Notes under the pieces: model-generated
Database searches by the model: none
Seen by the model: only the letters and a program-made list of their open reading frames with translations
What the model was told of the DNA's origin: nothing
Program-made: the position numbers and the translations under genes
Source: Thalassospira lucentensis MCCC 1A00383 = DSM 14000
Lineage (GTDB): Bacteria > Pseudomonadota > Alphaproteobacteria > Rhodospirillales > Thalassospiraceae
Length of the DNA: 64,000 nt
Reading direction: 5' to 3'
NCBI RefSeq assembly: GCF_000421265.1
Contig: NZ_ATWN01000006.1
Location: forward strand, 124,001-188,000
Part shown: positions 1 through 64,000 of the stretch, piece after piece
How the letters are laid out: each line of letters begins with the position of its first letter
Position numbering within the stretch: position 1 is the first letter of the stretch

Positions 1-39
1 TTTGATCGCAAGACCAACGACAGACCAGAAACCAGCCAT
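1..39 (-). CDS. 5' end of an unidentified gene running out of the window
   Basis: An ATG at 39 opens a reading frame that runs off the left edge; the visible residues are MAGFWSVVGLAIK. A strong ribosome binding site, AAGGG, sits five bases upstream of the ATG on the minus strand, which is the main reason to call it. The visible residues are hydrophobic, so a signal or membrane segment is plausible, but 13 codons are too few to assign a family. Confidence 0.45.
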   Translation of the reverse strand, partial: MAGFWSVVGLAIK

Positions 40-239
40 TACATCCCTTATCCGTGATCATGCATTGCGAATTGGAAAACAAAAGCCCGACAAAGAGTTA
101 CGGGACCATTGTCTGCCGCGAGTCAATTGGGGTCAATGCACTCAATACCGGTTTTCACGATACTGAAGGATAGGAGTTCGCCACCCGAAAACATAATCAA
201 TACTGACAAATGTCTGATAAATCGGCATTATTTTATGTT

Positions 240-1193
240 TTAGTTCCAAGGGCGTCTTCGTTGTCGACGGGCATTCTGATTGCGAGACTGTGTCTGCCAC
301 GGCCCAGAATGGGCAGGTTGATCAGCTGTTTGATCTGTCACCGGAACAGTCATGGCCTTAAGACGGGCAATGCGGTTGGCCATATCGGGGTGGGTTGAAA
401 ACAAACTGTCCATCCCCTTTCCCGACAGTGGGTTGGCGATATACATGTGCGCGGTTGCCGGGTTACGTTCTGCATCCTGATTGGGGATGGTGTGAACGCC
501 TTTATCAAGCTTGTTCAAGGCACTGGCCAGCCATAACGGATGGCCGCAAATCTCCGCGCCCATTTTATCGGCTTGGTATTCGCGGGTACGTGAAATCGCC
601 ATCTGAACCAACATCGCGCCAAGCGGGGCCAGAATGGCGACCAAAATCATGCCAAAGCCGCCAAGCGGATTGTTGTTGTCGTTCCGATGACCGCCAAAGA
701 TACCGGCAAACATTGCAAAATTCGCCAAGGCAGAAATGGCACCGGCGATGGTCGCGGTAATTGTCATGGTCAGGGTATCGCGGTTTTTAACATGGGCCAG
801 TTCATGGGCCATGACCCCGGCGATCTCGTTCCGATCCAAAAGCTTGAGCAATCCGGTGGTTGCCGCCACGGCCGCATTTTCCGGATTACGCCCGGTGGCA
901 AAGGCATTGGGCTGTGGATTTTCAACCACATAGACCTTGGGCATCGGCAAACCGGCATTCTGCGACAATTCACGCACCATCGAAACCAGTTCCGGTGCCG
1001 TGCGGTCATCGACCTGGCGGGCGCTTCGCATCCGAAGCAGCATCGCATCCGAGTTCCAATAGGCAAACACGTTCATCGCACCAGCAAAAAGCAAGGCGAT
1101 GATCATGCCCTGCTGCCCGCCAATCATCATGCCGACCACGCCAAACAGCGCGGTCAACCCGGCGAGTAACAAACCTGTACGGATGTAATTCAT
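240..1193 (-). CDS. htpX: HtpX-type membrane zinc metalloprotease
   Basis: M48-family membrane protease, by family knowledge a heat-shock-linked quality control enzyme that cleaves damaged inner-membrane proteins. The 317-residue product has two N-terminal hydrophobic segments (about 7-43), the zinc motif HELAH at 130-134, two more hydrophobic stretches (about 145-200) and a downstream REYQAD motif carrying the third zinc ligand. The C-terminal tail is polar and very Arg-rich. Start chosen at 1193 because AAGGG lies nine bases upstream and the sequence begins MNYIRTG as in the family; an in-frame ATG 45 bases further up adds an atypical tail. No operon partner is visible. Identification is secure. 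Confidence 0.93.
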
Positions 1194-1392
1194 GCTCAAG
1201 CGCCCTTCAGACAACGACATCGGGCAAAAGATAGGCATAAGTATTCACATGGCAAGGCATGCCGAAGAAAGGTGAGATCGAACTCACATCATGTCGTGCT
1301 AGGGCAGCGGACAGGCTTTGCGTAAATCCTAGTGAATCATCTTTCGATCAGGCCCGTGGGCGGAAATCAAAACACGCTATCAGAAAAAGGAA

Positions 1393-1444
1393 GAAACAGC
1401 CGGACCTACGGGGGTCGGGGGGGGGAAGTTGGCCCGGCTGTTTC
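1393..1444 (-). terminator. Terminator of the RND efflux operon, with a G9 tract in its loop
   Basis: Eleven-base arms GAAACAGCCGG (1393-1403) and CCGGCTGTTTC (1434-1444) enclose a 30-base loop. On the minus strand the stem follows the pump stop codon by 14 bases and is followed by a pyrimidine-rich run with five consecutive T. The loop contains nine consecutive G on the plus strand (1417-1425). Confidence 0.65.
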
Positions 1445-1458
1445 TGCAACGATTCCGT

Positions 1459-4400
1459 TTACTCCGCAGACTGATTGGAATCAGCCCCATCGAGTGAACG
1501 GACTTCGTCGCGCCGGCCAATCATGCGCACGAGCACATAAAAGACCGGAGTCAGGATCAGGCCAAATATCGTCACACCCAGCATGCCCGAGAAAACGGCA
1601 ATACCAATCGCGTGGCGCATCTCGGCCCCGGCACCACTGGACAGAACCAGCGGCACGACGCCCATGATGAAGGCCAGTGATGTCATCAGGATCGGGCGCA
1701 ACCGCAGGCGGCTGGCCTCGATCGCAGCCTGAAGCGTTGTGCGGCCCTGATGTTCAAGTTCGCGGGCGAACTCGACAATCAGGATCGCGTTCTTTGATGC
1801 CAGTCCGGCGAGAACAAACAGACTGATCTGGGTGAAGATGTTGTTATCCCCGCCAAACAGATAGACACCAAAGACAGCAGAAAGGATGCTCATCGGGACG
1901 ATCATGATGACCGCCAGCGGCATGGTCAGGCTTTCGTACTGGGCCGCCAGAACCAGGAACACCAGAAGGATACAGATCGGGAAGATATACATTGCTGTAT
2001 CGCCCGCCAGAATCTGCTGATAGGTCAGCTCTGTCCACTCATAGGACATACCCGGTGGCAAGGTTTCATCGAGTATCTTGATGATGGCGGCTTCTGCCTC
2101 ACCACTGGAATAACCCGGTGCCGCATTGCCGTTCAGATCCGCCGACCGGAACCCGTTGTAGCGCATGGCCGTATCGGGCCCAAACGTTTCGGTAACGGAA
2201 AGAACACTGCCAAGCGGCACCATATCGCCATCCGCATTACGCGTTTGCAGACGCAGGATGTCTTCGGGACTGGATCGATAAGGCTTATCGGCCTGCGCAA
2301 TCACCTGATAGGTACGGCCAAATGTATTGAAATCATTGACATACATTGACCCCAGATAGACCTGCATGGTTCGGAAGATTTCATCAACTGGAATGCCAAG
2401 TTGCTGCACCTTTGTACGATCAAGAGACGCCTGAAGCTGCGGGACGTTGATGTTGTAGCTTGAGAACACACCGGTCAGTTCAGGTGCTGCCCATGCCTTG
2501 GCCAGAACCTGTTTCATGGCATCATCAAGGGCGCGATACCCCTGATCGGAGCGATCCTCCACCTGCAGCTTAAACCCGCCAACCGTGCCAAGACCCTGCA
2601 CCGGCGGTGCGGGGAAAATGGCAACGAAGGCCTCATCAATCGCTCCAAACTTCTGTTGAAGTTTGCCCGCAATCGCCAAGCCCGACAGATCGTCACTTTT
2701 GCGTTCGGCAAAGTCGGTCAGGGTGACAAACACAATGCCCGCACTTGAACTGTTCACAAACCCGTTGATCGAGAGCCCCGGGAAAGAAACGGCACTTTCA
2801 ACACCGGGTTCCTTAAGCGCAATGTCAGACATTTCACGAATGACATCTTCGGTCCGGTCCAGCGTTGCGCCCTGTGGGAGTTGGGCAAAACTGACAAGAT
2901 ACTGTTTGTCCTGAATTGGGACAAAGCCGTTCGGCAATATCTGGAACCCCTGATAGGTCAGGGCCAGCAAGCCGACATAAAGCACCATCATGATTGATTT
3001 CACACCCAGAAGGCGCTTAACCCCCCCGGCATAAAGATCAGTACTACGGTTAAAGAACCGGTTGAACCCACGGAAGAACCAGCCAAAGACAAAGTCCATG
3101 CCGCGTGTCAGCCAATCCTTTGGCGCATCATGACTGCGCAACAAGATCGCCGACAGAGCCGGGCTTAAGGTAAGGGAATTGATCGTCGAAATGATGGTTG
3201 CAATCGCAATGGTCAGAGCAAATTGCTGATAAAACTGGCCGGTCAGGCCACTGATAAAGGCAATCGGCACAAACACACCGGTAATCACAAGCGAGGTTGC
3301 GATGATCGGCCCGGTCACTTCGCGCATGGCCGCAACCGTTGCATCGCGCGGCGACAAGCCGCGTTCGATGTTTCGTTCAACGTTTTCGACAACGACAATC
3401 GCATCATCGACCACGATCCCGATGGCAAGGATCAGACCAAACAGCGACAGCACATTGATCGAAAAGCCCATCAACAGCATCAGCGCAAAGGTCCCGATGA
3501 TCGAAACCGGCACAGCCAGCAGCGGAATAATTGACGCCCGCCATGTTTGCAGGAAGATCGTGACCACCAGAACAACAAGGGCAATGGCCTCAAGCAAGGT
3601 CATGATCACAGATTTGATCGAGCCGCGTACAAAGACGGTCGGGTCATAGACAATGCTGTAATCAAGGTCCTCGGGGAAGTTCTGCTTGAGTTCCTCCATC
3701 GCGGCCCGAACGTTGCTTGAGATATCAAGCGCGTTTGAGCCGGGCGATGCAAAGATCGGCAGGGCGACGGCGGGCTTGTTATCAAGCAGGGAGCGCAGCG
3801 CATATTGCTGTGCCTCCAACTCGATCCGTGCCACATCGCCAAGACGGGTAATCGTGCCATCTTCACCGCGTTTGATGATGATGCTTCCGAACTCTTCGGG
3901 TGTTTCCAAACGGCCACTGATGTTGATCGGCAACTGGAACTGCACGCCGGTGTCATAAGGTGCCCCGCCAATGATCCCCGCAGCAACCTGAACGTTCTGG
4001 CTTTGGATGGCGGCAACCACCTCACCCGCCGTCAGGTTACGTTCGGCAACCTTGTCCGGATTGAGCCAGACACGCATGGCGTAATCGCCCGACCCAAACA
4101 GCCCTACCTGCCCGACGCCGCCAATACGTGCCAGACGGTCCCGCACATTCAGCGTCGCGTAGTTGCGCAAATACAGCATGTCATAGCGTTCATTGGGCGA
4201 CCGCAAATGCACGACCATGGTCAGGTCGGGTGACTGTTTTGATACAGTCACGCCAAGCTGACGCACGACATCGGGCAGACGCGGTTCGGCCTGCGATACG
4301 CGGTTCTGGACTTTTTGCTGCGCCAGATCCGGATCGGTCCCGATTTCAAATGTCACGGTCAGCGACAGGTTGCCATCGGTTGTCGCCAGCGAGTTGATAT

Positions 4401-4638
4401 AAAGCATCCCCTCAACCCCGTTGATTTGCTCTTCAAGCGGGGAGGCAACAGTTTCGGCAATCTCGGCGGGGTTTGCACCGGGAAATTTGGCTTGGACCAC
4501 GACGGTTGGCGGCACGACTTCCGGGTATTCGGAAATCGGCAAACGCCACATGGCAATCAGGCCAGCCAAAAGGATAAGAACGGACAGGACGCCGGCAAAA
4601 ATCGGGCGATCCACGAAAAATCTGGATAAGTTCTGCAT
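1459..4638 (-). CDS. RND multidrug efflux pump, MexF/AcrB-type (HAE-1)
   Basis: Inner-membrane proton/drug antiporter of a tripartite efflux system. The 1059-residue length matches the HAE-1 family. It opens with the hallmark FFVDRPIFAGVLS and first membrane helix, followed by the porter-domain start IPTVVVQ-like motif (PPTVVVQAKFPGAN). The central helix motif GLILAIGIVVDDAIVVVEN near residue 400 carries the paired Asp of the proton relay. It lies 38 bases downstream of the adaptor gene, so both are probably one transcript under the divergent TetR. Overall sequence character is closer to MexF than AcrB, but substrate cannot be read from sequence. No outer-membrane channel gene follows, so a TolC-type partner must be encoded elsewhere. 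Confidence 0.95.
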   Translation of the reverse strand: MQNLSRFFVDRPIFAGVLSVLILLAGLIAMWRLPISEYPEVVPPTVVVQAKFPGANPAEIAETVASPLEEQINGVEGMLYINSLATTDGNLSLTVTFEIGTDPDLAQQKVQNRVSQAEPRLPDVVRQLGVTVSKQSPDLTMVVHLRSPNERYDMLYLRNYATLNVRDRLARIGGVGQVGLFGSGDYAMRVWLNPDKVAERNLTAGEVVAAIQSQNVQVAAGIIGGAPYDTGVQFQLPINISGRLETPEEFGSIIIKRGEDGTITRLGDVARIELEAQQYALRSLLDNKPAVALPIFASPGSNALDISSNVRAAMEELKQNFPEDLDYSIVYDPTVFVRGSIKSVIMTLLEAIALVVLVVTIFLQTWRASIIPLLAVPVSIIGTFALMLLMGFSINVLSLFGLILAIGIVVDDAIVVVENVERNIERGLSPRDATVAAMREVTGPIIATSLVITGVFVPIAFISGLTGQFYQQFALTIAIATIISTINSLTLSPALSAILLRSHDAPKDWLTRGMDFVFGWFFRGFNRFFNRSTDLYAGGVKRLLGVKSIMMVLYVGLLALTYQGFQILPNGFVPIQDKQYLVSFAQLPQGATLDRTEDVIREMSDIALKEPGVESAVSFPGLSINGFVNSSSAGIVFVTLTDFAERKSDDLSGLAIAGKLQQKFGAIDEAFVAIFPAPPVQGLGTVGGFKLQVEDRSDQGYRALDDAMKQVLAKAWAAPELTGVFSSYNINVPQLQASLDRTKVQQLGIPVDEIFRTMQVYLGSMYVNDFNTFGRTYQVIAQADKPYRSSPEDILRLQTRNADGDMVPLGSVLSVTETFGPDTAMRYNGFRSADLNGNAAPGYSSGEAEAAIIKILDETLPPGMSYEWTELTYQQILAGDTAMYIFPICILLVFLVLAAQYESLTMPLAVIMIVPMSILSAVFGVYLFGGDNNIFTQISLFVLAGLASKNAILIVEFARELEHQGRTTLQAAIEASRLRLRPILMTSLAFIMGVVPLVLSSGAGAEMRHAIGIAVFSGMLGVTIFGLILTPVFYVLVRMIGRRDEVRSLDGADSNQSAE

Positions 4639-4676
4639 GACGGTCAGCCTTGCTTATGCGCGCAGTAAAGCACCCC

Positions 4677-5840
4677 TCAGGATGCTGAGGCCTGCAGAAT
4701 TTCGGGGGCGACGGACATACCGGGACGAACCTTCATGATGCCGTTCACAATGACAAGTTCACCAATCTCAAGACCGGATGTGACAATCCGCATGCCGTTG
4801 AGTTCTGACCCCAGCATCACCTGACGGTAGGCAACCGTGTTGTCGGGCTGAACGACATAGACGAATTTACGATCCTGATCGGTGCTGATCGCCTCAGGCG
4901 GGATCATGATGACCTCTTCCTTGGCAAGCGTGCCAAGTTCCAGACTGGCAAAGGTGCCCGGCAGAAGGGTGCCATCAAGATTGTCAAACAGTGCCCGGGT
5001 CCGGATGGTGCCGGTGCGCGCATCAATGCGGTTGTCAAAGCTGTGTACGTGACCAGAAACATGCCGGCCGTTCGACAGCGTCATATTGACCGGGATGCTT
5101 TGCGCGGCATCATCAATCTTGCCACTGGCGCCAAGGCTGGCAAAGAAGGTCTGCTCATCAAGGTCGAAATCGGCATAGATTTTCCCGGTTGAGACAATGG
5201 TGGTCAGAACCGGGGCGTTTGGACCGGCATTGACCTGGTTGCCAACGGTCATTTCGACACGGCTGACACGCCCGTCAATCGGGGCTTTGACATAGGCGTG
5301 ATCAAGTTCGATTTCAGCCAGTTCAAGCTGTGCCTGCGCACGGGTGACCTGACTTTGTGCGACCTGATGGGTGCTAAGCCGTTCGTCATAAACACGTTTT
5401 GACACCGTGCCATTGGACACCAGCTTTTCCGCACGTTCCTTTTCCTTGGAGGCCAGCGACAGGTTTTGACGGGCAACGGAAAGTTCTGCGCGTGCTTCAT
5501 CGACTGCGGCCTGATAGCTGCGCGGGTCAATCACGGCAAGAATATCGCCCTGCTTGACCAACTGACCGTCTTCAAAACCGATTTTGACGATCGCACCACT
5601 GACCTGCGGGCGCAACTGGACTTCTTCGACAGCACTCAGACGGCCGGAAAAGTTGCTCCAGAGACGAACAGAATTACTTTTTACATCGGAAACGGTGACC
5701 GGTGTTGCCATGGGTGCGGACTGAACCGCGACCTCATCGGCGGCGGAACCGGTGACATGCAAGCCATATCCACCGGCGGCAACTGCCAGCGCCAGAACGG
5801 CCGCGGGCAGCAATATTTTGCGTTTTGATCGAGACTGCAT
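4677..5840 (-). CDS. RND periplasmic adaptor (membrane fusion protein), MexE-like
   Basis: Periplasmic adaptor subunit linking the RND pump to an outer-membrane channel. The 387-residue protein starts with a positively charged N-terminus and hydrophobic segment (about 8-28) typical of a signal or anchor. Then come the biotinyl-lipoyl half motif VRPQVSGAIVKIGFEDGQLV-like (here LRPQVSGAIVKIGFEDGQ), an alpha-helical hairpin rich in Ala, Glu and Gln, the second lipoyl half IDGRVSRVEMTVGNQV, and a beta-barrel domain. No lipobox Cys follows the signal. Start at 5840 is chosen over an upstream ATG because a GGAAG/GGAAAG purine run precedes it and the upstream extension is not signal-like. First gene of the efflux operon. 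Confidence 0.93.
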   Translation of the reverse strand: MQSRSKRKILLPAAVLALAVAAGGYGLHVTGSAADEVAVQSAPMATPVTVSDVKSNSVRLWSNFSGRLSAVEEVQLRPQVSGAIVKIGFEDGQLVKQGDILAVIDPRSYQAAVDEARAELSVARQNLSLASKEKERAEKLVSNGTVSKRVYDERLSTHQVAQSQVTRAQAQLELAEIELDHAYVKAPIDGRVSRVEMTVGNQVNAGPNAPVLTTIVSTGKIYADFDLDEQTFFASLGASGKIDDAAQSIPVNMTLSNGRHVSGHVHSFDNRIDARTGTIRTRALFDNLDGTLLPGTFASLELGTLAKEEVIMIPPEAISTDQDRKFVYVVQPDNTVAYRQVMLGSELNGMRIVTSGLEIGELVIVNGIMKVRPGMSVAPEILQASAS

Positions 5841-5901
5841 CTTTCCATCTTCCAAAAGCGTGAGCCGCACATATTGCGGACTGTTTGACCGATAGATGCA
5901 T

Positions 5902-5911
5902 ACCGATCGGT
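5902..5911. promoter_or_regulatory. Predicted TetR operator in the efflux operon promoter
   Basis: Perfect palindrome ACCGATCGGT inside ATACCGATCGGTTTG, 61 bases upstream of the adaptor ATG. The same 15-base pattern with two substitutions occurs in the tetR promoter (6661-6670, opposite strand). The shared consensus ATACCGAYCGGTTYG supports binding by the adjacent TetR protein. Confidence 0.65.
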
Positions 5912-5979
5912 TTGCTTGCAAGGGGAAGAAGGCAAAAAAGTGGTTATTTTTTAAATTATTTTAGAACGCATCCGAAACA

Positions 5980-6618
5980 TCAGGCCGCGTCAGAAGAGCT
6001 TACATCCCTGAATTTACATTGTAAATTGAGGATTCGACAGATGCCTTCACGCAGATCAGACCGAACAGTATCAAGATCATTAAAAACCTTGCCATAGGTC
6101 AAAAGCCCGTGGACATACTGGAAAATCATGCGCGCCAGTGTTGTGACGTCTCCATCCTCGCTGAGCATGCCCTCGCCTTTGAGACCACGCACCATGGATG
6201 CAAGGTATTTGATCTGTTCTTCGGCCAGTTCGCGTGAGCAATCCTGAATTTCGATGTCTTCGGGGCCGACCTGACCGCCTGCGGTGAAAATCGGACAGAC
6301 ACAGACTTCGCTTTCACCGGGGATTGCGTATTTTTCCTGTTTGCTGCAGACCAGATCGATATAGCGGTTCAGTTGCTCAATCGGGGAAATATCGGGCGAA
6401 AAGATCGAACGGAGCTCGTCCTTGCCCTTTTCCCAATGCTGTCGCGCAGACGCGGCAAACAAGGCGGCCTTGCTGTCAAAGTGATGATAGAACGCGCCCT
6501 TGGTGACACCGGCATGTTTGCAGACGTCGCTGACGCCGATATCGTGGTAACTACGGGTCGTTAACAGCTCCATGGCTGTCTCAAGCAGCTTGATCCGGGT
6601 TTCTGCAGCGTTCCTCAT
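5980..6618 (-). CDS. TetR/AcrR-family repressor of the efflux operon
   Basis: One-component ligand-responsive transcription regulator of 212 residues. The N-terminal helix-turn-helix spans about 10-55, with the recognition region VCKHAGVTKGAFYHHF typical of TetR proteins; the rest is the helical ligand-binding and dimerisation domain, which contains CVCPIF and a further Cys that could make it electrophile-sensitive (inference). It is encoded immediately upstream of the adaptor gene on the same strand with its own promoter. Operator-like palindromes lie in front of both units, so autoregulation and control of the pump are likely. The C-terminus has a polar SSSDAA tail. Confidence 0.88.
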   Translation of the reverse strand: MRNAAETRIKLLETAMELLTTRSYHDIGVSDVCKHAGVTKGAFYHHFDSKAALFAASARQHWEKGKDELRSIFSPDISPIEQLNRYIDLVCSKQEKYAIPGESEVCVCPIFTAGGQVGPEDIEIQDCSRELAEEQIKYLASMVRGLKGEGMLSEDGDVTTLARMIFQYVHGLLTYGKVFNDLDTVRSDLREGICRILNLQCKFRDVSSSDAA

Positions 6619-6660
6619 GGCTTTGACCTAATTTTTTTTATGTATGTAACGAATATACGA

Positions 6661-6670
6661 ACCGGTCGGT
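6661..6670. promoter_or_regulatory. Predicted TetR operator upstream of tetR
   Basis: ACCGGTCGGT, imperfect palindrome 42 bases upstream of the tetR ATG. Read on the minus strand it gives ATACCGACCGGTTCG, matching the efflux promoter site at 13 of 15 positions. Suggests autoregulation. Confidence 0.6.
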
Positions 6671-6863
6671 ATTTTTCAAGTAAATGACCGGATATATTGT
6701 CACTTCATCATGTAATAATGGCAACAGGATGACAGTAATGTTTGCAAATTCAAAGCGCTAAGCCGTGATGAGTTAAAAACGCATAGCAGCCGTCATAGCG
6801 GTATTTTCCGCCGTTCTGCGACACCACATCGGCCAAATCTGCCCGATGACCACACAAAAGAAA

Positions 6864-6886
6864 GGAGGGCCCGAAACGCGCCCTCC
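6864..6886 (-). terminator. Terminator of the NAD-glutamate dehydrogenase gene
   Basis: Arms GGAGGGC (6864-6870) and GCCCTCC (6880-6886) with a nine-base loop, followed on the minus strand by TTTCTTTT. It lies 34 bases past the stop codon. The rest of the 6619-6920 spacer holds the tetR promoter and nothing else recognisable. Confidence 0.75.
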
Positions 6887-6920
6887 TGACATAGATACTG
6901 ACATAAACTGTGACGCGTGA

Positions 6921-9900
6921 TCAGGCGCCGGTCAAAGCCCTGATCTGACGGTTGGCAACCGTGATCATGGAAAGATCAATCTGACCTGCGGCCCGCAGTT
7001 CATTGATCAGTTCATCACAGCGTGCACAACCCCGTTGATGGGCATCCACCCACTTATCAACCAGTTCGGCACCCGATGCGCCCTTTTTGCCCGCACCAAG
7101 AACCGCACGGGTCAATTCACGCTGATGACCATAAAGATCGTCAACCACCGCCGCACGGGCGAGTTTCTGCCAATGGGTTTCGGCTTCGATTGAATCGGCG
7201 GCTGCCCGCATCAGGCCAAGCTGGAACCGGGCCCCCACTGCAAAGTAGGTGGCCCCGACTTCGATCACATCCCGGCCCGTGGCCTCGGCAATACGGACGA
7301 CATCACAAATCGCCACCATCTGCGCCATGGATGCCACGCGGCGTGCCAAATCTTCGGGCACACCCTGTGCGACCAGGGATTGTGCCTTTTGATCCAGCGA
7401 CGTTCTGAAACCGGCATCAACCGGCACGATATCGTCAAAGGCATCAATCACCTTTGACACTGCCGGGCGGAACATCTCGATCTTGGCCCCAACATTAAGT
7501 TCCTCGCAATTGCGCAGGAACCATTGGGTGACATGATTGACCATCCGGTTGATGTCGCGGAACATGCCGATCTGAAGCTTGGCCAGAACCACGTTATCAA
7601 GGGCCTCAATCCCGGCCCAGATATCACGCAGACCAAACACCGCACGGGTAATCAAATACCCGCGCGACACATCCACAGCCGAAAGACCCGTGGCTTCCAT
7701 CATGTCATGAACAAAGGTGCCCCCGACCCGGTTGACCAGACTGTTGGTCGCAACGGTCGCAATGATTTCACGCTTCAACCGATGTTCTGAAATCGCATCG
7801 GCGTATTTCTTACGCACCGGCGTCGGGAAATAGCGCACCAGTTCTTCGACCAAAATCGGATCGTCTGGCAAATCAGATTCCAGCACCTCGTCATACAGCC
7901 AAAGTTTGGCATAGGGCATCAGAACCGAAACTTCGGGCCGTGTCAGGCCTTCGTGGTTGCTGGCACGTTTTGCAAGTTCTTCGTCATCAGGAAGATATTC
8001 GATCTCGCGGTTAAGCCGTCCTTCGCGTTCCAGCATCCGGATCAAACGCACCTGTGCATCGAGCACATCGGCACTTGCCGCATAGGTGTTCGAGATCGCC
8101 TGACTTTGCAGATAATTGTCCCGCAGAACAAGATCACCGACCTCATCGGTCATTTCGACCAGAAGCTTGTTGCGCTGCTTTTCGGTCATGTCCCCGGCGG
8201 CGACAACTTCGCCAACAAGGATCTTGATGTTGACCTCATGGTCCGAGCAATTCACACCCGCAGCATTATCGATGGCGTCAGTATTCAAACGACCACTGGC
8301 ATGGGCATACTCGATACGGCCCCGCTGTGTGGCGCCAAGGTTGGCCCCCTCACCAATGACCTTTGCGCGAATTTCACGGCCATTGATGCGAATGGCATCA
8401 TTGGCACGGTCGCCTGCGTCGGCATTGGTTTCCATCTGCGATTTGATATAGGTCCCAATCCCGCCGAACCACAGAAGTTCAACATCGGATTTCAGGATGG
8501 CCTTCATCATATCAGCGGGTGTTACCTTGCCCGTCTCAAGGCCCAGCAACTTGCGGACTTCTGGCGACGGATCAAGGGTTTTGGCTTTGCGATCAAAAAT
8601 ATCCCCGCCTTTGGACAGGGTCTTTTTGTCGTAATCGCCCCAGCCGGATCGCGGCAGATCGAACAGGCGTTGGCGTTCAGCAAAGCTTTTTGCCATATCC
8701 GGGTCCGGATCGACAAAAATATGCATATGGTTGAAGGCGGCGGTCAGTTTGATTTGCTCAGACAGCAACATGCCGTTGCCAAACACATCGCCTGACATAT
8801 CGCCAACACCGGCCACGGTGAACGGGGTTTTCTGGATGTCCTTGCCCATTTCGCGGAAATGACGCTTGACAGATTCCCACGCCCCACGCGCCGTGATGCC
8901 CATTTTCTTATGGTCATAGCCCTGCGAGCCGCCCGATGCAAAGGCATCGTCAAGCCAGAAGCCATAATCACGCGCCACACCATTGGCGATGTCTGAGAAC
9001 GTCGCAGTCCCCTTATCGGCGGCAACCACCAGATAGGGATCATCTTCATCAAGACGACGTACCCGTTCGGGGGCAACAATATCACCGGCAACAATATTGT
9101 CGGTGATATCGAGCATCCCGCTCATCAGTATTTTGTAACAAGCAATGCCTTCTTCAAGGAAGGCTTCGCGCGTACCATCGACCGGAGGGCGTTTGACAAC
9201 AAAACCGCCCTTTGACCCGACAGGTACAATCACCGCGTTCTTGACCATCTGGGCTTTGACCAGACCGAGAATTTCGGTCCGGAAATCTTCTTGACGGTCG
9301 GACCAGCGAATACCACCACGGGCAACCGGCCCCCCGCGCAGGTGAACGGCCTCGACCCGCGGAGAATAGACAAATATTTCGCGCCACGGACGCGGAAGCG
9401 GCAAATCTTCGACCATGCCCGAATTGAATTTAACCGATAGGTACGGTTTGGGATTTCCATCCGCGCCGTACTGGAAGAAGTTGGTGCGCAAGGTTGCCTG
9501 AACCAGATTAAGGAAGGCGCGCAAAATGCGGTCTTCGTCCGGGTTCATCACATCTTCAAGCTTGGTAATGATATCGCCTTCGATGGCTTCGGCCTCGGCC
9601 GCCAGCCCCGGATCGCGATCCGGGTCAAAGCGGGCAACAAACAAGGACACAAGGGCCGATGCCAATGTCGGATTATTGGCAAGGGTCTTGGCCATATAAT
9701 CCTGCGAGAAGGCCGATCCCATCTGACGCATGTAGCGCGAATAGGTGCGCAGGATCACGACTTCGCGCCAATCCAACCCGCCCAGCAGGACAAGACGGTT
9801 AAAGGCGTCATTTTCCACTTCGCCGTGCCACATGCGGACAAACAGTTCCTGGAACTTGTCACGCACGTCATGCAGGTGGAATTCACCATCCACAACCACG

Positions 9901-11756
9901 CCGAAATCATGGATACGCACATTGATATCAACGTCGCGCGGTTCCACCGTGAACGGGTTCTCGGTGATGACCTTAAGCCCCATGTTTTCAAGCATCGGCA
10001 ACACATCGGACAGCGGCACAGGCATGCCCGGATTATAGATTTTAAACCGGAGCTCGTTCTCGGCCGCCTCAATCGGGCGATACAGGTTCACCCGGATATC
10101 AAAGGCCTTCATCACGTCTTCGATGCGCTCAACATCAAGTGCGGCACTTTCAACCGTGAAACGATCACGATAGTCGCTTGAGAAGCTTTCGCCGTATTTG
10201 CGATACAGTGCTAAGCCACGTTCTTCGCCCATTTCACGCACAAGAACCTGACGCAACGTATCGGCCCAGTCGCGTGCAGTTTCAACAAGCTGACGTTCGA
10301 TGTCGGTCACATCGTATTCCGGCAATTCACCCGGCGTGGTTTTCACCAGCAGGTGCAACCGCGCAAGCGGACTGTCGCCAATCAGGGTATAATGAGCTGA
10401 AACCTTGCCCTCAAAGGCGTCTTCAATGACCTTCTGGAACTTGATCCGCAATTTGGTCGAGAAACGATCACGCGGGCAGAAAAGCTGACAGGAGACGAAC
10501 CGTTCAAACGCGTCACGCCGGACAAAAAGCGCAATCCGTTGGCGTTCCTGCAGGTGCAATATCCCCATGCAGGTATGATACAGATCATCAAGTTCGACCT
10601 GGAACAGCTCATCACGCGGGAAGGTTTCAAGAATATTGACCAGTGCCTTGGCGTCATGACCGGCGGGCGGGAAGCCGGCGCGGGCAATCGTTTCATCCAG
10701 TTTTTTGCGCAAAAGCGGGATCAAACGCGGGCTGAGGTTATAGGCAACTGAGGTAAACAGGCCGACGAACAGATGCTGACCAATCACCTTGCCTTTGGTG
10801 TCGAACTGTTTGACGACAATGGTATCAAGATGAACAGACCGATGAACTGTCGATTGTTTATTGGCTTTGGTCACCATCAAGAGACTGGGTTTGGTGACAA
10901 AATCCTTTACCTCGTCTGACAGGTTGCCGATCTGGCGCAACTCGTCAAAAACATGCGTGCCTTCGCGCGCCAGAATGCCCAACTGGTTCTGAACACTTAC
11001 GTCACCACCGGCCTTTTTGGCGCCACCGCCAAATTTATATTCGCGGTAGCCCAGGAAGGTGAAATGGTCGTTATGCAGCCAGCCCAGGAATTCCTCGGCT
11101 TCCTTACGATCATCGGTCGGAATGGTTTTCGGGGCTGTTTTAATTTCATCCAGAACGTCGGTGACTTTGCTGAGCATCTGTTTCCAGTCACGCACAGCAA
11201 GACCGACATCGGTCAAAACATCATCAAGACGTGCGCGTACTTTATTAAGCACGGCTTCGTCGGTTTGTTCGTCAATCTCAAGATGCATGACCGATTCACG
11301 CGGCGCATCGGAGTCTTCGACCGAGGCAACGACGTCAAGTTCTCCCTTGCCGTCGCGCTTGATCCGCATGATCGGGTGAATGACCAGATGAACGGTCAGA
11401 TCAAGGTCATGCAGGGCGGATGTAACCGAGTCGACCAGAAACGGCATGTCCGTATTGATCATCTCGATCACGGTGTGATCTGATTTCCAGCCGTGCTCTT
11501 CGAGATCAGGGTTATAGACCCGGATCTTGGCCGCATCAGCCGAAGGACGCTTTTGTGCGAATTTGTAAAGCGTCAACGCCGCGCCATAAAGCGAGTCGAT
11601 AGATCGACCCGCCACGTCGTCGGGCGGAACATCCTTGTAAAAAAGGCGAACGAACGCTTCTGCATCCTTCGCCATTTTGCCTTTTAAACGCTGTTGGATT
11701 TGTTCGACAACTTTGTCGATGACTTCCCGTTTCGGGTCGTCTTTACGGGCTTTCAT
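6921..11756 (-). CDS. NAD-specific glutamate dehydrogenase, large 180-kDa class
   Basis: Catalyses oxidative deamination of glutamate to 2-oxoglutarate and ammonium with NAD. The 1611-residue length and architecture match the large L_180-type bacterial enzymes: a long N-terminal regulatory region with ACT-like segments, a central catalytic core containing VARGGIRWSDRQEDFRTE and the Lys/Gly motif PVGSKGGFVVKR, and a long C-terminal helical domain. A CARCDE motif lies near the C-terminus. Start at 11756 follows an AAGGG nine bases upstream; the in-frame upstream ATGs would add a poor leader. Single-gene transcript with its own terminator. In these bacteria the enzyme is mainly catabolic (family knowledge), in keeping with the nitrogen genes at 19.7-23 kb, though no direct link is seen. 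Confidence 0.96.
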   Translation of the reverse strand: MKARKDDPKREVIDKVVEQIQQRLKGKMAKDAEAFVRLFYKDVPPDDVAGRSIDSLYGAALTLYKFAQKRPSADAAKIRVYNPDLEEHGWKSDHTVIEMINTDMPFLVDSVTSALHDLDLTVHLVIHPIMRIKRDGKGELDVVASVEDSDAPRESVMHLEIDEQTDEAVLNKVRARLDDVLTDVGLAVRDWKQMLSKVTDVLDEIKTAPKTIPTDDRKEAEEFLGWLHNDHFTFLGYREYKFGGGAKKAGGDVSVQNQLGILAREGTHVFDELRQIGNLSDEVKDFVTKPSLLMVTKANKQSTVHRSVHLDTIVVKQFDTKGKVIGQHLFVGLFTSVAYNLSPRLIPLLRKKLDETIARAGFPPAGHDAKALVNILETFPRDELFQVELDDLYHTCMGILHLQERQRIALFVRRDAFERFVSCQLFCPRDRFSTKLRIKFQKVIEDAFEGKVSAHYTLIGDSPLARLHLLVKTTPGELPEYDVTDIERQLVETARDWADTLRQVLVREMGEERGLALYRKYGESFSSDYRDRFTVESAALDVERIEDVMKAFDIRVNLYRPIEAAENELRFKIYNPGMPVPLSDVLPMLENMGLKVITENPFTVEPRDVDINVRIHDFGVVVDGEFHLHDVRDKFQELFVRMWHGEVENDAFNRLVLLGGLDWREVVILRTYSRYMRQMGSAFSQDYMAKTLANNPTLASALVSLFVARFDPDRDPGLAAEAEAIEGDIITKLEDVMNPDEDRILRAFLNLVQATLRTNFFQYGADGNPKPYLSVKFNSGMVEDLPLPRPWREIFVYSPRVEAVHLRGGPVARGGIRWSDRQEDFRTEILGLVKAQMVKNAVIVPVGSKGGFVVKRPPVDGTREAFLEEGIACYKILMSGMLDITDNIVAGDIVAPERVRRLDEDDPYLVVAADKGTATFSDIANGVARDYGFWLDDAFASGGSQGYDHKKMGITARGAWESVKRHFREMGKDIQKTPFTVAGVGDMSGDVFGNGMLLSEQIKLTAAFNHMHIFVDPDPDMAKSFAERQRLFDLPRSGWGDYDKKTLSKGGDIFDRKAKTLDPSPEVRKLLGLETGKVTPADMMKAILKSDVELLWFGGIGTYIKSQMETNADAGDRANDAIRINGREIRAKVIGEGANLGATQRGRIEYAHASGRLNTDAIDNAAGVNCSDHEVNIKILVGEVVAAGDMTEKQRNKLLVEMTDEVGDLVLRDNYLQSQAISNTYAASADVLDAQVRLIRMLEREGRLNREIEYLPDDEELAKRASNHEGLTRPEVSVLMPYAKLWLYDEVLESDLPDDPILVEELVRYFPTPVRKKYADAISEHRLKREIIATVATNSLVNRVGGTFVHDMMEATGLSAVDVSRGYLITRAVFGLRDIWAGIEALDNVVLAKLQIGMFRDINRMVNHVTQWFLRNCEELNVGAKIEMFRPAVSKVIDAFDDIVPVDAGFRTSLDQKAQSLVAQGVPEDLARRVASMAQMVAICDVVRIAEATGRDVIEVGATYFAVGARFQLGLMRAAADSIEAETHWQKLARAAVVDDLYGHQRELTRAVLGAGKKGASGAELVDKWVDAHQRGCARCDELINELRAAGQIDLSMITVANRQIRALTGA

Positions 11757-12126
11757 GTCCAATTTCCCTTTTTCCCGGTCCTGTTTGCCAGAACCGAAAC
11801 ACTGACCTTTTGCGGTCAGCATCACACACCACGGATGTCACATTTAATTGGGAAGGAAATCTGGGGTTTTCCAAGGTTGGAGCATATGGAATTCCGAAGA
11901 TTTCCTCCAAGGCTACACATAGCGGATGATCTGCCTAAAAACTATGCTTCTGCACAAAAAAAATTCATTTAACCAACAAGCTAGCCTTTCACCGAAACAT
12001 TAATTGTCTGGCTGCGATGTCACAGAATTTTGTTCTTTTTGCATCGCAAGATCGAGTTAAACTTGGAATACTGCCCCAAGCGATTATCATCTTCGCAACC
12101 GCACAATGAAAATTCGGAGTCTCATG
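11757..12126. other. Divergent promoter region between glutamate dehydrogenase and fabI
   Basis: 370 bases, AT-rich in the middle, without a coding frame I can support. It contains the interrupted inverted repeat GGAAATCT (11855-11862) / AGATTTCC (11898-11905), interlaced with TTGGAG / CTCCAA. This is a possible operator, but no matching regulator was recognised. The fabI ribosome binding site GGAG is at 12116-12119. Confidence 0.4.
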
Positions 12127-12885
12127 ATGCTTGCAGGCAAAAAAGGCCTGATTGTCGGTATTGCCAATAAAATGTCCATCGCTTGGGGATGTGCCCGCAT
12201 TTTCAACCGCGAAAGCGCTGAACTGGCGATCACCTATCAGAACGCAAAAGCCGAAAAGTATGTCCGCCCGCAGGCCGAAGAACTTCACGCCCCGATCATC
12301 TGCCCGCTTGATGTCTGTGACGAACAGCAAATGGACATATTGTTCGCACAGATCGAGAAACAATGGGGAAAGCTTGATTTCGTACTGCATTCAATCGCCT
12401 TTGCCCCGGCAGATGACCTGCATGGGCGGGTGACGGACTGTTCACGCGACGGCTTTTTGATGGCGATGGATATTTCGTGCCATTCGTTTCAGCGCCTTGC
12501 CAAACGGGCAGAGCCGTTAATGACCGATGGCGGCGCACTTTTGACGGTGACCTATATGGGCTCAGAGCGGGTGATTGATCATTACGGCGTCATGGGCCCG
12601 GTCAAGGCGGCCCTTGAAAGCACAACCCGTTATATGGCGGCCGAGCTTGGTCCGAAAAACATTCGCTGCCATGCGATTTCACCGGGGCCACTTTTAACCC
12701 GTGCGGCATCAGGCATTGCCGAGTTTGAGACATTGATGGATCAGGCAACCCGTCGTGCGCCGGGCCGCAGATTGGTCACCATTGATGAAATCGGCGAGCT
12801 GGCAGCTTTTCTTGCCAGTGACCGCGCCCGGTCTTTGACCGGGGATGTCGCTCATATTGATGGCGGTTACAATATCATGGGTTAA
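12127..12885 (+). CDS. fabI: Enoyl-[acyl-carrier-protein] reductase (NADH), FabI
   Basis: Reduces trans-2-enoyl-ACP in the last step of each type II fatty-acid elongation cycle; cytosolic. The 252-residue protein is a short-chain dehydrogenase-like fold with the FabI-specific cofactor loop GLIVGIANKMSIAWGCA (not TGxxxGIG) at the N-terminus. It has the active-site Tyr pair in TYMGSERVIDHYGVMGPVK, where the last Tyr and the Lys six residues on form the catalytic YxxMxxxK, and a C-terminal DGGYNIMG. Two ATGs in tandem (12124 and 12127) follow GGAG at four or seven bases; the second has better spacing. Monocistronic, convergent with the DUF488 gene. Confidence 0.93.
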   Translation: MLAGKKGLIVGIANKMSIAWGCARIFNRESAELAITYQNAKAEKYVRPQAEELHAPIICPLDVCDEQQMDILFAQIEKQWGKLDFVLHSIAFAPADDLHGRVTDCSRDGFLMAMDISCHSFQRLAKRAEPLMTDGGALLTVTYMGSERVIDHYGVMGPVKAALESTTRYMAAELGPKNIRCHAISPGPLLTRAASGIAEFETLMDQATRRAPGRRLVTIDEIGELAAFLASDRARSLTGDVAHIDGGYNIMG

Positions 12886-12926
12886 CGACGCTTTATCGCG
12901 CCTCATGTTAGCGACGCTTTATCGCG
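12886..12926. repeat. Two 15-base direct repeats at the fabI/DUF488 junction
   Basis: CGACGCTTTATCGCG occurs at 12886-12900 and again at 12912-12926, 26 bases apart. The second copy encodes the C-terminal DAIKRR residues of the DUF488 protein; the first lies just past the fabI stop. It looks like a small tandem duplication of the DUF488 3' end. Confidence 0.7.
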
Positions 12927-13549
12927 TCTTGGGCCCGTGGCGCGACACGTTTGATCTGGCGCTGTAACGCAAGTTTGGTTTCGGCATCAGGATCAGGGGC
13001 CATTGCGGCAAACAGATCGGGCACGTCACCGCCGTTCAGCGCGACCATGCGCTGTTCGGTTTCGGACTGATGTTCAACGCCCCCTTCGACCAAATGGCAA
13101 AGATCAAACCCGGCGGCCTTTAGTGGCGGGGCAATCAGCAACGTCCGATGACAATCAAGCGGATCCTTTTCCGCACACATCAGACAGATGCGATATTTTT
13201 GCGCACCGCTGATCAAACGGGCAATGCCATCCTGAAATTCCGGAAGCTGTACCATCAGATCATAGTCCAGCTGCCCGTCAGGATAGAGCTCAGGCACTTG
13301 CGGCTTGCCACCCATTACATCCCCCATAAAAACATAGGCAACGCCCTGTGCCCGCAAAAAGGGGCCAAAACTGTCGGCATCAAACGCCGTCCAGTAGCTG
13401 GATCGTTTAAACGTCCGAACATCGGCCACGGCCGTAATGCCGTGCGCCTTAAACAGCGCAAGCAAACTGTCGCGGTCATGACCGGCATAGCCGACCGTGA
13501 AGATGGTTTTCGGATCGGGTCCGGGTACGTTTGGCGGAGCATCCTGCAT
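12908..13549 (-). CDS. DUF488 family protein
   Basis: About 213 residues of DUF488, a family of unknown biochemical function. Visible family motifs are TIFTVGYAGHDRDSLLALF near the N-terminus, VADVRTFKRSSYW, the GGKP segment, and the C-terminal LMCAEKDPLDCHRTLL with conserved Cys, Glu and CHR. The start is uncertain: no good ribosome binding site is seen. ATG at 13549 is the best supported; a TTG at 13585 in the same frame would add 12 residues. It is transcribed toward fabI and lies downstream of the tRNA-Gly pair on the same strand, but a terminator separates them. Confidence 0.8.
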   Translation of the reverse strand: MQDAPPNVPGPDPKTIFTVGYAGHDRDSLLALFKAHGITAVADVRTFKRSSYWTAFDADSFGPFLRAQGVAYVFMGDVMGGKPQVPELYPDGQLDYDLMVQLPEFQDGIARLISGAQKYRICLMCAEKDPLDCHRTLLIAPPLKAAGFDLCHLVEGGVEHQSETEQRMVALNGGDVPDLFAAMAPDPDAETKLALQRQIKRVAPRAQDAIKRR

Positions 13550-13597
13550 AGGGTGCAGCACACGATAAAAAGGCCCATAGCGCAAGACGGAAAAGCA

Positions 13598-13623
13598 AAA
13601 GGCCGCCCCGAAGGACGGCCTTT
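13598..13623 (-). terminator. Terminator downstream of the tRNA-Gly pair
   Basis: Arms AAAGGCC (13598-13604) and GGCCTTT (13617-13623), extendable through GCC/GAC bases to a longer stem. On the minus strand it is followed by TTTTGCTTTT. It ends the tRNA transcript 13 bases after the encoded CCA. Confidence 0.75.
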
Positions 13624-13636
13624 GAAACTTTCATCA

Positions 13637-13711
13637 TGGAGCGGGCGAAGAGATTCGAACTCTCGACCCTAACCTTGGCAAGGTTATGCTCTACCCCTGA
13701 GCTACGCCCGC
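13637..13711 (-). tRNA. tRNA-Gly (anticodon GCC), copy 2 of the tandem
   Basis: Reading the minus strand from 13711, the gene starts GCGGGCGTAGCTC. It has an anticodon loop with GCC within TTGCCAA, a T arm GAGAGTTCGAATCTC, and ends with acceptor CGCCCGC, discriminator U and an encoded CCA (13637-13639). It folds as a full 75-nt cloverleaf and is identical to the copy 113 bases upstream. Confidence 0.96.
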
Positions 13712-13749
13712 ATCATCATGAAAGCTGATGCCTTTGGAAAGTGACCTGA

Positions 13750-13824
13750 TGGAGCGGGCGAAGAGATTCGAACTCTCGACCCTAACCTTGGCAAGGTTAT
13801 GCTCTACCCCTGAGCTACGCCCGC
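13750..13824 (-). tRNA. tRNA-Gly (anticodon GCC), copy 1 of the tandem
   Basis: Identical in all 75 positions to the downstream copy, with acceptor stem GCGGGCG/CGCCCGC, GCC anticodon and encoded CCA (13750-13752). The two genes are separated by 38 bases and probably share one precursor ended by the hairpin at 13598-13623. Confidence 0.96.
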
Positions 13825-14042
13825 ATTCATCAGTATTTCCTGCCCCTGTGGAGCGGCGCGGATAATAGCCCAACAAAGAGCGATTGCAACCCTTTTTTCC
13901 ACGAAAGTGCCACATCGGAAATTTTGGCGGTTTTCCTTGACTTTACTGGGTCCAATCGCCGAAATCCGACCATCGTTGCGCAAATTTGCGTCCGGTTTTC
14001 AACTTGGGTATCTTCTGGCATCACATCCACAAGGAAAACAGC

Positions 14043-14561
14043 ATGAGCGATCCATCAACCCTGCTTTTCGAATATCTGGAAAAACTGGAAATCGAAACCA
14101 CGACTCACAGCCATGAGCCGCTGTTCACAGTTGAGGATTCGCAGAATTTGCGCGGCGACCTGCCCGGTCTGCATTCCAAGAACCTGTTTGTCAAAGATAA
14201 AAAGGACGCTCTTTGGTTGGTGGTGGCCGAGGAAAACACGCAAATCCGTATGAACCATCTGCACAAACGGCTTGGATCGGCACGCCTTTCGTTTGGTAAA
14301 CCAGAACTTCTGATCGAAACGCTTGGCGTGACACCGGGGTCGGTAACGCCCTTTGCCCTGATCAATGATCAGGATCGCGTGGTTAATCTGGCACTTGATG
14401 CCAAACTGGCCAGTGGCGACAAATTGAACTTTCACCCCTTGCGGAATGACCGAACCACGACAATTCAGTCTATGGACCTGTTGCGGTTCGTCTCGTCACT
14501 GGGCTATGACGCAAAGATCATTGATTTTGAAAACGAATTAGATGACCAATCGTCTAACTAA
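14043..14561 (+). CDS. YbaK/ProX-domain prolyl-tRNA editing protein (ProXp-ala type)
   Basis: Free-standing trans-editing deacylase that, by family knowledge, hydrolyses Ala-tRNA(Pro) made by prolyl-tRNA synthetase lacking an insertion domain; cytosolic. The 172-residue length and the motif DLPGLHSKNLFVKDKK, with its conserved catalytic-pocket Lys followed by NLF, fit ProXp-ala rather than bacterial YbaK. The middle part carries GVTPGSVTPFAL, also typical. Start at 14043 follows AAGGA seven to eight bases upstream. No operon partner; the thioredoxin gene follows after 124 bases. Confidence 0.87.
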   Translation: MSDPSTLLFEYLEKLEIETTTHSHEPLFTVEDSQNLRGDLPGLHSKNLFVKDKKDALWLVVAEENTQIRMNHLHKRLGSARLSFGKPELLIETLGVTPGSVTPFALINDQDRVVNLALDAKLASGDKLNFHPLRNDRTTTIQSMDLLRFVSSLGYDAKIIDFENELDDQSSN

Positions 14562-14685
14562 ACGTCTGAGAAACCTTTTAGTCCTTTATATTGACGTATA
14601 ATACACGCCTAATATTGCCATTACACCTCTTGTCGGACGGCAATGGCAACATCATCTTAAATCCTGAATTAGTGAGTTAAAGATA

Positions 14686-15606
14686 ATGTCCATCATTCTT
14701 GACGCGAACGCGCCGGAAGCTGCCACCAACACGACGCCCGACCTGATCAAGGACGGATCTGTCGAAACTTTTGTGCAAGACGTCATCGAACCGTCTATGG
14801 AAGTGCCTGTTGTTGTTGATTTCTGGGCACCTTGGTGCGGTCCATGCAAAAGCCTGACGCCGACGATCGAAAAAGTCACCCGCGAAGCCGGTGGACGGGT
14901 GAAGCTTGTCAAAATCAATATTGACGAGAACCAGGAACTGGCAGCGCAGTTGCGCATCCAGTCCGTCCCGACCGTCTATGCCTTTAAGGATGGCCGTCCG
15001 GTTGATGCATTTCAGGGCGCACAGCCCGAAAGCGAAGTGCGCGCATTCTATGAAAAACTTGCTGGCGGCCCGATTGAAAGCCCGATTGAAGCCATTCTTG
15101 AACAGGCGGCCACAGCCCTTGCCGAAGACGACCACACCACCGCACATAGCCTGTATGTCAGCGTGCTTGAACGTGAACAGCAAAACGAAGTCGCCATTGG
15201 CGGCATGATCCGCTGCATGGTTGGCATGGGTGAAATTGAAGAAACCCGCCACTTCGTTGACAACATGTCTGATCTTGATCGCCTCAAACCCGCGATTGCG
15301 GCTGCCATCAGTGCGCTTGAACTGGCTGAAACCGGATATAGCCCGGAAGACCTTGAAGCCGCGCGCGCCAAAGTTGCGGCCAATCCTTCTGATGTGCAGG
15401 CACAATACGATCTTGGCATGGCCTGCTTTGCGACCAACAAACGCGAAGATGCCGTCAAAGCCATGATCACCATCATTCGCACCGACCGTGAATGGAACGA
15501 GGATGCCGGGCGCACCCAGCTCCTTAAATTCTTTGAAGCATGGGGCCCATCAGACCCCGCCAGCGTCGCCGGACGCCGCGCATTATCAACGGTGTTATTT
15601 TCATGA
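14686..15606 (+). CDS. Thioredoxin-fold/TPR co-chaperone (CnoX/YbbN type)
   Basis: 306 residues: an N-terminal thioredoxin domain (about 25-130) with the redox motif WAPWCGPCK and cis-Pro in SVPTVYAFKDG, followed by a C-terminal helical tetratricopeptide-like region (about 140-300). This is the CnoX/YbbN architecture, a holdase that hands substrates to chaperonin systems. The enteric protein lacks the CGPC pair, whereas this one retains it, so oxidoreductase activity is likely (inference). Its TGA overlaps the ATG of the LON-domain gene (ATGA at 15603-15606), indicating translational coupling. Confidence 0.9.
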   Translation: MSIILDANAPEAATNTTPDLIKDGSVETFVQDVIEPSMEVPVVVDFWAPWCGPCKSLTPTIEKVTREAGGRVKLVKINIDENQELAAQLRIQSVPTVYAFKDGRPVDAFQGAQPESEVRAFYEKLAGGPIESPIEAILEQAATALAEDDHTTAHSLYVSVLEREQQNEVAIGGMIRCMVGMGEIEETRHFVDNMSDLDRLKPAIAAAISALELAETGYSPEDLEAARAKVAANPSDVQAQYDLGMACFATNKREDAVKAMITIIRTDREWNEDAGRTQLLKFFEAWGPSDPASVAGRRALSTVLFS

Positions 15607-16292
15607 GCATATGCGGTCCCTTCGATCCGATGTATTCGGACTTGCCAAACACCATGCCGATTTTCCCGCTGGGTGGCGCTTTGCTGCTGCCGCGCGGGCA
15701 TCTGCCGCTTAATGTTTTTGAGCCGCGGTATCTTAATATGGTGACGGATGCATTGGGTCAGGACCGCATGATTGGCATGATCCAGCCAAGGCCGGATCAG
15801 CGTGCCAGCCTTTTGGTTGATCAGGATAATCCGCCGGTTTTCAACACCGGTTGTGCGGGACGCATTACCGCCTTTAGCGAAACCGATGATGGACGTTTTT
15901 TAATCACATTGACCGGTGTTTGCCGGTTCAATGTGGTGGAAGAATTGCCCGAGAATGAGGGCGGTTACCGCACTGTACGCGGTGATTTCAGCGCATGGAA
16001 AGATGACCTGGACATTCCCAGTGTCGACGCACCGATCAACCGTGATCGCCTGCGCACTGCCCTGGAAGTCTATTTTGCGCAGCATTCCTTAAGGTCATGC
16101 TGGGATACACTGGCCGACAGCGATGATGAAATGTTGATCACCACCATTTCGATGGGCTGCCAGCTTAGCCCGCTTGAAAAACAGGCTTTGCTCGAATGCA
16201 CAACCCTGTATGATCGCGGCGATATGCTGACAACCTTGCTTGAAATGGCGGCACATGCCAATCCAAAGCACGCGCACAGCAATTCAAACTAA
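15603..16292 (+). CDS. LON substrate-binding domain protein
   Basis: 229-residue protein consisting essentially of the Lon N-terminal (PUA-like) domain: the motif [29 protein letters not shown] is characteristic, with [24 protein letters not shown] further on. There is no ATPase or protease domain, so it is not Lon itself; the family is often called peptidase S16 lon-domain protein, with unknown role, possibly an adaptor. It is translationally coupled to the CnoX-like gene by an ATGA overlap, which hints at a shared protein-quality role. Confidence 0.87.
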
Positions 16293-16339
16293 GCCAAACA
16301 GACCTGTCACACGACGCCCACCAAACCGAAGGCCACATT

Positions 16340-16528
16340 ATGACCGCGACCCACAGCCCGGTAGACCCGAAACTTCTTGAAATCCTTGTCTGCCCGGTCA
16401 CCAAGCAGGCACTTGAGTATGATCGCGACAATAACGAACTGATCAGCACCAAAGCCGGTCTGGCCTATCCGATCCGTGACGGCATCCCGATCATGCTGCC
16501 TGACGAAGCCCGCGCAATCGACGATTAA
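16340..16528 (+). CDS. Trm112-like zinc-ribbon protein (UPF0434/YcaR)
   Basis: 62-residue small protein of the Trm112/YcaR family. It contains the core [17 protein letters not shown] and the second half [20 protein letters not shown]. Only one Cys of the eukaryotic zinc site (VCP) is kept, as in many bacterial homologues. In other organisms Trm112 stabilises methyltransferases; the bacterial role is not settled. Probably in one transcript with the LON-domain gene upstream and the DUF971 gene 14 bases downstream. Confidence 0.88.
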
Positions 16529-16542
16529 GGCAGCTTAACTTC

Positions 16543-16932
16543 ATGGCCAAAGACGGTTTCACACCTGATTTCACACCGGTTGAAATCAATTATCTGCGCG
16601 ATGAACACATTCTGGAAATCGTCTGGGATGATGGTGTTTCGTCGCGCTTTAGTGCGGAACTGCTTCGGGTTGAAAGCCCATCGGCCGAGGTGCAGGGCCA
16701 CCATCCGTCGGAAAAGAAAATCATCCCCGGGCGGCGCCATGTCGGGGTTATCGATATTGTTCCGGTTGGCAACTATGCCATCCGCATCAGTTTCGACGAC
16801 CTGCATGACAGCGGACTTTTCAGTTGGCACTACCTGCGCGAATTGCACGACACACAAGATACCCTGTGGGCAGATTACCTTCGTGCACTCGAGGCCCGCG
16901 GCCTGTCACGCGACCCACGCAAACCTTCCTGA
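16543..16932 (+). CDS. DUF971 protein (gamma-butyrobetaine hydroxylase N-terminal-like)
   Basis: 129 residues made up of a single DUF971 domain, the small fold also found at the N-terminus of gamma-butyrobetaine hydroxylase and at the end of some Mrp/HCF101 proteins. Visible motifs are LEIVWDDGVSSRFSAELLRV and the C-terminal YAIRISFDDLHDSGLFSWHYL. Function as a stand-alone protein is unknown; a link to iron-sulfur or iron handling has been suggested for the family but nothing here proves it. Last gene of the four-gene plus-strand run. Confidence 0.85.
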   Translation: MAKDGFTPDFTPVEINYLRDEHILEIVWDDGVSSRFSAELLRVESPSAEVQGHHPSEKKIIPGRRHVGVIDIVPVGNYAIRISFDDLHDSGLFSWHYLRELHDTQDTLWADYLRALEARGLSRDPRKPS

Positions 16933-16970
16933 CACCCGCCCCACACCCATTCCCACTTACCGAAAATACA

Positions 16971-17003
16971 AAAACGGCCCCGTCAGATGACAGGACCGCT
17001 TTT
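16971..17003 (-). terminator. Probable ompW terminator
   Basis: Imperfect hairpin between AAAACGGCCCCGTCA (16971-16985) and TGACAGGACCGCTTTT (16988-17003). On the minus strand it ends in a T-rich run, about 77 bases after the ompW stop. It could also serve the convergent DUF971 transcript. Confidence 0.5.
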
Positions 17004-17079
17004 AGGATTTTTCGTTCTATACCGGCCGGGGAGGCTGCGTCGCCGCCCTCTGGCACATTCGATCCGCTTTCGAGAAGAC

Positions 17080-17745
17080 TTAGAAGCGATACCCAACACC
17101 GACACCAAAGACCCATGGATCAAGATCGACATCAACTTTGGCAGGCGATGCGCCGCCAAGGTCTGCTGTAACATCGGTATTGAGAAAGAGCTTTTTCACA
17201 TCGACGTTCAACGACCACGGGCCTGAGATGGCATAATCAAAACCGGCCTGGAACGCATAGCCAAAGCCATCGTCGTATTTGATCGAATTCGCGGCACCGG
17301 ATTTCTCATTGTAGAACATGGTGTAGTTCAAACCCGCACCAACATACGGACTGAAACGCTGATCAGCCATAAAGTGATACTGCAAGGTCAGGGTCGGCGG
17401 CAAAAGATTGACCGAACCAAGGTCAACATCCGGATTCTGCCATTTCACATCATGCTTGGTGGTTGCGGCAATAAGCTCCAAAGCTATGTTATCGGTCAGA
17501 AAGTAGGAAAAATCGACCTCAGGAACGTAGTCGTTATCCACCTTGGCTTCGCCGGTTGCAATATCCCCCGTAGAGGAGTCTTCCTGCGGAACCACCCCGA
17601 TGACACGGCCACGGATCAGAAAATCACCGGCCTGTTTGGCCTTAAAGCCTGCGTCCTGTGCCTGAGCGGCACCACCGGCAACCATGGTTACGCCAAAAAT
17701 TGCCGCCACAGCAGCCGACAACATCAGTTTATGGGAAAATGTCAT
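17080..17745 (-). CDS. ompW: OmpW-family outer membrane beta-barrel protein
   Basis: 221-residue precursor with a clear signal peptide (basic TFSHK, hydrophobic core, AAQAQ cleavage region near residue 30) and an eight-stranded barrel ending in the aromatic terminus VGVGYRF. OmpW hallmarks are present: GDFLIRGRVIGVVPQ at the start of the barrel and LLPPTLTLQYHF in the middle. OmpW forms a narrow channel for hydrophobic compounds. Start at 17745 follows AGGGG/AGGAC. An FNR-type palindrome 60 bases upstream of the start predicts oxygen-dependent control, as known for ompW in enteric bacteria. Confidence 0.92.
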   Translation of the reverse strand: MTFSHKLMLSAAVAAIFGVTMVAGGAAQAQDAGFKAKQAGDFLIRGRVIGVVPQEDSSTGDIATGEAKVDNDYVPEVDFSYFLTDNIALELIAATTKHDVKWQNPDVDLGSVNLLPPTLTLQYHFMADQRFSPYVGAGLNYTMFYNEKSGAANSIKYDDGFGYAFQAGFDYAISGPWSLNVDVKKLFLNTDVTADLGGASPAKVDVDLDPWVFGVGVGYRF

Positions 17746-17804
17746 GTCCTGTCCCCTGTCATTAAATTTAACTCGAGGGGAACCTGCGCCTAAGCCATTG
17801 CTGA

Positions 17805-17826
17805 CTTGTTGATACATATCAACAAG
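17805..17826. promoter_or_regulatory. FNR/Anr box upstream of ompW
   Basis: A perfect 9-4-9 inverted repeat: arms CTTGTTGAT and ATCAACAAG around ACAT. Its core, TTGAT-ACAT-ATCAA (17809-17822), equals the FNR consensus at every defined base. Centre about 70 bases upstream of the ompW ATG. Confidence 0.8.
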
Positions 17827-17969
17827 GGTTCATAAAAAAAGACAACATTTTGAATGACTTTAAATGACCATCAAATATTAAACCCAGACGCGTGATAGAA
17901 ACACCCTATCTCTACCTTTGCATCTCTTTTAATCACATTGGGTCAGAGGGCACGACGCAGATCGCCTAG

Positions 17970-19193
17970 CTAAAGGGACTTTCCCTGCATCAGTTTGGGC
18001 AGAGTCCCGGCATATCCCATGGCATGTGACATGAATGTTTTCTTAAGCGGCGGGATTTTCTGAACCACGGCAAGGCCAATGTCACGCGCCCAGCGGATCG
18101 GGGCGATATCATTGGAAAACAGCCGGTTGGTCACATCTGTTACCGCCAGCATCACCGTATTATCAAACCGGCGCCATTGGGCATATTCGGCCAAAACATC
18201 AATGCTGCCAATATCACGCCCCAGACGACGGGCATTAACCAGAATTTCGGCCAATACCGCAACGTCACGAATGCCCATATTAAGGCCCTGCCCGGCAATC
18301 GGGTGCATGCCGTGCGCAGCATCCCCGATCAGGGCGATCCGGTCATCGGTGTAGTGATAGGCGTGCTGAAGCCCCAGCGGATAGCAAAAGCGCGGGCCAA
18401 TCACTTCAAGATCACCAAGATAGCCATCAAAGCGACGGTGTAATTCGTCGGTAAAGGTTTCTTCATCGAGATTAACCAGATAATTGCCAAGGTCCGTGCT
18501 TTCGGTCCAGACAATCGAACACCGGTTTTCTGTCATCGGCAGAATGGCAAACGGACCCGCAGGCAGGAAATGCTCAACCGCAAGGCCGTTATGGGGCTGC
18601 TTGTGCTTGACCGTGCACACAACTGCACTTTGCTTATAGCTCCAGTCATATGTCTTGATCCCCGCCCAGTCGCGCAGCATGGAATTGCGGCCTTCTGCCC
18701 CGATGGCAAGTGGCGCACGCACCGCACGCCCATCGGCAAGGGTGATGGTCATGCCGCCCTGATCGCGCGCGATATCCTCAACCCGTGCCGGGGCCAACAT
18801 CTCGATCAGGTCGTTTTCGGCAATGGCCCGGTACAAGGCACCGCGCGTCACAAGGTTTTCAACGATATAGCCCAGTGGCGCGTCGCCAAGATCAGCATGA
18901 TCGTAATGCAGGAACAGCGGGCTTTGACCATCGGCAATGCGGATATCAAGGATCGGCTGGGCCGCGTCAGCCATATTTTTCCAGGCACCAATAACCTCAA
19001 GTACGGATTTTGATGCGGCGGCAATTGCGCACGTCCGGCCATCATAATTGGCACTCAGGATGGTTTTGGGATCGGCAAAGTCAATCACCACTGATTTCAT
19101 CCCGCCGTGCGCCAGCGACAGCGCCATGGCCGCCCCGTTCAGACCACCGCCCAAAATAATGACATCAGTCTTCATCACGTCCTGATCATGCAT
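17970..19193 (-). CDS. UbiH/COQ6-family FAD monooxygenase, ubiquinone biosynthesis
   Basis: 407-residue flavoprotein hydroxylase of the ubiquinone pathway. It has the N-terminal dinucleotide fold DVIILGGGLNGAAMAL, the mid-protein substrate/FAD segment, and the second FAD motif ALIGDAAHGMHPIAGQGLNMGIRD that defines the UbiH/UbiF/UbiL/COQ6 group. Which ring carbon it hydroxylates cannot be read from the sequence; alphaproteobacteria often use UbiL or UbiM in place of UbiH. The ATG at 19175, giving MKTDVIILG, is an alternative start with AGGA close upstream. Its promoter lies in the spacer shared with glnK. Confidence 0.88.
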   Translation of the reverse strand: MHDQDVMKTDVIILGGGLNGAAMALSLAHGGMKSVVIDFADPKTILSANYDGRTCAIAAASKSVLEVIGAWKNMADAAQPILDIRIADGQSPLFLHYDHADLGDAPLGYIVENLVTRGALYRAIAENDLIEMLAPARVEDIARDQGGMTITLADGRAVRAPLAIGAEGRNSMLRDWAGIKTYDWSYKQSAVVCTVKHKQPHNGLAVEHFLPAGPFAILPMTENRCSIVWTESTDLGNYLVNLDEETFTDELHRRFDGYLGDLEVIGPRFCYPLGLQHAYHYTDDRIALIGDAAHGMHPIAGQGLNMGIRDVAVLAEILVNARRLGRDIGSIDVLAEYAQWRRFDNTVMLAVTDVTNRLFSNDIAPIRWARDIGLAVVQKIPPLKKTFMSHAMGYAGTLPKLMQGKSL

Positions 19194-19485
19194 GGCCCAA
19201 AATCCCTATCCTGTGGGGTCAGACCGACAGGTGAACCTGTTTTGTCTGACCTTGTATCCGTTTGGCACATGTTTACCCGGCGTCGCCATAGCGGGCAAGA
19301 AAATGCAGGAAATTATACCCCTGCGAACAAGGCCGCAGTGTGAGCAACACCTTAAGGAGAATACGCGATCCGTTGGCGATTGGGCCACTCCCTGCGGGGT
19401 AACTTTCCAAAGTCGGCACTTTATCGACAACCCTGCGACAGAGCCTTGACCTAAAACAGATTTTTCTGACGCTTTGGTTGATTAA

Positions 19486-19531
19486 AAAATATGCACATTT
19501 TTTAAACAACCTTAGATTCTGTGCATATTTT
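19486..19531. repeat. Inverted repeat upstream of the glnK promoter, possible enhancer
   Basis: Arms AAAATATGCACA (19486-19497) and TGTGCATATTTT (19520-19531) are perfect 12-base inverted repeats with 22 bases between. The TGCAC/GTGCA halves resemble NtrC half-sites but are too far apart for a single NtrC dimer site. Placed about 95-140 bases upstream of the sigma-54 element, the usual enhancer distance. Confidence 0.5.
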
Positions 19532-19625
19532 AATCCTGCGCCTTGCCATGGCCTCCTGATCCCCAATGCCTAAATTAGACATTTTTTCATTATAAAACAA
19601 ACACTTACATTTATTATTTTGAGTC

Positions 19626-19640
19626 TGGCACGATTCTTGG
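19626..19640 (+). promoter_or_regulatory. Sigma-54-like promoter of glnK-amtB
   Basis: TGGCACG-ATTC-TTGG: the -24 element is a full match and the spacing is correct, but the -12 GC is replaced by GG. It lies 72 bases upstream of the glnK ATG. Nitrogen-regulated sigma-54 control is the norm for glnK-amtB operons. Confidence 0.6.
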
Positions 19641-19652
19641 TTTGAGGGTTGA

Positions 19653-20051
<399 letters not shown>

Positions 20052-20074
20052 GTCCAGAGACAAGGGGAGACACA

Positions 20075-21403
20075 ATGAATATTCCTATGAAGAAAACCGG
20101 CCTTGCCGCTCTTGCAGGCACCGCCGTTCTCGCAATCGCTTCTCCGGCCTTTGCTCAGGACGCTGGCGTTTCGGCCGAGACTCAATACATTCTGAACAGC
20201 TTTAGCTTCCTGTTCAGTGGCGCACTGGTCATGTGGATGGCAGCTGGCTTTGCCATGCTGGAATCCGGCCTGGTTCGGACGAAAAACGTTTCTACCATTC
20301 TGCTCAAGAACATCTCGCTCTTCGCGGTTGCAGGCATCATGTACTACCTTATCGGGTATAACCTGATGTACATGGATGTAACCGGCTGGATCGGTTCTAT
20401 CAGCCTCTGGAGTGCTGATGATGCAGCTGCTCTTGCAGGTGATTTCTCGGGCGGTTATTCCGCAACATCTGACTGGTTCTTCCAGATGGTGTTTGTTGCA
20501 ACCGCAGCGTCGATCGTTTCAGGTACTGTTGCTGAACGTATCAAACTGTGGCCGTTCATGATCTTCGTCGTTGTTTTGACCGGCGTTCTGTATCCGATCA
20601 CCGGGTCCTGGACGTGGGGCGGCGGCTGGTTGGCCGAAATGGGCTTTGCTGACTTTGCTGGCTCGACCATTGTTCACTCGGTCGGCGGCTGGGCTGCTCT
20701 GACCGGTGCAATCATCCTTGGTGCACGTAAAGGCAAGTATGGCGCTGACGGATCGGTTCATCCGATGCCGGGCTCGAACCTGCCGCTTGCAACGCTTGGT
20801 ACTTTCGTTCTGTGGCTCGGCTGGTTCGGCTTCAACGGTGGTTCCCAGCTTGCGATGGGCACGGGTGCTGATGTCATCGCGATTGCCAACATCTATGGCA
20901 ACACCTCGATGGCGGCTGCTGGTGGTGTTGTTGCCGCAGCGATCCTGACCCAGATCCTTTACAAAAAGGTCGACCTTACCATGGCACTTAACGGTGCACT
21001 GGCTGGTCTGGTCTCGATCACGGCCGGTCCGGATACCCCGACCATCGGTTCGGCGATCATCATCGGCGCAATCGGCGGTGTTCTGGTTGTTGTTGCAGTT
21101 CCGCTGCTCGACAAACTGAAAATCGACGATGTCGTTGGCGCGGTTTCGGTTCACCTTGTTGCTGGTATCTGGGGCACGCTTGCTGTTCCGTTCACCAATG
21201 ACGGTGCATCGTTCGGTGTTCAGCTGACCGGTATCGTTGCAATGGGTGCCTTCACCATCGTTGCCTCGAGCATCGTGTGGTTGATCCTGAAGTTCACCGT
21301 TGGCATCCGTCTTTCCGAAGAAGACGAAGCAATGGGCAGCGATGCTGCTGAGCTTGGCCTCGAAGCTTATCCGGAATTCGGTAAAGGTTCGCAGCGCTTC
21401 TAA
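20075..21403 (+). CDS. amtB: Ammonium transporter AmtB, with cleavable signal peptide
   Basis: 442-residue trimeric inner-membrane ammonium channel. An N-terminal signal peptide (hydrophobic LAALAGTAVLAIASPAFAQ, predicted cleavage after AFA near residue 27) precedes eleven membrane helices. The two pore histidines are visible in STIVHSVGGWAAL and SVHLVAGIWGTL. The C-terminal cytoplasmic tail GIRLSEEDEAMGSD is the GlnK-contact region. Strong ribosome binding site AGGGGAG. Cotranscribed with glnK; followed by a compact hairpin and a terminator. Confidence 0.95.
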   Translation: MNIPMKKTGLAALAGTAVLAIASPAFAQDAGVSAETQYILNSFSFLFSGALVMWMAAGFAMLESGLVRTKNVSTILLKNISLFAVAGIMYYLIGYNLMYMDVTGWIGSISLWSADDAAALAGDFSGGYSATSDWFFQMVFVATAASIVSGTVAERIKLWPFMIFVVVLTGVLYPITGSWTWGGGWLAEMGFADFAGSTIVHSVGGWAALTGAIILGARKGKYGADGSVHPMPGSNLPLATLGTFVLWLGWFGFNGGSQLAMGTGADVIAIANIYGNTSMAAAGGVVAAAILTQILYKKVDLTMALNGALAGLVSITAGPDTPTIGSAIIIGAIGGVLVVVAVPLLDKLKIDDVVGAVSVHLVAGIWGTLAVPFTNDGASFGVQLTGIVAMGAFTIVASSIVWLILKFTVGIRLSEEDEAMGSDAAELGLEAYPEFGKGSQRF

Positions 21404-21421
21404 GCGATACGATTTCCTGAC

Positions 21422-21445
21422 GGGTACCGTGTTCGCACGGTACCC
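21422..21445 (+). repeat. Perfect hairpin just after amtB
   Basis: GGGTACCGT (21422-21430) and ACGGTACCC (21437-21445) form a nine-base perfect stem with a six-base loop, 18 bases past the amtB stop and ahead of a second hairpin. There is no T-run, so it is more likely an mRNA end-stabiliser or processing site than the terminator itself. Confidence 0.6.
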
Positions 21446-21461
21446 AGCCTGTCAGACCACT

Positions 21462-21496
21462 GACCCGCCCGGCGTCTTTCGCCCGGCGGGTCTTTT
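21462..21496 (+). terminator. Terminator of glnK-amtB
   Basis: GACCCGCC (21462-21469) and GGCGGGTC (21485-21492), eight-base perfect stem, then TTTTGTTTG. From here to the second amt gene (21743) I see no gene; a purine-rich G6 stretch at 21731-21736 is the ribosome binding site of that gene. Confidence 0.75.
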
Positions 21497-21743
21497 GTTT
21501 GTGTGCTGCCTTTTTGGGCAGCATTTTGATCACTGCAAAGGCAGAACCGGTTTTGAGCCAACCTGCCTCATCCGCCATTCCCCTGATCGAAAAAGCATCC
21601 TCACGCCTAGAAGAATATCGCCTGCACCCGGTTCAAATGCCTGTTGGCACAGAAATTGATCATGGCAGCCCGAACCAGAGTCCGACTGCCCCGGCAAGAA
21701 CGGACCGAGAGGAAACGCTTTTTAATAAACGGGGGGATGCCTT

Positions 21744-22982
21744 ATGGAGGCTTTCCAGACTGCCTCGGACGTGTTTTTCGTCCTGATGGGCGCCATTATG
21801 GTGCTTGCGATGCATGCCGGTTTTGCCTTCCTTGAAGTTGGCACCGTGCGCAAAAAGAACCAGGTCAACGCACTGGTTAAAATCATTGTCGATTTTGCGG
21901 TATCGACCATTGCCTATTTCTTTGTCGGGTATGGCGTTGCCTATGGGGTGAATTTCTTTGCCAGTGCAACCGTTCTTTCCGGCTCCGCCATGGTCGATGG
22001 ACAGCATCTGTTTGCCTCAAGCGGCTATGACCTTGTTAAATTCTTCTTCCTGCTGACCTTTGCGGCGGCCATTCCGGCCATCATTTCAGGCGGCATTGCC
22101 GAACGCGCGCGGTTTTATCCCCAACTGTTCGCCACTGCCATTCTGGTCGGGGTTTTCTATCCATTGTTTGAAGGCATGGTCTGGAACAATAATTTCGGGT
22201 TTCAGGACCTGATCGAAGCCACCTTTGGCGCGCCGTTTCATGATTTTGCCGGATCAATTGTTGTCCATGCCGTGGGGGGCTGGATCGCACTTGGTGCGGT
22301 CATCTGCCTTGGTGTGCGGCGCGGACGCTATAGCAAAACCGGCAGTCTGATTGGGATTCCGCCATCCAACATCCCGTTCCTGGCCCTTGGGTCGTGGGTT
22401 TTGTGTGTTGGCTGGTTTGGCTTTAACGTCATGTCCGCCCAATCGGTTAGCGGCATCACCGGGCTTGTTGCGATTAATTCACTGATGGCAATGGTCGGCG
22501 GCATTTTAACCGCCCTGCTGGCCGGGCGAAATGATCCGGGCTTTGTCCATAACGGCGCACTGGCCGGACTGGTGGCAGTTTGCGCCGGATCGGACGTCAT
22601 GCATCCGATTGGCGCCCTTGTTACCGGCGGGCTGGCCGGGGCTTTGTTTGTCTGGGGCTTTAACCAGTGTCAGGCGAAATGGAAAATTGATGACGTGCTT
22701 GGCGTCTGGCCGCTCCATGGGATGTGCGGTCTTTTGGGCGGCATTGCCTGTGGCGTCTTTGGCCTCGAAGCCCTTGGCGGTATGGGTGGCGTATCATTTG
22801 GCGCCCAGTTGGCGGGATCGCTGGCTGGTGTTGTTTTTGCCGTCATTTCCGGGTTTGCTGTCTATGGGATATTGAAGAAAACCATTGGCATTCGCCTGTC
22901 TGAAGAAGACGAATTTGATGGCGCAGATGTATCGATCCACAAGATCGGTGCGTATCCAGAGGATGACTTGCGCGCCAGCTAG
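21744..22982 (+). CDS. Second ammonium transporter family protein (Amt)
   Basis: 412-residue Amt/MEP/Rh-family channel, lacking the signal peptide of its upstream paralogue and starting directly with the first helix (VFFVLMGAIMVLAMHAGFAFLE). Pore histidines are seen in SIVVHAVGGWIAL and WPLHGMCGLLGG. The tail keeps the GIRLSEEDE sequence shared with AmtB, so interaction with GlnK is likely. It is clearly divergent from AmtB, so not a recent duplicate. Preceded by the glnK-amtB terminator, hence probably transcribed from its own promoter or by readthrough. Role may be transport with different affinity or ammonium sensing. Confidence 0.92.
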   Translation: MEAFQTASDVFFVLMGAIMVLAMHAGFAFLEVGTVRKKNQVNALVKIIVDFAVSTIAYFFVGYGVAYGVNFFASATVLSGSAMVDGQHLFASSGYDLVKFFFLLTFAAAIPAIISGGIAERARFYPQLFATAILVGVFYPLFEGMVWNNNFGFQDLIEATFGAPFHDFAGSIVVHAVGGWIALGAVICLGVRRGRYSKTGSLIGIPPSNIPFLALGSWVLCVGWFGFNVMSAQSVSGITGLVAINSLMAMVGGILTALLAGRNDPGFVHNGALAGLVAVCAGSDVMHPIGALVTGGLAGALFVWGFNQCQAKWKIDDVLGVWPLHGMCGLLGGIACGVFGLEALGGMGGVSFGAQLAGSLAGVVFAVISGFAVYGILKKTIGIRLSEEDEFDGADVSIHKIGAYPEDDLRAS

Positions 22983-23014
22983 TCGCAAACCTCCAAAGAC
23001 ATAACCATAAAATC

Positions 23015-23048
23015 AAAAGCCCGGAAAGCGCACCTTTCCGGGCTTTTT
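23015..23048 (+). terminator. Terminator of the second amt gene
   Basis: Fourteen-base perfect stem, AAAAGCCCGGAAAG (23015-23028) with CTTTCCGGGCTTTT (23034-23047), five-base loop and trailing T. Confidence 0.88.
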
Positions 23049-23184
23049 ACGTTCAGACACGCCACTTCTTAAATCTTTCTTTGCACTTTTGGCATAGGGG
23101 TAGAGTGAGGGGAAATTGCCCATATTAAACCAACATGCATCCGCATCATGGCTTTCGCACTGATGCGCCACAGATCAAGCTGGA

Positions 23185-24387
23185 ATGACGTCAACCATGT
23201 TTAACGAACGCCTCGATCAATTGCCTGCTTATCCATTCCCAAGATTGGCGGCCTTGCTTGACGGTATTGAACCGGGACAATCACCGTTGGTGATGTCAAT
23301 CGGCGAGCCGCAGCACGAACCGCCGGCGATGATCACCGATGCGATGGTTAAACATGCAAACCTTTGGCACAAATACCCACCGGGTGCCGGTACGCCGGAA
23401 CTGCGTGAGGCAATAAAAAACTGGCTTGATCGCCGGTATGATCTGCCCACCGACATGCTTGATCGTGATGACCATATCCTGCCCGTGGCGGGCACGCGTG
23501 AGGCGCTTTATCTGATTGCGACCACTGTCATCCCGCAGGACACACCCGGCCCCAAGCCCAAGGTCCTTTTGCCCAACCCGTTTTATCAGGTCTATTGCGG
23601 GGCTGCCGTACTTAATGACGCGGAAATGGTCCCGCTTGCAGCCGGTCCTGAAAATGGCTTTTTGCCCGATCTTGATCAGATCGATACCGAAACGTTAGAC
23701 GCGTGCCGCCTGTTTTTCCTGTGTTCACCGGCCAATCCGCAAGGATCTATTGCCTCGCGTGATTACCTTGAACGCATCATTGCACTAGCCCGCAAACATG
23801 ATTTCGTGCTGGCGATGGATGAATGTTATGCTGACATTTATGATCGATCCGCACCGGTAGGTGCGCTTGAAATCTGTGCAGCACAGGGTGGAAACATGGA
23901 TAATGTCCTTGTGTTTCACAGCCTGTCGAAACGATCGAGCGCACCGGGATTACGATCAGGTTTCGTCGCAGGCGATCGCAAAATCGTCAAACGGTTCACC
24001 GCACTGCGCAGCTATTGTTCGGCCACCATCCCGATGCCGGTAATGGCCGCATCGGTCGATCTTTGGAACGATGACGCCCACGCGCGCGAAAACCGTGATC
24101 TATATCGGGCCAAAATTGACATTGCCGAGGAAATCTTTGGCAACCGGTTCGGGTTTTATCGTCCACCGGGGGGCTTTTTCCTGTGGCTTGATGTTGGCGA
24201 TGACGAGGCCGCGACCAAGAAAATCTGGCGCGAAGCCGGGGTCAAAGTCATTCCGGGCAGTTATCTTTCGATCACCGATGCCAAGGGAAACAACCCGGGC
24301 AAACAGTTTATCCGCATCGCGCTGGTGCATGATTTGGCAACCACGCGCGACGGGCTGACACGCATTGCACAGGCACTGGAAAACTGA
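23185..24387 (+). CDS. PLP-dependent class I aminotransferase, DapC-like
   Basis: 400-residue fold-type I aminotransferase. Visible signatures: the N-terminal substrate/PLP loop SIGEPQHEPP, YPPGAGTPELREAI, the phosphate-binding region CSPANPQGSIA with conserved Asn-Pro, DECYADIY with the pyridine-contacting Asp and Tyr, and SLSKRSSAPGLRSGF containing the Schiff-base Lys and conserved Arg. The family position fits succinyldiaminopimelate transaminase (lysine and peptidoglycan precursor pathway) used by alphaproteobacteria, but substrate assignment is by resemblance only. An ATG 12 bases downstream (23197) is an alternative start. Precedes ftsK by 86 bases. Confidence 0.82.
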   Translation: MTSTMFNERLDQLPAYPFPRLAALLDGIEPGQSPLVMSIGEPQHEPPAMITDAMVKHANLWHKYPPGAGTPELREAIKNWLDRRYDLPTDMLDRDDHILPVAGTREALYLIATTVIPQDTPGPKPKVLLPNPFYQVYCGAAVLNDAEMVPLAAGPENGFLPDLDQIDTETLDACRLFFLCSPANPQGSIASRDYLERIIALARKHDFVLAMDECYADIYDRSAPVGALEICAAQGGNMDNVLVFHSLSKRSSAPGLRSGFVAGDRKIVKRFTALRSYCSATIPMPVMAASVDLWNDDAHARENRDLYRAKIDIAEEIFGNRFGFYRPPGGFFLWLDVGDDEAATKKIWREAGVKVIPGSYLSITDAKGNNPGKQFIRIALVHDLATTRDGLTRIAQALEN

Positions 24388-24473
24388 CGTTACCCGTGCC
24401 GACATAACACCGACCAAATGATCGACGACACTATCGCGCAAGATACCGACCATAACCAGTTACGGACACCCAG

Positions 24474-26933
24474 ATGAGCAGTCAGTCAAACATTCTTGGA
24501 ACCGCCTTCATGCCCGGCAGTCTTGTGATGCTGTTGAAACGAAGCGGTTTGCGAATTTGCGGACTTGGGCTGGTCCTTTTGGCCATTACCCTGTTCATCA
24601 TGCTGATCGGGTTCCATCCCGGTGATCCGTCGTTTAACCATGCCAGTGACCGGGCGACGCTATTTAATCCGCTGGGTATCGTCGGGGCGTATGGCGCGGA
24701 CTTGATGTTGCGCACCCTTGGTTTGGCGTCCGCATTGCTCACTGTGCTGTTGCTGGGCTGGGGCATGCGGCTGATTGCGGTTAAACCGTTTAACTGGATG
24801 TGGGTACGCTTCCTTGTCTTGCCGCTGGCACTGTTGCTGGTGGCGACCTCCGCTGCTGCCATCGAACCGGGCATGCATTGGCCGTTAACAGTTGGCCTTG
24901 GCGGGTTTGCCGGTGATTTGCTGCTTTCGAAATTGCAAGCCGGCTTTGCCATGATCGGCATTCCCGGGGCGCGTGCGCTGATTGCCTTGGCCTCCATGGT
25001 GTTGGGCATGGTTTTGACCATCTTTTGCATGGCCTATTCGCTGTCTGACTGGGCGCGCCTTGGGGGTGTTCTTTCCTATGCCGCCGGTAAGGTCGTATCA
25101 GGCACCCGGGCCGCCATTCCGGGATCAACCAACGATGAACCGGGGACCAAACGCACGGCACGGTCGCGGCAGGAACCATCGATGGATAGTGGCAAAGGCA
25201 AAATGGGAACCTCCATTTCCACCCGCCGGTCCGAACCGCCCGCTGGTCACACCGGCGATGACGACGGATATGACGAGCTTGACGACGACGTAGATCACGA
25301 ACCGCCGGTTCATATCGTCGCCGCACCGGCGGCAAAACTGCAACCCAGTGACAAGGCTTCCGCCCAGCGTCAGGCATCCTTTGACCTTGGATCAGAAGAA
25401 TACCGTTTCCCGCCGCTTGATCTTTTGAGTGAGCCTGACCCGGCCGACGCCAACCAGATTGATCAGGAAGCACTGGCGCAAAACGCCCGTCTTCTGGAAA
25501 CCGTGTTGCAGGACTTTGGCGTCAAGGGCGAAATCGTTCAGGTCCGCCCGGGCCCCGTTGTGACCCTCTATGAACTTGAACCTGCAGCCGGGGTGAAATC
25601 ATCGCGCGTGATTGGCTTGGCCGATGATATTGCACGCTCCATGAGTGCGATTGCCGCCCGTGTTGCTGTGGTACCGGGTCGTAACGTTATCGGGATTGAA
25701 TTACCAAATTCGCGGCGTGAAACCGTGCATTTGCACGAAATTCTGGCATCGAGTGATTTTGAAAAAAATACCGGCAAGCTTAATATGAGCTTGGGCAAGG
25801 ATATTGGCGGAACCCCGGTGATTGCCGATCTTTCGAAAATGCCGCACTTGCTGATTGCCGGGACCACCGGCTCGGGTAAATCGGTTGGTGTGAACGCAAT
25901 GATCCTGTCCTTGCTGTATCGCTTAAAACCCGAAGAATGCCGCTTCATCATGATCGATCCGAAAATGTTGGAGCTGTCGATTTATGACGGTATCCCGCAT
26001 CTTCTGACCCCGGTTGTCACCGACCCGCACAAGGCGGTTGTCGCGCTTAAATGGGCGGTGCGCGAAATGGAAGACCGCTACCGCGCTATGAGCCAGGTCG
26101 GGGTGCGTAACATTGCCGGGTACAACAAACGCATCAAGGAAGCGGCGGCCAAGGGTGAACAGCTTACACGGCGGGTTCAAACCGGGTTCGACCCGGAAAC
26201 CGGCAAGCCGATCTTTGAAGATCAGGAACTGCCGATGGAGCCGCTGCCGTTTATCGTCGTGATTGTCGATGAGATGGCCGATCTTATGCTGGTGGCGGGC
26301 AAGGATGTCGAAGCATCGATCCAGCGACTGGCGCAAATGGCCCGTGCGGCTGGCCTACATCTGATCATGGCGACACAGCGTCCGTCGGTTGACGTGATCA
26401 CCGGCACGATCAAGGCCAACTTCCCGACCCGTATTTCCTATTCCGTAACGTCCAAGATCGATTCCCGTACCATTCTTGGTGAAATGGGCGCCGAGCAGCT
26501 TCTGGGTCAGGGCGATATGCTTTACATGGGCCAAGGCGGCCGTTTGCAGCGTGTCCATGGCCCGTTTGTATCGGACGAGGAAGTCGAAAGCATCGTCAAG
26601 CACCTGCGTGATCAGGGCGACCCGACCTATCTTGAAACCGTTACCGAAGAACCCGAAGAAGACCCGGTTGCCGCCTATATGGCAGGCGGCAATGCTGGTG
26701 CGGGGGGCGGAAATGGATCAGACGATGATCTGTACAATCAGGCGGTCGGGATTGTGCTTCGCGAGAAGAAAGCATCCACCAGCTTTATCCAGCGCAAACT
26801 GTCGATTGGCTATAACCGGGCCGCACGCATCATCGAACAGATGGAAGAAAACGGCGTCGTATCCGGTGCCAACCATGTTGGCAAACGCGAAGTGCTGATG
26901 GAAAATATGGATGGTTCGCCTTACGAGTATTAA
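24474..26933 (+). CDS. ftsK: DNA translocase FtsK
   Basis: Divisome-anchored hexameric DNA pump that clears and positions chromosome termini during septation. The 819 residues comprise four N-terminal membrane helices (to about 190), an acidic, low-complexity linker (about 210-320), and the motor with Walker [16 protein letters not shown] and Walker [13 protein letters not shown]. The C-terminal gamma winged helix (from about 750) includes [20 protein letters not shown]. The linker is short relative to enteric FtsK. The last 37 codons are duplicated, in decayed form, about 505 bases downstream (27326-27435), beyond the first lanthipeptide precursor gene. The functional 3' end is this one. Confidence 0.95.
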
Positions 26934-26963
26934 TCAGAGCACATCTTTGAACGGATGAACGAA

Positions 26964-26992
26964 AAGAAGGCGACAGATATGTCCGCCTTCTT
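26964..26992 (-). terminator. Terminator between ftsK and lanA1
   Basis: AAGAAGGCG (26964-26972) pairs with CGCCTTCTT (26984-26992), extended by GAC/GTC. On the minus strand it is followed by TTTTCGTTC, so it primarily ends the leftward lanthipeptide transcript 28 bases after lanA1; on the plus strand it may also help end ftsK. Confidence 0.65.
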
Positions 26993-27019
26993 GCGTTAAT
27001 TGCGTTCCGTCTCAGCCAC

Positions 27020-27226
27020 TTACCAGCAATGCGTTCTGGAATTCGTTGCTGCTGCGGCATTCAATTCCGGGTCGATCCAGTCACAGGATGCACCTTGTGT
27101 GCTGGCTGCAGCACTCATCTCCTGATCAATGTCTTCAGCCGCATTTACATTCTGCGCCAACAACACCCCACCATTGATCTTCCAATTGGCCATGACATCG
27201 CCGGTGGTATTTGCCATCACGTTCAT
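27020..27226 (-). CDS. Putative class II lanthipeptide precursor 1 (LanA-like)
   Basis: 68 residues, no catalytic domain. The leader part is acidic (AAEDIDQEM) and includes W followed by NGG; the C-terminal part, SAAASTQGASC to the end RTHCW, is rich in Ser/Thr with exactly two Cys (residues 48 and 67). This allows up to two (methyl)lanthionine rings. It aligns with the second precursor along its length: W, GG(V/A)L, DQ, AAST-G-SC, PE(L/I) and a Cys near the end. ATG 27226 chosen: AGGGATGAG lies upstream at good spacing; 27217 (65 residues) and 27235 are alternatives. Adjacent LanM supports the call; cleavage site unknown. Confidence 0.72.
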   Translation of the reverse strand: MNVMANTTGDVMANWKINGGVLLAQNVNAAEDIDQEMSAAASTQGASCDWIDPELNAAAATNSRTHCW

Positions 27227-27325
27227 ATTTCTCATCCCTGAATTGCATAAGAAAGAACTTACTTTCCAATGAAAATATAACCGGACAGACAAGTCAATTG
27301 GGGAATACAGGGCGTCACGCGTGTG

Positions 27326-27435
27326 CGGCACGCACCATCCAAACAGATGTAGGAATACGGCGTGGTTTAGAGCACCACCATATCGATAAACACGAAGTGC
27401 TGATGGAAATATCGATGGTTCGCCTTACGAGCATT
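27326..27435 (+). pseudogene. Decayed duplicate of the ftsK 3' end
   Basis: Aligns to ftsK 26822-26931 with two one-base deletions and roughly 80% identity by eye. The best part is CGAAGTGCTGATGGAAA and ATGGTTCGCCTTACGAG, both exact. The deletions break the frame, so it encodes only fragments (KHEVLMEI instead of KREVLMEN). Weaker similarity may extend back to about 27290. It lies between the two lanthipeptide precursor genes. Confidence 0.8.
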
Positions 27436-27454
27436 CAAGTCCGTGGCATTTGAG

Positions 27455-27487
27455 AGGGGTGGGCCATTGTCACGGCCCACCCCTTTT
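27455..27487 (+). terminator. Terminator downstream of the ftsK remnant
   Basis: Perfect 11-base stem AGGGGTGGGCC (27455-27465) / GGCCCACCCCT (27474-27484) followed by TTT on the plus strand. The U-run polarity fits a rightward transcript, so this may be the original ftsK terminator displaced with the old 3' end. Confidence 0.7.
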
Positions 27488-27622
27488 CAAAACGTCAGCT
27501 GGCGAAGTCGATGTCCGCACATGGCAAGTCTGCAAGACCACCGTCAGTCGACCCGGTTAGGAAGCTGCACACCTGAACTGATGCGATCCTTGCGCAGCAC
27601 TGATTTCCAAAGCAGTTACCCG

Positions 27623-27838
27623 CTAACCGCACCGAAGTTGAGGCCCGAGGGACCCAGCAGAACTTTGGATTTCCGGATTAAACCCAGTCGGGCAGCTCGG
27701 ACCACCGGTCGTGCTTGCCGCAGAGGCCAGATGCTGATCAGAACGCACAATGGGTGCGTTCATCGGATCTGTCAATGCGCCACCACTCGCCTGCCACGCA
27801 CTTAATTTGTTCGCGACTCCTTGAACTGTGTTTTCCAT
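27623..27838 (-). CDS. Putative class II lanthipeptide precursor 2 (LanA-like)
   Basis: 71 residues. Leader MENTVQGVANKLSAWQASGG, then a segment ending SDQHLASAAS, and a Ser/Thr/Cys-containing C-terminus (STTGGPSC, Cys 49; QLRCG, Cys 70). Two Cys and seven Ser/Thr after residue 37 permit two thioether rings. Shares with precursor 1 the Trp, GG-hydrophobic-L, DQ, AAST-G-SC, PE(I/L) order, so the two are paralogues; spacer residues between the Cys differ. Start fixed by AAGGG eight bases upstream and a canonical promoter 46-74 bases upstream. It begins 109 bases after the LanM stop on the same strand. Confidence 0.74.
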   Translation of the reverse strand: MENTVQGVANKLSAWQASGGALTDPMNAPIVRSDQHLASAASTTGGPSCPTGFNPEIQSSAGSLGPQLRCG

Positions 27839-27883
27839 ACATATAACCCTTGATTTCTGTTTATTCAGAATAATAGCGCTTTG

Positions 27884-27912
27884 ATTGAATATCAGGACAC
27901 GAATCCTGTCAA
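27884..27912 (-). promoter_or_regulatory. Promoter of lanA2
   Basis: On the minus strand: -35 TTGACA (27907-27912), 17-base spacer, -10 TTCAAT (27884-27889). A palindrome TTATTC-A-GAATAA (27861-27873) sits just downstream of the -10, in an operator-like position. It suggests that the precursors are transcribed separately from, and perhaps more strongly than, lanM. Confidence 0.6.
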
Positions 27913-27947
27913 CTTGTGCCTTTATAAAACCCTGAAATTCAGCCAAA

Positions 27948-30900
27948 TCATGCCAGTGTCAGTACAGGTCTGATTTCCCTTGGGGCGCCAATTTCAAGAA
28001 GCGCCTGTCCAATGCCCGGCAAACCTTGCATCAAGCCGGTCTGAAAGTCGCGGTCGCGCGTCATCATCCCGACAGCATCGCCGTGATCAAGCCGATTGAT
28101 CCACGCAGATAAACGATGATTGAAATGATGCTCCAGATCATCGGCGCCACACCCGAGTTCCAACGCATATCGTAACATTGAAAACCGCCCGGCATGACCA
28201 CAGCATAGATTATCACGTCCGCCGTCCTGTCTTGCCAGAACCGCTGCAATTGCCGTTTCAATTTCGTCGCGAATGGTCGGGTCATCCAGCACATCAAGGG
28301 CCGCCATCCGGGCAAATCCGATACCTGCTGCCCCGTGACACCATTGGACCGGATCACGAACCGGTTTTTCGCCGCGCAAATCGGGCCATCCATTTTCGAC
28401 CGGATCAAACAGGCTGCGTTCAAACGCAAGACCACGTTTGGCCAAACTCAGAAATGCCTCATCACCGCAGGCCTGATAGAGTTTCAGAAGGGCCAAAACC
28501 GACTCGGCTGCGCCATGGGACATGCCTGCCAGCGCGCGATCCCCAATACCTGTCCATGCTGCCGGGTCTGCGGGAAGATGTTTTCCGCACATTATTGCCC
28601 GATCCAGCACGGCCTGATCGCCGGTGTCACGGTAAAGCGCCAGCAATCCCAGTATCGCCCCTGACACCCCGCTTATGACATCAAGTGCCTTGTCCGCATC
28701 AACAGCGACATCATCAATCCATTCGGACATGCGGACGGCTTCATCGCGCAATTCAGGTGCATCAAGCAAGTCGGCACAGCGTACCAACACATAAACAAGG
28801 CCGCCAAATCCCTCAAACCCACCGACTGACCCCAGCTGAGCTGTGGTCGCGCGCGGGGCTTCAAGTGCTGCCAAAGCCAGTGTTTTCCACTCCCCAGCCG
28901 GATCAATCGCATGGCATCCGGCCAAGAAAATGGCCACTCCGGCCGTGCCTTCATAAAACTGCTCGCCCATCGCGGTGACCTGAAGGGCTGCGCCATCCGG
29001 TGTGGCATCTGCGGTCATCCAGCACGCAGCGCCATCACACAGGATCGCCTGATTGGCAACATATCGTGCGATGGACAGTGCTGATTGGCGGGCGGCGGCC
29101 GCGATATCGTTGCAAAGGGGCGTATCTGCCCATGGTCTGTGCGGCGGCAGGTCAGTAAACCGCGTTGAAAGAACAAACTGACGAATGATTGCACAATCAT
29201 ATTCCAGATTGGCTTTTAGGTCAGCGAGGCGATCACGAAGGTTGGGTAACACGGCCGACGCGGTAAAATCGGTGGAAACAAGCATGCCATCGGCCCACAC
29301 ACCATCCTGATCAGTCTTGCCGCTAAAAAGTGGCACGTCCATTCTGGTTAATGCTGTGCGTTCGTGGGCAAGAATACCCCAACCCGGATAGTCATCAATA
29401 TCCCAACGCGCACGACGTGCGAGTCTTTCGAAATGCAGGCTCCAGACAAAACCATCCTGCTGATTTTGCGGCGTACGGATGGTGTATTCGAGTTCCTGAT
29501 AATAGGCGGTTGGGCGCAACACATGGCGAATGCGCACATCCTTAAATCCACCAAGCGGCCCGTCTTTGGCAAGGAACGCAGCGCTGTTATCAGACAGGAA
29601 ATTAATGGTGTCGCAGAACCCGTCGATAATCTCTGTAACGTGATCAGCCGCATCGGCTGGTTGCCCACCAAAGGTAATGCCCAAGCCGGCAAGTGGCTTT
29701 TCCTCTGTGACGGTTTCAAAGACCATATTGCCCTGATTAATGTTCATTAACCGGACATCGCGCACCGGCTTTGGCACGGATGAGGCAAGCCCCCCGTCAT
29801 CAACCCAATGCCCGGCAATGTTTTTACGTTGCGCCAGCAGCCCCACAGCAATCACGCCTTTGCCAAAGCTATGGGTCGCAAGCTCCTTTGCATGCAGCGC
29901 CGGAGTTCCGCCCGGCAGATGACGCAATTCCGGCTGAAACAGTGTTTCCAGATCAATGACCACAGGGCGCCCATCTGCAATCACGACGTTTTCATGATGC
30001 ATGTCACTGCCCTTCAGACAGTAAAGCAGCGCAAGCAACTGACCAGATGCGCGATAGAAAACTGACGCCCGGTCCGATGACAGGGCTGCGTCATGGTCGA
30101 CATAGGCCATCCAGCCATAATCTGGCAGGCACCAGGTTTGCACAGCACCAAGCCGGATGTCCGAGCCGTTATTGACCAACCAGTCCGACAGGCACTTCCA
30201 GGCCTGCTCTGCACCGATTGGGCGCGGCTTATACACAAGCTTGGCCCCTGTATCGAATTCAAGGATCAGGACTGAGCGCCCATGATCGTGAGAATCTGAA
30301 ATCCCGCCGGTAATCGCCCGAACAGCTGTCACACCCCGAAGTTCCGGGAAATGGTCCCCAAACGCGGCCATATCACCCACCAAACGGTCAATAAACTCGC
30401 CTACTGTCGCAATCCACTGATCGACAATGGTTGCCAGCAGGCGGATCATGACAGGGCGGTTTGACACCAGATTGGCAAAGGGTCCGCTGCGCAGTGCAGA
30501 TGTGAAGGCGTCATAGACTTCTGGCCCGGATGTGTCTTCCGGCTCGATACCAACGGCCTTACGAAACGACTCAAAGCTTTCATAAAGTGTGTGCGTATAA
30601 ACCTTGGCCAAGCGCCGGATCAAAATACGATCAAGGTCGTGTCTTGCATCCGCACTCAGTAGGGCCGCATCAAAACCCTGAACCCTTGCCCGTGCAGCAA
30701 CGACAACCGGCCAAATCAAATCTGCAAACGGCACGTGTGTCTGGATATCAGGGGGGGCAGTCCCCGGTGGCATCACCGCCACCAGATACAATCGCGTCAA
30801 ACACCCAACGCGCGGTCGCAAGCCATTTCGGAGGTTCTTCCCCGGCACGGAGCACAACATCGCCAAGATACGGGGCAACGTCATTTGCCTTTAGACCGTC

Positions 30901-31113
30901 TCTGGCAAGACGTCGGGTAAACAGGTCAGCATCCCCGTTAGAAGCAAATTCACACCATTGCTGCAGAAATCGCTGATGAGTATCGGCAAGCTCAGATTCA
31001 GATGCAGAGTGTGCTTCATCTTTGCCAGAGTCAGGAACATATTTTCCAGAAAGACGCTCATCTATGGTGGCGGCCTTTGCCGCGATTGATGCCCAAAACG
31101 GACCGATATCCAT
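27948..31113 (-). CDS. Class II lanthipeptide synthetase LanM, frame interrupted by a C7 tract
   Basis: Bifunctional enzyme that dehydrates Ser/Thr and cyclises them with Cys. It is encoded in two frames: 31113-30748 (121 residues) and the remainder to 27948; removing one C from the C7 tract at 30751-30757 gives one 1054-residue protein of normal LanM length. Dehydratase motifs: SDSHDHGRSVLILEF, LVYKPRP, DMHHENVV and VIDLETLF. The LanC-like cyclase has WCHGAAGIGFAR and CCGHAGRF, so the zinc ligands are three Cys (925, 970, 971), the CCG type known from ProcM-like enzymes. Start at 31113 follows AAGGGG; the upstream in-frame ATG at 31137 is less well placed. As sequenced, a separate downstream product could start at ATG 30773. 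Two precursor genes follow. Confidence 0.88.
30748..30757 (-). other. Frameshift site in lanM: C7 tract followed by TGA
   Basis: Seven G on the plus strand (30751-30757). In coding sense the frame reads GAC-TGC-CCC-CCC-TGA and stops; the downstream frame continues as CCT-GAT-ATC-CAG. A +1 slip at CCC-TGA, or loss of one C, joins the halves. Confidence 0.85.
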
Positions 31114-31205
31114 CTGTTCCCCTTGACCTTTTGGCATATTAAAGCGCTGATAGTTAAAGCTAAGACCCTAATTGTGACCTTAAGCCAAGAGAAGTTTTGA
31201 GCAAC

Positions 31206-32147
31206 ATGCAACTTGTCGCCATCACGCGGGAAAACATCGCGCCCTATGTCGCGTTGCGCATGGAAATCGCCGACGAAGAAGGACGGCGGTACTACCAAAC
31301 CATTGATCTGGCGACCGCCATTCTGACGCAAGGCAGTGACTATGTGCTTCAGGACGAAGACGGCAAGATGCAGGCGGCTGTCACAATCCGGCGTAAAGAA
31401 ACCCGTGAGGACGGCCTTCTGGTGATGATGTCGGCCGAAGGCAAAGACAAAAAACCCGAAACAAATGCAAGCTTACTGCGCGCAGTTCTTGCGACGGAAA
31501 ACACGAATATCGCCACGCGTGACACCCGTTACCACGTTTACAACCCGTCTGAAGTGACTTTGCCGCACACAGAAATGACAGAGATGGGGTTTGCCGAGAT
31601 ACCCGGAACCTATCGCTATAAGCGTGAACCCGGGCCACCCCGGTCCGGTGAATTCCCACATGCGGACCGGGCGGTTGAACGCGGATATAAAACACTTGTG
31701 ATTGACGATTCTTATGTCGCTTCTGATCCGGAAATCTTTGAAAAGTTGGCGGACATCTATAACCGCGCCTTTTCAAATCGCGAAAGCGTTACCCCATCCA
31801 CACCTGAGCGCATGCGCAAGAACTATGAAGCTGACGCCAATGATATCATCATCGCCAAACTCGGTGATGAAGTTACAAGCAGTATTACCCTCAGCTATCT
31901 GGGAGATTCCGTTCTTTCACCGCAATATACCTGCATGCGACGCCACTGGGGAACCGGGTCGGTTGACCTGATGTGTCGACATCTGGCCCAGTTGGTCGCA
32001 GACCGGTGGAACGTTCCGATTATTGGCTATGCCGAAGCAAGAAATGCCGCGTCGTGGAAGGCGCTTGAACGGTTCGGGCTAACGCGGGTTGAAGAACTCA
32101 TGATCTGGGAACGCCGTATTCCGGCAGGCGAAGCATTTACGATATAG
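31206..32147 (+). CDS. GNAT-family N-acetyltransferase, two-domain
   Basis: About 313 residues. The C-terminal half (about 165-305) is GNAT-like: an acyl-CoA loop region around HWGTGSVDLMCRHLAQLVADRW and the helix-strand end YAEARNAASWKALERFGLTRVEELMIWE. The N-terminal half (MQLVAITRENIAPYVALRM, then a degenerate strand pattern) looks like a second, weaker GNAT fold. Substrate unknown. It is divergent from lanM with 92 bases between the starts, so a tailoring role on the lanthipeptide is possible but not shown. A TTG at 31197 is an alternative start closer to GAGAAG. Its own bidirectional terminator follows. Confidence 0.68.
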   Translation: MQLVAITRENIAPYVALRMEIADEEGRRYYQTIDLATAILTQGSDYVLQDEDGKMQAAVTIRRKETREDGLLVMMSAEGKDKKPETNASLLRAVLATENTNIATRDTRYHVYNPSEVTLPHTEMTEMGFAEIPGTYRYKREPGPPRSGEFPHADRAVERGYKTLVIDDSYVASDPEIFEKLADIYNRAFSNRESVTPSTPERMRKNYEADANDIIIAKLGDEVTSSITLSYLGDSVLSPQYTCMRRHWGTGSVDLMCRHLAQLVADRWNVPIIGYAEARNAASWKALERFGLTRVEELMIWERRIPAGEAFTI

Positions 32148-32161
32148 ACCCGTACACATGA

Positions 32162-32194
32162 AAAAAGGCGGGCTGAAATTCAGCCCGCCTTTTT
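32162..32194. terminator. Bidirectional terminator between the GNAT gene and trxA
   Basis: AAAAAGGCGGGCTGAA pairs perfectly with TTCAGCCCGCCTTTTT. A-run and T-run flank both sides, so it works for both convergent genes. Confidence 0.92.
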
Positions 32195-32216
32195 AAGTTC
32201 TGGTCCGATCAAGCGA

Positions 32217-32537
32217 TCAGATCGACTGGTTGATCCAGTCAACAAGTGCGCTTTTCGGGAGTGCGCCGACTTTCATCGCTGCAACTTCGCCGCCCTTGAA
32301 GATCATCAGGGTAGGGATGCCGCGCACACCGTATTTTGCCGGGGTGTTCGGGTTTTCGTCGATATTCACCTTGGCGATCGTGAGCTTGCCGCCCAGTTCA
32401 CCGGCGATTTCATCGAGATATGGCGCAATCTGCTTACACGGACCGCACCATTCTGCCCAGAAATCGACCAGAACCGGGTCGTTGGAACCCAGAACGTCGC
32501 TATCGAACGAACCGTCGGAAACTTTAATCGTGGTCAT
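32217..32537 (-). CDS. trxA: Thioredoxin
   Basis: 106-residue classical thioredoxin: a general cytosolic dithiol donor. The redox motif [10 protein letters not shown] is at about 28-37, cis-Pro in [12 protein letters not shown] near 75, and the conserved NIDENP and GALPKSAL segments follow. Length and spacing are fully typical. Lies 164 bases downstream of addA on the same strand, an arrangement often seen in alphaproteobacteria; probably transcribed from its own promoter as well. Confidence 0.95.
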
Positions 32538-32701
32538 ACTTTCAGTATCCTAGTTGTTACGAGGCTTGGGGTCGTCCCCCACACACCTCGATCCGCTGTA
32601 TGAGGCCAAGGTAGGCAGCACTGACGCAAACGTCAAGCGCATTGGGCGATCTGCTGCGATGTCACCGGCGCAAAGCCAAGACTTCTGCAGAGTCGCAGCC
32701 T

Positions 32702-35700
32702 TTAGCCAAAATTCAGAACATGATCGGGAAGCTCAACCATCCACGGCCCGTTGGTCCAGAGGATAAAGCACCTGACATTCTTGCCCGGATACATCTGCCG
32801 CAAAGCCGCACGATAGATCGACATTTGACGGCGGTATGCCTTGGGCGTGCCCTCCACATCGCGCGGCGGCGGGCGGTTGGTTTTGTAATCGACAATCATG
32901 ACCTCATCGTCGCACACCACAAGACGGTCAATCTGGGCGGAAACAACATCGCCACCCACAACACCGACCAACGGCACCTCGGCGCGCGAGCCTATGGCAA
33001 AGACCGGGGCAAAGTCGGGATTTTCAAAAATGCGAAGGGTTTCATCGGCAATTTCGCCCTGCTGATCGGGCTCAAGACCATGGACCGATTGCGCAAGGAA
33101 CCGTGCGGCGGCTGCACGGCGGGCGTCCACTGGAAGGTCTGGCAACAATTCCAGAAGCTTGTGGATCAAAAGACCGCGTTTAAAGCTTTGGCCCTGATCA
33201 CCGCCCAAGGGCGACTGGAAAACCTCGTCGTCTTCGATCATTTTACTGGGTGCCAGCGGCTTGGGCGGGAAGGTTTCAACCGGTGCCGTCGCACGGATCA
33301 AAGTTCGTGCACGGGGCTGTTCCTGCGCATCATTTTCCGCCACACGGTCTGGTTTGGGGGCCTGACTTTGATCGGTTTGCCATATCCAGCCTTCACCGGC
33401 CCAGCCCGACCCGGAATAAGCGCCAAGATCAATCTGTTCGGACTTGGCATAGCCTTCCATCGCCTGCTCACACAGATTGTACCAGCAATGATCCGGCGCC
33501 TTGCGGCGCCCCTGCCAGCCACAGATATAAAGCCGGTCTTCGGCGCGTGTCAGGGCGACATAGAGCAACCGGTTATATTCCTGATCGCGTTTCACCGCGA
33601 TGGCATCGCGCAGCCGCGACACCACATCGGTTTCCAGTGCCACACGCGGCAACCAGAACATCAGATTACGGTCTTCCTGCCAAAACAGGTTCGGGGCCTG
33701 TGTCGGTACCTGCATGGTATCGGGCAGGAACACAATCGGCGCCTGTAGCCCCTTGGCCCCATGCACGGTCATAATGCGGACTTCATCGCGCCCGCTTTGT
33801 TCAAGGTCACGCTTGATTTCCGCATCGCCCGCCATCAACCAATGCAAGAACCCTTGCAAGGTCGGGGCATGATCGGCCTCATACCCCATGGCAAGGTTGA
33901 GGAACTCATCAATCGGGTCGTTGGCCTCAATCCCCAGCCGCCCGACCAGGCGCGCACGCACCCCACGGGCATCTTCGCCCCGCCCACCCAGCAATTCGGC
34001 AAACAGTTCAAACGGGCGTTCGTAATCGACCCGCCCCAGCCATTTGAACAAAAATCCATAAGCGCGTGCAAATGGTGAGTCGTCCTCAACAATGGCGGCC
34101 TTTTCACGCAGCGCATGCCAAAGGGTTCTGGGCCGGTTGTGGGCAATTTCAAACAACTGATCATCATCAAGCCCGATCAACGGACTTTTCAAAACTTCGG
34201 CCAGTGTCAGATCGTCCTCGGGCATCAGAAGGAACCGACCAAACGCCACCAAGTCCATTACCGCCAACTGATCGGTGATTTGCATACGGTCAACACCGGC
34301 CACCGGCACGTTCCGTTCCTTAAGCGCCTTAACCACTTCATCGACAAAGGCGGTCCGGCGGCGCACCAAAATCATGAAGTCACCGGCCCGCACCGGACGC
34401 CCGCGTGACGTCAGGATTTCGCCTTCATCAATCGCATGTCGAATGCGCCCGGCAATAACCCGGGCCAATCTGATTTCCGGGTCTTCAAGGCGCACAATCC
34501 GGGTGGGTGGCGTCCATGGGTCTTCAGGCGTGCGTTCTTCGGGTTCGACCGCAGGCCAAAGTTCAATCCGGCCGGCCTGCCCGACGCGAAACGGGCTGTG
34601 GGCGACATCATCGCCTTCATCGCCAACGCCCTGTTTGGCAACCGGCCCGGCAAAGACACGATCCACCGTGCCCAAAACCGCATCGGTGGACCGGAATGAG
34701 ATGTTCATCGGCACTTCGCGCCATGCAGCTTCGATTTGCTGGGCCCGTTCGCGGAAATAGCGTCGCATTTCGGCGAATTTTTCCGGATCGGCCCGCTGGA
34801 AGCTGTAAATCGATTGTTTCGCATCCCCAACGGCAAAGATGGTGCGGGGTTTATCGGCATGACGCCCGGCATCGATAAAGAATTCTTCGGCCAGAATACG
34901 CACCACTTCCCATTGTTCGGGGTTGGTATCCTGCGCTTCGTCAATCAGGATGTGATCAAGGCCTTCGTCGAGTTTGAACAACACCCAGCCCGCCATGCCG
35001 GCCTGACGTTGCAGCAAACTCAGGCTGGTCAGGATCAAATCATCGTAATCAAGGCGGGCATGCAGGGCCTTTTTCGTCGCATAGCGGTCCAGCATCGCAT
35101 TGCCAATGGTGATCAAGGCCGCCGTCGCCCCGGCCATCGCCGCAGCCTTACGCAGGCGATCAATTTCAATCAGCCGCGCGCCTTCGTGCTCAAGCGCATC
35201 AGCCCCCATCGGGTGGTTTTCCGCCGCCCCCTTGGTGATCAGTTTGGCACGCGGTTCCCCCGCAGCGGTAAAGAACACATTGCGATACTCACCAAATACC
35301 GAAAGCCGGTCTTCGACATTGGTTTTTTCCAAAAACTGCGCCAAGGCTGGCACACGTGCCTGATCGGTCTTGGTTCCGGCCTCAAGGGCGGCTAACCCAC
35401 GCATCAAACCATCGCGGTCAAAGGCATCGTCTGACAGGGCCTTTCGCAAAATCGCGTCTTCGCTGACCCCGACCGGCACACCAAGGGCCGCATAGACCGC
35501 ATCGCGCATGCGATCCGCCCCGCCAAGATTGGCCAGCATGCGTTTAAGACGGCCCCGTTCGCGGGCAAGCTCGCTCATGACCTCGCCAAAGGCACCTTCA
35601 CGAACCTGTCCGGTCACAACCGAAAGCGCACCTGCCAAACCCTCATCGCGCCCGGTTCGGGCAAAGGCCAAGACTTCTTCCTGCACGGCGGCCATGGTTT

Positions 35701-36169
35701 CGGCGGCTGTTCGGTCATCCATGATTTCAAAATGCGGTGCGAGCCCAGCTTCAAGCGGAAAACGCCGCAACAGCGACTGGCAAAAGGCGTGAATGGTCTG
35801 AATTTTCATACCACCCGGCGCATCAAGAACCCGTGCGAACAATTGCCGCGCGCGCATGGTTTCGTCTGAGCTGGGGGGGGCTGCACCCGAAAGACTGGTC
35901 AGATCGTCATGAAGGGCGCGGTCCTCCATCGTGGCCCAATGCCCCAAACGCTCATTAACCCTGTTGGCCATTTCGGCCGCTGACGCCTTGGTAAAGGTCA
36001 GACATAAAATCCGATGGGGTTCGGTGCCAGAGAGCATCTGACGCAAAACCCGGTCTGAGAGAACCTTGGTCTTGCCCGCCCCGGCCGATGCCGACACCCA
36101 GACAGACGCACTTGGATCAGACGCGCTGCGTTGTAAGACATTGGGATCAGTTCCACGCATTTCGGTCAT
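32702..36169 (-). CDS. addA: Double-strand break repair helicase-nuclease AddA
   Basis: 1155-residue UvrD/Rep-type helicase with a C-terminal RecB-like nuclease; with AddB it resects double-strand breaks for RecA. Walker A is in WVSASAGAGKTKVL near residue 25, and LIDEAQDTNPEQWEVVR is helicase motif II. The nuclease motif near the C-terminus reads AQIDRLVVCDDEVMIVDYKTNRPPP, with the catalytic Asp and Asp-Tyr-Lys. Contains a C8 tract (35873-35880) inside codons for APPSS that does not break the frame. Start overlaps the addB stop (ATGA, 36166-36169), implying translational coupling. Confidence 0.95.
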   Translation of the reverse strand: MTEMRGTDPNVLQRSASDPSASVWVSASAGAGKTKVLSDRVLRQMLSGTEPHRILCLTFTKASAAEMANRVNERLGHWATMEDRALHDDLTSLSGAAPPSSDETMRARQLFARVLDAPGGMKIQTIHAFCQSLLRRFPLEAGLAPHFEIMDDRTAAETMAAVQEEVLAFARTGRDEGLAGALSVVTGQVREGAFGEVMSELARERGRLKRMLANLGGADRMRDAVYAALGVPVGVSEDAILRKALSDDAFDRDGLMRGLAALEAGTKTDQARVPALAQFLEKTNVEDRLSVFGEYRNVFFTAAGEPRAKLITKGAAENHPMGADALEHEGARLIEIDRLRKAAAMAGATAALITIGNAMLDRYATKKALHARLDYDDLILTSLSLLQRQAGMAGWVLFKLDEGLDHILIDEAQDTNPEQWEVVRILAEEFFIDAGRHADKPRTIFAVGDAKQSIYSFQRADPEKFAEMRRYFRERAQQIEAAWREVPMNISFRSTDAVLGTVDRVFAGPVAKQGVGDEGDDVAHSPFRVGQAGRIELWPAVEPEERTPEDPWTPPTRIVRLEDPEIRLARVIAGRIRHAIDEGEILTSRGRPVRAGDFMILVRRRTAFVDEVVKALKERNVPVAGVDRMQITDQLAVMDLVAFGRFLLMPEDDLTLAEVLKSPLIGLDDDQLFEIAHNRPRTLWHALREKAAIVEDDSPFARAYGFLFKWLGRVDYERPFELFAELLGGRGEDARGVRARLVGRLGIEANDPIDEFLNLAMGYEADHAPTLQGFLHWLMAGDAEIKRDLEQSGRDEVRIMTVHGAKGLQAPIVFLPDTMQVPTQAPNLFWQEDRNLMFWLPRVALETDVVSRLRDAIAVKRDQEYNRLLYVALTRAEDRLYICGWQGRRKAPDHCWYNLCEQAMEGYAKSEQIDLGAYSGSGWAGEGWIWQTDQSQAPKPDRVAENDAQEQPRARTLIRATAPVETFPPKPLAPSKMIEDDEVFQSPLGGDQGQSFKRGLLIHKLLELLPDLPVDARRAAAARFLAQSVHGLEPDQQGEIADETLRIFENPDFAPVFAIGSRAEVPLVGVVGGDVVSAQIDRLVVCDDEVMIVDYKTNRPPPRDVEGTPKAYRRQMSIYRAALRQMYPGKNVRCFILWTNGPWMVELPDHVLNFG

Positions 36170-39100
36170 GACTTATCCTCAGGCACAGCCTTGATGTTAG
36201 CGCTAACATCGCCATCCTCGACATTCTCAACATCTTCGCTGCCCATCCATTCGCGCCGACGTGAAAGATGAACATAGTCGGAATATTTCGGCGCATGGTC
36301 AGGATGCGGCACGCTGAGATACGGTGTCGCCGGATCGGCAAAGGCCGCGGCCAAATCATTGACCCCATCGACCGCCTCATGTGCCAGTGCGGCGGGCGTG
36401 GTTTTCATGCGATTGGTATTGATCTCGACAATCTCGCCGGCTGGATCACCGCCGGAAAGCTTCCAAAACGCCATTGACGCCGGGGGACCCGCAGGCACAT
36501 CGCCAAAGCCCCCCTTTTCGGCAATCGCGGCTTCAAGGGGTAATTGCGGCGCAAAGCCGTTTGCCACATCCCCCTGACTGGGCGGTGCGCCGGTTTTATA
36601 ATCAATGATCGCAATGCCCCCATCGCGAAGCGCGTCAATCCGGTCGGCACGGGCATACACCTGAAACCCGCTTGGCGTATCAAGGGTACCTGATTGCTCG
36701 GTATAGGATTTACGCACATCGCCGCGCCGGGTGGCTTCGGTCTGGATGAACCATTTGGCAATCCGTTCGAACCGCGGCCACCAGAACGCCCAAAGCCCCG
36801 GTCGGGCGGCCAGGGGTTTGAATACGTCGCGGCCAATGATCAGCAGTTCCTGTTCACCGTCGGGCGGTAAATGATCGGGATGGCGCGCGATGAATTGATC
36901 AAGGGCGTCATGGATCAGATTGCCATAATCGGCGGCACCGGGGTCTTCGTCCACACCGTCAAGCTTGCGCAGCCCCAAAATATGCCGCGCATAGATCGCA
37001 TAGGGATCACGCATCCATGTTTCGATCTGGGTGACGGACAAACGTTGCGGGCGGGCCGACACCGGCGGTTTGGGGGCCGGGCGACCAATTTTACGGCGCA
37101 TCTCGTCGGCGGGTTCATCAAGTGTTTCGGCCAGTGCGCGCCATTCGGCGGCATCGGCGGTTTCCATGGAAACACCGGATTTCCGCAGAATGTTTTCAAT
37201 GCGTAACAACCACCGCGATGGCACGGTTGGTGTGCCTTCAACACGCAAAGCACGCGTCATCACGACATTGGGCGAACAAAAAAGCTGCTGAAAATCATGG
37301 GCCGATTGCCCGACCCGGTGTTCGGGGGCAGGCAGGCCGAATTTTTGGCGCATCGGGCGACTCATCCATGGGTCGGCCCCGGCTTCGGGGGGCCAGACGC
37401 CTTCGTTCAGACCGCCAAGGATTGTCAAATCGGCTTGCTGCATCTGGGCTTCGACCGTGCCCCAGATAAACAGGCGCGGATGTTTGCCATAACGCGGGCG
37501 CACCGCCCGGTCCGCCATCAGCGCATCCAAAAATGCGCCATATCGGTTGCCTGGCATGGCCACGAACTCGCCAAGGGCATTGAGCAATTCATGGACGAAA
37601 TCGGCCAAGGCCTCGCCCGCCTCCCCGCGCCACAGGCGATCCGCACCGGGTTGGGTATCACTGGCGGCCAGGGCTTCGGCGGCCATGATGTGGCTGCGCA
37701 AGGCACCGACTGGCGACAGCGTTTTATCGGCATTCAAATCGGCAAGCGGGGTGAGGCATTCCGCACAGCGTGCCACCAGATCGCTCAACCGCGCATGATC
37801 ATCGCGGGTGCGTTCAATCCGGGCATGGGCATGTTCCGAACCACTGTTTTTCATCCGTTCAATGAACTCGTCGCGCCAGCCATCAAGGGCCGTTTGCAAC
37901 CCATCCAGCCCCGGCCCCGGGCGCGCCCCGCGCAAGACATGCTGTTCAAGCAAACGGGTCAACACACGAAAGGTTTCAGGCGGAAGCCCCGCCGCCGACA
38001 ACGGATGTTTCAGCAATTCAAGCAACGGTACAGGCGCGAATTCTTCCTGTACCGCGCGTACCACCAGACGCAGATAAATCGCCGGTGCGGTGTCATGAAG
38101 CGGGATCCCCGCCGAGTCATCAATTTCAACTTCCCAGCGGCGAAGTTCAGTTGCCACACGCCGCGCAAGGCCACGGTCCGGGGTCACCAGCGCACAGGTC
38201 ATGGCGGGATTTTCAAGGGCGTCGCGCATCATCAGCGCAATGGTGGTGGCTTCTTCGCGCGCACCCGAACAATCCACCCGCAGTACGCCGCCCAAAACGT
38301 CTGGGGCGAACCCGGTAATGTGACGCCAATGATGGGTGGTTTTGGCCGGGCGCAGGGCTTCGCGCGCCAAACGGCGGCGTTCAATCGTGACATTACTGTC
38401 GCCCCCCAACGCAGGCCAGGGCAAAACACTATCCGCACTGCGCCCGATATGGCGCAATGTCTTGTCCAAAAGATGCTGGGGATGGGCCGCGTCATCTTGA
38501 ATGGCGGTCCAGTCTTCATGGCTAACCCCCGACATCAGGCCGGGCAAAACCACGCGCCCCTTGGGCATGGCAAGAACCGCCGCCATCAAATCGCGCAAGG
38601 CCGGGAACGGCCCGGTGGAGCCGACAATCAGAACCGGTGTTTGCGGAATATTGTCCTGCCACAGTTCAATCTGTGCCTTGATCAGCGCATTACGCCGCAT
38701 CGCCCGGTCGCTGACGTCCTGAGTTGCCAGAATACCCGGCCAATGCAGGGTCAGGATTTGCAGGAATTCTAACGTCAGTTGCCAATGTTCGGCGAATTCC
38801 TCGGGGACTAGACCTTTGAGATCATCAAACTGGCAGTTTTCCGTTTGAACCTGATCAAGAAACCGGGCCAGTTCCCCGGCCAGACGGGCGGCCTGATCGG
38901 CGGTTGGTTTTTCACCGCGATGATCCGACCGGGTCATGATCAGGCGGGTCAGCAGCAATTTGCGTTGCAAATCCGGGATGGCTGGCGGCAGATCAAGGGC
39001 AGCCTGTTGCCCGCCCGCACCATAAACCGCCAGTTCATCCTCGTCCGCCTCGCCGAGTGGGCGAATGGTCGGCAATAACGTCACCGCCCCGCCCGACTGG

Positions 39101-39321
39101 CGTAAAAACGCATCGCGCATCACCTTGGCCGACCGGCGATTGGGCACCATCAAAACGTAATCGGGCAGTGCATCGGGCTGATCGGCGGTTTCGGCCATCA
39201 GCTGTTTGGCAATCAGGTCGGCAAAGGCCTCGCCCGGCGGGATAAAAAACAGATTTTCGGGGTTCGCCATGTCCTGGGCGAAGGCATCAGATGCGTCCAT
39301 ATAATCAAACAGGTCGGCCAT
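36166..39321 (-). CDS. addB: Double-strand break repair protein AddB
   Basis: 1051-residue partner of AddA: an inactivated helicase-like body plus a C-terminal PD-(D/E)XK nuclease (VYARADRIDALRDGGIAIIDYKTGAPPS). N-terminal LFFIPPGEAFADLIA is the alphaproteobacterial AddB start. The degenerate Walker region typical of this class is seen instead of a canonical GKT. Its ATG overlaps the stop of the nucleotidyltransferase gene by one base (TAATG), and its own stop overlaps addA. Confidence 0.93.
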   Translation of the reverse strand: MADLFDYMDASDAFAQDMANPENLFFIPPGEAFADLIAKQLMAETADQPDALPDYVLMVPNRRSAKVMRDAFLRQSGGAVTLLPTIRPLGEADEDELAVYGAGGQQAALDLPPAIPDLQRKLLLTRLIMTRSDHRGEKPTADQAARLAGELARFLDQVQTENCQFDDLKGLVPEEFAEHWQLTLEFLQILTLHWPGILATQDVSDRAMRRNALIKAQIELWQDNIPQTPVLIVGSTGPFPALRDLMAAVLAMPKGRVVLPGLMSGVSHEDWTAIQDDAAHPQHLLDKTLRHIGRSADSVLPWPALGGDSNVTIERRRLAREALRPAKTTHHWRHITGFAPDVLGGVLRVDCSGAREEATTIALMMRDALENPAMTCALVTPDRGLARRVATELRRWEVEIDDSAGIPLHDTAPAIYLRLVVRAVQEEFAPVPLLELLKHPLSAAGLPPETFRVLTRLLEQHVLRGARPGPGLDGLQTALDGWRDEFIERMKNSGSEHAHARIERTRDDHARLSDLVARCAECLTPLADLNADKTLSPVGALRSHIMAAEALAASDTQPGADRLWRGEAGEALADFVHELLNALGEFVAMPGNRYGAFLDALMADRAVRPRYGKHPRLFIWGTVEAQMQQADLTILGGLNEGVWPPEAGADPWMSRPMRQKFGLPAPEHRVGQSAHDFQQLFCSPNVVMTRALRVEGTPTVPSRWLLRIENILRKSGVSMETADAAEWRALAETLDEPADEMRRKIGRPAPKPPVSARPQRLSVTQIETWMRDPYAIYARHILGLRKLDGVDEDPGAADYGNLIHDALDQFIARHPDHLPPDGEQELLIIGRDVFKPLAARPGLWAFWWPRFERIAKWFIQTEATRRGDVRKSYTEQSGTLDTPSGFQVYARADRIDALRDGGIAIIDYKTGAPPSQGDVANGFAPQLPLEAAIAEKGGFGDVPAGPPASMAFWKLSGGDPAGEIVEINTNRMKTTPAALAHEAVDGVNDLAAAFADPATPYLSVPHPDHAPKYSDYVHLSRRREWMGSEDVENVEDGDVSANIKAVPEDKS

Positions 39322-40082
39322 TATAGCTCCCCGACTGTTGCCTGTTTGGCCCGTTCATCTTCCAATGCACCCGCAATGATCGGTTCGGCCTCGGCAAGTG
39401 CGTCTGGCGTACCGATATGGAAATGACGCCCGTCATGCACCAGACCATAGCATCGTCCAGCCGCAAGGGCCTTGTCATAAACCACATTCAGCGAAAAGGA
39501 CCCATCAGGCGTATTTTCAAACAAACGCGGCGATAAAACCTGCACACCGGTAAAGAAATAGGGTGCGGACGGCGCGTCCCCACGTCGTTTTAACCGTCCG
39601 TCAACCTGCCAGAAGAAATCGCCCGCCCCGTCATAACCAAACGCCCCCGACACGGGATAAAGCGCCAGCAACGCATCCATATGTTCGGGATCAAAAGCCG
39701 CCATCAACCGATCAAAAAGCGGTTCGGCCCCTTCGGTCCAGAACACATCGGCATTGGCAACCAGCACCACATCACGATCAAGCATCGGCAGGGCCTTTTT
39801 CACCCCGCCACCGGTTTCCAACAAATCGGATTCCGGCGATGTCAGAACCTTGGGCGCGCTGCGCATTCCGACATGATCAACAATCATCTGTCCCAAGTAG
39901 TGGCTGTTGACCACCGCCTGATCGAACCCGGCATCGGCCAATTTGTCGAGCACATGATCAAGCATCGGTTTGCCCGCAACCGGCACAAGTGGCTTTGGCA
40001 TCGTATCGGTAATCGGGCGCATGCGTTTGCCAAGACCGGCCGCCAGTACCATCGCCTGTGCTTTCTGTGTGCTGCCGGTCAT
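39321..40082 (-). CDS. murU: Nucleotidyltransferase, MurU-like (MurNAc-1-phosphate uridylyltransferase)
   Basis: 253-residue sugar-phosphate nucleotidyltransferase. The N-terminal signature MVLAAGLGKRMRPITDTMPKPLVPVAGKPML contains the GxGxRM nucleotide loop and a catalytic Lys; ANADVFW carries the metal Asp. Coupled by ATGA overlap to an AmgK-like kinase, the pair reproduces the AmgK-MurU peptidoglycan recycling route (MurNAc to UDP-MurNAc, bypassing MurA and fosfomycin), so the MurU call rests on both sequence and context. A mannose- or glucose-1-P enzyme is less likely given the partner. Confidence 0.85.
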   Translation of the reverse strand: MTGSTQKAQAMVLAAGLGKRMRPITDTMPKPLVPVAGKPMLDHVLDKLADAGFDQAVVNSHYLGQMIVDHVGMRSAPKVLTSPESDLLETGGGVKKALPMLDRDVVLVANADVFWTEGAEPLFDRLMAAFDPEHMDALLALYPVSGAFGYDGAGDFFWQVDGRLKRRGDAPSAPYFFTGVQVLSPRLFENTPDGSFSLNVVYDKALAAGRCYGLVHDGRHFHIGTPDALAEAEPIIAGALEDERAKQATVGEL

Positions 40083-41203
40083 TGAGGCGCCTTTTTGTTT
40101 GAATGCGTTGGGCTCGGGCTAATGTTCGGGGCCTTGCGGGCATCATAAGGAATGTGGGTTTCCACCCAGTGATGCAAGGCAGGCAACCCATCGACCGCCC
40201 CGCGTAGAATAAGATCCCAGCAGCGCGGGATAAAATCGAAATAGCGCGTTTTTCCGGCCTTGATCGCAAGCCAGCCAAACCGGCCCAATATGCGGAAATT
40301 GCGCACCATCGAATTGGCAACATAGGCCGTTTCGAAATCGGAATGATCAAGATTTGGGAAGGCCGCCAGATAGAACTGCTTCATCCGGCTTTCCAGATCC
40401 GGGCTGATGTCGTGGCGCACATCGCGCAACAGCGACGCCAGATCATAGGGACGTGGGGCAATGGCGGCGTCCTGAAAATCAATGATCCCGCAATCATCCC
40501 CGCCATCGCCGTTCTCGACCAGCATCAGGTTATCGACATGATAATCGCGGTGAATGATCGCATCCCCAACCCGCCAGCACAGCGGCAAAACATCATCAAG
40601 CAACCGATCAAAATCGACCATCGCAGCATCACGCTTCTGCGCATCTGGGATGATCAATGGCAGATAATCGGTTTTGAAACTGGTCAGCATGCGCCGGAAA
40701 TTGTCGGGCCCATAGGTCACCAATCCGCAATCGGCCACTGCGCCAGCATCACAAAACCGATGCAGCCCAATCAGCTGATCCACCGCACGCAGATAAAGCC
40801 CGTCCTGCCCGACCCCATCCATCATCCCGCCCGACTGAAGCGCACGGGTAAAGGTGACATCACCAAAATCTTCGATCAGGACAAGCCCGCGTTTCACATC
40901 AGACGCATGGATTTTTGGCACCCGCCATCCGGCGCGTTCAAACAAGGCCGTCGTCTGTAACACCGGCTCAACCGATGCCGGACGTTCCGGGTTTTCGTAA
41001 ATGCCGTGTGGGTCAACATGGATCGCACTGGGCGGAAAATCCATCAAAAGGGCGGTGTCATGTTTGCGTTCAAGCCGAAAATATTTCCTCGCTGACGCGT
41101 CATCGACCAAGGGCATGACCTGTGCCGTCTGCCAACCACAAGCGCCCAGAAAATCCTGACGATCTGCGTTGCGCCGCCCCTGTTCGACTGTCGTGCCCGT
41201 CAT
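40079..41203 (-). CDS. amgK: Sugar kinase of the aminoglycoside phosphotransferase family, AmgK-like
   Basis: 374-residue kinase of the APH fold. Brenner-type motif AIIHRDYHVDNLMLVEN with the catalytic Asp and metal Asn, then CGIIDFQDAAIAPRPYDLASL with the DFxD-type metal Asp. N-terminal half holds DDASARKYFRL, typical of the anomeric MurNAc/GlcNAc kinase AmgK. By family knowledge it makes MurNAc-1-phosphate for MurU encoded next. Start at 41203 overlaps the TsaE stop (ATGA). It is not itself evidence of aminoglycoside resistance. Confidence 0.85.
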   Translation of the reverse strand: MTGTTVEQGRRNADRQDFLGACGWQTAQVMPLVDDASARKYFRLERKHDTALLMDFPPSAIHVDPHGIYENPERPASVEPVLQTTALFERAGWRVPKIHASDVKRGLVLIEDFGDVTFTRALQSGGMMDGVGQDGLYLRAVDQLIGLHRFCDAGAVADCGLVTYGPDNFRRMLTSFKTDYLPLIIPDAQKRDAAMVDFDRLLDDVLPLCWRVGDAIIHRDYHVDNLMLVENGDGGDDCGIIDFQDAAIAPRPYDLASLLRDVRHDISPDLESRMKQFYLAAFPNLDHSDFETAYVANSMVRNFRILGRFGWLAIKAGKTRYFDFIPRCWDLILRGAVDGLPALHHWVETHIPYDARKAPNISPSPTHSNKKAPQ

Positions 41204-41676
41204 TGGGTTTTCCCCGTCATATTGGCAATCCGCGATTCCCAATCTGCGCCATGGGGTTCAAGCACAAACACGCGCGCATCCTCGTTCGGTCCGGGTTCGA
41301 TATGAATATCCAGCCGGTTTTGCGGGGTCAGATAATCCAACCGGTCAGGCCATTCGATCAGGCTGACCGCATCGGCAAAGGCATCTTCGATATCAAGCTC
41401 ATGGACTTCTTCCGCGTCAGACAAACGATAAAGATCAAAATGCCAAACCGGCAGGGGATCAAACTCGTAAACCTGCACCAGCGTAAAGGTCGGACTTGGG
41501 ACTTCTTCATCCGGGTTCCCGGCCACTGCGCGCACAAAGGCCCGGCAAAACGCGCTTTTTCCCATGCCCAATGTGCCATGCATCAGGATCACATCCCCCG
41601 CCTTGGCGATGGATGCAAGCTGCGCGGCAAGGGCTTCGGTCCCGTTTTGATCACTGACAGCGACTGTCTTGCTCAT
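41200..41676 (-). CDS. tsaE: tRNA t6A modification ATPase TsaE
   Basis: 158-residue P-loop ATPase that activates the TsaB-TsaD threonylcarbamoyl transfer complex (t6A37 of ANN-decoding tRNAs). Walker A is MHGTLGMGKSAFCRAFVR, followed by PSPTFTLVQVYE and the switch HFDLYRLSDAEEVHELD, all standard. First gene of the tsaE-amgK-murU-addB-addA run, where every junction overlaps. TsaD is encoded far away at 61.6 kb in the same window. Confidence 0.95.
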   Translation of the reverse strand: MSKTVAVSDQNGTEALAAQLASIAKAGDVILMHGTLGMGKSAFCRAFVRAVAGNPDEEVPSPTFTLVQVYEFDPLPVWHFDLYRLSDAEEVHELDIEDAFADAVSLIEWPDRLDYLTPQNRLDIHIEPGPNEDARVFVLEPHGADWESRIANMTGKTQ

Positions 41677-41930
41677 GATGTCCGTTTATCGATTGGCAAA
41701 TGGATGTTGTATGGTCCCCTTTTGTAGGGGGTGAAGCCGCCCGTTCGCAATGATTTTACGACGTGGCGATAAAGGTCACATCAAAACCGGGCAGTGGCGG
41801 CAAATTTGGCCGGTTTACATTGCGATATTCTGCCCCAAATGCTATTTCGCCCATATTCGTTTTCCCGCTGATCGCCGGGCTCAGGGTCTGGACCGAGCCC
41901 CAAATTCGATATTATTTGGATGGAATAAAC

Positions 41931-42953
41931 ATGTCAGACGCCTCAACCAGCACAGATATTGCTATTATTGGCGCAGGCCCGGTTGGGCTTTTTGCGGTTT
42001 TCGAAGCCGGTATGCTGGGGCTTAAATCCCATGTGATTGATGCGCTTGGAATGGTCGGCGGCCAGTGCAGCGCGCTGTATCCTGAAAAACCGATCTTTGA
42101 TATTCCGGCCCACCCGCAGATCGCCGGTCAGGACCTGATTGATCAGCTTGCCAAGCAGGCTGCTCCGTTTGAGCCGACGTACCATTTGGGTCAGCAGGTC
42201 ACCAAACTTGAAAAACGTGATGATGGCCGCTTTACGCTGACCACCAGCACCGGCAAGGTAATTGACGCTGGTGCGGTTGTCATTGCGGCAGGCTGTGGTG
42301 CCTTTGGCCCGAACAAGCCGCCGATGGATGGTCTTGACGATTACGAGGATTCCGGCGGGGTTCAATATTACGTCAAACGCCGGGCTGATTTTGCGGGCAA
42401 AAAGGTTGTGATTGCCGGTGGCGGGGATTCGGCGGTTGATTGGGCATTGTCGCTGCATGATGTTGCCGAAAAGGTCATGGTGGTCCACCGTCGCCCGAAA
42501 TTCCGTGCCGCCCCGGACAGCAGTGCAAAACTTCAAGCATTGGCCGAAGCCGGGAAGATCGAGATGGTCATCCCCTATCAACTCAAGGGCCTTCGCGGTG
42601 AAAACGGTGTGCTGTCGCACGTGGTTGTCGCAACGCTTAAGGGCGAAGAACGCGAACTTGAAGCCGATCACCTTTTGCCGTTCTTTGGCCTTGCCATGGA
42701 ACTTGGCCCGATTGCCGACTGGGGCCTGAATGTCGATAAAAACCATATCGGTGTGACACAGGCGACCATGGAAACCTCGGTTCCGGGCATCTTTGCCATT
42801 GGCGATATCGCCCATTACGAGCATAAATTAAAACTGATCCTGTCGGGCTTTGCCGAAGGGGCAAGTGCGATCCATGCCGCGCGCAGCTACCTGTTCCCGG
42901 ACAAGGAATTCCACTTCGAATATTCGACCACCACAGGTGTTCCGAACGAATAA
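41931..42953 (+). CDS. Ferredoxin/flavodoxin-NADP reductase, thioredoxin-reductase-like
   Basis: 340-residue FAD/NADPH flavoprotein. The N-terminal FAD fold DIAIIGAGPVGLFAVFEAGM is followed by MVGGQCSALYPEKPIFDIPA, where the single Cys replaces the thioredoxin-reductase CxxC pair, diagnostic of type 2 ferredoxin-NADP reductases. The NADP fold is VVIAGGGDSAVDWALSL and the C-terminal FAD segment is GIFAIGDIAHYE. Start at 41931; the in-frame sequence back to 41763 has no homologous character. The spacer to tsaE (41677-41930) is the divergent promoter region. Confidence 0.92.
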   Translation: MSDASTSTDIAIIGAGPVGLFAVFEAGMLGLKSHVIDALGMVGGQCSALYPEKPIFDIPAHPQIAGQDLIDQLAKQAAPFEPTYHLGQQVTKLEKRDDGRFTLTTSTGKVIDAGAVVIAAGCGAFGPNKPPMDGLDDYEDSGGVQYYVKRRADFAGKKVVIAGGGDSAVDWALSLHDVAEKVMVVHRRPKFRAAPDSSAKLQALAEAGKIEMVIPYQLKGLRGENGVLSHVVVATLKGEERELEADHLLPFFGLAMELGPIADWGLNVDKNHIGVTQATMETSVPGIFAIGDIAHYEHKLKLILSGFAEGASAIHAARSYLFPDKEFHFEYSTTTGVPNE

Positions 42954-42980
42954 CCCAAAGGCATTTCAGGAAAGCGCACC

Positions 42981-43388
42981 ATGACCACAAATACCCCGAT
43001 CCATGTTGGTGGCTGTCTTTGTGGCGCGGTGCGCTTTTCTGCATCTGGCGACCCGGTTGGTGCCAACCACTGCCATTGTGGCATGTGCCGCAAGGATAGT
43101 GGATCGGGTGTTTCCACCTTTGTCAGCTTTCGGACCGATGCCGTCACATGGGACGGCACACCGACCGATTACGAAAGCACACCGGGTAAATATCGCGGAT
43201 TTTGCCCCAAATGCGGGTCCAGCCTGACATGGTGGAGCCGCGAAAGTGCTGACACCATAGATCTGCGCCTTGGCAGCTTTGATGACCCGACCCCTTTTAA
43301 GGCGAAAAAACATCTTTGGGTCAGCACAGCCCTGCCCGAATTTTCCGGACTTGATCCCGACATCGATCATTTCGATCAGGGCAGCTAA
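42981..43388 (+). CDS. GFA/CENP-V zinc-binding family protein
   Basis: 135-residue Gfa-fold protein. The Cys ligands are arranged as GGCLCGAVRF, HCHCGMCRKDSG and FCPKCGSSLTW, the full two-zinc pattern of glutathione-dependent formaldehyde-activating enzyme relatives. Most members have no proven activity, so no substrate is given. Follows the reductase by 27 bases on the same strand and may be cotranscribed. Confidence 0.88.
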   Translation: MTTNTPIHVGGCLCGAVRFSASGDPVGANHCHCGMCRKDSGSGVSTFVSFRTDAVTWDGTPTDYESTPGKYRGFCPKCGSSLTWWSRESADTIDLRLGSFDDPTPFKAKKHLWVSTALPEFSGLDPDIDHFDQGS

Positions 43389-43530
43389 AACATCCCCTGC
43401 TTAAACCTGACCTCTTGAAACACTTCAAAAATAAGGGCTTTTGGCTCTGGCCCTTAAGGTGCATTCATGTCAGGCTGCTAAACTCCACTGACAGTCAAAA
43501 TCTGCACACACCACCATCAAGGGGGCCTTT

Positions 43531-43803
43531 ATGAGTGACCAACGTCAGGAAGACCAAAAGAACCCGAGCTTCATTACAAATATGCATAAGCTGATTCTTT
43601 TTGGCTCAGGCACCTTGCTGCTGGGAACTTTGCTGTTGATGGTGACGTTTCAGGCCGCAATTGAAATGATGATGTATGGCCGTTCGGCGGGCAGCTTTGT
43701 GGTTGTCATTGGCACAGCCGTCGCCATCGGCCTGCTTGTTGCCGGCTCGACCATCATTTCGAAATGGGTCTCACGCAAAGTGCAGGCGATCCTCGAAGAA
43801 TAA
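43531..43803 (+). CDS. Small two-helix membrane protein of unknown function
   Basis: 90 residues: a polar N-terminus (to about 18), a hydrophobic helix (about 20-47), a short loop MMMYGRSAGS, a second helix (about 55-77) and a basic/acidic tail. No family recognised. Well-placed GGGGG five bases before the ATG and codon use like its neighbours make it a credible gene. Sits alone between the GFA gene and the convergent UPF0303 gene. Confidence 0.72.
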   Translation: MSDQRQEDQKNPSFITNMHKLILFGSGTLLLGTLLLMVTFQAAIEMMMYGRSAGSFVVVIGTAVAIGLLVAGSTIISKWVSRKVQAILEE

Positions 43804-43848
43804 ACTGTCCAGTTGATCCCCTCCGGTAGCCCGGTGCATGGATCAGGG

Positions 43849-44310
43849 TCAGACCACATCGACCTTTAAGAAGTCGGCAAGCACACCAACAATCATTGCA
43901 TGATCCTCGGCGGAGGCCAGCCCCGATACCGTAATCGCCCCGATTACACCAACACCGGAAACCCGGATCGGGAAGCTGCCGCCGTGATCGGCATACTCAG
44001 CGAAATCAAGGCCATGATCGGCAAGCGTTTTACCCTTGGTTTGCAAGGTCACGCCAAACCGCATCGAACTTTCATGTTCGCGTAAGGTCACATTGCTTTT
44101 ACGCCGTGCCCAGCCGTCATTTGCCGGTTTGGCACCGGGAAGGGATGCGTGAAACAGGGTGCGGTCCGGGGTGCGGATATTGATGGCAACCGGTGCGTTT
44201 TGCGCCTGAGCCACCCCCACCAGTTTGGAACCGATTGCCCATGCTGTGTCTTCGTCAAAGCGGTCAAACACCAGTGCTTCTTCCTGTTTGATCAGACGGT
44301 CAAGCTCCAT
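43849..44310 (-). CDS. UPF0303/HbpS-like (DUF336) protein
   Basis: 153 residues of the GlcG/HbpS fold, UPF0303 branch. Typical segments: the N-terminal LIKQEEALVFDRFDEDTAWAIG, the middle NIRTPDRTLFHASLPGAKPANDGWARRK and YADHGGSFPIRVSGVGVIGAITVSGL. Some DUF336 relatives bind haem or cobalamin; the function of this branch is not established. Separate from lepA by a terminator. Confidence 0.85.
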   Translation of the reverse strand: MELDRLIKQEEALVFDRFDEDTAWAIGSKLVGVAQAQNAPVAINIRTPDRTLFHASLPGAKPANDGWARRKSNVTLREHESSMRFGVTLQTKGKTLADHGLDFAEYADHGGSFPIRVSGVGVIGAITVSGLASAEDHAMIVGVLADFLKVDVV

Positions 44311-44387
44311 GGGTCGGCTCCTGCGATATGTGTTGCGGTTGGATCATCCATAGCGCAGCGAAGGTACTTCTGAAAACAGCAAAGAAA

Positions 44388-44419
44388 AAAGGCTCCAACC
44401 CCAATGGGATGCAGCCTTT
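44388..44419 (-). terminator. lepA terminator
   Basis: AAAGGCT (44388-44394) / AGCCTTT (44413-44419), with further pairing inside. On the minus strand it is followed by TTTCTTTG, 29 bases after the lepA stop. Confidence 0.72.
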
Positions 44420-44447
44420 GTTTTGATATCGAAACTTCGGCAATCGC

Positions 44448-46253
44448 CTATTTATCGTCGCCCATCTTAAGCGCATTGATAAAGGCCGACTGTGGAATTT
44501 CCACCTTGCCGAACTGACGCATCTTTTTCTTACCGGCCTTCTGCTTTTCCAGAAGTTTACGTTTACGCGACACGTCACCGCCGTAACATTTTGCCGTCAC
44601 GTCTTTGCGCATTGCCGATACGGTTTCACGGGCAATCACCCGCCCGCCAATGGCGGCCTGAATGGCGACCTTGAACATCTGGCGCGGAATAAGGTCCTTA
44701 AGACGTTTGCAAATCTCGCGACCGCGATATTCAGCCGCCGAACGGTGAACCATCAATGCCAGCGCATCAACCGGATCTTCGTTGACCAAGATGGATACCT
44801 TAACCAGATCGCTTTCGTCATAGCCTGCAATTTCGTAATCGAAGCTGGCATAGCCACGCGAAATCGATTTCAGACGGTCATAGAAATCAAACACCACTTC
44901 ATTGAGCGGCAATTTATAGACCACCATTGCGCGGTTCCCGACATAGGTCAGGTCGAGCTGAACACCACGGCGTTCGGTACACAATGTCAAAATCCCGCCA
45001 AGATAATCGTCTGGCACCATGATCGATGCCTTGATCCATGGTTCTTCGATCTTGGCGATCTTGGTGACATCGGGGAAATCTGCCGGATTGTGCAGCAGGA
45101 TTTCTTCGCCCTTGCTCATGGTGATCTTATAGGACACCGACGGTGCGGTCGTGATCAGATCAAGCTCGAACTCGCGTTCAAGACGTTCCTGAATGATCTC
45201 AAGATGCAGCAGACCAAGGAAACCACAGCGGAAACCAAGACCAAGGGCGGTCGAGTTTTCCGGCTCGAACTGGAACGATGCGTCATTGAGATGCAGCTTT
45301 TCAAGCGCATCACGCAGGGTTTCATATTCGCTGGTATCGACCGGGAAAATGCCACAGAACACAACCGGAATGGACGGTTTGAAACCGGCCAGCGGTTTGG
45401 CGCACGGGCGTTTGTCTTCGGTTATGGTGTCACCGACTTCGCATTCGGCAACAGTTTTCATACCGCAGTTGATAAAGCCGACTTCGCCCGGCCCCATTTC
45501 TTCGAGCGCGATCGGTTTTGGCGTAAACACCCCGACACGGTCAATGGTGTGGGTGACCTTGGCGTTCATGAAACGGACCTTCTGGCCGCGCTTAAGCGTA
45601 CCTTCCTTGACCCGCACCAAAATCATCACACCGAGATAGGCGTCATACCAGCTATCAACCAGCAAAACTTCAAGCGGTGCCGTCGCGTCCCCGGTCGGGG
45701 ATGGAAGACGGGTTACCAGTGCTTCAAGCACGTCTGGCACACCAAGGCCGGTTTTGGCCGAAATCATCACTGCATCGCTGGCATCGATGCCAATCACTTC
45801 TTCGATCTGTTCTTTGACACGGTCGGGTTCTGCCGCAGGCAGATCAACCTTGTTCAGAACCGGAACGATTTCATGATTGTTTTCAATTGCCTGATAAACG
45901 TTGGCCAGCGTCTGGGCTTCGACACCCTGTGCGGCATCCACCACCAGAAGTGATCCTTCGCAGGCGGCAAGAGAGCGCGACACTTCATAGGCAAAATCGA
46001 CGTGACCGGGCGTATCCATCAGGTTGAGGGTATATTCAACCCCATCCTTGGCGGTGTATTTCAAACGCACGGCCTGTGATTTGATGGTGATGCCACGTTC
46101 ACGTTCGATATCCATCGAATCGAGAACCTGCTCAGCCATTTCACGGTCGGTCAGGCCGCCGGTCAACTGGATCAGACGGTCGGCCAGGGTCGATTTACCA
46201 TGGTCGATATGTGCGATGATCGAAAAATTACGAATATGCTTAAGGTCGGTCAT
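44448..46253 (-). CDS. lepA: Elongation factor 4 (LepA)
   Basis: 601-residue translational GTPase that acts on stalled or pre-translocation ribosomes. Motifs in order: G1 [15 protein letters not shown]2/G3 with [17 protein letters not shown]4 NKVDLP and G5 SAKTG. The C-terminal end carries the LepA-specific domain ([20 protein letters not shown] and [13 protein letters not shown]). Start at 46253 gives the canonical [15 protein letters not shown]; the 36 in-frame codons upstream are not family-like. Confidence 0.97.
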
Positions 46254-46816
46254 ATGGCTGCTTCTGGCACTAAAGTTGGCTCGCATTCGGCCAAGGGGCA
46301 AAACAATATCGAAACGCTGTGATTGTCGTTGTCTGACTGTTGCGAAACCCGTCACACGCAAGGTTCAGCCGAAAGCATCCATCCCGGTCTGCACACCATG
46401 TTCTGGCAGCGACGCTGGGATGAAACACATCGTCTAAACGATGTGACACTTACAGGAAAACCCGCCATATGTGATCCGCAAAGCAGTCAGGAAATTGAAC
46501 AAACAATTCCCCCGATCAATCACCAGCGGGTTTATAGGGGTTTTTGCCTGCAAATAGAAGCGTTGTGTTGCAAATGCCCACCAGTGTTTTGCAATGCCAT
46601 CACGACCGAAGACCACCTCGATCCACCTGCCATTGCGTCAAAGGTGCCACCGCACTCATCAAATCCCTGTTTGCAGACGCAATTTCTTTGTCGTTACATA
46701 AGATTTAGACCATCTACGCGCTTTTCAACCGCAGAAAAAGAACATAGGTTTTAGTCAGAGCTCACCCCATCTAACAAGGATGAGCCGAAACAGTCCGAGT
46801 GGGAACGCCTGCCAAC
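46254..46816. other. Long spacer between lepA and the histidine kinase gene
   Basis: 563 bases without a frame I can support on either strand. Contains a perfect eight-base hairpin, CACATCGT-CTAA-ACGATGTG (46426-46445), with no T-run, and an AT-rich stretch toward 46680-46760 that may hold the kinase promoter. An unannotated small RNA is possible but no known RNA family was recognised. Confidence 0.4.
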
Positions 46817-48865
46817 ATGTTCATGACCTCAATCGAGCAAACCCTGTCTCGTCGCAGCTTGGCAAAGCTGCGCAAAAGGCTGGCGCTCTTGACCATGACC
46901 GGCGTGTTTGTCCTGCTGTTTTCGTTCTTCTTCATACAGAAAACACTGTATGACAGCGCCGTTGACCAAGCCAGCAGCCAACTTGAAGCAACTGCATATC
47001 GTTTGGGGTTGATGCTGTTACAAAACAGCACAGTCGATCTGCAAAAGATCGTTGATGATAATTCAGACATCACAGTCGGATTGCTCAATGGGAAGCTTGA
47101 TCAGGTTAGTGGGTATATCCCGCCACACCTGATTGGCGATCTGGCGGAATACATTGTCAATCAACCTGCAGATCGCGATTCATTGCTGTGCGTCCATGGG
47201 CAACAGGTCATGATTCTGGCCTATAGCAAGCTGCCTGATCTTGATCGGATCCTGGTTGCCTATACCCCACGATCAAAACTGATGGAAAACTGGCGCCAGG
47301 CCATCATTTTGCACGCGCTTTTGTTTGTCATGGCCATGACCATCCTGTGCGGATTGGCGATCTGGCTGTGGCAACGCCTTAAGCGCCAGCATTTGCGCGC
47401 CGCCCATTTGGCCGAACATTTCAGCGAGACGGAAAATACCCTGTCGGAATGTGGCTGTGCGGTCATAAGTTGGCCGGTCGATACTGCTGATGGGAAATTA
47501 GTCACACAAATGAACTGGCCCGAAATTCTTGGCCCGTCGAATGAAAACATCAAACCGCTGCTAACCGAATTCCTTGACCGGTTAACGCCATCCTCAATGG
47601 CAAGACTGCGGGGACCGCTGATTGACAATGTCTGGCCGGATGCGCGGATTGGCGCGATGGTCGATATTCGCATTGATGCCAACAACACCCAGCGTTTTTA
47701 TCTTATGGCGCATAGGTACCTTGAGAACGAACGTGATTTCATTTCTGTTCTATTGCTTGAAACCGCGGCACAGCAGGAACTTTGCAATCCGTTCGAGACC
47801 TATTTGCGTCACACACCCGAACCGTCGATTGCAGTTGATACTGATGGAATTTTGCACGGGTTTAGTCCGGCGTTCGAAGAACTGGTTGGGACACGTCTGT
47901 ATAATCTGATCGGCCAGCCATTTTTCAAACTGTTCGAGCCCGAAGACCAGCAAATCGCCCTGGCCTCATCACGCGCCCTTACCGAAAAGCGTGATTCGGG
48001 TGATACAAAGCAGATCCTGCGCCTCAGGGATCGCAACGACAATATCCGCTGGCTTTCGTGGCATGCCATCGGGCCCTTTGACGGCATGACCTTTAGCAGC
48101 GCGCGCGATGTCACCGAGTTTGTGGAAAATGCCAACAAACTGCGCGACACCCTTGATCAGCTTAAACGCAGCAACGAGGACCTCGAACAGTTTGCCTATG
48201 TTGCATCACATGACTTGCAACAACCGTTACGCATGGTCGCAAGCTATACCCAGCTTTTGAAAAAACGCTATGCCGGGACGCTCGATCAGGAGGCCGACGA
48301 ATATATCGACTATGCGGTCGATGGTGCCAAACGCATGCACAAGCTGATCAGCCACCTTCTGGAATACGCCAAAACCGGCACCAATGAAGATTTCAGCACA
48401 GTTGACTGCAATCAGGTCCTCAACGAAGCACAGGCAGACCTTAAAACAATCATCAGTCAGGAACATGCCACCATAACCCATAACGAACTGCCCAGCCTGA
48501 TGGGTGACCGCATTGGTCTTTCGCGGCTGTTCCAGAACCTTGTGTCAAACGCGATCAAGTACCGGCGTCCGGGCGTCCCGCCCCATATTGACATTACGGT
48601 TGAACCCGATACGCCGTCGGGTGATTTCTGGCGTTTCTCGGTGCGTGACAACGGCATTGGCATTCACCCCGAACATGCCCAGCGTATTTTCCGTCTGTTC
48701 CAGCGCCTGCATAAGGACGAGTTTTCCGGAACCGGGCTTGGCCTGTCGCTATGTCGGAAAATTGTCGAACAGCACGGCGGGAAAATCTGGCTTGATACCA
48801 CCCGCCCGATCAGTGATCCGGGCGCCACATTCATCTTTACACTCCGTGCCAGCCGGTCTGAATAA
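46817..48865 (+). CDS. Membrane sensor histidine kinase with PAS domain
   Basis: About 682 residues. Two membrane helices (about 20-45 and 160-185) flank a periplasmic sensor region. A PAS-like domain (about 335-455, TPEPSIAVDTDGILHGFSPAFEELVG) is followed by HisKA with the phospho-acceptor His in LEQFAYVASHDLQQPLRMVASY, then HATPase boxes NLVSNAIKY, VRDNGIGI and GTGLGLSLCRKIVEQHGG. The DLQQPLR H-box is of the phytochrome-like type. No response regulator adjoins it; a single-domain regulator lies 6 kb away. The start is uncertain: GTG 46799, ATG 46817 or ATG 46823. Confidence 0.88.
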   Translation: MFMTSIEQTLSRRSLAKLRKRLALLTMTGVFVLLFSFFFIQKTLYDSAVDQASSQLEATAYRLGLMLLQNSTVDLQKIVDDNSDITVGLLNGKLDQVSGYIPPHLIGDLAEYIVNQPADRDSLLCVHGQQVMILAYSKLPDLDRILVAYTPRSKLMENWRQAIILHALLFVMAMTILCGLAIWLWQRLKRQHLRAAHLAEHFSETENTLSECGCAVISWPVDTADGKLVTQMNWPEILGPSNENIKPLLTEFLDRLTPSSMARLRGPLIDNVWPDARIGAMVDIRIDANNTQRFYLMAHRYLENERDFISVLLLETAAQQELCNPFETYLRHTPEPSIAVDTDGILHGFSPAFEELVGTRLYNLIGQPFFKLFEPEDQQIALASSRALTEKRDSGDTKQILRLRDRNDNIRWLSWHAIGPFDGMTFSSARDVTEFVENANKLRDTLDQLKRSNEDLEQFAYVASHDLQQPLRMVASYTQLLKKRYAGTLDQEADEYIDYAVDGAKRMHKLISHLLEYAKTGTNEDFSTVDCNQVLNEAQADLKTIISQEHATITHNELPSLMGDRIGLSRLFQNLVSNAIKYRRPGVPPHIDITVEPDTPSGDFWRFSVRDNGIGIHPEHAQRIFRLFQRLHKDEFSGTGLGLSLCRKIVEQHGGKIWLDTTRPISDPGATFIFTLRASRSE

Positions 48866-48976
48866 GAGCGGCTAAAACCCGGCATCAAATGGCAAGCATA
48901 TTGCTTGGTGTGTAGGTATAGGCGTGACGCAGGGAAAAAGCTGCCTCGCTCTGGCACCAAGGGAGTTACGGAAAAC

Positions 48977-49450
48977 ATGATCATAAGCTTTGCCCGCAAC
49001 CGTCGTTCGATCCTGACATCTGTCGCAATGCTGGGGCTACTTACGCTTGCTTCCTGTGGCTCGGACATGCGTACCATGAATAACAACCACATGCAGACCC
49101 TTGCCAACTTCTTTGCCCAGCACGAGCCGGGGGAGCCGTTGCCACGTGGATGGCGGCGTTTGGATGGCAGGGAAATCAACTACCGTTTTGCAAACGAAAC
49201 ATATGCCATCTATTCGATTGACGAGGATGAGCAGCTTTTGGTTTTGCATCTTTATGACAATGGTGTCGGGCGCCTTGATGCCGATGACGATCGCGAACAA
49301 TGCACATGGAACAGCATGGCCGATCAGCTCAGCATCGAATGCGATGACACCGATATGGAATGGCACATCTTTAGCAACGGGCCCGAGCTGGTCGCACTTG
49401 ACCTCGACGAGGAAGAATATGCCATCCTGCGTAAGCGTCCCGGTCGGTAA
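48977..49450 (+). CDS. Small lipoprotein of unknown function
   Basis: 157-residue precursor with a lipoprotein signal: basic RNRRS, hydrophobic core and lipobox LASC (Cys near residue 27). The mature part is strongly acidic, with a beta-rich pattern (YAIYSIDEDEQLLVLHLYDNG, DDTDMEWHIFSNGPELV) but no family I recognise. Start at 48977 is preceded by GGA at good distance and gives the signal directly. It follows the kinase by 111 bases on the same strand, so a functional link is possible. Confidence 0.72.
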   Translation: MIISFARNRRSILTSVAMLGLLTLASCGSDMRTMNNNHMQTLANFFAQHEPGEPLPRGWRRLDGREINYRFANETYAIYSIDEDEQLLVLHLYDNGVGRLDADDDREQCTWNSMADQLSIECDDTDMEWHIFSNGPELVALDLDEEEYAILRKRPGR

Positions 49451-49498
49451 ATTTATCCCGGCCTTTTCGCGGTCGCCACACTTTGCACGCCCGATAAA

Positions 49499-49530
49499 AA
49501 AAACGGGCCGCCAGAAAGCGACCCGTTTTT
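49499..49530. terminator. Terminator shared by the lipoprotein and pheT genes
   Basis: AAAAACGGG (49499-49507) with CCCGTTTTT (49522-49530), A-run and T-run on the two sides; usable from both convergent directions. Confidence 0.8.
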
Positions 49531-49557
49531 AAATGTTTTAGTGTCTTTGGCGCCCAA

Positions 49558-51966
49558 CTAGGCCCGCAAAGATCCGCCGGTTGCTTTTTCGACAGCCGCG
49601 ACAACGTTTTTGCTGACCGTATCAATTTCTTCTTCGGTCAATGTTGCCTTGGTCGGCTGTAACGTAATCGAAAATGCCAATGATTTCTTGCCATCTTCGA
49701 TGCCTTTTCCGGCATAAAGATCAAAGATCGTCACATCGACAATCAGGTTCCGATCTGCACTGCGCGCGGCCTTAATGATGGCTTCGGCCTTCACATCGCT
49801 ATTAAGCAAGAAGGCAAAGTCACGCTCAACCGACTGGAAGCTTGATGCATTAAGCGCCGGACGGGCCGTACCTTTTTTCTTTGGCATCGGCACGTTTTCA
49901 ACAAACAGCTCAAACGCCACGACGCGACCTTTAACACCAAGCGCCTTAAGCACTTTGGGATGCAGCTCACCGAAATACCCAAGAACGTTTTTCGGACCCA
50001 GCTGCAAGGCGGCTGACCGTCCCGGATGATACCAGCTTGGCGCACCATCGGTATTTACCTGCACGTTGGCCGCATTGGTCCCAAGGGACTCAAGCAGCGC
50101 TTCTGCATCGGCCTTAACGTCAAACACATCAACGTCACGGCGCGAGCCGGTCCAGCTGCGTGCTGTGGTCGCACCAGAACGAAGACCCGCCGCCACAAGA
50201 CGCTGATCGCCCGGCTGATCGCCAAAGAATTCCGGCCCAACTTCAAACAAAGCCAGATCAGCAAACCCACGCGCGTGGTTCCGCCCCGCGGCTGCGATCA
50301 TGTTGATCAGCGCATTAGGCCGCATCACATCAAGGTCGGAACTGATCGGATTGGCCAAATACAGGCCGTCTTTAAGCTCACCAAACAGCTTTGCCCAACG
50401 CGAGTCGGTAAAGGCCCATGTCACGGTTTCATACAAACCGCGTGACGCCAGAACACGACGGGTCAGACCAACACGTTTTTGCATCGGCGACAGGGCCGGT
50501 ACCGGCAGGCTGGTTTCACGTTCCAACGCAACAGTCGGGATCTTGTCATAACCGACAATTCGCAGGACTTCCTCGACCAGATCAGCTTCGCCAATCACGT
50601 CTGGACGCCACGTCGGTGCGACGGCGGAAATGACCGGGCCCGAACCACTGACCTCAAAACCAAGCGATGTCAGGATTCCAACAACACGATCAGCCTCAAC
50701 CGCAACACCGCCAAGCTCACGAATGCGATCAATACGCAGATCAAAGCTGTTGCGCGGGTTTGGCACCTCACCAGCTTTGACAACGTTCGAAACTTCACCA
50801 CCACAGATTTCTGTAATCAAATGGGTGGCGACTTCCATGCCCCAAGCAATCGATTGCGGATCAACGCCACGTTCGAAACGATAGCGCGCATCGGAATTGA
50901 TCTGAAGCTTACGGCCGGTCTTGGCAACGCTGATCGGATCAAACAGGGCGCATTCGACAAACACGTTTACTGTGTCTTCAAGGCACCCGGTTTCTTCGCC
51001 GCCAATGATGCCTCCAATGCCAAGTGCCTTTGCCGTGTCGGCAATGACCACCATGCTGTCAGAAAGCTGGTATTCCTTGTTATCAAGGGCCGCGATTTTT
51101 TCACCATCAGTCGCATAGCGCACATTGATGTCACCCGACAGTTTATCGGCATCAAACACATGCAACGGACGGCCCAGATCGTGGGTTACCAGATTGGTGA
51201 TATCAACAAGGGCCGAAATCGGGCGCAGACCGATGGCCTCCAGACGGGCTTTGAGCCAATCCGGGCTTTGAGCATTTTTCACGCCACGGATATAGCGACC
51301 ATAAAATGCCGGAACCGCATTATTCGATGCAATGTCGTCACTGATCGTGACACCAACCGGGCTGTCGAATGTACCGGTGACCGCTTCCTGACGCGGATCG
51401 GTTTTCAACGTCCCGATACCGGCTGCGGCCAGATCACGTGCAATACCACGCACACCGGTGCAATCGGGGCGGTTCGGGGTCAGGCCGATTTCAAAAATCG
51501 TATCATCGGCACCCAAGATACCCGCAACGGGTGCGCCAATTGGCGCATCATCGGGCAGCTCGATAATACCGTCATGATCGTCACCAAGGCACAGCTCACG
51601 GGTTGAGCACATCATCCCCTGGCTTTCGACACCGCGAATTTTGCCCGGTTTCAGCTTGGAACCATCAATCGGAATGATCGCACCGGGCTGAGCCAAGGCA
51701 ACCTTGATGCCTGTGCGCGCGTTTGGTGCACCACAAACGACCTGAATGATTTTCTCGCCGGTATTGACCCGGCAAAGTTTCAAACGGTCTGCATCCGGAT
51801 GCTGTCCGGCTTCTTCGATATGGGCAACACGAATGTCGGCAAGGGCTGCTGCACGATCGGTAAGCCCTTCGATCTCAAGACCAATATCAGTCAGTTTTTC
51901 GGCAATCACCGCAACTGACGCATCGGTATCAAGGTGCTGTTTTAGCCAATCAAGTGTGAATTTCAT
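49558..51966 (-). CDS. pheT: Phenylalanyl-tRNA synthetase beta subunit
   Basis: 802-residue beta chain of the tetrameric class II PheRS. N-terminal MKFTLDWLKQHLD, the EMAP/tRNA-binding-like OB fold (IRVAHIEEAGQHPDADRLKLCRV), the B3/B4 editing region (HVFDADKLSGD), a B5 region and the C-terminal ferredoxin-like anticodon-binding domain (PALNASSFQSVERDFAFLL) are all present. Full length for the bacterial family. Four bases separate it from pheS. Confidence 0.97.
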   Translation of the reverse strand: MKFTLDWLKQHLDTDASVAVIAEKLTDIGLEIEGLTDRAAALADIRVAHIEEAGQHPDADRLKLCRVNTGEKIIQVVCGAPNARTGIKVALAQPGAIIPIDGSKLKPGKIRGVESQGMMCSTRELCLGDDHDGIIELPDDAPIGAPVAGILGADDTIFEIGLTPNRPDCTGVRGIARDLAAAGIGTLKTDPRQEAVTGTFDSPVGVTISDDIASNNAVPAFYGRYIRGVKNAQSPDWLKARLEAIGLRPISALVDITNLVTHDLGRPLHVFDADKLSGDINVRYATDGEKIAALDNKEYQLSDSMVVIADTAKALGIGGIIGGEETGCLEDTVNVFVECALFDPISVAKTGRKLQINSDARYRFERGVDPQSIAWGMEVATHLITEICGGEVSNVVKAGEVPNPRNSFDLRIDRIRELGGVAVEADRVVGILTSLGFEVSGSGPVISAVAPTWRPDVIGEADLVEEVLRIVGYDKIPTVALERETSLPVPALSPMQKRVGLTRRVLASRGLYETVTWAFTDSRWAKLFGELKDGLYLANPISSDLDVMRPNALINMIAAAGRNHARGFADLALFEVGPEFFGDQPGDQRLVAAGLRSGATTARSWTGSRRDVDVFDVKADAEALLESLGTNAANVQVNTDGAPSWYHPGRSAALQLGPKNVLGYFGELHPKVLKALGVKGRVVAFELFVENVPMPKKKGTARPALNASSFQSVERDFAFLLNSDVKAEAIIKAARSADRNLIVDVTIFDLYAGKGIEDGKKSLAFSITLQPTKATLTEEEIDTVSKNVVAAVEKATGGSLRA

Positions 51967-51970
51967 AATC

Positions 51971-53041
51971 TCAGCCCCTTACCATGTTCGGTACATCCAG
52001 CGGCACGAAACCATAATGTTTCAGCCAGCGCAGATCGGTATCGAAGAAGGTACGAAGATCGGGAATGCCGTATTTCAGCATGGCAATACGTTCAATCCCC
52101 ATGCCAAAGGCAAAGCCCTGATATTCTTCCGGGTCAAGACCACAGGCCGACAGAACCCGCGGATGCACCATGCCGCAACCAAGAATTTCCAGCCAGTCGT
52201 CGCCTTCACCAATCTTGAGCTCCCCGCCTTTGCGCGAACAGCCGATATCCATTTCGGCACTCGGCTCGGTGAACGGGAAGAAGCTTGGACGGTAGCGCAC
52301 CGGCACATCATCAAGTTCGAAATAGGTTTTCACAAACTCAAGCAGACAGCCCTTGAGATGCCCCATGTGCGTTTTTTTGTCGATCACCAGACCTTCGACC
52401 TGATGGAACATCGGCGTATGGGTCATATCGCTATCGGAACGATATGTGCGCCCCGGTGCGATAATGCGGATCGGCGGGGTTTTGTTCTGCATGGTTCTGA
52501 TCTGCACAGGCGATGTATGGGTCCGCAGCACAAGGCGCGACCCGTCTTCGCGTTCAGGCAGATAGAAAGTGTCCTGCATTTCACGCGCGGGATGTTCCGG
52601 CGGAATGTTAAGGGCGGTAAAGTTATGGAAATCGTCTTCGACGTCCGGCCCTTCGGCCAGTGCAAAGCCCATCTCGCCAAAGATCGAGACAATTTCGTCA
52701 ATCGTCTGGCTGATCGGGTGAATACGGCCTGCCGTTTCATCAGGACGTGACGACAGGGTAACGTCGATCCGCTCACCCGACAGGCGCGCCTCAAGGGCGG
52801 CATCTTCAAGGGCCGTTTTGCGGGTATCGATTGCGCCTGCAACCTGGTCTTTGACCGCGTTCAGCGTCTGACCAAATTCACGACGTTGATCGGGGTCCAT
52901 CTTGCCAAGGTTTTTCATCAGGCCGGTAATACGGCCTTTCTTGCCAAGGGCGCTGATGCGGACATCTTCAAGTACAGCCAGATCGGCCGCATTTTCGACT
53001 TCCGCCAGAACCTCTTCGCGCAATGCTTCGATGTTTTCCAT
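51971..53041 (-). CDS. pheS: Phenylalanyl-tRNA synthetase alpha subunit
   Basis: 356-residue catalytic alpha chain. Class II motif 1 region, motif 2 ([14 protein letters not shown] and [12 protein letters not shown]) and motif 3 ([22 protein letters not shown]) are intact; an N-terminal coiled coil (about 1-85) precedes them. Together with pheT it charges tRNA-Phe. Downstream of rplT by 126 bases on the same strand, the usual ribosomal-protein-to-PheRS order. Confidence 0.97.
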
Positions 53042-53167
53042 AACTTCCGACGCTTTGGCTTGGGTTTCAAAAACAAAAAGAACTTAAAATAAGAAAGGGG
53101 ACGGCCAATATGGCCGCCCCCGATCAAATCAGGCAAGTGCCTATATAAACCTTATTACAAAGGTTTA

Positions 53168-53524
53168 TTAGCCGAGTGCAGCCTGCGCCTGTGTAACCAG
53201 AGCTTTGAAAGCTTCAGGTTCACGCACTGCGATGTCAGCAAGCACCTTGCGGTCCAGTTCAACGCCAGCCTTCTTAAGGCCGTTCATGAACTGCGAATAG
53301 CTCAGACCGTTTTCACGTGCACCGGCGTTGATACGCTGGATCCAGAGTGAACGGAACTGGCGTTTCTTAACGCGACGATCACGGTATGCATACTGCAAAC
53401 CTTTTTCCACAGCCTGAACGGCAGTACGGAAAGTATTCTTGCGGCGGCCTCGGTAACCCTTGGCAGCATTAATAACCTTGCGGTGACGGGCGTGTGAAGA
53501 CACGCCCCCTTTTACACGAGCCAT
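53168..53524 (-). CDS. rplT: 50S ribosomal protein L20
   Basis: 118 residues, standard L20: the basic start [32 protein letters not shown] and the globular C-terminus [27 protein letters not shown]. Essential for early large-subunit assembly and, in many bacteria, autogenous repressor of rpmI-rplT. Sixteen bases downstream of rpmI. Confidence 0.98.
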
Positions 53525-53540
53525 TTAACTCTCCTTAACC

Positions 53541-53738
53541 TTAACCGTACGGCAGGAATTTTTTGACAATGCGGGCATCGGCGTCACAGAGAATCTCTGT
53601 ACCACGCGACTGGCGCTTCATCTTGGTAGGTTTTGCAGTCAGCAGGTGGCGCTTGTTTGCCACGTTGCGACGCACTTTTCCGCTTGCAGTCAGGCTAAAG
53701 CGTTTTTTAGCACTCGCTTTGGTCTTCATCTTGGGCAT
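53541..53738 (-). CDS. rpmI: 50S ribosomal protein L35
   Basis: 65 residues, standard L35 ([21 protein letters not shown], then [17 protein letters not shown]). Start at 53738 gives the canonical N-terminus. The gene normally follows infC directly; here infC is 1.75 kb upstream, with two unrelated genes in between, so rpmI must have its own promoter in the 53739-53991 spacer. Confidence 0.97.
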
Positions 53739-53991
53739 TTTTCTATCCTTGCATATGCAATGAAAACGAAATCCCCTACGGCGGCTGGGCATGCCCTGAA
53801 AGTTCATAACAAACTTTCCAGCCTCACCACCTGTTTCGGGGACGGGTGGTTATAGACTCAGCATTTGCCTTTTTCAAGGACCAATTCGCCCCTTTGCCCT
53901 TGCTTTTTGCGGCTCTGCCCCGCCATTGTGCATTCGACAGATCAAATAAACCCGCCCAGTTTCATTCTCTCGCCTCTATATCACAGGTCGC

Positions 53992-54951
53992 ATGGCACAA
54001 ATTACATCTATCATCCTGCCCTTTTTCAGCCTGATTGCCCTTGGCTGGATTGGCGGAAAGACCAAGATCGTCTCAAGCGAAGGTATGCGCGGCATCAATG
54101 GCTTTGTTTTTTACTTTGCCTTGCCTGCCCTTTTGTTTCGTGCCCTTGCCAGCCGGACACCATCAGAGATTTGGCAGCCCGACATTTTGCTTGCTTACGG
54201 CGGGGCAACGCTTCTGGTTTATGGCGCGACACGGCTTATTGCAAAACGTGTCTTCAAACTCGACCCCGCCTGCCAGACGCTTTTTTCCTTTGGCAGCACC
54301 ATGCCCAATGTCGGTTTCATGGGCTTACCCCTGATCATTGGGTTGCTTGGAACGCAGGCGACTGTTCCCCTGATTGTCGCCCTGTCGTTTGATCTGATTT
54401 TCATGTTGCCACTTTCGCTGTTCCTGCTTGAAACAGCGAAACATGCCGATGGCACAAACCCATTGGGCAAAATCCTGCGCGGGACGTTGCTTAATCCGGT
54501 TGTCATCGCGATTCTGACCGGCGTTGCGGCCAGCATTCTTGACCTTCGTTGGCCAGATGGTGTGGATTATCTGCTGGAACTTCTGGGACGCAGTGCCGGG
54601 CCAGCGGCATTATTTGCCATTGGTGTCGCACTTTTCGGCCGTCCGATTGCCGAAAACCGTGCCGAGCTTGCCGTCATGAGCATTGCCAAACTGGTTGCCC
54701 ATCCCGTGGCCGTCTTCATTGCATTTTATAGTCTGGGAACCGTTTCCGGGCTGGAGGCACAGGCTGTTTTACTGCTTGCAGGCTTACCAACGGCGGGGAA
54801 TGTTTTTGTCATTGCGACAACCTATGACCGCTATATCGTTAGAAGCTCGTCAATTGTTCTGGTGACCACAGCCGTCGGCGTTATCAGCTTTTCGGTCCTG
54901 ACATTATATATTGATCCGCTGATCGCAGCCCTTCGACCGCTTGTCCCATAG
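53992..54951 (+). CDS. AEC-family membrane permease
   Basis: 319-residue carrier of the auxin efflux carrier family with ten predicted helices in two inverted five-helix halves. Recognisable are the N-terminal ILPFFSLIALGWIGGK, FYFALPALLFRALA, the broken-helix region STMPNVGFMGLPLIIGLLG and the C-terminal mate LLAGLPTAGNVFVIATTYDRY. Substrates of bacterial members are mostly organic acids; unknown here. Runs against the surrounding minus-strand translation genes and splits the rpmI-infC cluster. Confidence 0.87.
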   Translation: MAQITSIILPFFSLIALGWIGGKTKIVSSEGMRGINGFVFYFALPALLFRALASRTPSEIWQPDILLAYGGATLLVYGATRLIAKRVFKLDPACQTLFSFGSTMPNVGFMGLPLIIGLLGTQATVPLIVALSFDLIFMLPLSLFLLETAKHADGTNPLGKILRGTLLNPVVIAILTGVAASILDLRWPDGVDYLLELLGRSAGPAALFAIGVALFGRPIAENRAELAVMSIAKLVAHPVAVFIAFYSLGTVSGLEAQAVLLLAGLPTAGNVFVIATTYDRYIVRSSSIVLVTTAVGVISFSVLTLYIDPLIAALRPLVP

Positions 54952-55030
54952 ATACACTTCACCATCGGCTTAGACCGACAGGGCTGGCATTCAAACGCAA
55001 TGCGTGAAGGTGCAGGTTACAGGTGAACCA

Positions 55031-55435
55031 TCAAACCGCAGTTTTGATGTTATGGGCGCGGCCGATCCATTTTTCGACTCGTGTCATCAGCTTTTCGCGA
55101 TTGACCGGCTTAAGGACAAAATCGTTGCCCCCGGCTGCAACACCGCCGCGCAGGTCTTCTTCACTCTGACGAGCTGTGACATAAATGATCGCGCAGGCAA
55201 GATTGGGGAAATGGGTCCGCACATTAAGTGCGGTTTCAAACCCGTTCATGTCGGGCATCATGATATCCAGAAGAATGATGCGCGGCCTTGCCGACTTCAG
55301 GAGTTTTAAAAGGTCCTTGCCAGAGGAAACCCCCTGAAACTGATAACCGCCGCTTTCGACGATTCGTTTCAGAAGAACCAGACTTTTCGGGTCGTCATCA
55401 ACACCAACGATCAGAAGATCATTTACGGCTGGCAT
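55031..55435 (-). CDS. Single-domain response regulator
   Basis: 134 residues, receiver domain only. Acidic pair VGVDDDPKSL, phospho-acceptor Asp in ILLDIMMPDMNG, switch Thr in IYVTARQ and the conserved Lys in VLKPVNREK are all present. No output domain. It sits 46 bases downstream of the infC terminator, on the same strand, with no adjacent kinase; the only histidine kinase in the window is at 46.8 kb. Confidence 0.93.
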   Translation of the reverse strand: MPAVNDLLIVGVDDDPKSLVLLKRIVESGGYQFQGVSSGKDLLKLLKSARPRIILLDIMMPDMNGFETALNVRTHFPNLACAIIYVTARQSEEDLRGGVAAGGNDFVLKPVNREKLMTRVEKWIGRAHNIKTAV

Positions 55436-55480
55436 GGCATTCCCTCTTTGGCTTGGACCTCTTTGGGCAGAACGGCAAAA

Positions 55481-55500
55481 CGCCGCGTCTTAACGCGGCG
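55481..55500 (-). terminator. infC terminator overlapping the stop codon
   Basis: CGCCGCGT (55481-55488), loop CTTA, ACGCGGCG (55493-55500). In coding sense the infC stop TAA lies in the loop, and TTTT follows the stem. Confidence 0.82.
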
Positions 55501-56026
55501 CCAGTACCATAATCATAACACGACCTTCCATCTTCGGCATCATTTCCGGCTTGGAAAGATCTTCAAGATCCCCCGAAAAGCGCTGGAGCATGCCAAGACC
55601 AAGATCCTGGTGGGCCATTTCACGTCCGCGGAAGCGCAACGTAACTTTCACCTTATCACCACCGCCAAGAAACTTCTGCGCGGCACGCAGTTTGACGTTG
55701 TAGTCATGGATATCGATGTTCGGACGGAGTTTGATCTCCTTGACTTCGATAACCTTCTGTTTCTTTTTGGCTTCGTTCTGCTTTTTGCTTTGTTCGTATT
55801 TGAACTTGCCGTAGTCGATCAACTTGCACACTGGCGGTTCGGCATTCGGAGCGACTTCGACAAGGTCGAGTCCAACTTCTGCTGCCTTTTCAACGCCTTC
55901 ACGCACCGTCATCGGATCCGACATATTGCCTTCAGCGTCGACAACACAGATCAAACGGGCTTTAATATCCTCATTGACGCGCGGACCATCCTTGGTCGGC
56001 TGCATCGGTTTGCGTGGTCGTGCTAT
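55490..56026 (-). CDS. infC: Translation initiation factor IF-3, probable ATA start
   Basis: 178 residues from ATA 56026. IF-3 motifs: [43 protein letters not shown] and the C-terminal [19 protein letters not shown] textbook AGGAG (56034-56038) lies exactly seven bases before ATA, while the first in-frame ATG (56005) would be 28 bases away; the codons between (ARPRKP) fit IF-3 N-termini. Non-canonical start codons are the known basis of IF-3 autoregulation. If ATG were used, the protein would be 171 residues. Unusually, rpmI does not follow. Confidence 0.93.
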
Positions 56027-56038
56027 GGATAATCTCCT
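56024..56038 (-). promoter_or_regulatory. infC ribosome binding site with rare ATA start codon
   Basis: Coding-sense AGGAG, seven bases, then ATA-GCA-CGA. Spacing is optimal for ATA and unsuitable for the downstream ATG, so this element decides the start. Confidence 0.75.
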
Positions 56039-56075
56039 ATGGTAATCAAACAAATCGGTCAGAAAGAGTAATATG

Positions 56076-56110
56076 GAAAACCGCGTTTCTATGAAACCGC
56101 GTTTTTCACT
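56076..56110 (-). terminator. Possible terminator of the glycosyltransferase operon
   Basis: Two copies of AACCGCGTTT flank CTATG; on the minus strand GTTTC/GAAAC plus CGC/GCG with a bulge can fold, followed by TTTTCC. Weak. The remaining spacer up to 56235 shows nothing else. Confidence 0.35.
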
Positions 56111-56235
56111 AGACCTGCACTAGCATATCCCGGTGCGCTCAGAAAGCAATGTTTTTAGGCAAGTCAAAACCTTTCAAAGCGCCAATTTCCGCGCTTTTGA
56201 ATTAACGGTGTGCTTATTGTGCCATTACCGGTTTT

Positions 56236-57264
56236 TTATTCGTCCAAATCAAGACGACGGCGCACTTCTTCCATCACACGATTAACGGTTAATTCCCGCA
56301 AGTCACTTTCGCGAACGGTGCTAACGGCATTTGCGCCAATTCCGCGCGGTGCACTTAATTTTGGATCCGATTCGCGCGAAAACAGGACAATGGATGGCGC
56401 CCCTGCGGCGGCGGCAATATGCATCGGCCCCGTATCATTGCCGATAGCCAAAACCGACCGCGCACCAAGCGATGCTATATCAAGAAATCCGGTCCGCCCC
56501 ATCAGATTGCGGGCCTTGGGGCACATGGCATCAATCTTGCCCAGGACGTCGCTTTCCTTCTCGGTTCCGATCAGAACCGGCGTTAAACGATAATCAGCAA
56601 GTTTCTTGGCCAAAAGCCCAAACCGTTCTGCGGGCCACCGCTTTGCCGGACGATGCGGTGCGCCCCCCGGACAAATCAGAACGAACGGACTGCGAATGCC
56701 AAAACGATCCAGATCAATGTCAGGTCCGGCAAGAACGGGAACAGGAACCTTCGAAATACCTGCATATTCAAGCTGGTCAAAAATTCGATCGAGCGCATGC
56801 ATGCTATCGCGTTCGGGATTTGCATGCGGGTGTGAACATCCACGTGCGATTCCGGACCACTCGGGCTTTGGGCTTGGCCAGAACAATTTGTAATAGAACC
56901 CGGACCGGTCCGAGGTTTGCAAATCATAAACGCGGTCAAAATTACCGTTGCGCAGAAAACGGCGCAGAGCAAAAACTTCGCGCAGATTGGTCAATTTTGG
57001 GCGGCGGTCGATGGCAATCGCATCAAAAAATCCACTGGCTTTCATCAGATCGACAAACGGCCGTGTGGTCAGAACCGTGATATGCGCATCAGGATGGGCA
57101 GCACGGATCGCCGCAAACGGCCCCATTGCCAGGATAACATCACCCAGTGCAGAAAGCTTGATCACCAGAATACGCTTGCCCGTTGCCGACGCATCCGTCG
57201 CCAGTTCTTTACCGGCTGTTGTAACAACCGGATCAACTGGCATACTCATGATATCGTCGTTCAT
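56236..57264 (-). CDS. Glycosyltransferase family 9 (LPS heptosyltransferase-like)
   Basis: 342 residues, GT-B fold of the ADP-heptose transferase family. KRILVIKLSALGDVILAMGPFAAIRAAHP is the N-terminal signature with the catalytic Asp, and the donor-binding C-terminal motif is SVLAIGNDTGPMHIAAAAGAPSIVLF. Probably adds heptose or another sugar to the LPS inner core; the exact acceptor is not readable. Its start overlaps the stop of the next glycosyltransferase (ATGA, 57261-57264), so the two act in one pathway. Confidence 0.88.
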   Translation of the reverse strand: MNDDIMSMPVDPVVTTAGKELATDASATGKRILVIKLSALGDVILAMGPFAAIRAAHPDAHITVLTTRPFVDLMKASGFFDAIAIDRRPKLTNLREVFALRRFLRNGNFDRVYDLQTSDRSGFYYKLFWPSPKPEWSGIARGCSHPHANPERDSMHALDRIFDQLEYAGISKVPVPVLAGPDIDLDRFGIRSPFVLICPGGAPHRPAKRWPAERFGLLAKKLADYRLTPVLIGTEKESDVLGKIDAMCPKARNLMGRTGFLDIASLGARSVLAIGNDTGPMHIAAAAGAPSIVLFSRESDPKLSAPRGIGANAVSTVRESDLRELTVNRVMEEVRRRLDLDE

Positions 57265-58493
57265 GCTGCATTCCTGTGAACGCGCTTAAGCGCCTTGGCA
57301 TAAACGCCAAGTGTCTGTTCGGCCATCTGTTCAAGCGAGTAATGATCGATCACATGCTGACGCCCCTTGGCCGCAAGGGTCGCGCGTTTTTCCGGCGTCA
57401 TACTCAGAACCTGAACAAGTGCGCGTGAAAGCTGTTCGACTTCATTGGGCGTAACAAGCCACCCGGTTTCGCCCGGAAGAACCGTTTCCATCGCCCCACC
57501 GTGCGCGGTGGAAATAACTGGACGTCCCATTGCCTGTGCCTCGGACGGAATACGACCAAACGCTTCGGGTTCAATCGACGGGCAGGCAACGACATCGGCC
57601 AACATATAGGCCGCAGGCATATCGGCACAATGGTCGACAATATGCACGACATCTTCAAGCCCAAGCTTATTCGTAACCTGCAGCACTTCGTCGCGGTAAC
57701 CGGTTCGGCCCTGATCTGATCCAACAATCAGACACCGTACACGGCGATGCCCAAGGGCCTCAAGAACCGCCGGCAAGGCACGGATGAGGAAACCATGCCC
57801 CTTCCAGCGCGTGATTCGGCCCGGCAGCATAATCACATATTCTTCACCGTTCAGACGCCACAGGTTCGACAGTGCGATAAGCCGTTCCTGACTGACATTT
57901 TCAGGGTTAAAAAGATCGACATTTGTTCCGCGTGGAACAATGTTCAAGCGATCTGGTTCAACCTTGTAATACTTGTTGATGTGGTTGGCGATGTGCTGGG
58001 AAATCGCAATAACCTGATCCCCCATCGTCATGATCGCGTTATAGCGGCGCTTGAACGGATTTTTATACCCGGAATACGTCCCGTGGAACGTCGTCACAAA
58101 CGGAATTCCGGCCTTGCGCGCTGCAAAATAGGCACTCCAGGCCGGTGCACGCGAACGAGCATGGATGATATCCACACCTTCGTCCGAAATAAGCTTAACC
58201 AGTGCGTCGATATTCTTGCGCATGGTCAGGATGTTTTTTGACTTCAGCGGTAAATTGATATGCTTGGCCCCAAAGCGGTCCAGTTCGCGCTCAAGCCGTC
58301 CCCCCTGGGATGCGACAAGCGCCTTGCCGCCACCGTCCACAATCGCGCGCGCAATATCAACGGTTCCACGCTCGACCCCACCGGCATCAAGCTCTGGCAA
58401 AACCTGTAAAATTACGGCAGGACGATAGTCCCCGCCTTGCGCTCGGGGCTCTGATCGATAGACTGCTTCAGTCATTACTTCTGACGCGCTCAT
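57261..58493 (-). CDS. Glycosyltransferase family 4/1, LPS or polysaccharide biosynthesis
   Basis: 410-residue GT-B glycosyltransferase. N-terminal LQVLPELDAGGVERGTVDIARAI is the group's acceptor-side signature; the donor site shows MLPGRITRWKGHGFLIRAL and the EX7E motif around SIEPEAFGRIPSEAQAMGRPVI. Start at 58493 follows GGAG; a GTG at 58553 would add 20 residues. It is cotranscribed with the heptosyltransferase-like gene by overlap and is divergent from a hydrolase gene, with 38 bases between the starts. Confidence 0.88.
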   Translation of the reverse strand: MSASEVMTEAVYRSEPRAQGGDYRPAVILQVLPELDAGGVERGTVDIARAIVDGGGKALVASQGGRLERELDRFGAKHINLPLKSKNILTMRKNIDALVKLISDEGVDIIHARSRAPAWSAYFAARKAGIPFVTTFHGTYSGYKNPFKRRYNAIMTMGDQVIAISQHIANHINKYYKVEPDRLNIVPRGTNVDLFNPENVSQERLIALSNLWRLNGEEYVIMLPGRITRWKGHGFLIRALPAVLEALGHRRVRCLIVGSDQGRTGYRDEVLQVTNKLGLEDVVHIVDHCADMPAAYMLADVVACPSIEPEAFGRIPSEAQAMGRPVISTAHGGAMETVLPGETGWLVTPNEVEQLSRALVQVLSMTPEKRATLAAKGRQHVIDHYSLEQMAEQTLGVYAKALKRVHRNAA

Positions 58494-58531
58494 GCAACTC
58501 CAACCACCAACATCCAAGGACTCCGCCCCGG

Positions 58532-59356
58532 ATGACACATGACATGCCCACACCGCAGCTTGAAAAACCCCAATATCTCAACCGGCCCGATGGATTAAAA
58601 ATCGCATACCATCACACGCCCGGCAAGCAATCTGACACTCAAGCCGCCAATTCCCGGACTTTAAAGATGCCGGGTGTTATGTTCCTTGGCGGTTTCATGT
58701 CAGACATGACCGGTACAAAAGCAACGCACCTTGAGGAGCATTGCATCCGGCAGGGGCTGGGTTATACCCGCTTTGACTATGGCGGTCACGGACAATCGTC
58801 AGGCAAATTTGCCGATGGCACAATCGGCCAATGGGCGGCGGATGCCATTGCCGTTCTTGATGAAATTACCACCGGACCACAAATTCTTGTCGGGTCATCG
58901 ATGGGCGGCTGGATCATGTTATTGGTCGCCCTTGCCCGGCCAGAACGGGTTGCCGGACTTGTGGGGATCGCGGCCGCACCTGACTTTACCGAAGACCTGA
59001 TGTGGGCACAGTTTAGCGAAGATCAGAAAAAATCGATTATGGAAGACGGCGCCTTGATCGAACCCACTGACTATGGCGACGATCCCTATACCATCACACG
59101 CAATCTGATTGAGGATGGCCGCGACCAGCTCGTTTTGCGTAAACCGCTGGAAATCAAATGCCCGGTGCGTCTGGTTCAAGGCATGCAGGACCCCGATGTA
59201 CCGTGGCAAACCGCCCTTCGCCTGACCGAAGCACTGGTAACCGACGATGTCCGCATTGATCTGATCAAGACCGGCGATCATCGATTGTCCGAACCGGATC
59301 AGCTCGACGTCATTACCAAACATCTCGATGAAATTTTAGCAAAGGCGAAAGGATAA
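58532..59356 (+). CDS. Alpha/beta hydrolase
   Basis: 274 residues. The nucleophile elbow GSSMGGW contains the catalytic Ser. An oxyanion strand precedes it (GVMFLGGFMSDMTGTKA), a likely acid lies in QGMQDPDVPW, and the catalytic His is in KTGDHRLSEPDQLD. Resembles the ABHD10/palmitoyl-esterase-like branch, but substrate is unknown. Start at 58532; the in-frame extension back to 58310 runs through the divergent glycosyltransferase and is not real. Confidence 0.85.
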   Translation: MTHDMPTPQLEKPQYLNRPDGLKIAYHHTPGKQSDTQAANSRTLKMPGVMFLGGFMSDMTGTKATHLEEHCIRQGLGYTRFDYGGHGQSSGKFADGTIGQWAADAIAVLDEITTGPQILVGSSMGGWIMLLVALARPERVAGLVGIAAAPDFTEDLMWAQFSEDQKKSIMEDGALIEPTDYGDDPYTITRNLIEDGRDQLVLRKPLEIKCPVRLVQGMQDPDVPWQTALRLTEALVTDDVRIDLIKTGDHRLSEPDQLDVITKHLDEILAKAKG

Positions 59357-59383
59357 TCCAACCGCCTTTGCCATCGCCAAGTG

Positions 59384-59719
59384 TCAGGCGAGGACGACTT
59401 GGTTGTCCTCGACCTTAACCGCAACCGGTTCAAGCACATCGCCTGTGCAGGGACCAGAAACACATTCACCGTCTTGGATGCGAAACCGTGCACCATGGGT
59501 CGAACAGATGATTTCATCACCAAAGTCGCTGATGAACTCATCAGGTTCCATATCAAGGGGCACGCCAACATGCGGGCAGCTGTTCACATAGCCAAAAACA
59601 TCCGCACCACTGCGCACGACGAAAATGCCCGTCCCGCCAAGATTAACACCCTTGGCACCTGTCGCATCAAGATCTGTTAGCGCGCACAAAACTGTGCCTG
59701 CTTCGGGCAAGTCGCTCAT
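59384..59719 (-). CDS. Rieske [2Fe-2S] domain protein
   Basis: 111-residue small ferredoxin of the NirD-like Rieske type. Cluster ligands are in CPHVGVPLD (Cys, His) and CSTHGARF (Cys, His). Soluble; probably an electron carrier for an unidentified oxygenase or reductase. Its ATG overlaps the stop of the EVE-domain gene (ATGA at 59716-59719). Confidence 0.9.
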   Translation of the reverse strand: MSDLPEAGTVLCALTDLDATGAKGVNLGGTGIFVVRSGADVFGYVNSCPHVGVPLDMEPDEFISDFGDEIICSTHGARFRIQDGECVSGPCTGDVLEPVAVKVEDNQVVLA

Positions 59720-60129
59720 GGCGCGACACCACCCATTTCACAAATCGCCACCCAGGACGCATCATCAATCGGCATGACCGACAAGCGAGATTGTTTGAGC
59801 AAGGAAAGGTCGGCAAACCGTGGATCAGCCTTGATATCGGCAAGGGTCACCGGTGATTTCAGCGGCTTGACCGTTTTGAAATCAACCTGAACAAATTTGC
59901 CCTTCGCATCCGTCGGATCAGGGTAAAATTCCCGCACCACTTCAACGATGCCAACAATGCGTTTCTCATTCACTGAATGATAGAAAAACGCCTTGTCGCC
60001 AACCTTCATGGTACGGAGATTCTTGGCCGCCTGATGGTTGCGCACACCATCCCACCCCTCGACATCCTTCTTGACCTGATCGTCCCACGACCAGCTTCCC
60101 GGTTCGGTTTTGATCAGCCAATACGCCAT
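59716..60129 (-). CDS. EVE-domain protein
   Basis: 137 residues. Start AYWLIKTEPGSWSWDDQ and the middle KNLRTMKVGDKAFFYHSVNEKRIVGIVEVVREFYPDPTD are diagnostic of the EVE (PUA-like) fold, a reader of modified bases in DNA or RNA; bacterial stand-alone members have no settled role. Coupled downstream to the Rieske gene and preceded, three bases away, by the YCII gene, so all three are one transcript. Confidence 0.92.
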   Translation of the reverse strand: MAYWLIKTEPGSWSWDDQVKKDVEGWDGVRNHQAAKNLRTMKVGDKAFFYHSVNEKRIVGIVEVVREFYPDPTDAKGKFVQVDFKTVKPLKSPVTLADIKADPRFADLSLLKQSRLSVMPIDDASWVAICEMGGVAP

Positions 60130-60132
60130 GGA

Positions 60133-60411
60133 TCAGAAGACCTTTTTAAACGGACGGATCACAACAGATTCAAAAAGACCGGCCTTGGCATATGGATCAT
60201 TGGCGGCAAATTCGCGCGCATCTTCAATCGCATCAAACTCGATGATAAAGACCGAACCATTCATGCCTTCCATATCAGGATCAAGGGTCGGGCCCGCCGC
60301 AACAATACGCTCGGCAAAACCGCCTTTGATATAGGCCAGATGGTCATCACGGTTGGCTTTACGCACGTGAAGGTGACCGGGTTTATCAACACAACGGATA
60401 TAGAAATGCAT
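60133..60411 (-). CDS. YCII-domain protein
   Basis: 92 residues of the YCII ferredoxin-like fold: HFYIRCVDKPGHLHVRKANRDDHLAYI contains the conserved His and Asp, and GSVFIIEFDAIEDAREFAANDPYAKAGLF is the typical C-terminal half. Function unknown, a putative enzyme. First gene of the YCII-EVE-Rieske run. Confidence 0.9.
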   Translation of the reverse strand: MHFYIRCVDKPGHLHVRKANRDDHLAYIKGGFAERIVAAGPTLDPDMEGMNGSVFIIEFDAIEDAREFAANDPYAKAGLFESVVIRPFKKVF

Positions 60412-60526
60412 GGACGGGTTCCTGCTTCTTTATGGGTTCAATACCCGTAAAGTGACAGAAGGTTGCCCCATTCTCAAGCTGAACCAATCGCCAATGACCT
60501 GCTTGTGGTCAGTACGTGCGAAAAGT

Positions 60527-61531
60527 CTACTGCGCTGTCTCAAGCTCATCACGGAAAGGACGCTGCAAAAGCCCATTGATCGTGCTGCGCAGATCGCGGC
60601 CATGATTGGCAACCTGATCAACTGCCGTGCAAATCGGCATTTCGACCTGATATTTCATCGCAACTGCGGTAATTGAGGCCGCTGTATAAACGCCTTCAGT
60701 CACCGAACGGCGTTCGCCCAGAATATCAGCAGACTTTCGCCCCTGTCCAAGGGCAACACCAAACGTGTAATTGCGTGATAATGTCCCAGTACAGGTCAGG
60801 GTCAAATCCCCAAGCCCGGCAAGGCCCAGCATGGTTTCAACCCGCCCGCCCATGGCAACCGCAAGCCGTGACATTTCAGCAATGCCACGCGTAATCAAGG
60901 CCGCCCGCGCATTATCGCCAAGTTCAAGCCCGGCAACCACGCCGCTTGCAATCGCCAGAACGTTTTTGATCGCACCCGCCACTTCAACACCGGCAACATC
61001 CGTGCTGAAATAGGGGCGAAATTCCGGCGTGCCAATCAGTTCGACAAGGCGCTTGCCCAAACCACGATCTTCGCAAGCAAGAGTAATGGCCGCAGGCAAC
61101 CCGGTGGCAACTTCCTTGGCAAAGGTTGGTCCTGAAAGAACCGCAACCGGCACATTGCCCAGCGTTTCAGTCACAACCTGCGCCATCAATGCCCCGGTTT
61201 CCTTTTCGATCCCCTTGCAGCAAATCACAGCCGGAAGGTTATCGGTCCAATGGGCCGCAAGCTTGGTCAGGGTTTCGCGCAAATGCTGGGCCGGTGTCAC
61301 CAATAAAACCGCATCCGCATCGCGCAACCCGTCATAGGCCGTGGTTGCCCGCAATGCGCCGGGCAACGACACACCGGGCAGATAAAGATCATTTTCGCCA
61401 TTGGCGTTGATCTGCTCGGCCAGATCGGGATTGCGCAAAATCAGTTCAACATCCGCACCCGCACGGACGGCCTGTATGGCCAGTGCCGTTCCCCAGGCGC
61501 CGCCACCGATAACTGTAATGCGCTTTTTCAT
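60527..61531 (-). CDS. gpsA: Glycerol-3-phosphate dehydrogenase (NAD(P)+)
   Basis: 334-residue cytosolic enzyme making sn-glycerol-3-phosphate for phospholipids. N-terminal cofactor fold KRITVIGGGAWGTALAIQAVRAG, PAVICCKGIEKETG, the active-site region VAGAIKNVLAIASGVVAGLELGDNARAALITRG with catalytic Lys, and GLAGLGDLTLTC are all present. Start at 61531 (MKKRITVIGG) rather than a TTG 18 bases upstream. Follows tsaD by 47 bases, a common pairing. Confidence 0.96.
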   Translation of the reverse strand: MKKRITVIGGGAWGTALAIQAVRAGADVELILRNPDLAEQINANGENDLYLPGVSLPGALRATTAYDGLRDADAVLLVTPAQHLRETLTKLAAHWTDNLPAVICCKGIEKETGALMAQVVTETLGNVPVAVLSGPTFAKEVATGLPAAITLACEDRGLGKRLVELIGTPEFRPYFSTDVAGVEVAGAIKNVLAIASGVVAGLELGDNARAALITRGIAEMSRLAVAMGGRVETMLGLAGLGDLTLTCTGTLSRNYTFGVALGQGRKSADILGERRSVTEGVYTAASITAVAMKYQVEMPICTAVDQVANHGRDLRSTINGLLQRPFRDELETAQ

Positions 61532-61578
61532 GATCTGTTTTCCGGGCAAAATATGAGGTCGTTTTTAATCGAATCGAT

Positions 61579-62637
61579 TTATGCCTTAACCCCGGCGCCC
61601 GGGCGCTTGGGCGCTTGGGGGTCCAGCGGCCAGCGCGGGCGTGGCTTGAAATCAAGATCATCACGTTCGCCCAGACGGAACCGTTCCAGCCCGGCCCATG
61701 CAATCATGGCGGCATTATCGGTACAAAGATCAAGGGGTGGCGCAACCAGCTTCATGCCGGCCTGATCGGTAAGCTCGACCAACCGTCCACGCAGATATTT
61801 ATTCGCCGCAACCCCGCCTGCCAGAACAAGCGTGTTACCCGCCGGATAATCTTGCATGAATTGAAACACAGCGTTGCGCGCCCGATCAATCAGGGTATCG
61901 CCCACCGCACGTTGAAAGGATGCCGCAAGGTCGGCTTTGACGTCCTCGGTTTGCTGTTCAACCGGGAAACCATCCATGTAATTGCGAACCGCCGTCTTAA
62001 GCCCGGAGAATGAAAAATCACACCCCGGACGGCCGCGCAAGGGACGCGGCAGGCCAAACCGGTTCGGGTTGCCCTTTTCCGCAATTTTTTCAAGCGCCGG
62101 ACCACCGGGGTAGCCAAGCCCCATCATCTTGGCGGTCTTATCAAAGGCTTCGCCGACCGCATCGTCAATCGTCGTGCCAATCCGTTTATAACGCCCGACA
62201 CCCTCGACAATCAGCACCTGACAATGACCGCCTGATACCAGCAGCAATAAATAGGGAAAGGCAACATCGTCGGTCAACCGCACAGTCAGCGCATGACCTT
62301 CAAGATGATTAACCGCCATGAACGGCTTTTGTGCGGCAAAGGCGATGGCCTTGGCGGTCATGGTCCCGACCATCACCCCGCCAATCAGGCCCGGTCCGCC
62401 TGTACAGGCCACCGCATCAAGATCATCAAAATCAACCCCGGCATCATCCATCGCCTCGGCGACAAGCCGATCAAGATGCTCAAGATGCGCGCGTGCTGCA
62501 ATTTCGGGCACCACGCCGCCATAGGGGCGATGATCATCAAGCTGGGATAAAACGCGGTTGGACAAAATTTCGCGCTTGTCATTAACAACAGCAGCGGCCG
62601 TTTCATCACAGCTTGTTTCGATACCAAGTACGATCAT
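61579..62637 (-). CDS. tsaD: tRNA threonylcarbamoyladenosine transferase TsaD
   Basis: 352-residue ASKHA-fold enzyme, catalytic subunit for t6A37. [18 protein letters not shown] opens the fold, metal ligands are in the HLEGH motif, SGGHCQVL and [23 protein letters not shown] follow, and [12 protein letters not shown] closes the nucleotide site. The C-terminus has a Pro/Arg/Lys-rich tail, longer than the core family. Start at 62637. With TsaE (41.2 kb) two of the three t6A complex proteins are in the window. Confidence 0.96.
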
Positions 62638-62982
62638 GCTTTTGATCCGGTCAGGGGTGCGCCGAAACCCTCGGCTTTGGGATGACAATACTACGCTTGG
62701 GGATGATGTAGCGGAAACTTTACCTGCTTTCCACCCCCGACGGGCGCATTTGCCATATGCAGTTATCGCGTTTCAGGTCTATTTTGACAGTCTCAGGGGC
62801 TTGTTTCGCCGCCCATTTACCCAAGCCTCGCAAAACTATCGAAACTCTCTCTAGGCCGACATACGTCAATGAAATCGCATTTTCTGACACTATAATAGCA
62901 ACGTCAGACCAATCGATTTTTACCAAGACGCAGACCGCCGCACCCCTTGTTTTCAAACAACTTTAAGACTAAAACTCCTGTC
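62638..62982. other. Divergent promoter region tsaD/hemC
   Basis: 345 bases with no supportable gene. A perfect -10 hexamer TATAAT on the plus strand at 62891-62896 is the best hemC promoter candidate, although no clear -35 stands 17 bases upstream. The hemC ATG lacks a recognisable purine-rich binding site. Confidence 0.45.
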
Positions 62983-63927
62983 ATGACAGATACAGCAAAA
63001 CTTCGCATTGGCACCCGTGGTTCACCCTTGGCATTGGCACAGGCCCACGAGGTCCGTGATAAACTGGCCGCCGCCCATCCCGAACTTGCCAGTGAAGGTG
63101 CGATCGCCATCACGGTCATTACGACAACCGGCGACAAAATCCTGGATCGCGCATTGTCGGAAATCGGCGGCAAGGGACTGTTTACCAAGGAAATCGATGA
63201 TGCCCTGATGGGGGGTGACATTGATCTTGCTGTCCACAGCATGAAAGACGTTCCGACAGTCCTGCCTGATGGCATGATCCTGCCGACGATTTTACCGCGT
63301 GAAGATGTGCGTGATGCATTTATTTCGCTGAAATATAAAAGCTTTGCCGAAATGCCTGCCGGTTCCGTGATCGGATCGGCGTCGCTGCGCCGTCAGGCCA
63401 TGATCCTGAACAAATATCCCGATCTTAAGGTCATCACATTCCGCGGCAATGTGCAGACCCGGCTTCGCAAACTTGGCGAAGAACAGGTCGATGCGACCTT
63501 GCTGGCGATGGCTGGTTTGAACCGTCTGGGCCAACCCGAAATTGCCACCGCCCCGATTGCCGAAGACGATATGCTGCCCGCAGTTGCCCAAGGGGCAATT
63601 GGCATCACCATCCGCGAGGATGACACACAGGCCAAAGACTGGATATCCGCCCTTCATTGCGAAAAGTCGGCGATCCGTGTGGCCGGCGAACGCGCAGCCC
63701 TGTTCGCGCTTGATGGCTCCTGCCGCACCCCGATTGCCGCCCTTGCCGAGTATCATGAGGATGGCAGCATGCGGTTGCGGGTTTCAATCGTGCGCCCGGA
63801 TGGCAGCGAACGGCTTGATACCGAACGCCATATTGCAAAGCCAGACATGGCAACCGCATCTGCCGCGGGAAAAGATGCCGGGGAAGAGCTTAAACAACGC
63901 GGTGGTCCGGACTTTATTTCGGCCTGA
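62983..63927 (+). CDS. hemC: Hydroxymethylbilane synthase (porphobilinogen deaminase)
   Basis: 314 residues; joins four porphobilinogens into hydroxymethylbilane in haem synthesis. KLRIGTRGSPLALAQAHEV, ITTTGDKILDRALSEIGGKGLFTKEID, DLAVHSMKDVPT and RRQAMIL carry the substrate-binding Arg and Lys. The dipyrromethane cofactor Cys is in LDGSCRTPIAAL. ATG 62983 gives the usual N-terminus; the in-frame TTG at 62947 is not needed. hemD follows in the same direction. Confidence 0.97.
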   Translation: MTDTAKLRIGTRGSPLALAQAHEVRDKLAAAHPELASEGAIAITVITTTGDKILDRALSEIGGKGLFTKEIDDALMGGDIDLAVHSMKDVPTVLPDGMILPTILPREDVRDAFISLKYKSFAEMPAGSVIGSASLRRQAMILNKYPDLKVITFRGNVQTRLRKLGEEQVDATLLAMAGLNRLGQPEIATAPIAEDDMLPAVAQGAIGITIREDDTQAKDWISALHCEKSAIRVAGERAALFALDGSCRTPIAALAEYHEDGSMRLRVSIVRPDGSERLDTERHIAKPDMATASAAGKDAGEELKQRGGPDFISA

Positions 63928-63950
63928 CTCGCAACATAACGGGACAGAAA

Positions 63951-64000
63951 ATGGGACCACTGGTTTTAAACACCCGGCCCAAAACCGATTCCGCCGATCT
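63951..64000 (+). CDS. hemD: 5' end of uroporphyrinogen-III synthase, cut by the window edge
   Basis: ATG at 63951 with GGGACAG seven bases upstream opens MGPLVLNTRPKTDSAD. The LxTRP motif is the expected HemD N-terminus, and the position right after hemC supports the call. Confidence 0.72.
   Translation, partial: MGPLVLNTRPKTDSAD

Follow-up and report, generated by a model that had tools for sequence, protein, structure and literature searches.

A class II lanthipeptide locus of Thalassospira lucentensis with a CCG-type LanM, a GNAT-family acyltransferase and putatively modular precursors

The lanthipeptide locus and its boundaries

The region at 27020–32147 of the window (the whole 64,000 nt stretch analysed, positions 124,001–188,000 of contig NZ_ATWN01000006.1 from Thalassospira lucentensis MCCC 1A00383 = DSM 14000) is a genuine class II lanthipeptide locus (LanM, TIGR03897). 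The reading that we favour is that it belongs to a family making class II lanthipeptides from modular precursors, with LanM forming a ring in each module, the modules being separated and a GNAT acylating them. In its fuller form, which we consider slightly more likely than not, dozens of one-ring modules are served by one LanM, cut at an acidic-Leu-x-Ala anchor and N-terminally acylated by the GNAT.

Two genes outside the system bound it: on the left an ORF on the plus strand (24474–26933) that we take from its sequence to be an ftsK-type DNA translocase, and on the right, on the minus strand (32217–32537), presumably, again from its sequence, the thioredoxin gene trxA. In four LanM-negative genomes the end of ftsK lies approximately 90 bp from trxA, and thioredoxin is present in all 29 genomes of the genus. 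The earlier note, which placed the locus at 27020–31113, correctly took in LanM and two precursors but omitted the divergent GNAT gene at 31206–32147. Its broader claim, a CCG-type class II locus in a marine-type alphaproteobacterium, is borne out by family models, invariant residues in a ten-row alignment and named Thalassospira relatives. Besides LanM and GNAT, every ORF in the ftsK–trxA interval is of 166 aa or less, so that no arginase gene is evident there; likewise, no protease or transporter was recognised in the ORF list of this interval, which leaves module release and export unexplained and counts against the favoured reading.

Of the 29 genus genomes, 7 carry LanM, GNAT and precursors, always together, and the precursor profile gives no match in the 22 LanM-negative ones. 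All three likewise occur in genome G038 and in two of the three genomes from genus g65, and hence in two genera beyond Thalassospira. Conservation of the precursors beside LanM, set beforehand as the test on which the proposal could fall, is therefore seen within and outside the genus. A dedicated C39 transporter/protease was rejected as a constant part, since C39 peptidases match in 3/7 LanM-positive and 5/22 LanM-negative genus genomes, leaving 4/7 LanM-positive genomes with no match. A chemotaxis-receptor gene found in the loci of four of six relatives (L017, L018, L019 and L021; domains checked in one) was likewise rejected as a member, because a related gene adjoins trxA in 16/22 LanM-negative genomes. 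A viral origin was also discarded, with 31 stretches fitting a peptide pattern and none encoding a LanM relative.

The LanM synthetase

LanM (27948–31113, minus strand) combines a DUF4135 dehydratase and a LanC domain in one protein, as expected for class II. Its main ORF matches the Pfam models DUF4135 (E = 5e-86) and LANC_like (E = 5e-48), and scores 625 bits against a cut-off of 304 with the NCBIfam type 2 LanM model, which loci L022 and L054 also match. The dehydratase motifs listed in the earlier note (SDSHDHGRSV, DMHHENVV and IDLETLF) are present, as are WCHG and CCGHAGR, and the dehydratase and zinc-ligand residues are invariant across ten aligned sequences. The same holds for the CCG at the LanC zinc site, as in ProcM-like enzymes (PMC10783134). 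LicM2 and CylM are sequence relatives in the PDB and belong to the same family, but in alignments LicM2 displays WCHG and LCHG, and CylM LCHG, where LanM here reads CCG at the second site. Distant LanMs are found in 9 of 385 genomes across the class at E = 1e-20, its own genome included; apart from this, only G092 and G220 carry a full-length distant LanM, at 45 % identity.

The window copy is not a single frame. It consists of two overlapping ORFs in different frames, N-terminal (31137–30748) and main (30884–27948), separated by a one-base frameshift near 30748–30760 that sits at a run of seven C residues. The joined LanM of the earlier note was rightly identified as a LanM, whilst the joining hid this break. 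An uninterrupted synthetase gene is lacking in the window, against the favoured reading, and the break stems from a sequencing error or from recent silencing of the locus. Six relatives aligned at the C-run have an intact LanM, and as they manage without a frameshift, programmed frameshifting is unsupported. That the window holds a decaying locus without product, which would fit whichever reading of the family is correct, is a serious possibility, if somewhat short of even. The frameshift lies close to the N-terminus, and there is one GNAT match only in this genome compared with two in T. lohafexi; set against decay, the remainder of LanM, the GNAT and both precursors are still open, and dN/dS against T. 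lohafexi is 0.19 for the main and 0.17 for the N-terminal part of LanM, and 0.19 for GNAT. Homopolymer runs are common sites of sequencing error, making an assembly error about as likely as decay. The copy is in any case small, its two precursors having four predicted rings between them, and it may be inactive.

Modular architecture of the precursors

The two short Ser/Thr/Cys-rich ORFs lie downstream of LanM, both on the minus strand. Precursor 2 (71 aa, 27623–27838) has a leader ending in WQASGGA and predicted rings in STTGGPSC and SLGPQLRC, whilst precursor 1 (68 aa, 27020–27226) has a leader ending in WKINGGV and predicted rings in STQGASC and TNSRTHC. AGGG/GGG sequences lie upstream of both starts, AGGG being that of precursor 2, and two modules are evident in each by comparison with relatives. 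Precursor 1 has a 55 % identical homologue in the T. lohafexi locus (L016, 12506–12781). The precursor profile comprises 12 rows and includes both window peptides, so that the matches of precursor 1 (E = 1e-23) and precursor 2 (E = 2e-22) involve their own sequences, as does that of precursor 2 to a leader-only HMM (E = 7e-6). As the earlier note anticipated from their dissimilarity to known lanthipeptide families, neither matches any Pfam or NCBIfam model. This is the one observation that would suit their being chance ORFs, with LanM acting on something else. Such a reading is barely credible and was rejected, as within the genus the profile matches LanM-positive genomes only, relatives turn up beside LanM in another family with the leader-only HMM, and a third genus likewise pairs this precursor type with this type of LanM.

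Across the family, a leader ending in Wxx(S/T)GGA (approximately 21 residues in Thalassospira) is followed by one to at least six modules, each an acidic-Leu/Ile-x-Ala anchor plus a Ser/Thr and a Cys. In 36 precursors, Ser/Thr occurs 3–9 residues upstream of 107 of the 114 post-leader Cys, and 95 full modules are counted, whereas 500 shuffles gave 19.8 on average and 33 at most, the pattern having been chosen post hoc. By this pattern 7/36 precursors have a single module, which runs against the general picture, with two of these, from G038, holding more by eye. That genome has ten precursors spread over six contigs, in which a Cys precedes the next anchor after 34/34 DDGL-type anchors, and a Ser/Thr stands at offset +9 in 30/34 (other offsets, 0–14/34). 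Module number spans 1 to 6 within the single genome G021. Four Thalassospira loci share the unit LTRSPQTCYS, two of them carrying it twice, and anchor positions vary far less than ring residues do. A recognition-like segment is therefore repeated before each variable core, as in multicore RiPPs. Lysine accounts for only 14 of 2526 post-leader residues (8 in 1750 residues of module segments) and is absent after the leader in 24/36 precursors. Against the favoured reading, the leader HMM finds no precursor in L022, the LanM neighbourhood of G038.

The GNAT acyltransferase

Divergent from LanM lies a GNAT-family acyltransferase gene (31206–32147, plus strand), probably tandem, assigned from genus distribution and a match to Pfam Acetyltransf_3 (E = 2e-4, 22.7 bits) that falls below the curated cut-off of 25.4. 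A P-loop-like RRHWGTG is located in its C-terminal half. A sequence search of the PDB gave no match, and the structure model, of low confidence (pLDDT 60), matches tandem GNAT structures; the fold is consistent with a tandem GNAT, a model of this quality allowing no more. The GNAT profile matches exactly the 7/29 genus genomes that carry this LanM, with some loci having two or three copies. G038 has three, of which two adjoin precursors on LanM-free contigs and the third adjoins LanM.

Proposed pathway and alternative readings

In the proposed pathway, one CCG-type LanM would bind the short precursor leader and dehydrate the Ser/Thr located six residues beyond Leu/Ile in every (D/E)-x-(L/I)-x-A anchor; ring closure onto the following Cys would leave each module with a single (methyl)lanthionine. 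For this step the enzyme family, catalytic residues and precursor architecture are observed. A protease encoded elsewhere would then cut near each anchor to yield several small ring peptides per precursor, and the neighbouring GNAT would acylate these, most likely at the new N-terminal amine, as the modules are nearly devoid of lysine. In G038, a single LanM would process some 36 modules carried by ten precursors. The modules are probably separate cores, and the GNAT probably caps them.

Leaders ending in GG(A) could equally mark a single cleavage, leaving a long multi-ring peptide in which the anchors serve as spacers or LanM docking sites. A GG ending is found in approximately one-third of lanthipeptide leaders overall (PMC7268733), and the interval between ftsK and trxA offers no recognised protease for repeated cuts. 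Despite this, a single cut appears somewhat unlikely, as the variation in module number in G021, the recurrence of LTRSPQTCYS between loci and the constancy of anchors relative to rings are all the pattern of multicore precursors, and the incomplete distribution of C39 peptidases speaks against it too. It is unlikely, too, that the GNAT has no part in tailoring the final peptide, its role being to shield the producing cell by acylation of the active product or to modify some other substrate. According to PMC12715929, GNAT Pfams are enriched near class II clusters (14 % compared with 5.4 % in a control set), and a toxin-module interpretation is preferred there; taken alone, however, this explains neither the GNATs beside precursors away from LanM nor the presence of two or three GNATs at certain loci, and protection and tailoring may be a single reaction.

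Selidamide-type chemistry, with the GNAT placing a fatty acid on Lys or ornithine side chains, is very unlikely. The pairing of LanM with a GNAT is shared with selidamides and nostolysamides (PhaM with PhaN, NpuM with NpuN); phaeornamide provides an example from a marine alphaproteobacterium (PMC9505594), and NpuN is a predicted tandem GNAT (PMC13060382). These systems are, however, described with NHLP or Nif11 leaders (as in NpuN network cluster 1) and Lys/Orn acceptors, whereas here the modules are lysine-poor, as counted above, and a scan of seven precursors gave no match to any leader family. Nor is there an evident arginase gene in the ftsK–trxA interval, and the P-loop-like motif lies in the C-terminal half here but, by description, in the N-terminal domain of NpuN (PMC13060382).

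Relation to other systems and significance

A close parallel in enzyme logic is that of the prochlorosins (ProcM, Prochlorococcus/Synechococcus), where a CCG-type LanM likewise serves many hypervariable precursors and export possibly proceeds without dedicated transporters (PMC10783134). The scattering seen here in G038 is prochlorosin-like. Prochlorosin precursors are scattered over the genome and have Nif11-type leaders, in contrast to the short leader here, which matches no model, the multiple modules per precursor and the linked GNATs. Neither window precursor gave a Nif11 match in Pfam or NCBIfam; nor did three further precursors in NCBIfam, and two others found no leader family in Pfam. 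A useful contrast is provided by the plasmid relatives, which yielded one distant Nostoc LanM (29 %) with a Nif11 precursor, a peptidase-ABC transporter and an HlyD protein. The GNAT of the window matched nothing on plasmids.

Cyanobactins and microviridins also repeat a constant segment before each variable core, with ring chemistry other than that predicted here. A multicore microviridin is on record (PMC5934393), whilst a 2026 paper (PMC13343206) states that the strategy has not yet been reported for lanthipeptides. A literature search by title and beginning of abstract returned no paper on this locus. Judged by sequence, chained one-ring modules look like a new arrangement for lanthipeptides. 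If true, the tandem-module precursor would unite LanM chemistry with the multicore logic of cyanobactins, and many thioether macrocycles would be genetically encoded on one transcript. As the spacing from anchor to ring is constant, the register of LanM and the recognition of the leader are both amenable to direct test, and exchanging modules looks easy. Finally, the precursor-adjacent GNATs point to acylation of lysine-poor peptides, in contrast to selidamides.

Synthetase gene and distribution

The class II lanthipeptide synthetase (LanM) is encoded at 27948-31113 on the reverse strand, as identified by Pfam, NCBIfam and motifs. Its main ORF matches DUF4135 and LANC_like in a Pfam scan and scores 625 bits against the NCBIfam type 2 LanM model (cut-off 304), bearing out the class II assignment of the earlier note, whose listed LanM motifs are all found in the translation. 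The reading frame of the gene is broken at a run of seven C bases, where an N-terminal ORF overlaps the main ORF in another frame; the window differs there by one base from six aligned relatives, all six of which maintain an uninterrupted frame. Because dN/dS relative to T. lohafexi is low on both sides of the break (0.17 before, 0.19 after), this is either a recent change or an assembly error. For LanM, synonymous divergence from T. lohafexi (dS 0.30-0.40) reaches two to three times the value for ftsK and for the adjacent acyltransferase-like (GNAT) gene (both 0.14), which hints at recombination within the locus.

The closest named LanM relatives are from T. lohafexi (89 % identity) and Thalassospira sp. 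HF15 (64 %), by which sequence comparison the window genome is a Thalassospira. LanM is matched at E 1e-3 or better in 11 of 60 related genomes (its own included), with full-length proteins of 44-100 % identity in eight: 7 of 29 within the genus, plus G038, a member of another family of the same order. The remaining three matches are partial (25-47 % identity), and two of these lie within the genus, such that the 22 genus genomes termed LanM-negative include two (G027 and G022) with a distant LanM or LanC-like protein. The distant LanM of G027 (L023, G027:C2:466000-483000; 25 % identity) falls outside the window lanthipeptide family, has large ORFs resembling other RiPP maturases nearby, and is accompanied by a small ORF that we take to resemble a nitrile-hydratase-type leader precursor. 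G022 harbours a separate LanC-like protein of 446 residues (L024, G022:C85, ORF 5068-6408), upstream of which lies an ORF for a small Cys-rich peptide (2511-2846).

The lanthipeptide locus is flanked by ftsK and trxA. These genes are approximately 90 bp apart in 4 of the 22 LanM-negative genus genomes, and a chemotaxis-receptor gene adjoins trxA in 16; the locus is thus an accessory element inserted at a constant position. Across Thalassospira the interval is variable, being empty or containing the receptor, the lanthipeptide locus, or sometimes both.

Precursors and their modules

Neither window precursor (27020-27226 and 27623-27838, both reverse strand) has a Pfam or NCBIfam match, in keeping with their earlier description as unfamiliar. 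Two additional precursors likewise gave none with Pfam, and an NCBIfam scan of three others returned one chance-level match to a protease model (E 0.07). In the seven LanM-positive genus genomes, small ORFs beside LanM have a common leader, with Wxx(S/T/N/C/H)GG starting approximately 14 residues past a Met. A leader-only HMM made from 22 precursors of these genomes matches precursors next to a LanM of 45 % identity in G092 and G220, which belong to another family (two matches at E ~1e-4 and a weak one at 0.08); no precursor was matched in the surroundings of the G038 LanM (L022). A leader-plus-core profile matches all seven LanM-positive genus genomes and 0 of the 22 others, always inside the LanM locus bar one weak match in G021. 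Across the order, with no more than 18 candidates per genome scored among the matches listed, precursor matches at 1e-5 occur in at least 9 of 317 genomes and at least 2 of 115 genera. G038 has ten precursors spread over six contigs. Two profile matches contain a stop codon (G021:C6:125165-125386, TAG; G014:C17:638125-638331, TAA), being either precursors that have decayed or readings that run beyond an end. Precursors evolve faster than the enzymes of the locus, with window precursor 1 (27020-27226) displaying a dN/dS of 0.43 (dN 0.28) when compared with its T. lohafexi homologue.

Downstream of the leader, the pattern used recognises one to six modules per precursor, although one G021 precursor has seven when read by eye. 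Each module comprises an anchor, (D/E)-x-(L/I)-x-A, followed by Ser/Thr at the sixth residue past the Leu and then, three to eight residues later, by Cys. The 36 precursors counted came from seven Thalassospira genomes (23), another genus, g65 (3), and G038 (10). Among their 114 post-leader Cys, a Ser/Thr lies 3-9 residues upstream in 107, an anchor accompanies 96 and both are present for 95, compared with a mean of 19.8 and maximum of 33 full modules in 500 shuffles; the pattern was defined post hoc from the sequences themselves, and some members of the set came from a search with a profile covering core positions. The G038 anchors provide a cleaner test: in 34 of 34 pattern-found anchors a Cys precedes the next anchor, and Ser/Thr occupies offset +9 in 30, against 0-14 at other offsets. 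As the Thalassospira module strings were registered by hand on Ser/Thr, spacing evidence comes from the G038 figures only. Aligned strings display near-constant anchor positions and variable ring residues. The unit LTRSPQTCYS, absent from the window, is present in four Thalassospira loci, two of which have it twice. Four more precursors (G664) were read afterwards and are excluded from the counts.

Other repeat-rich peptide loci were seen. In L057 (G020:C5), a 515-residue ORF (2486-4033) with repeated DDENLAA/DEELAAG segments and Pro/Cys-rich stretches sits between a YcaO/SagD-like TOMM maturase and a GNAT (ORFs 1-2202 and 4180-5100); it has an acidic-Leu-Ala anchor similar to that of the lanthipeptide precursors, but its ring chemistry differs. 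L056 (G021:C33) harbours two small repeat-rich ORFs, 1306-1842 and 3840-4277, one with GGLSTLQYGGLSTLKY... and the other with DEELGAFPG/DEDLDI and Cys, the second adjoining a GNAT (4375-5307).

The GNAT and a proposed pathway

Bounds of 27020-31113, as first proposed, leave outside a gene for a 313-residue GNAT-like protein (31206-32147; Pfam match below cut-off), divergent from LanM. A profile of 11 copies matches all seven LanM-positive genus genomes and 0 of 22 others; at the locus itself some of the seven carry two or three copies, and in three an additional weak match lies elsewhere. In g65, two of three genomes carry the window LanM type, and each of these two has two copies. In G038 one GNAT adjoins LanM and two adjoin precursors on other contigs, the latter being the best evidence for GNAT action on the peptides. 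An AlphaFold model from four sequences (pLDDT 60, pTM 0.40) has structural matches to tandem GNATs, among them MAB_4324 and VipF, with low whole-length TM-scores (~0.2-0.3) and high rmsd (mostly 17-20 Å), and hence is only consistent with a tandem GNAT fold.

Enzyme family, catalytic residues, co-occurrence and modular architecture are established for this locus. In the proposed pathway, one (methyl)lanthionine would be formed per module, a protease encoded elsewhere would cut near the anchor, and the GNAT would acylate the peptides. Of 2526 post-leader residues 14 are lysine, as are 8 of the 1750 within module segments, a scarcity that favours the N-terminus and speaks against general acylation of lysine side chains. 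As 4 of the 7 LanM-positive genus genomes lack a C39 peptidase match, the usual LanT route does not accompany the system in every genome.

Texts on selidamides and nostolysamides describe pairs of LanM and GNAT in which the leaders are of NHLP or Nif11 type and Lys/Orn serve as acceptors, and PMC10783134 describes CCG LanMs and prochlorosins. The precursor search of PMC7268733 dropped ORFs of >120 residues, a limit by which longer precursors of the window family type would be hidden. The window itself holds a small member of this lanthipeptide family, and its LanM may be broken; the interest lies in the family, with its modular precursors, scattered in one relative (G038), and the GNATs adjoining them.
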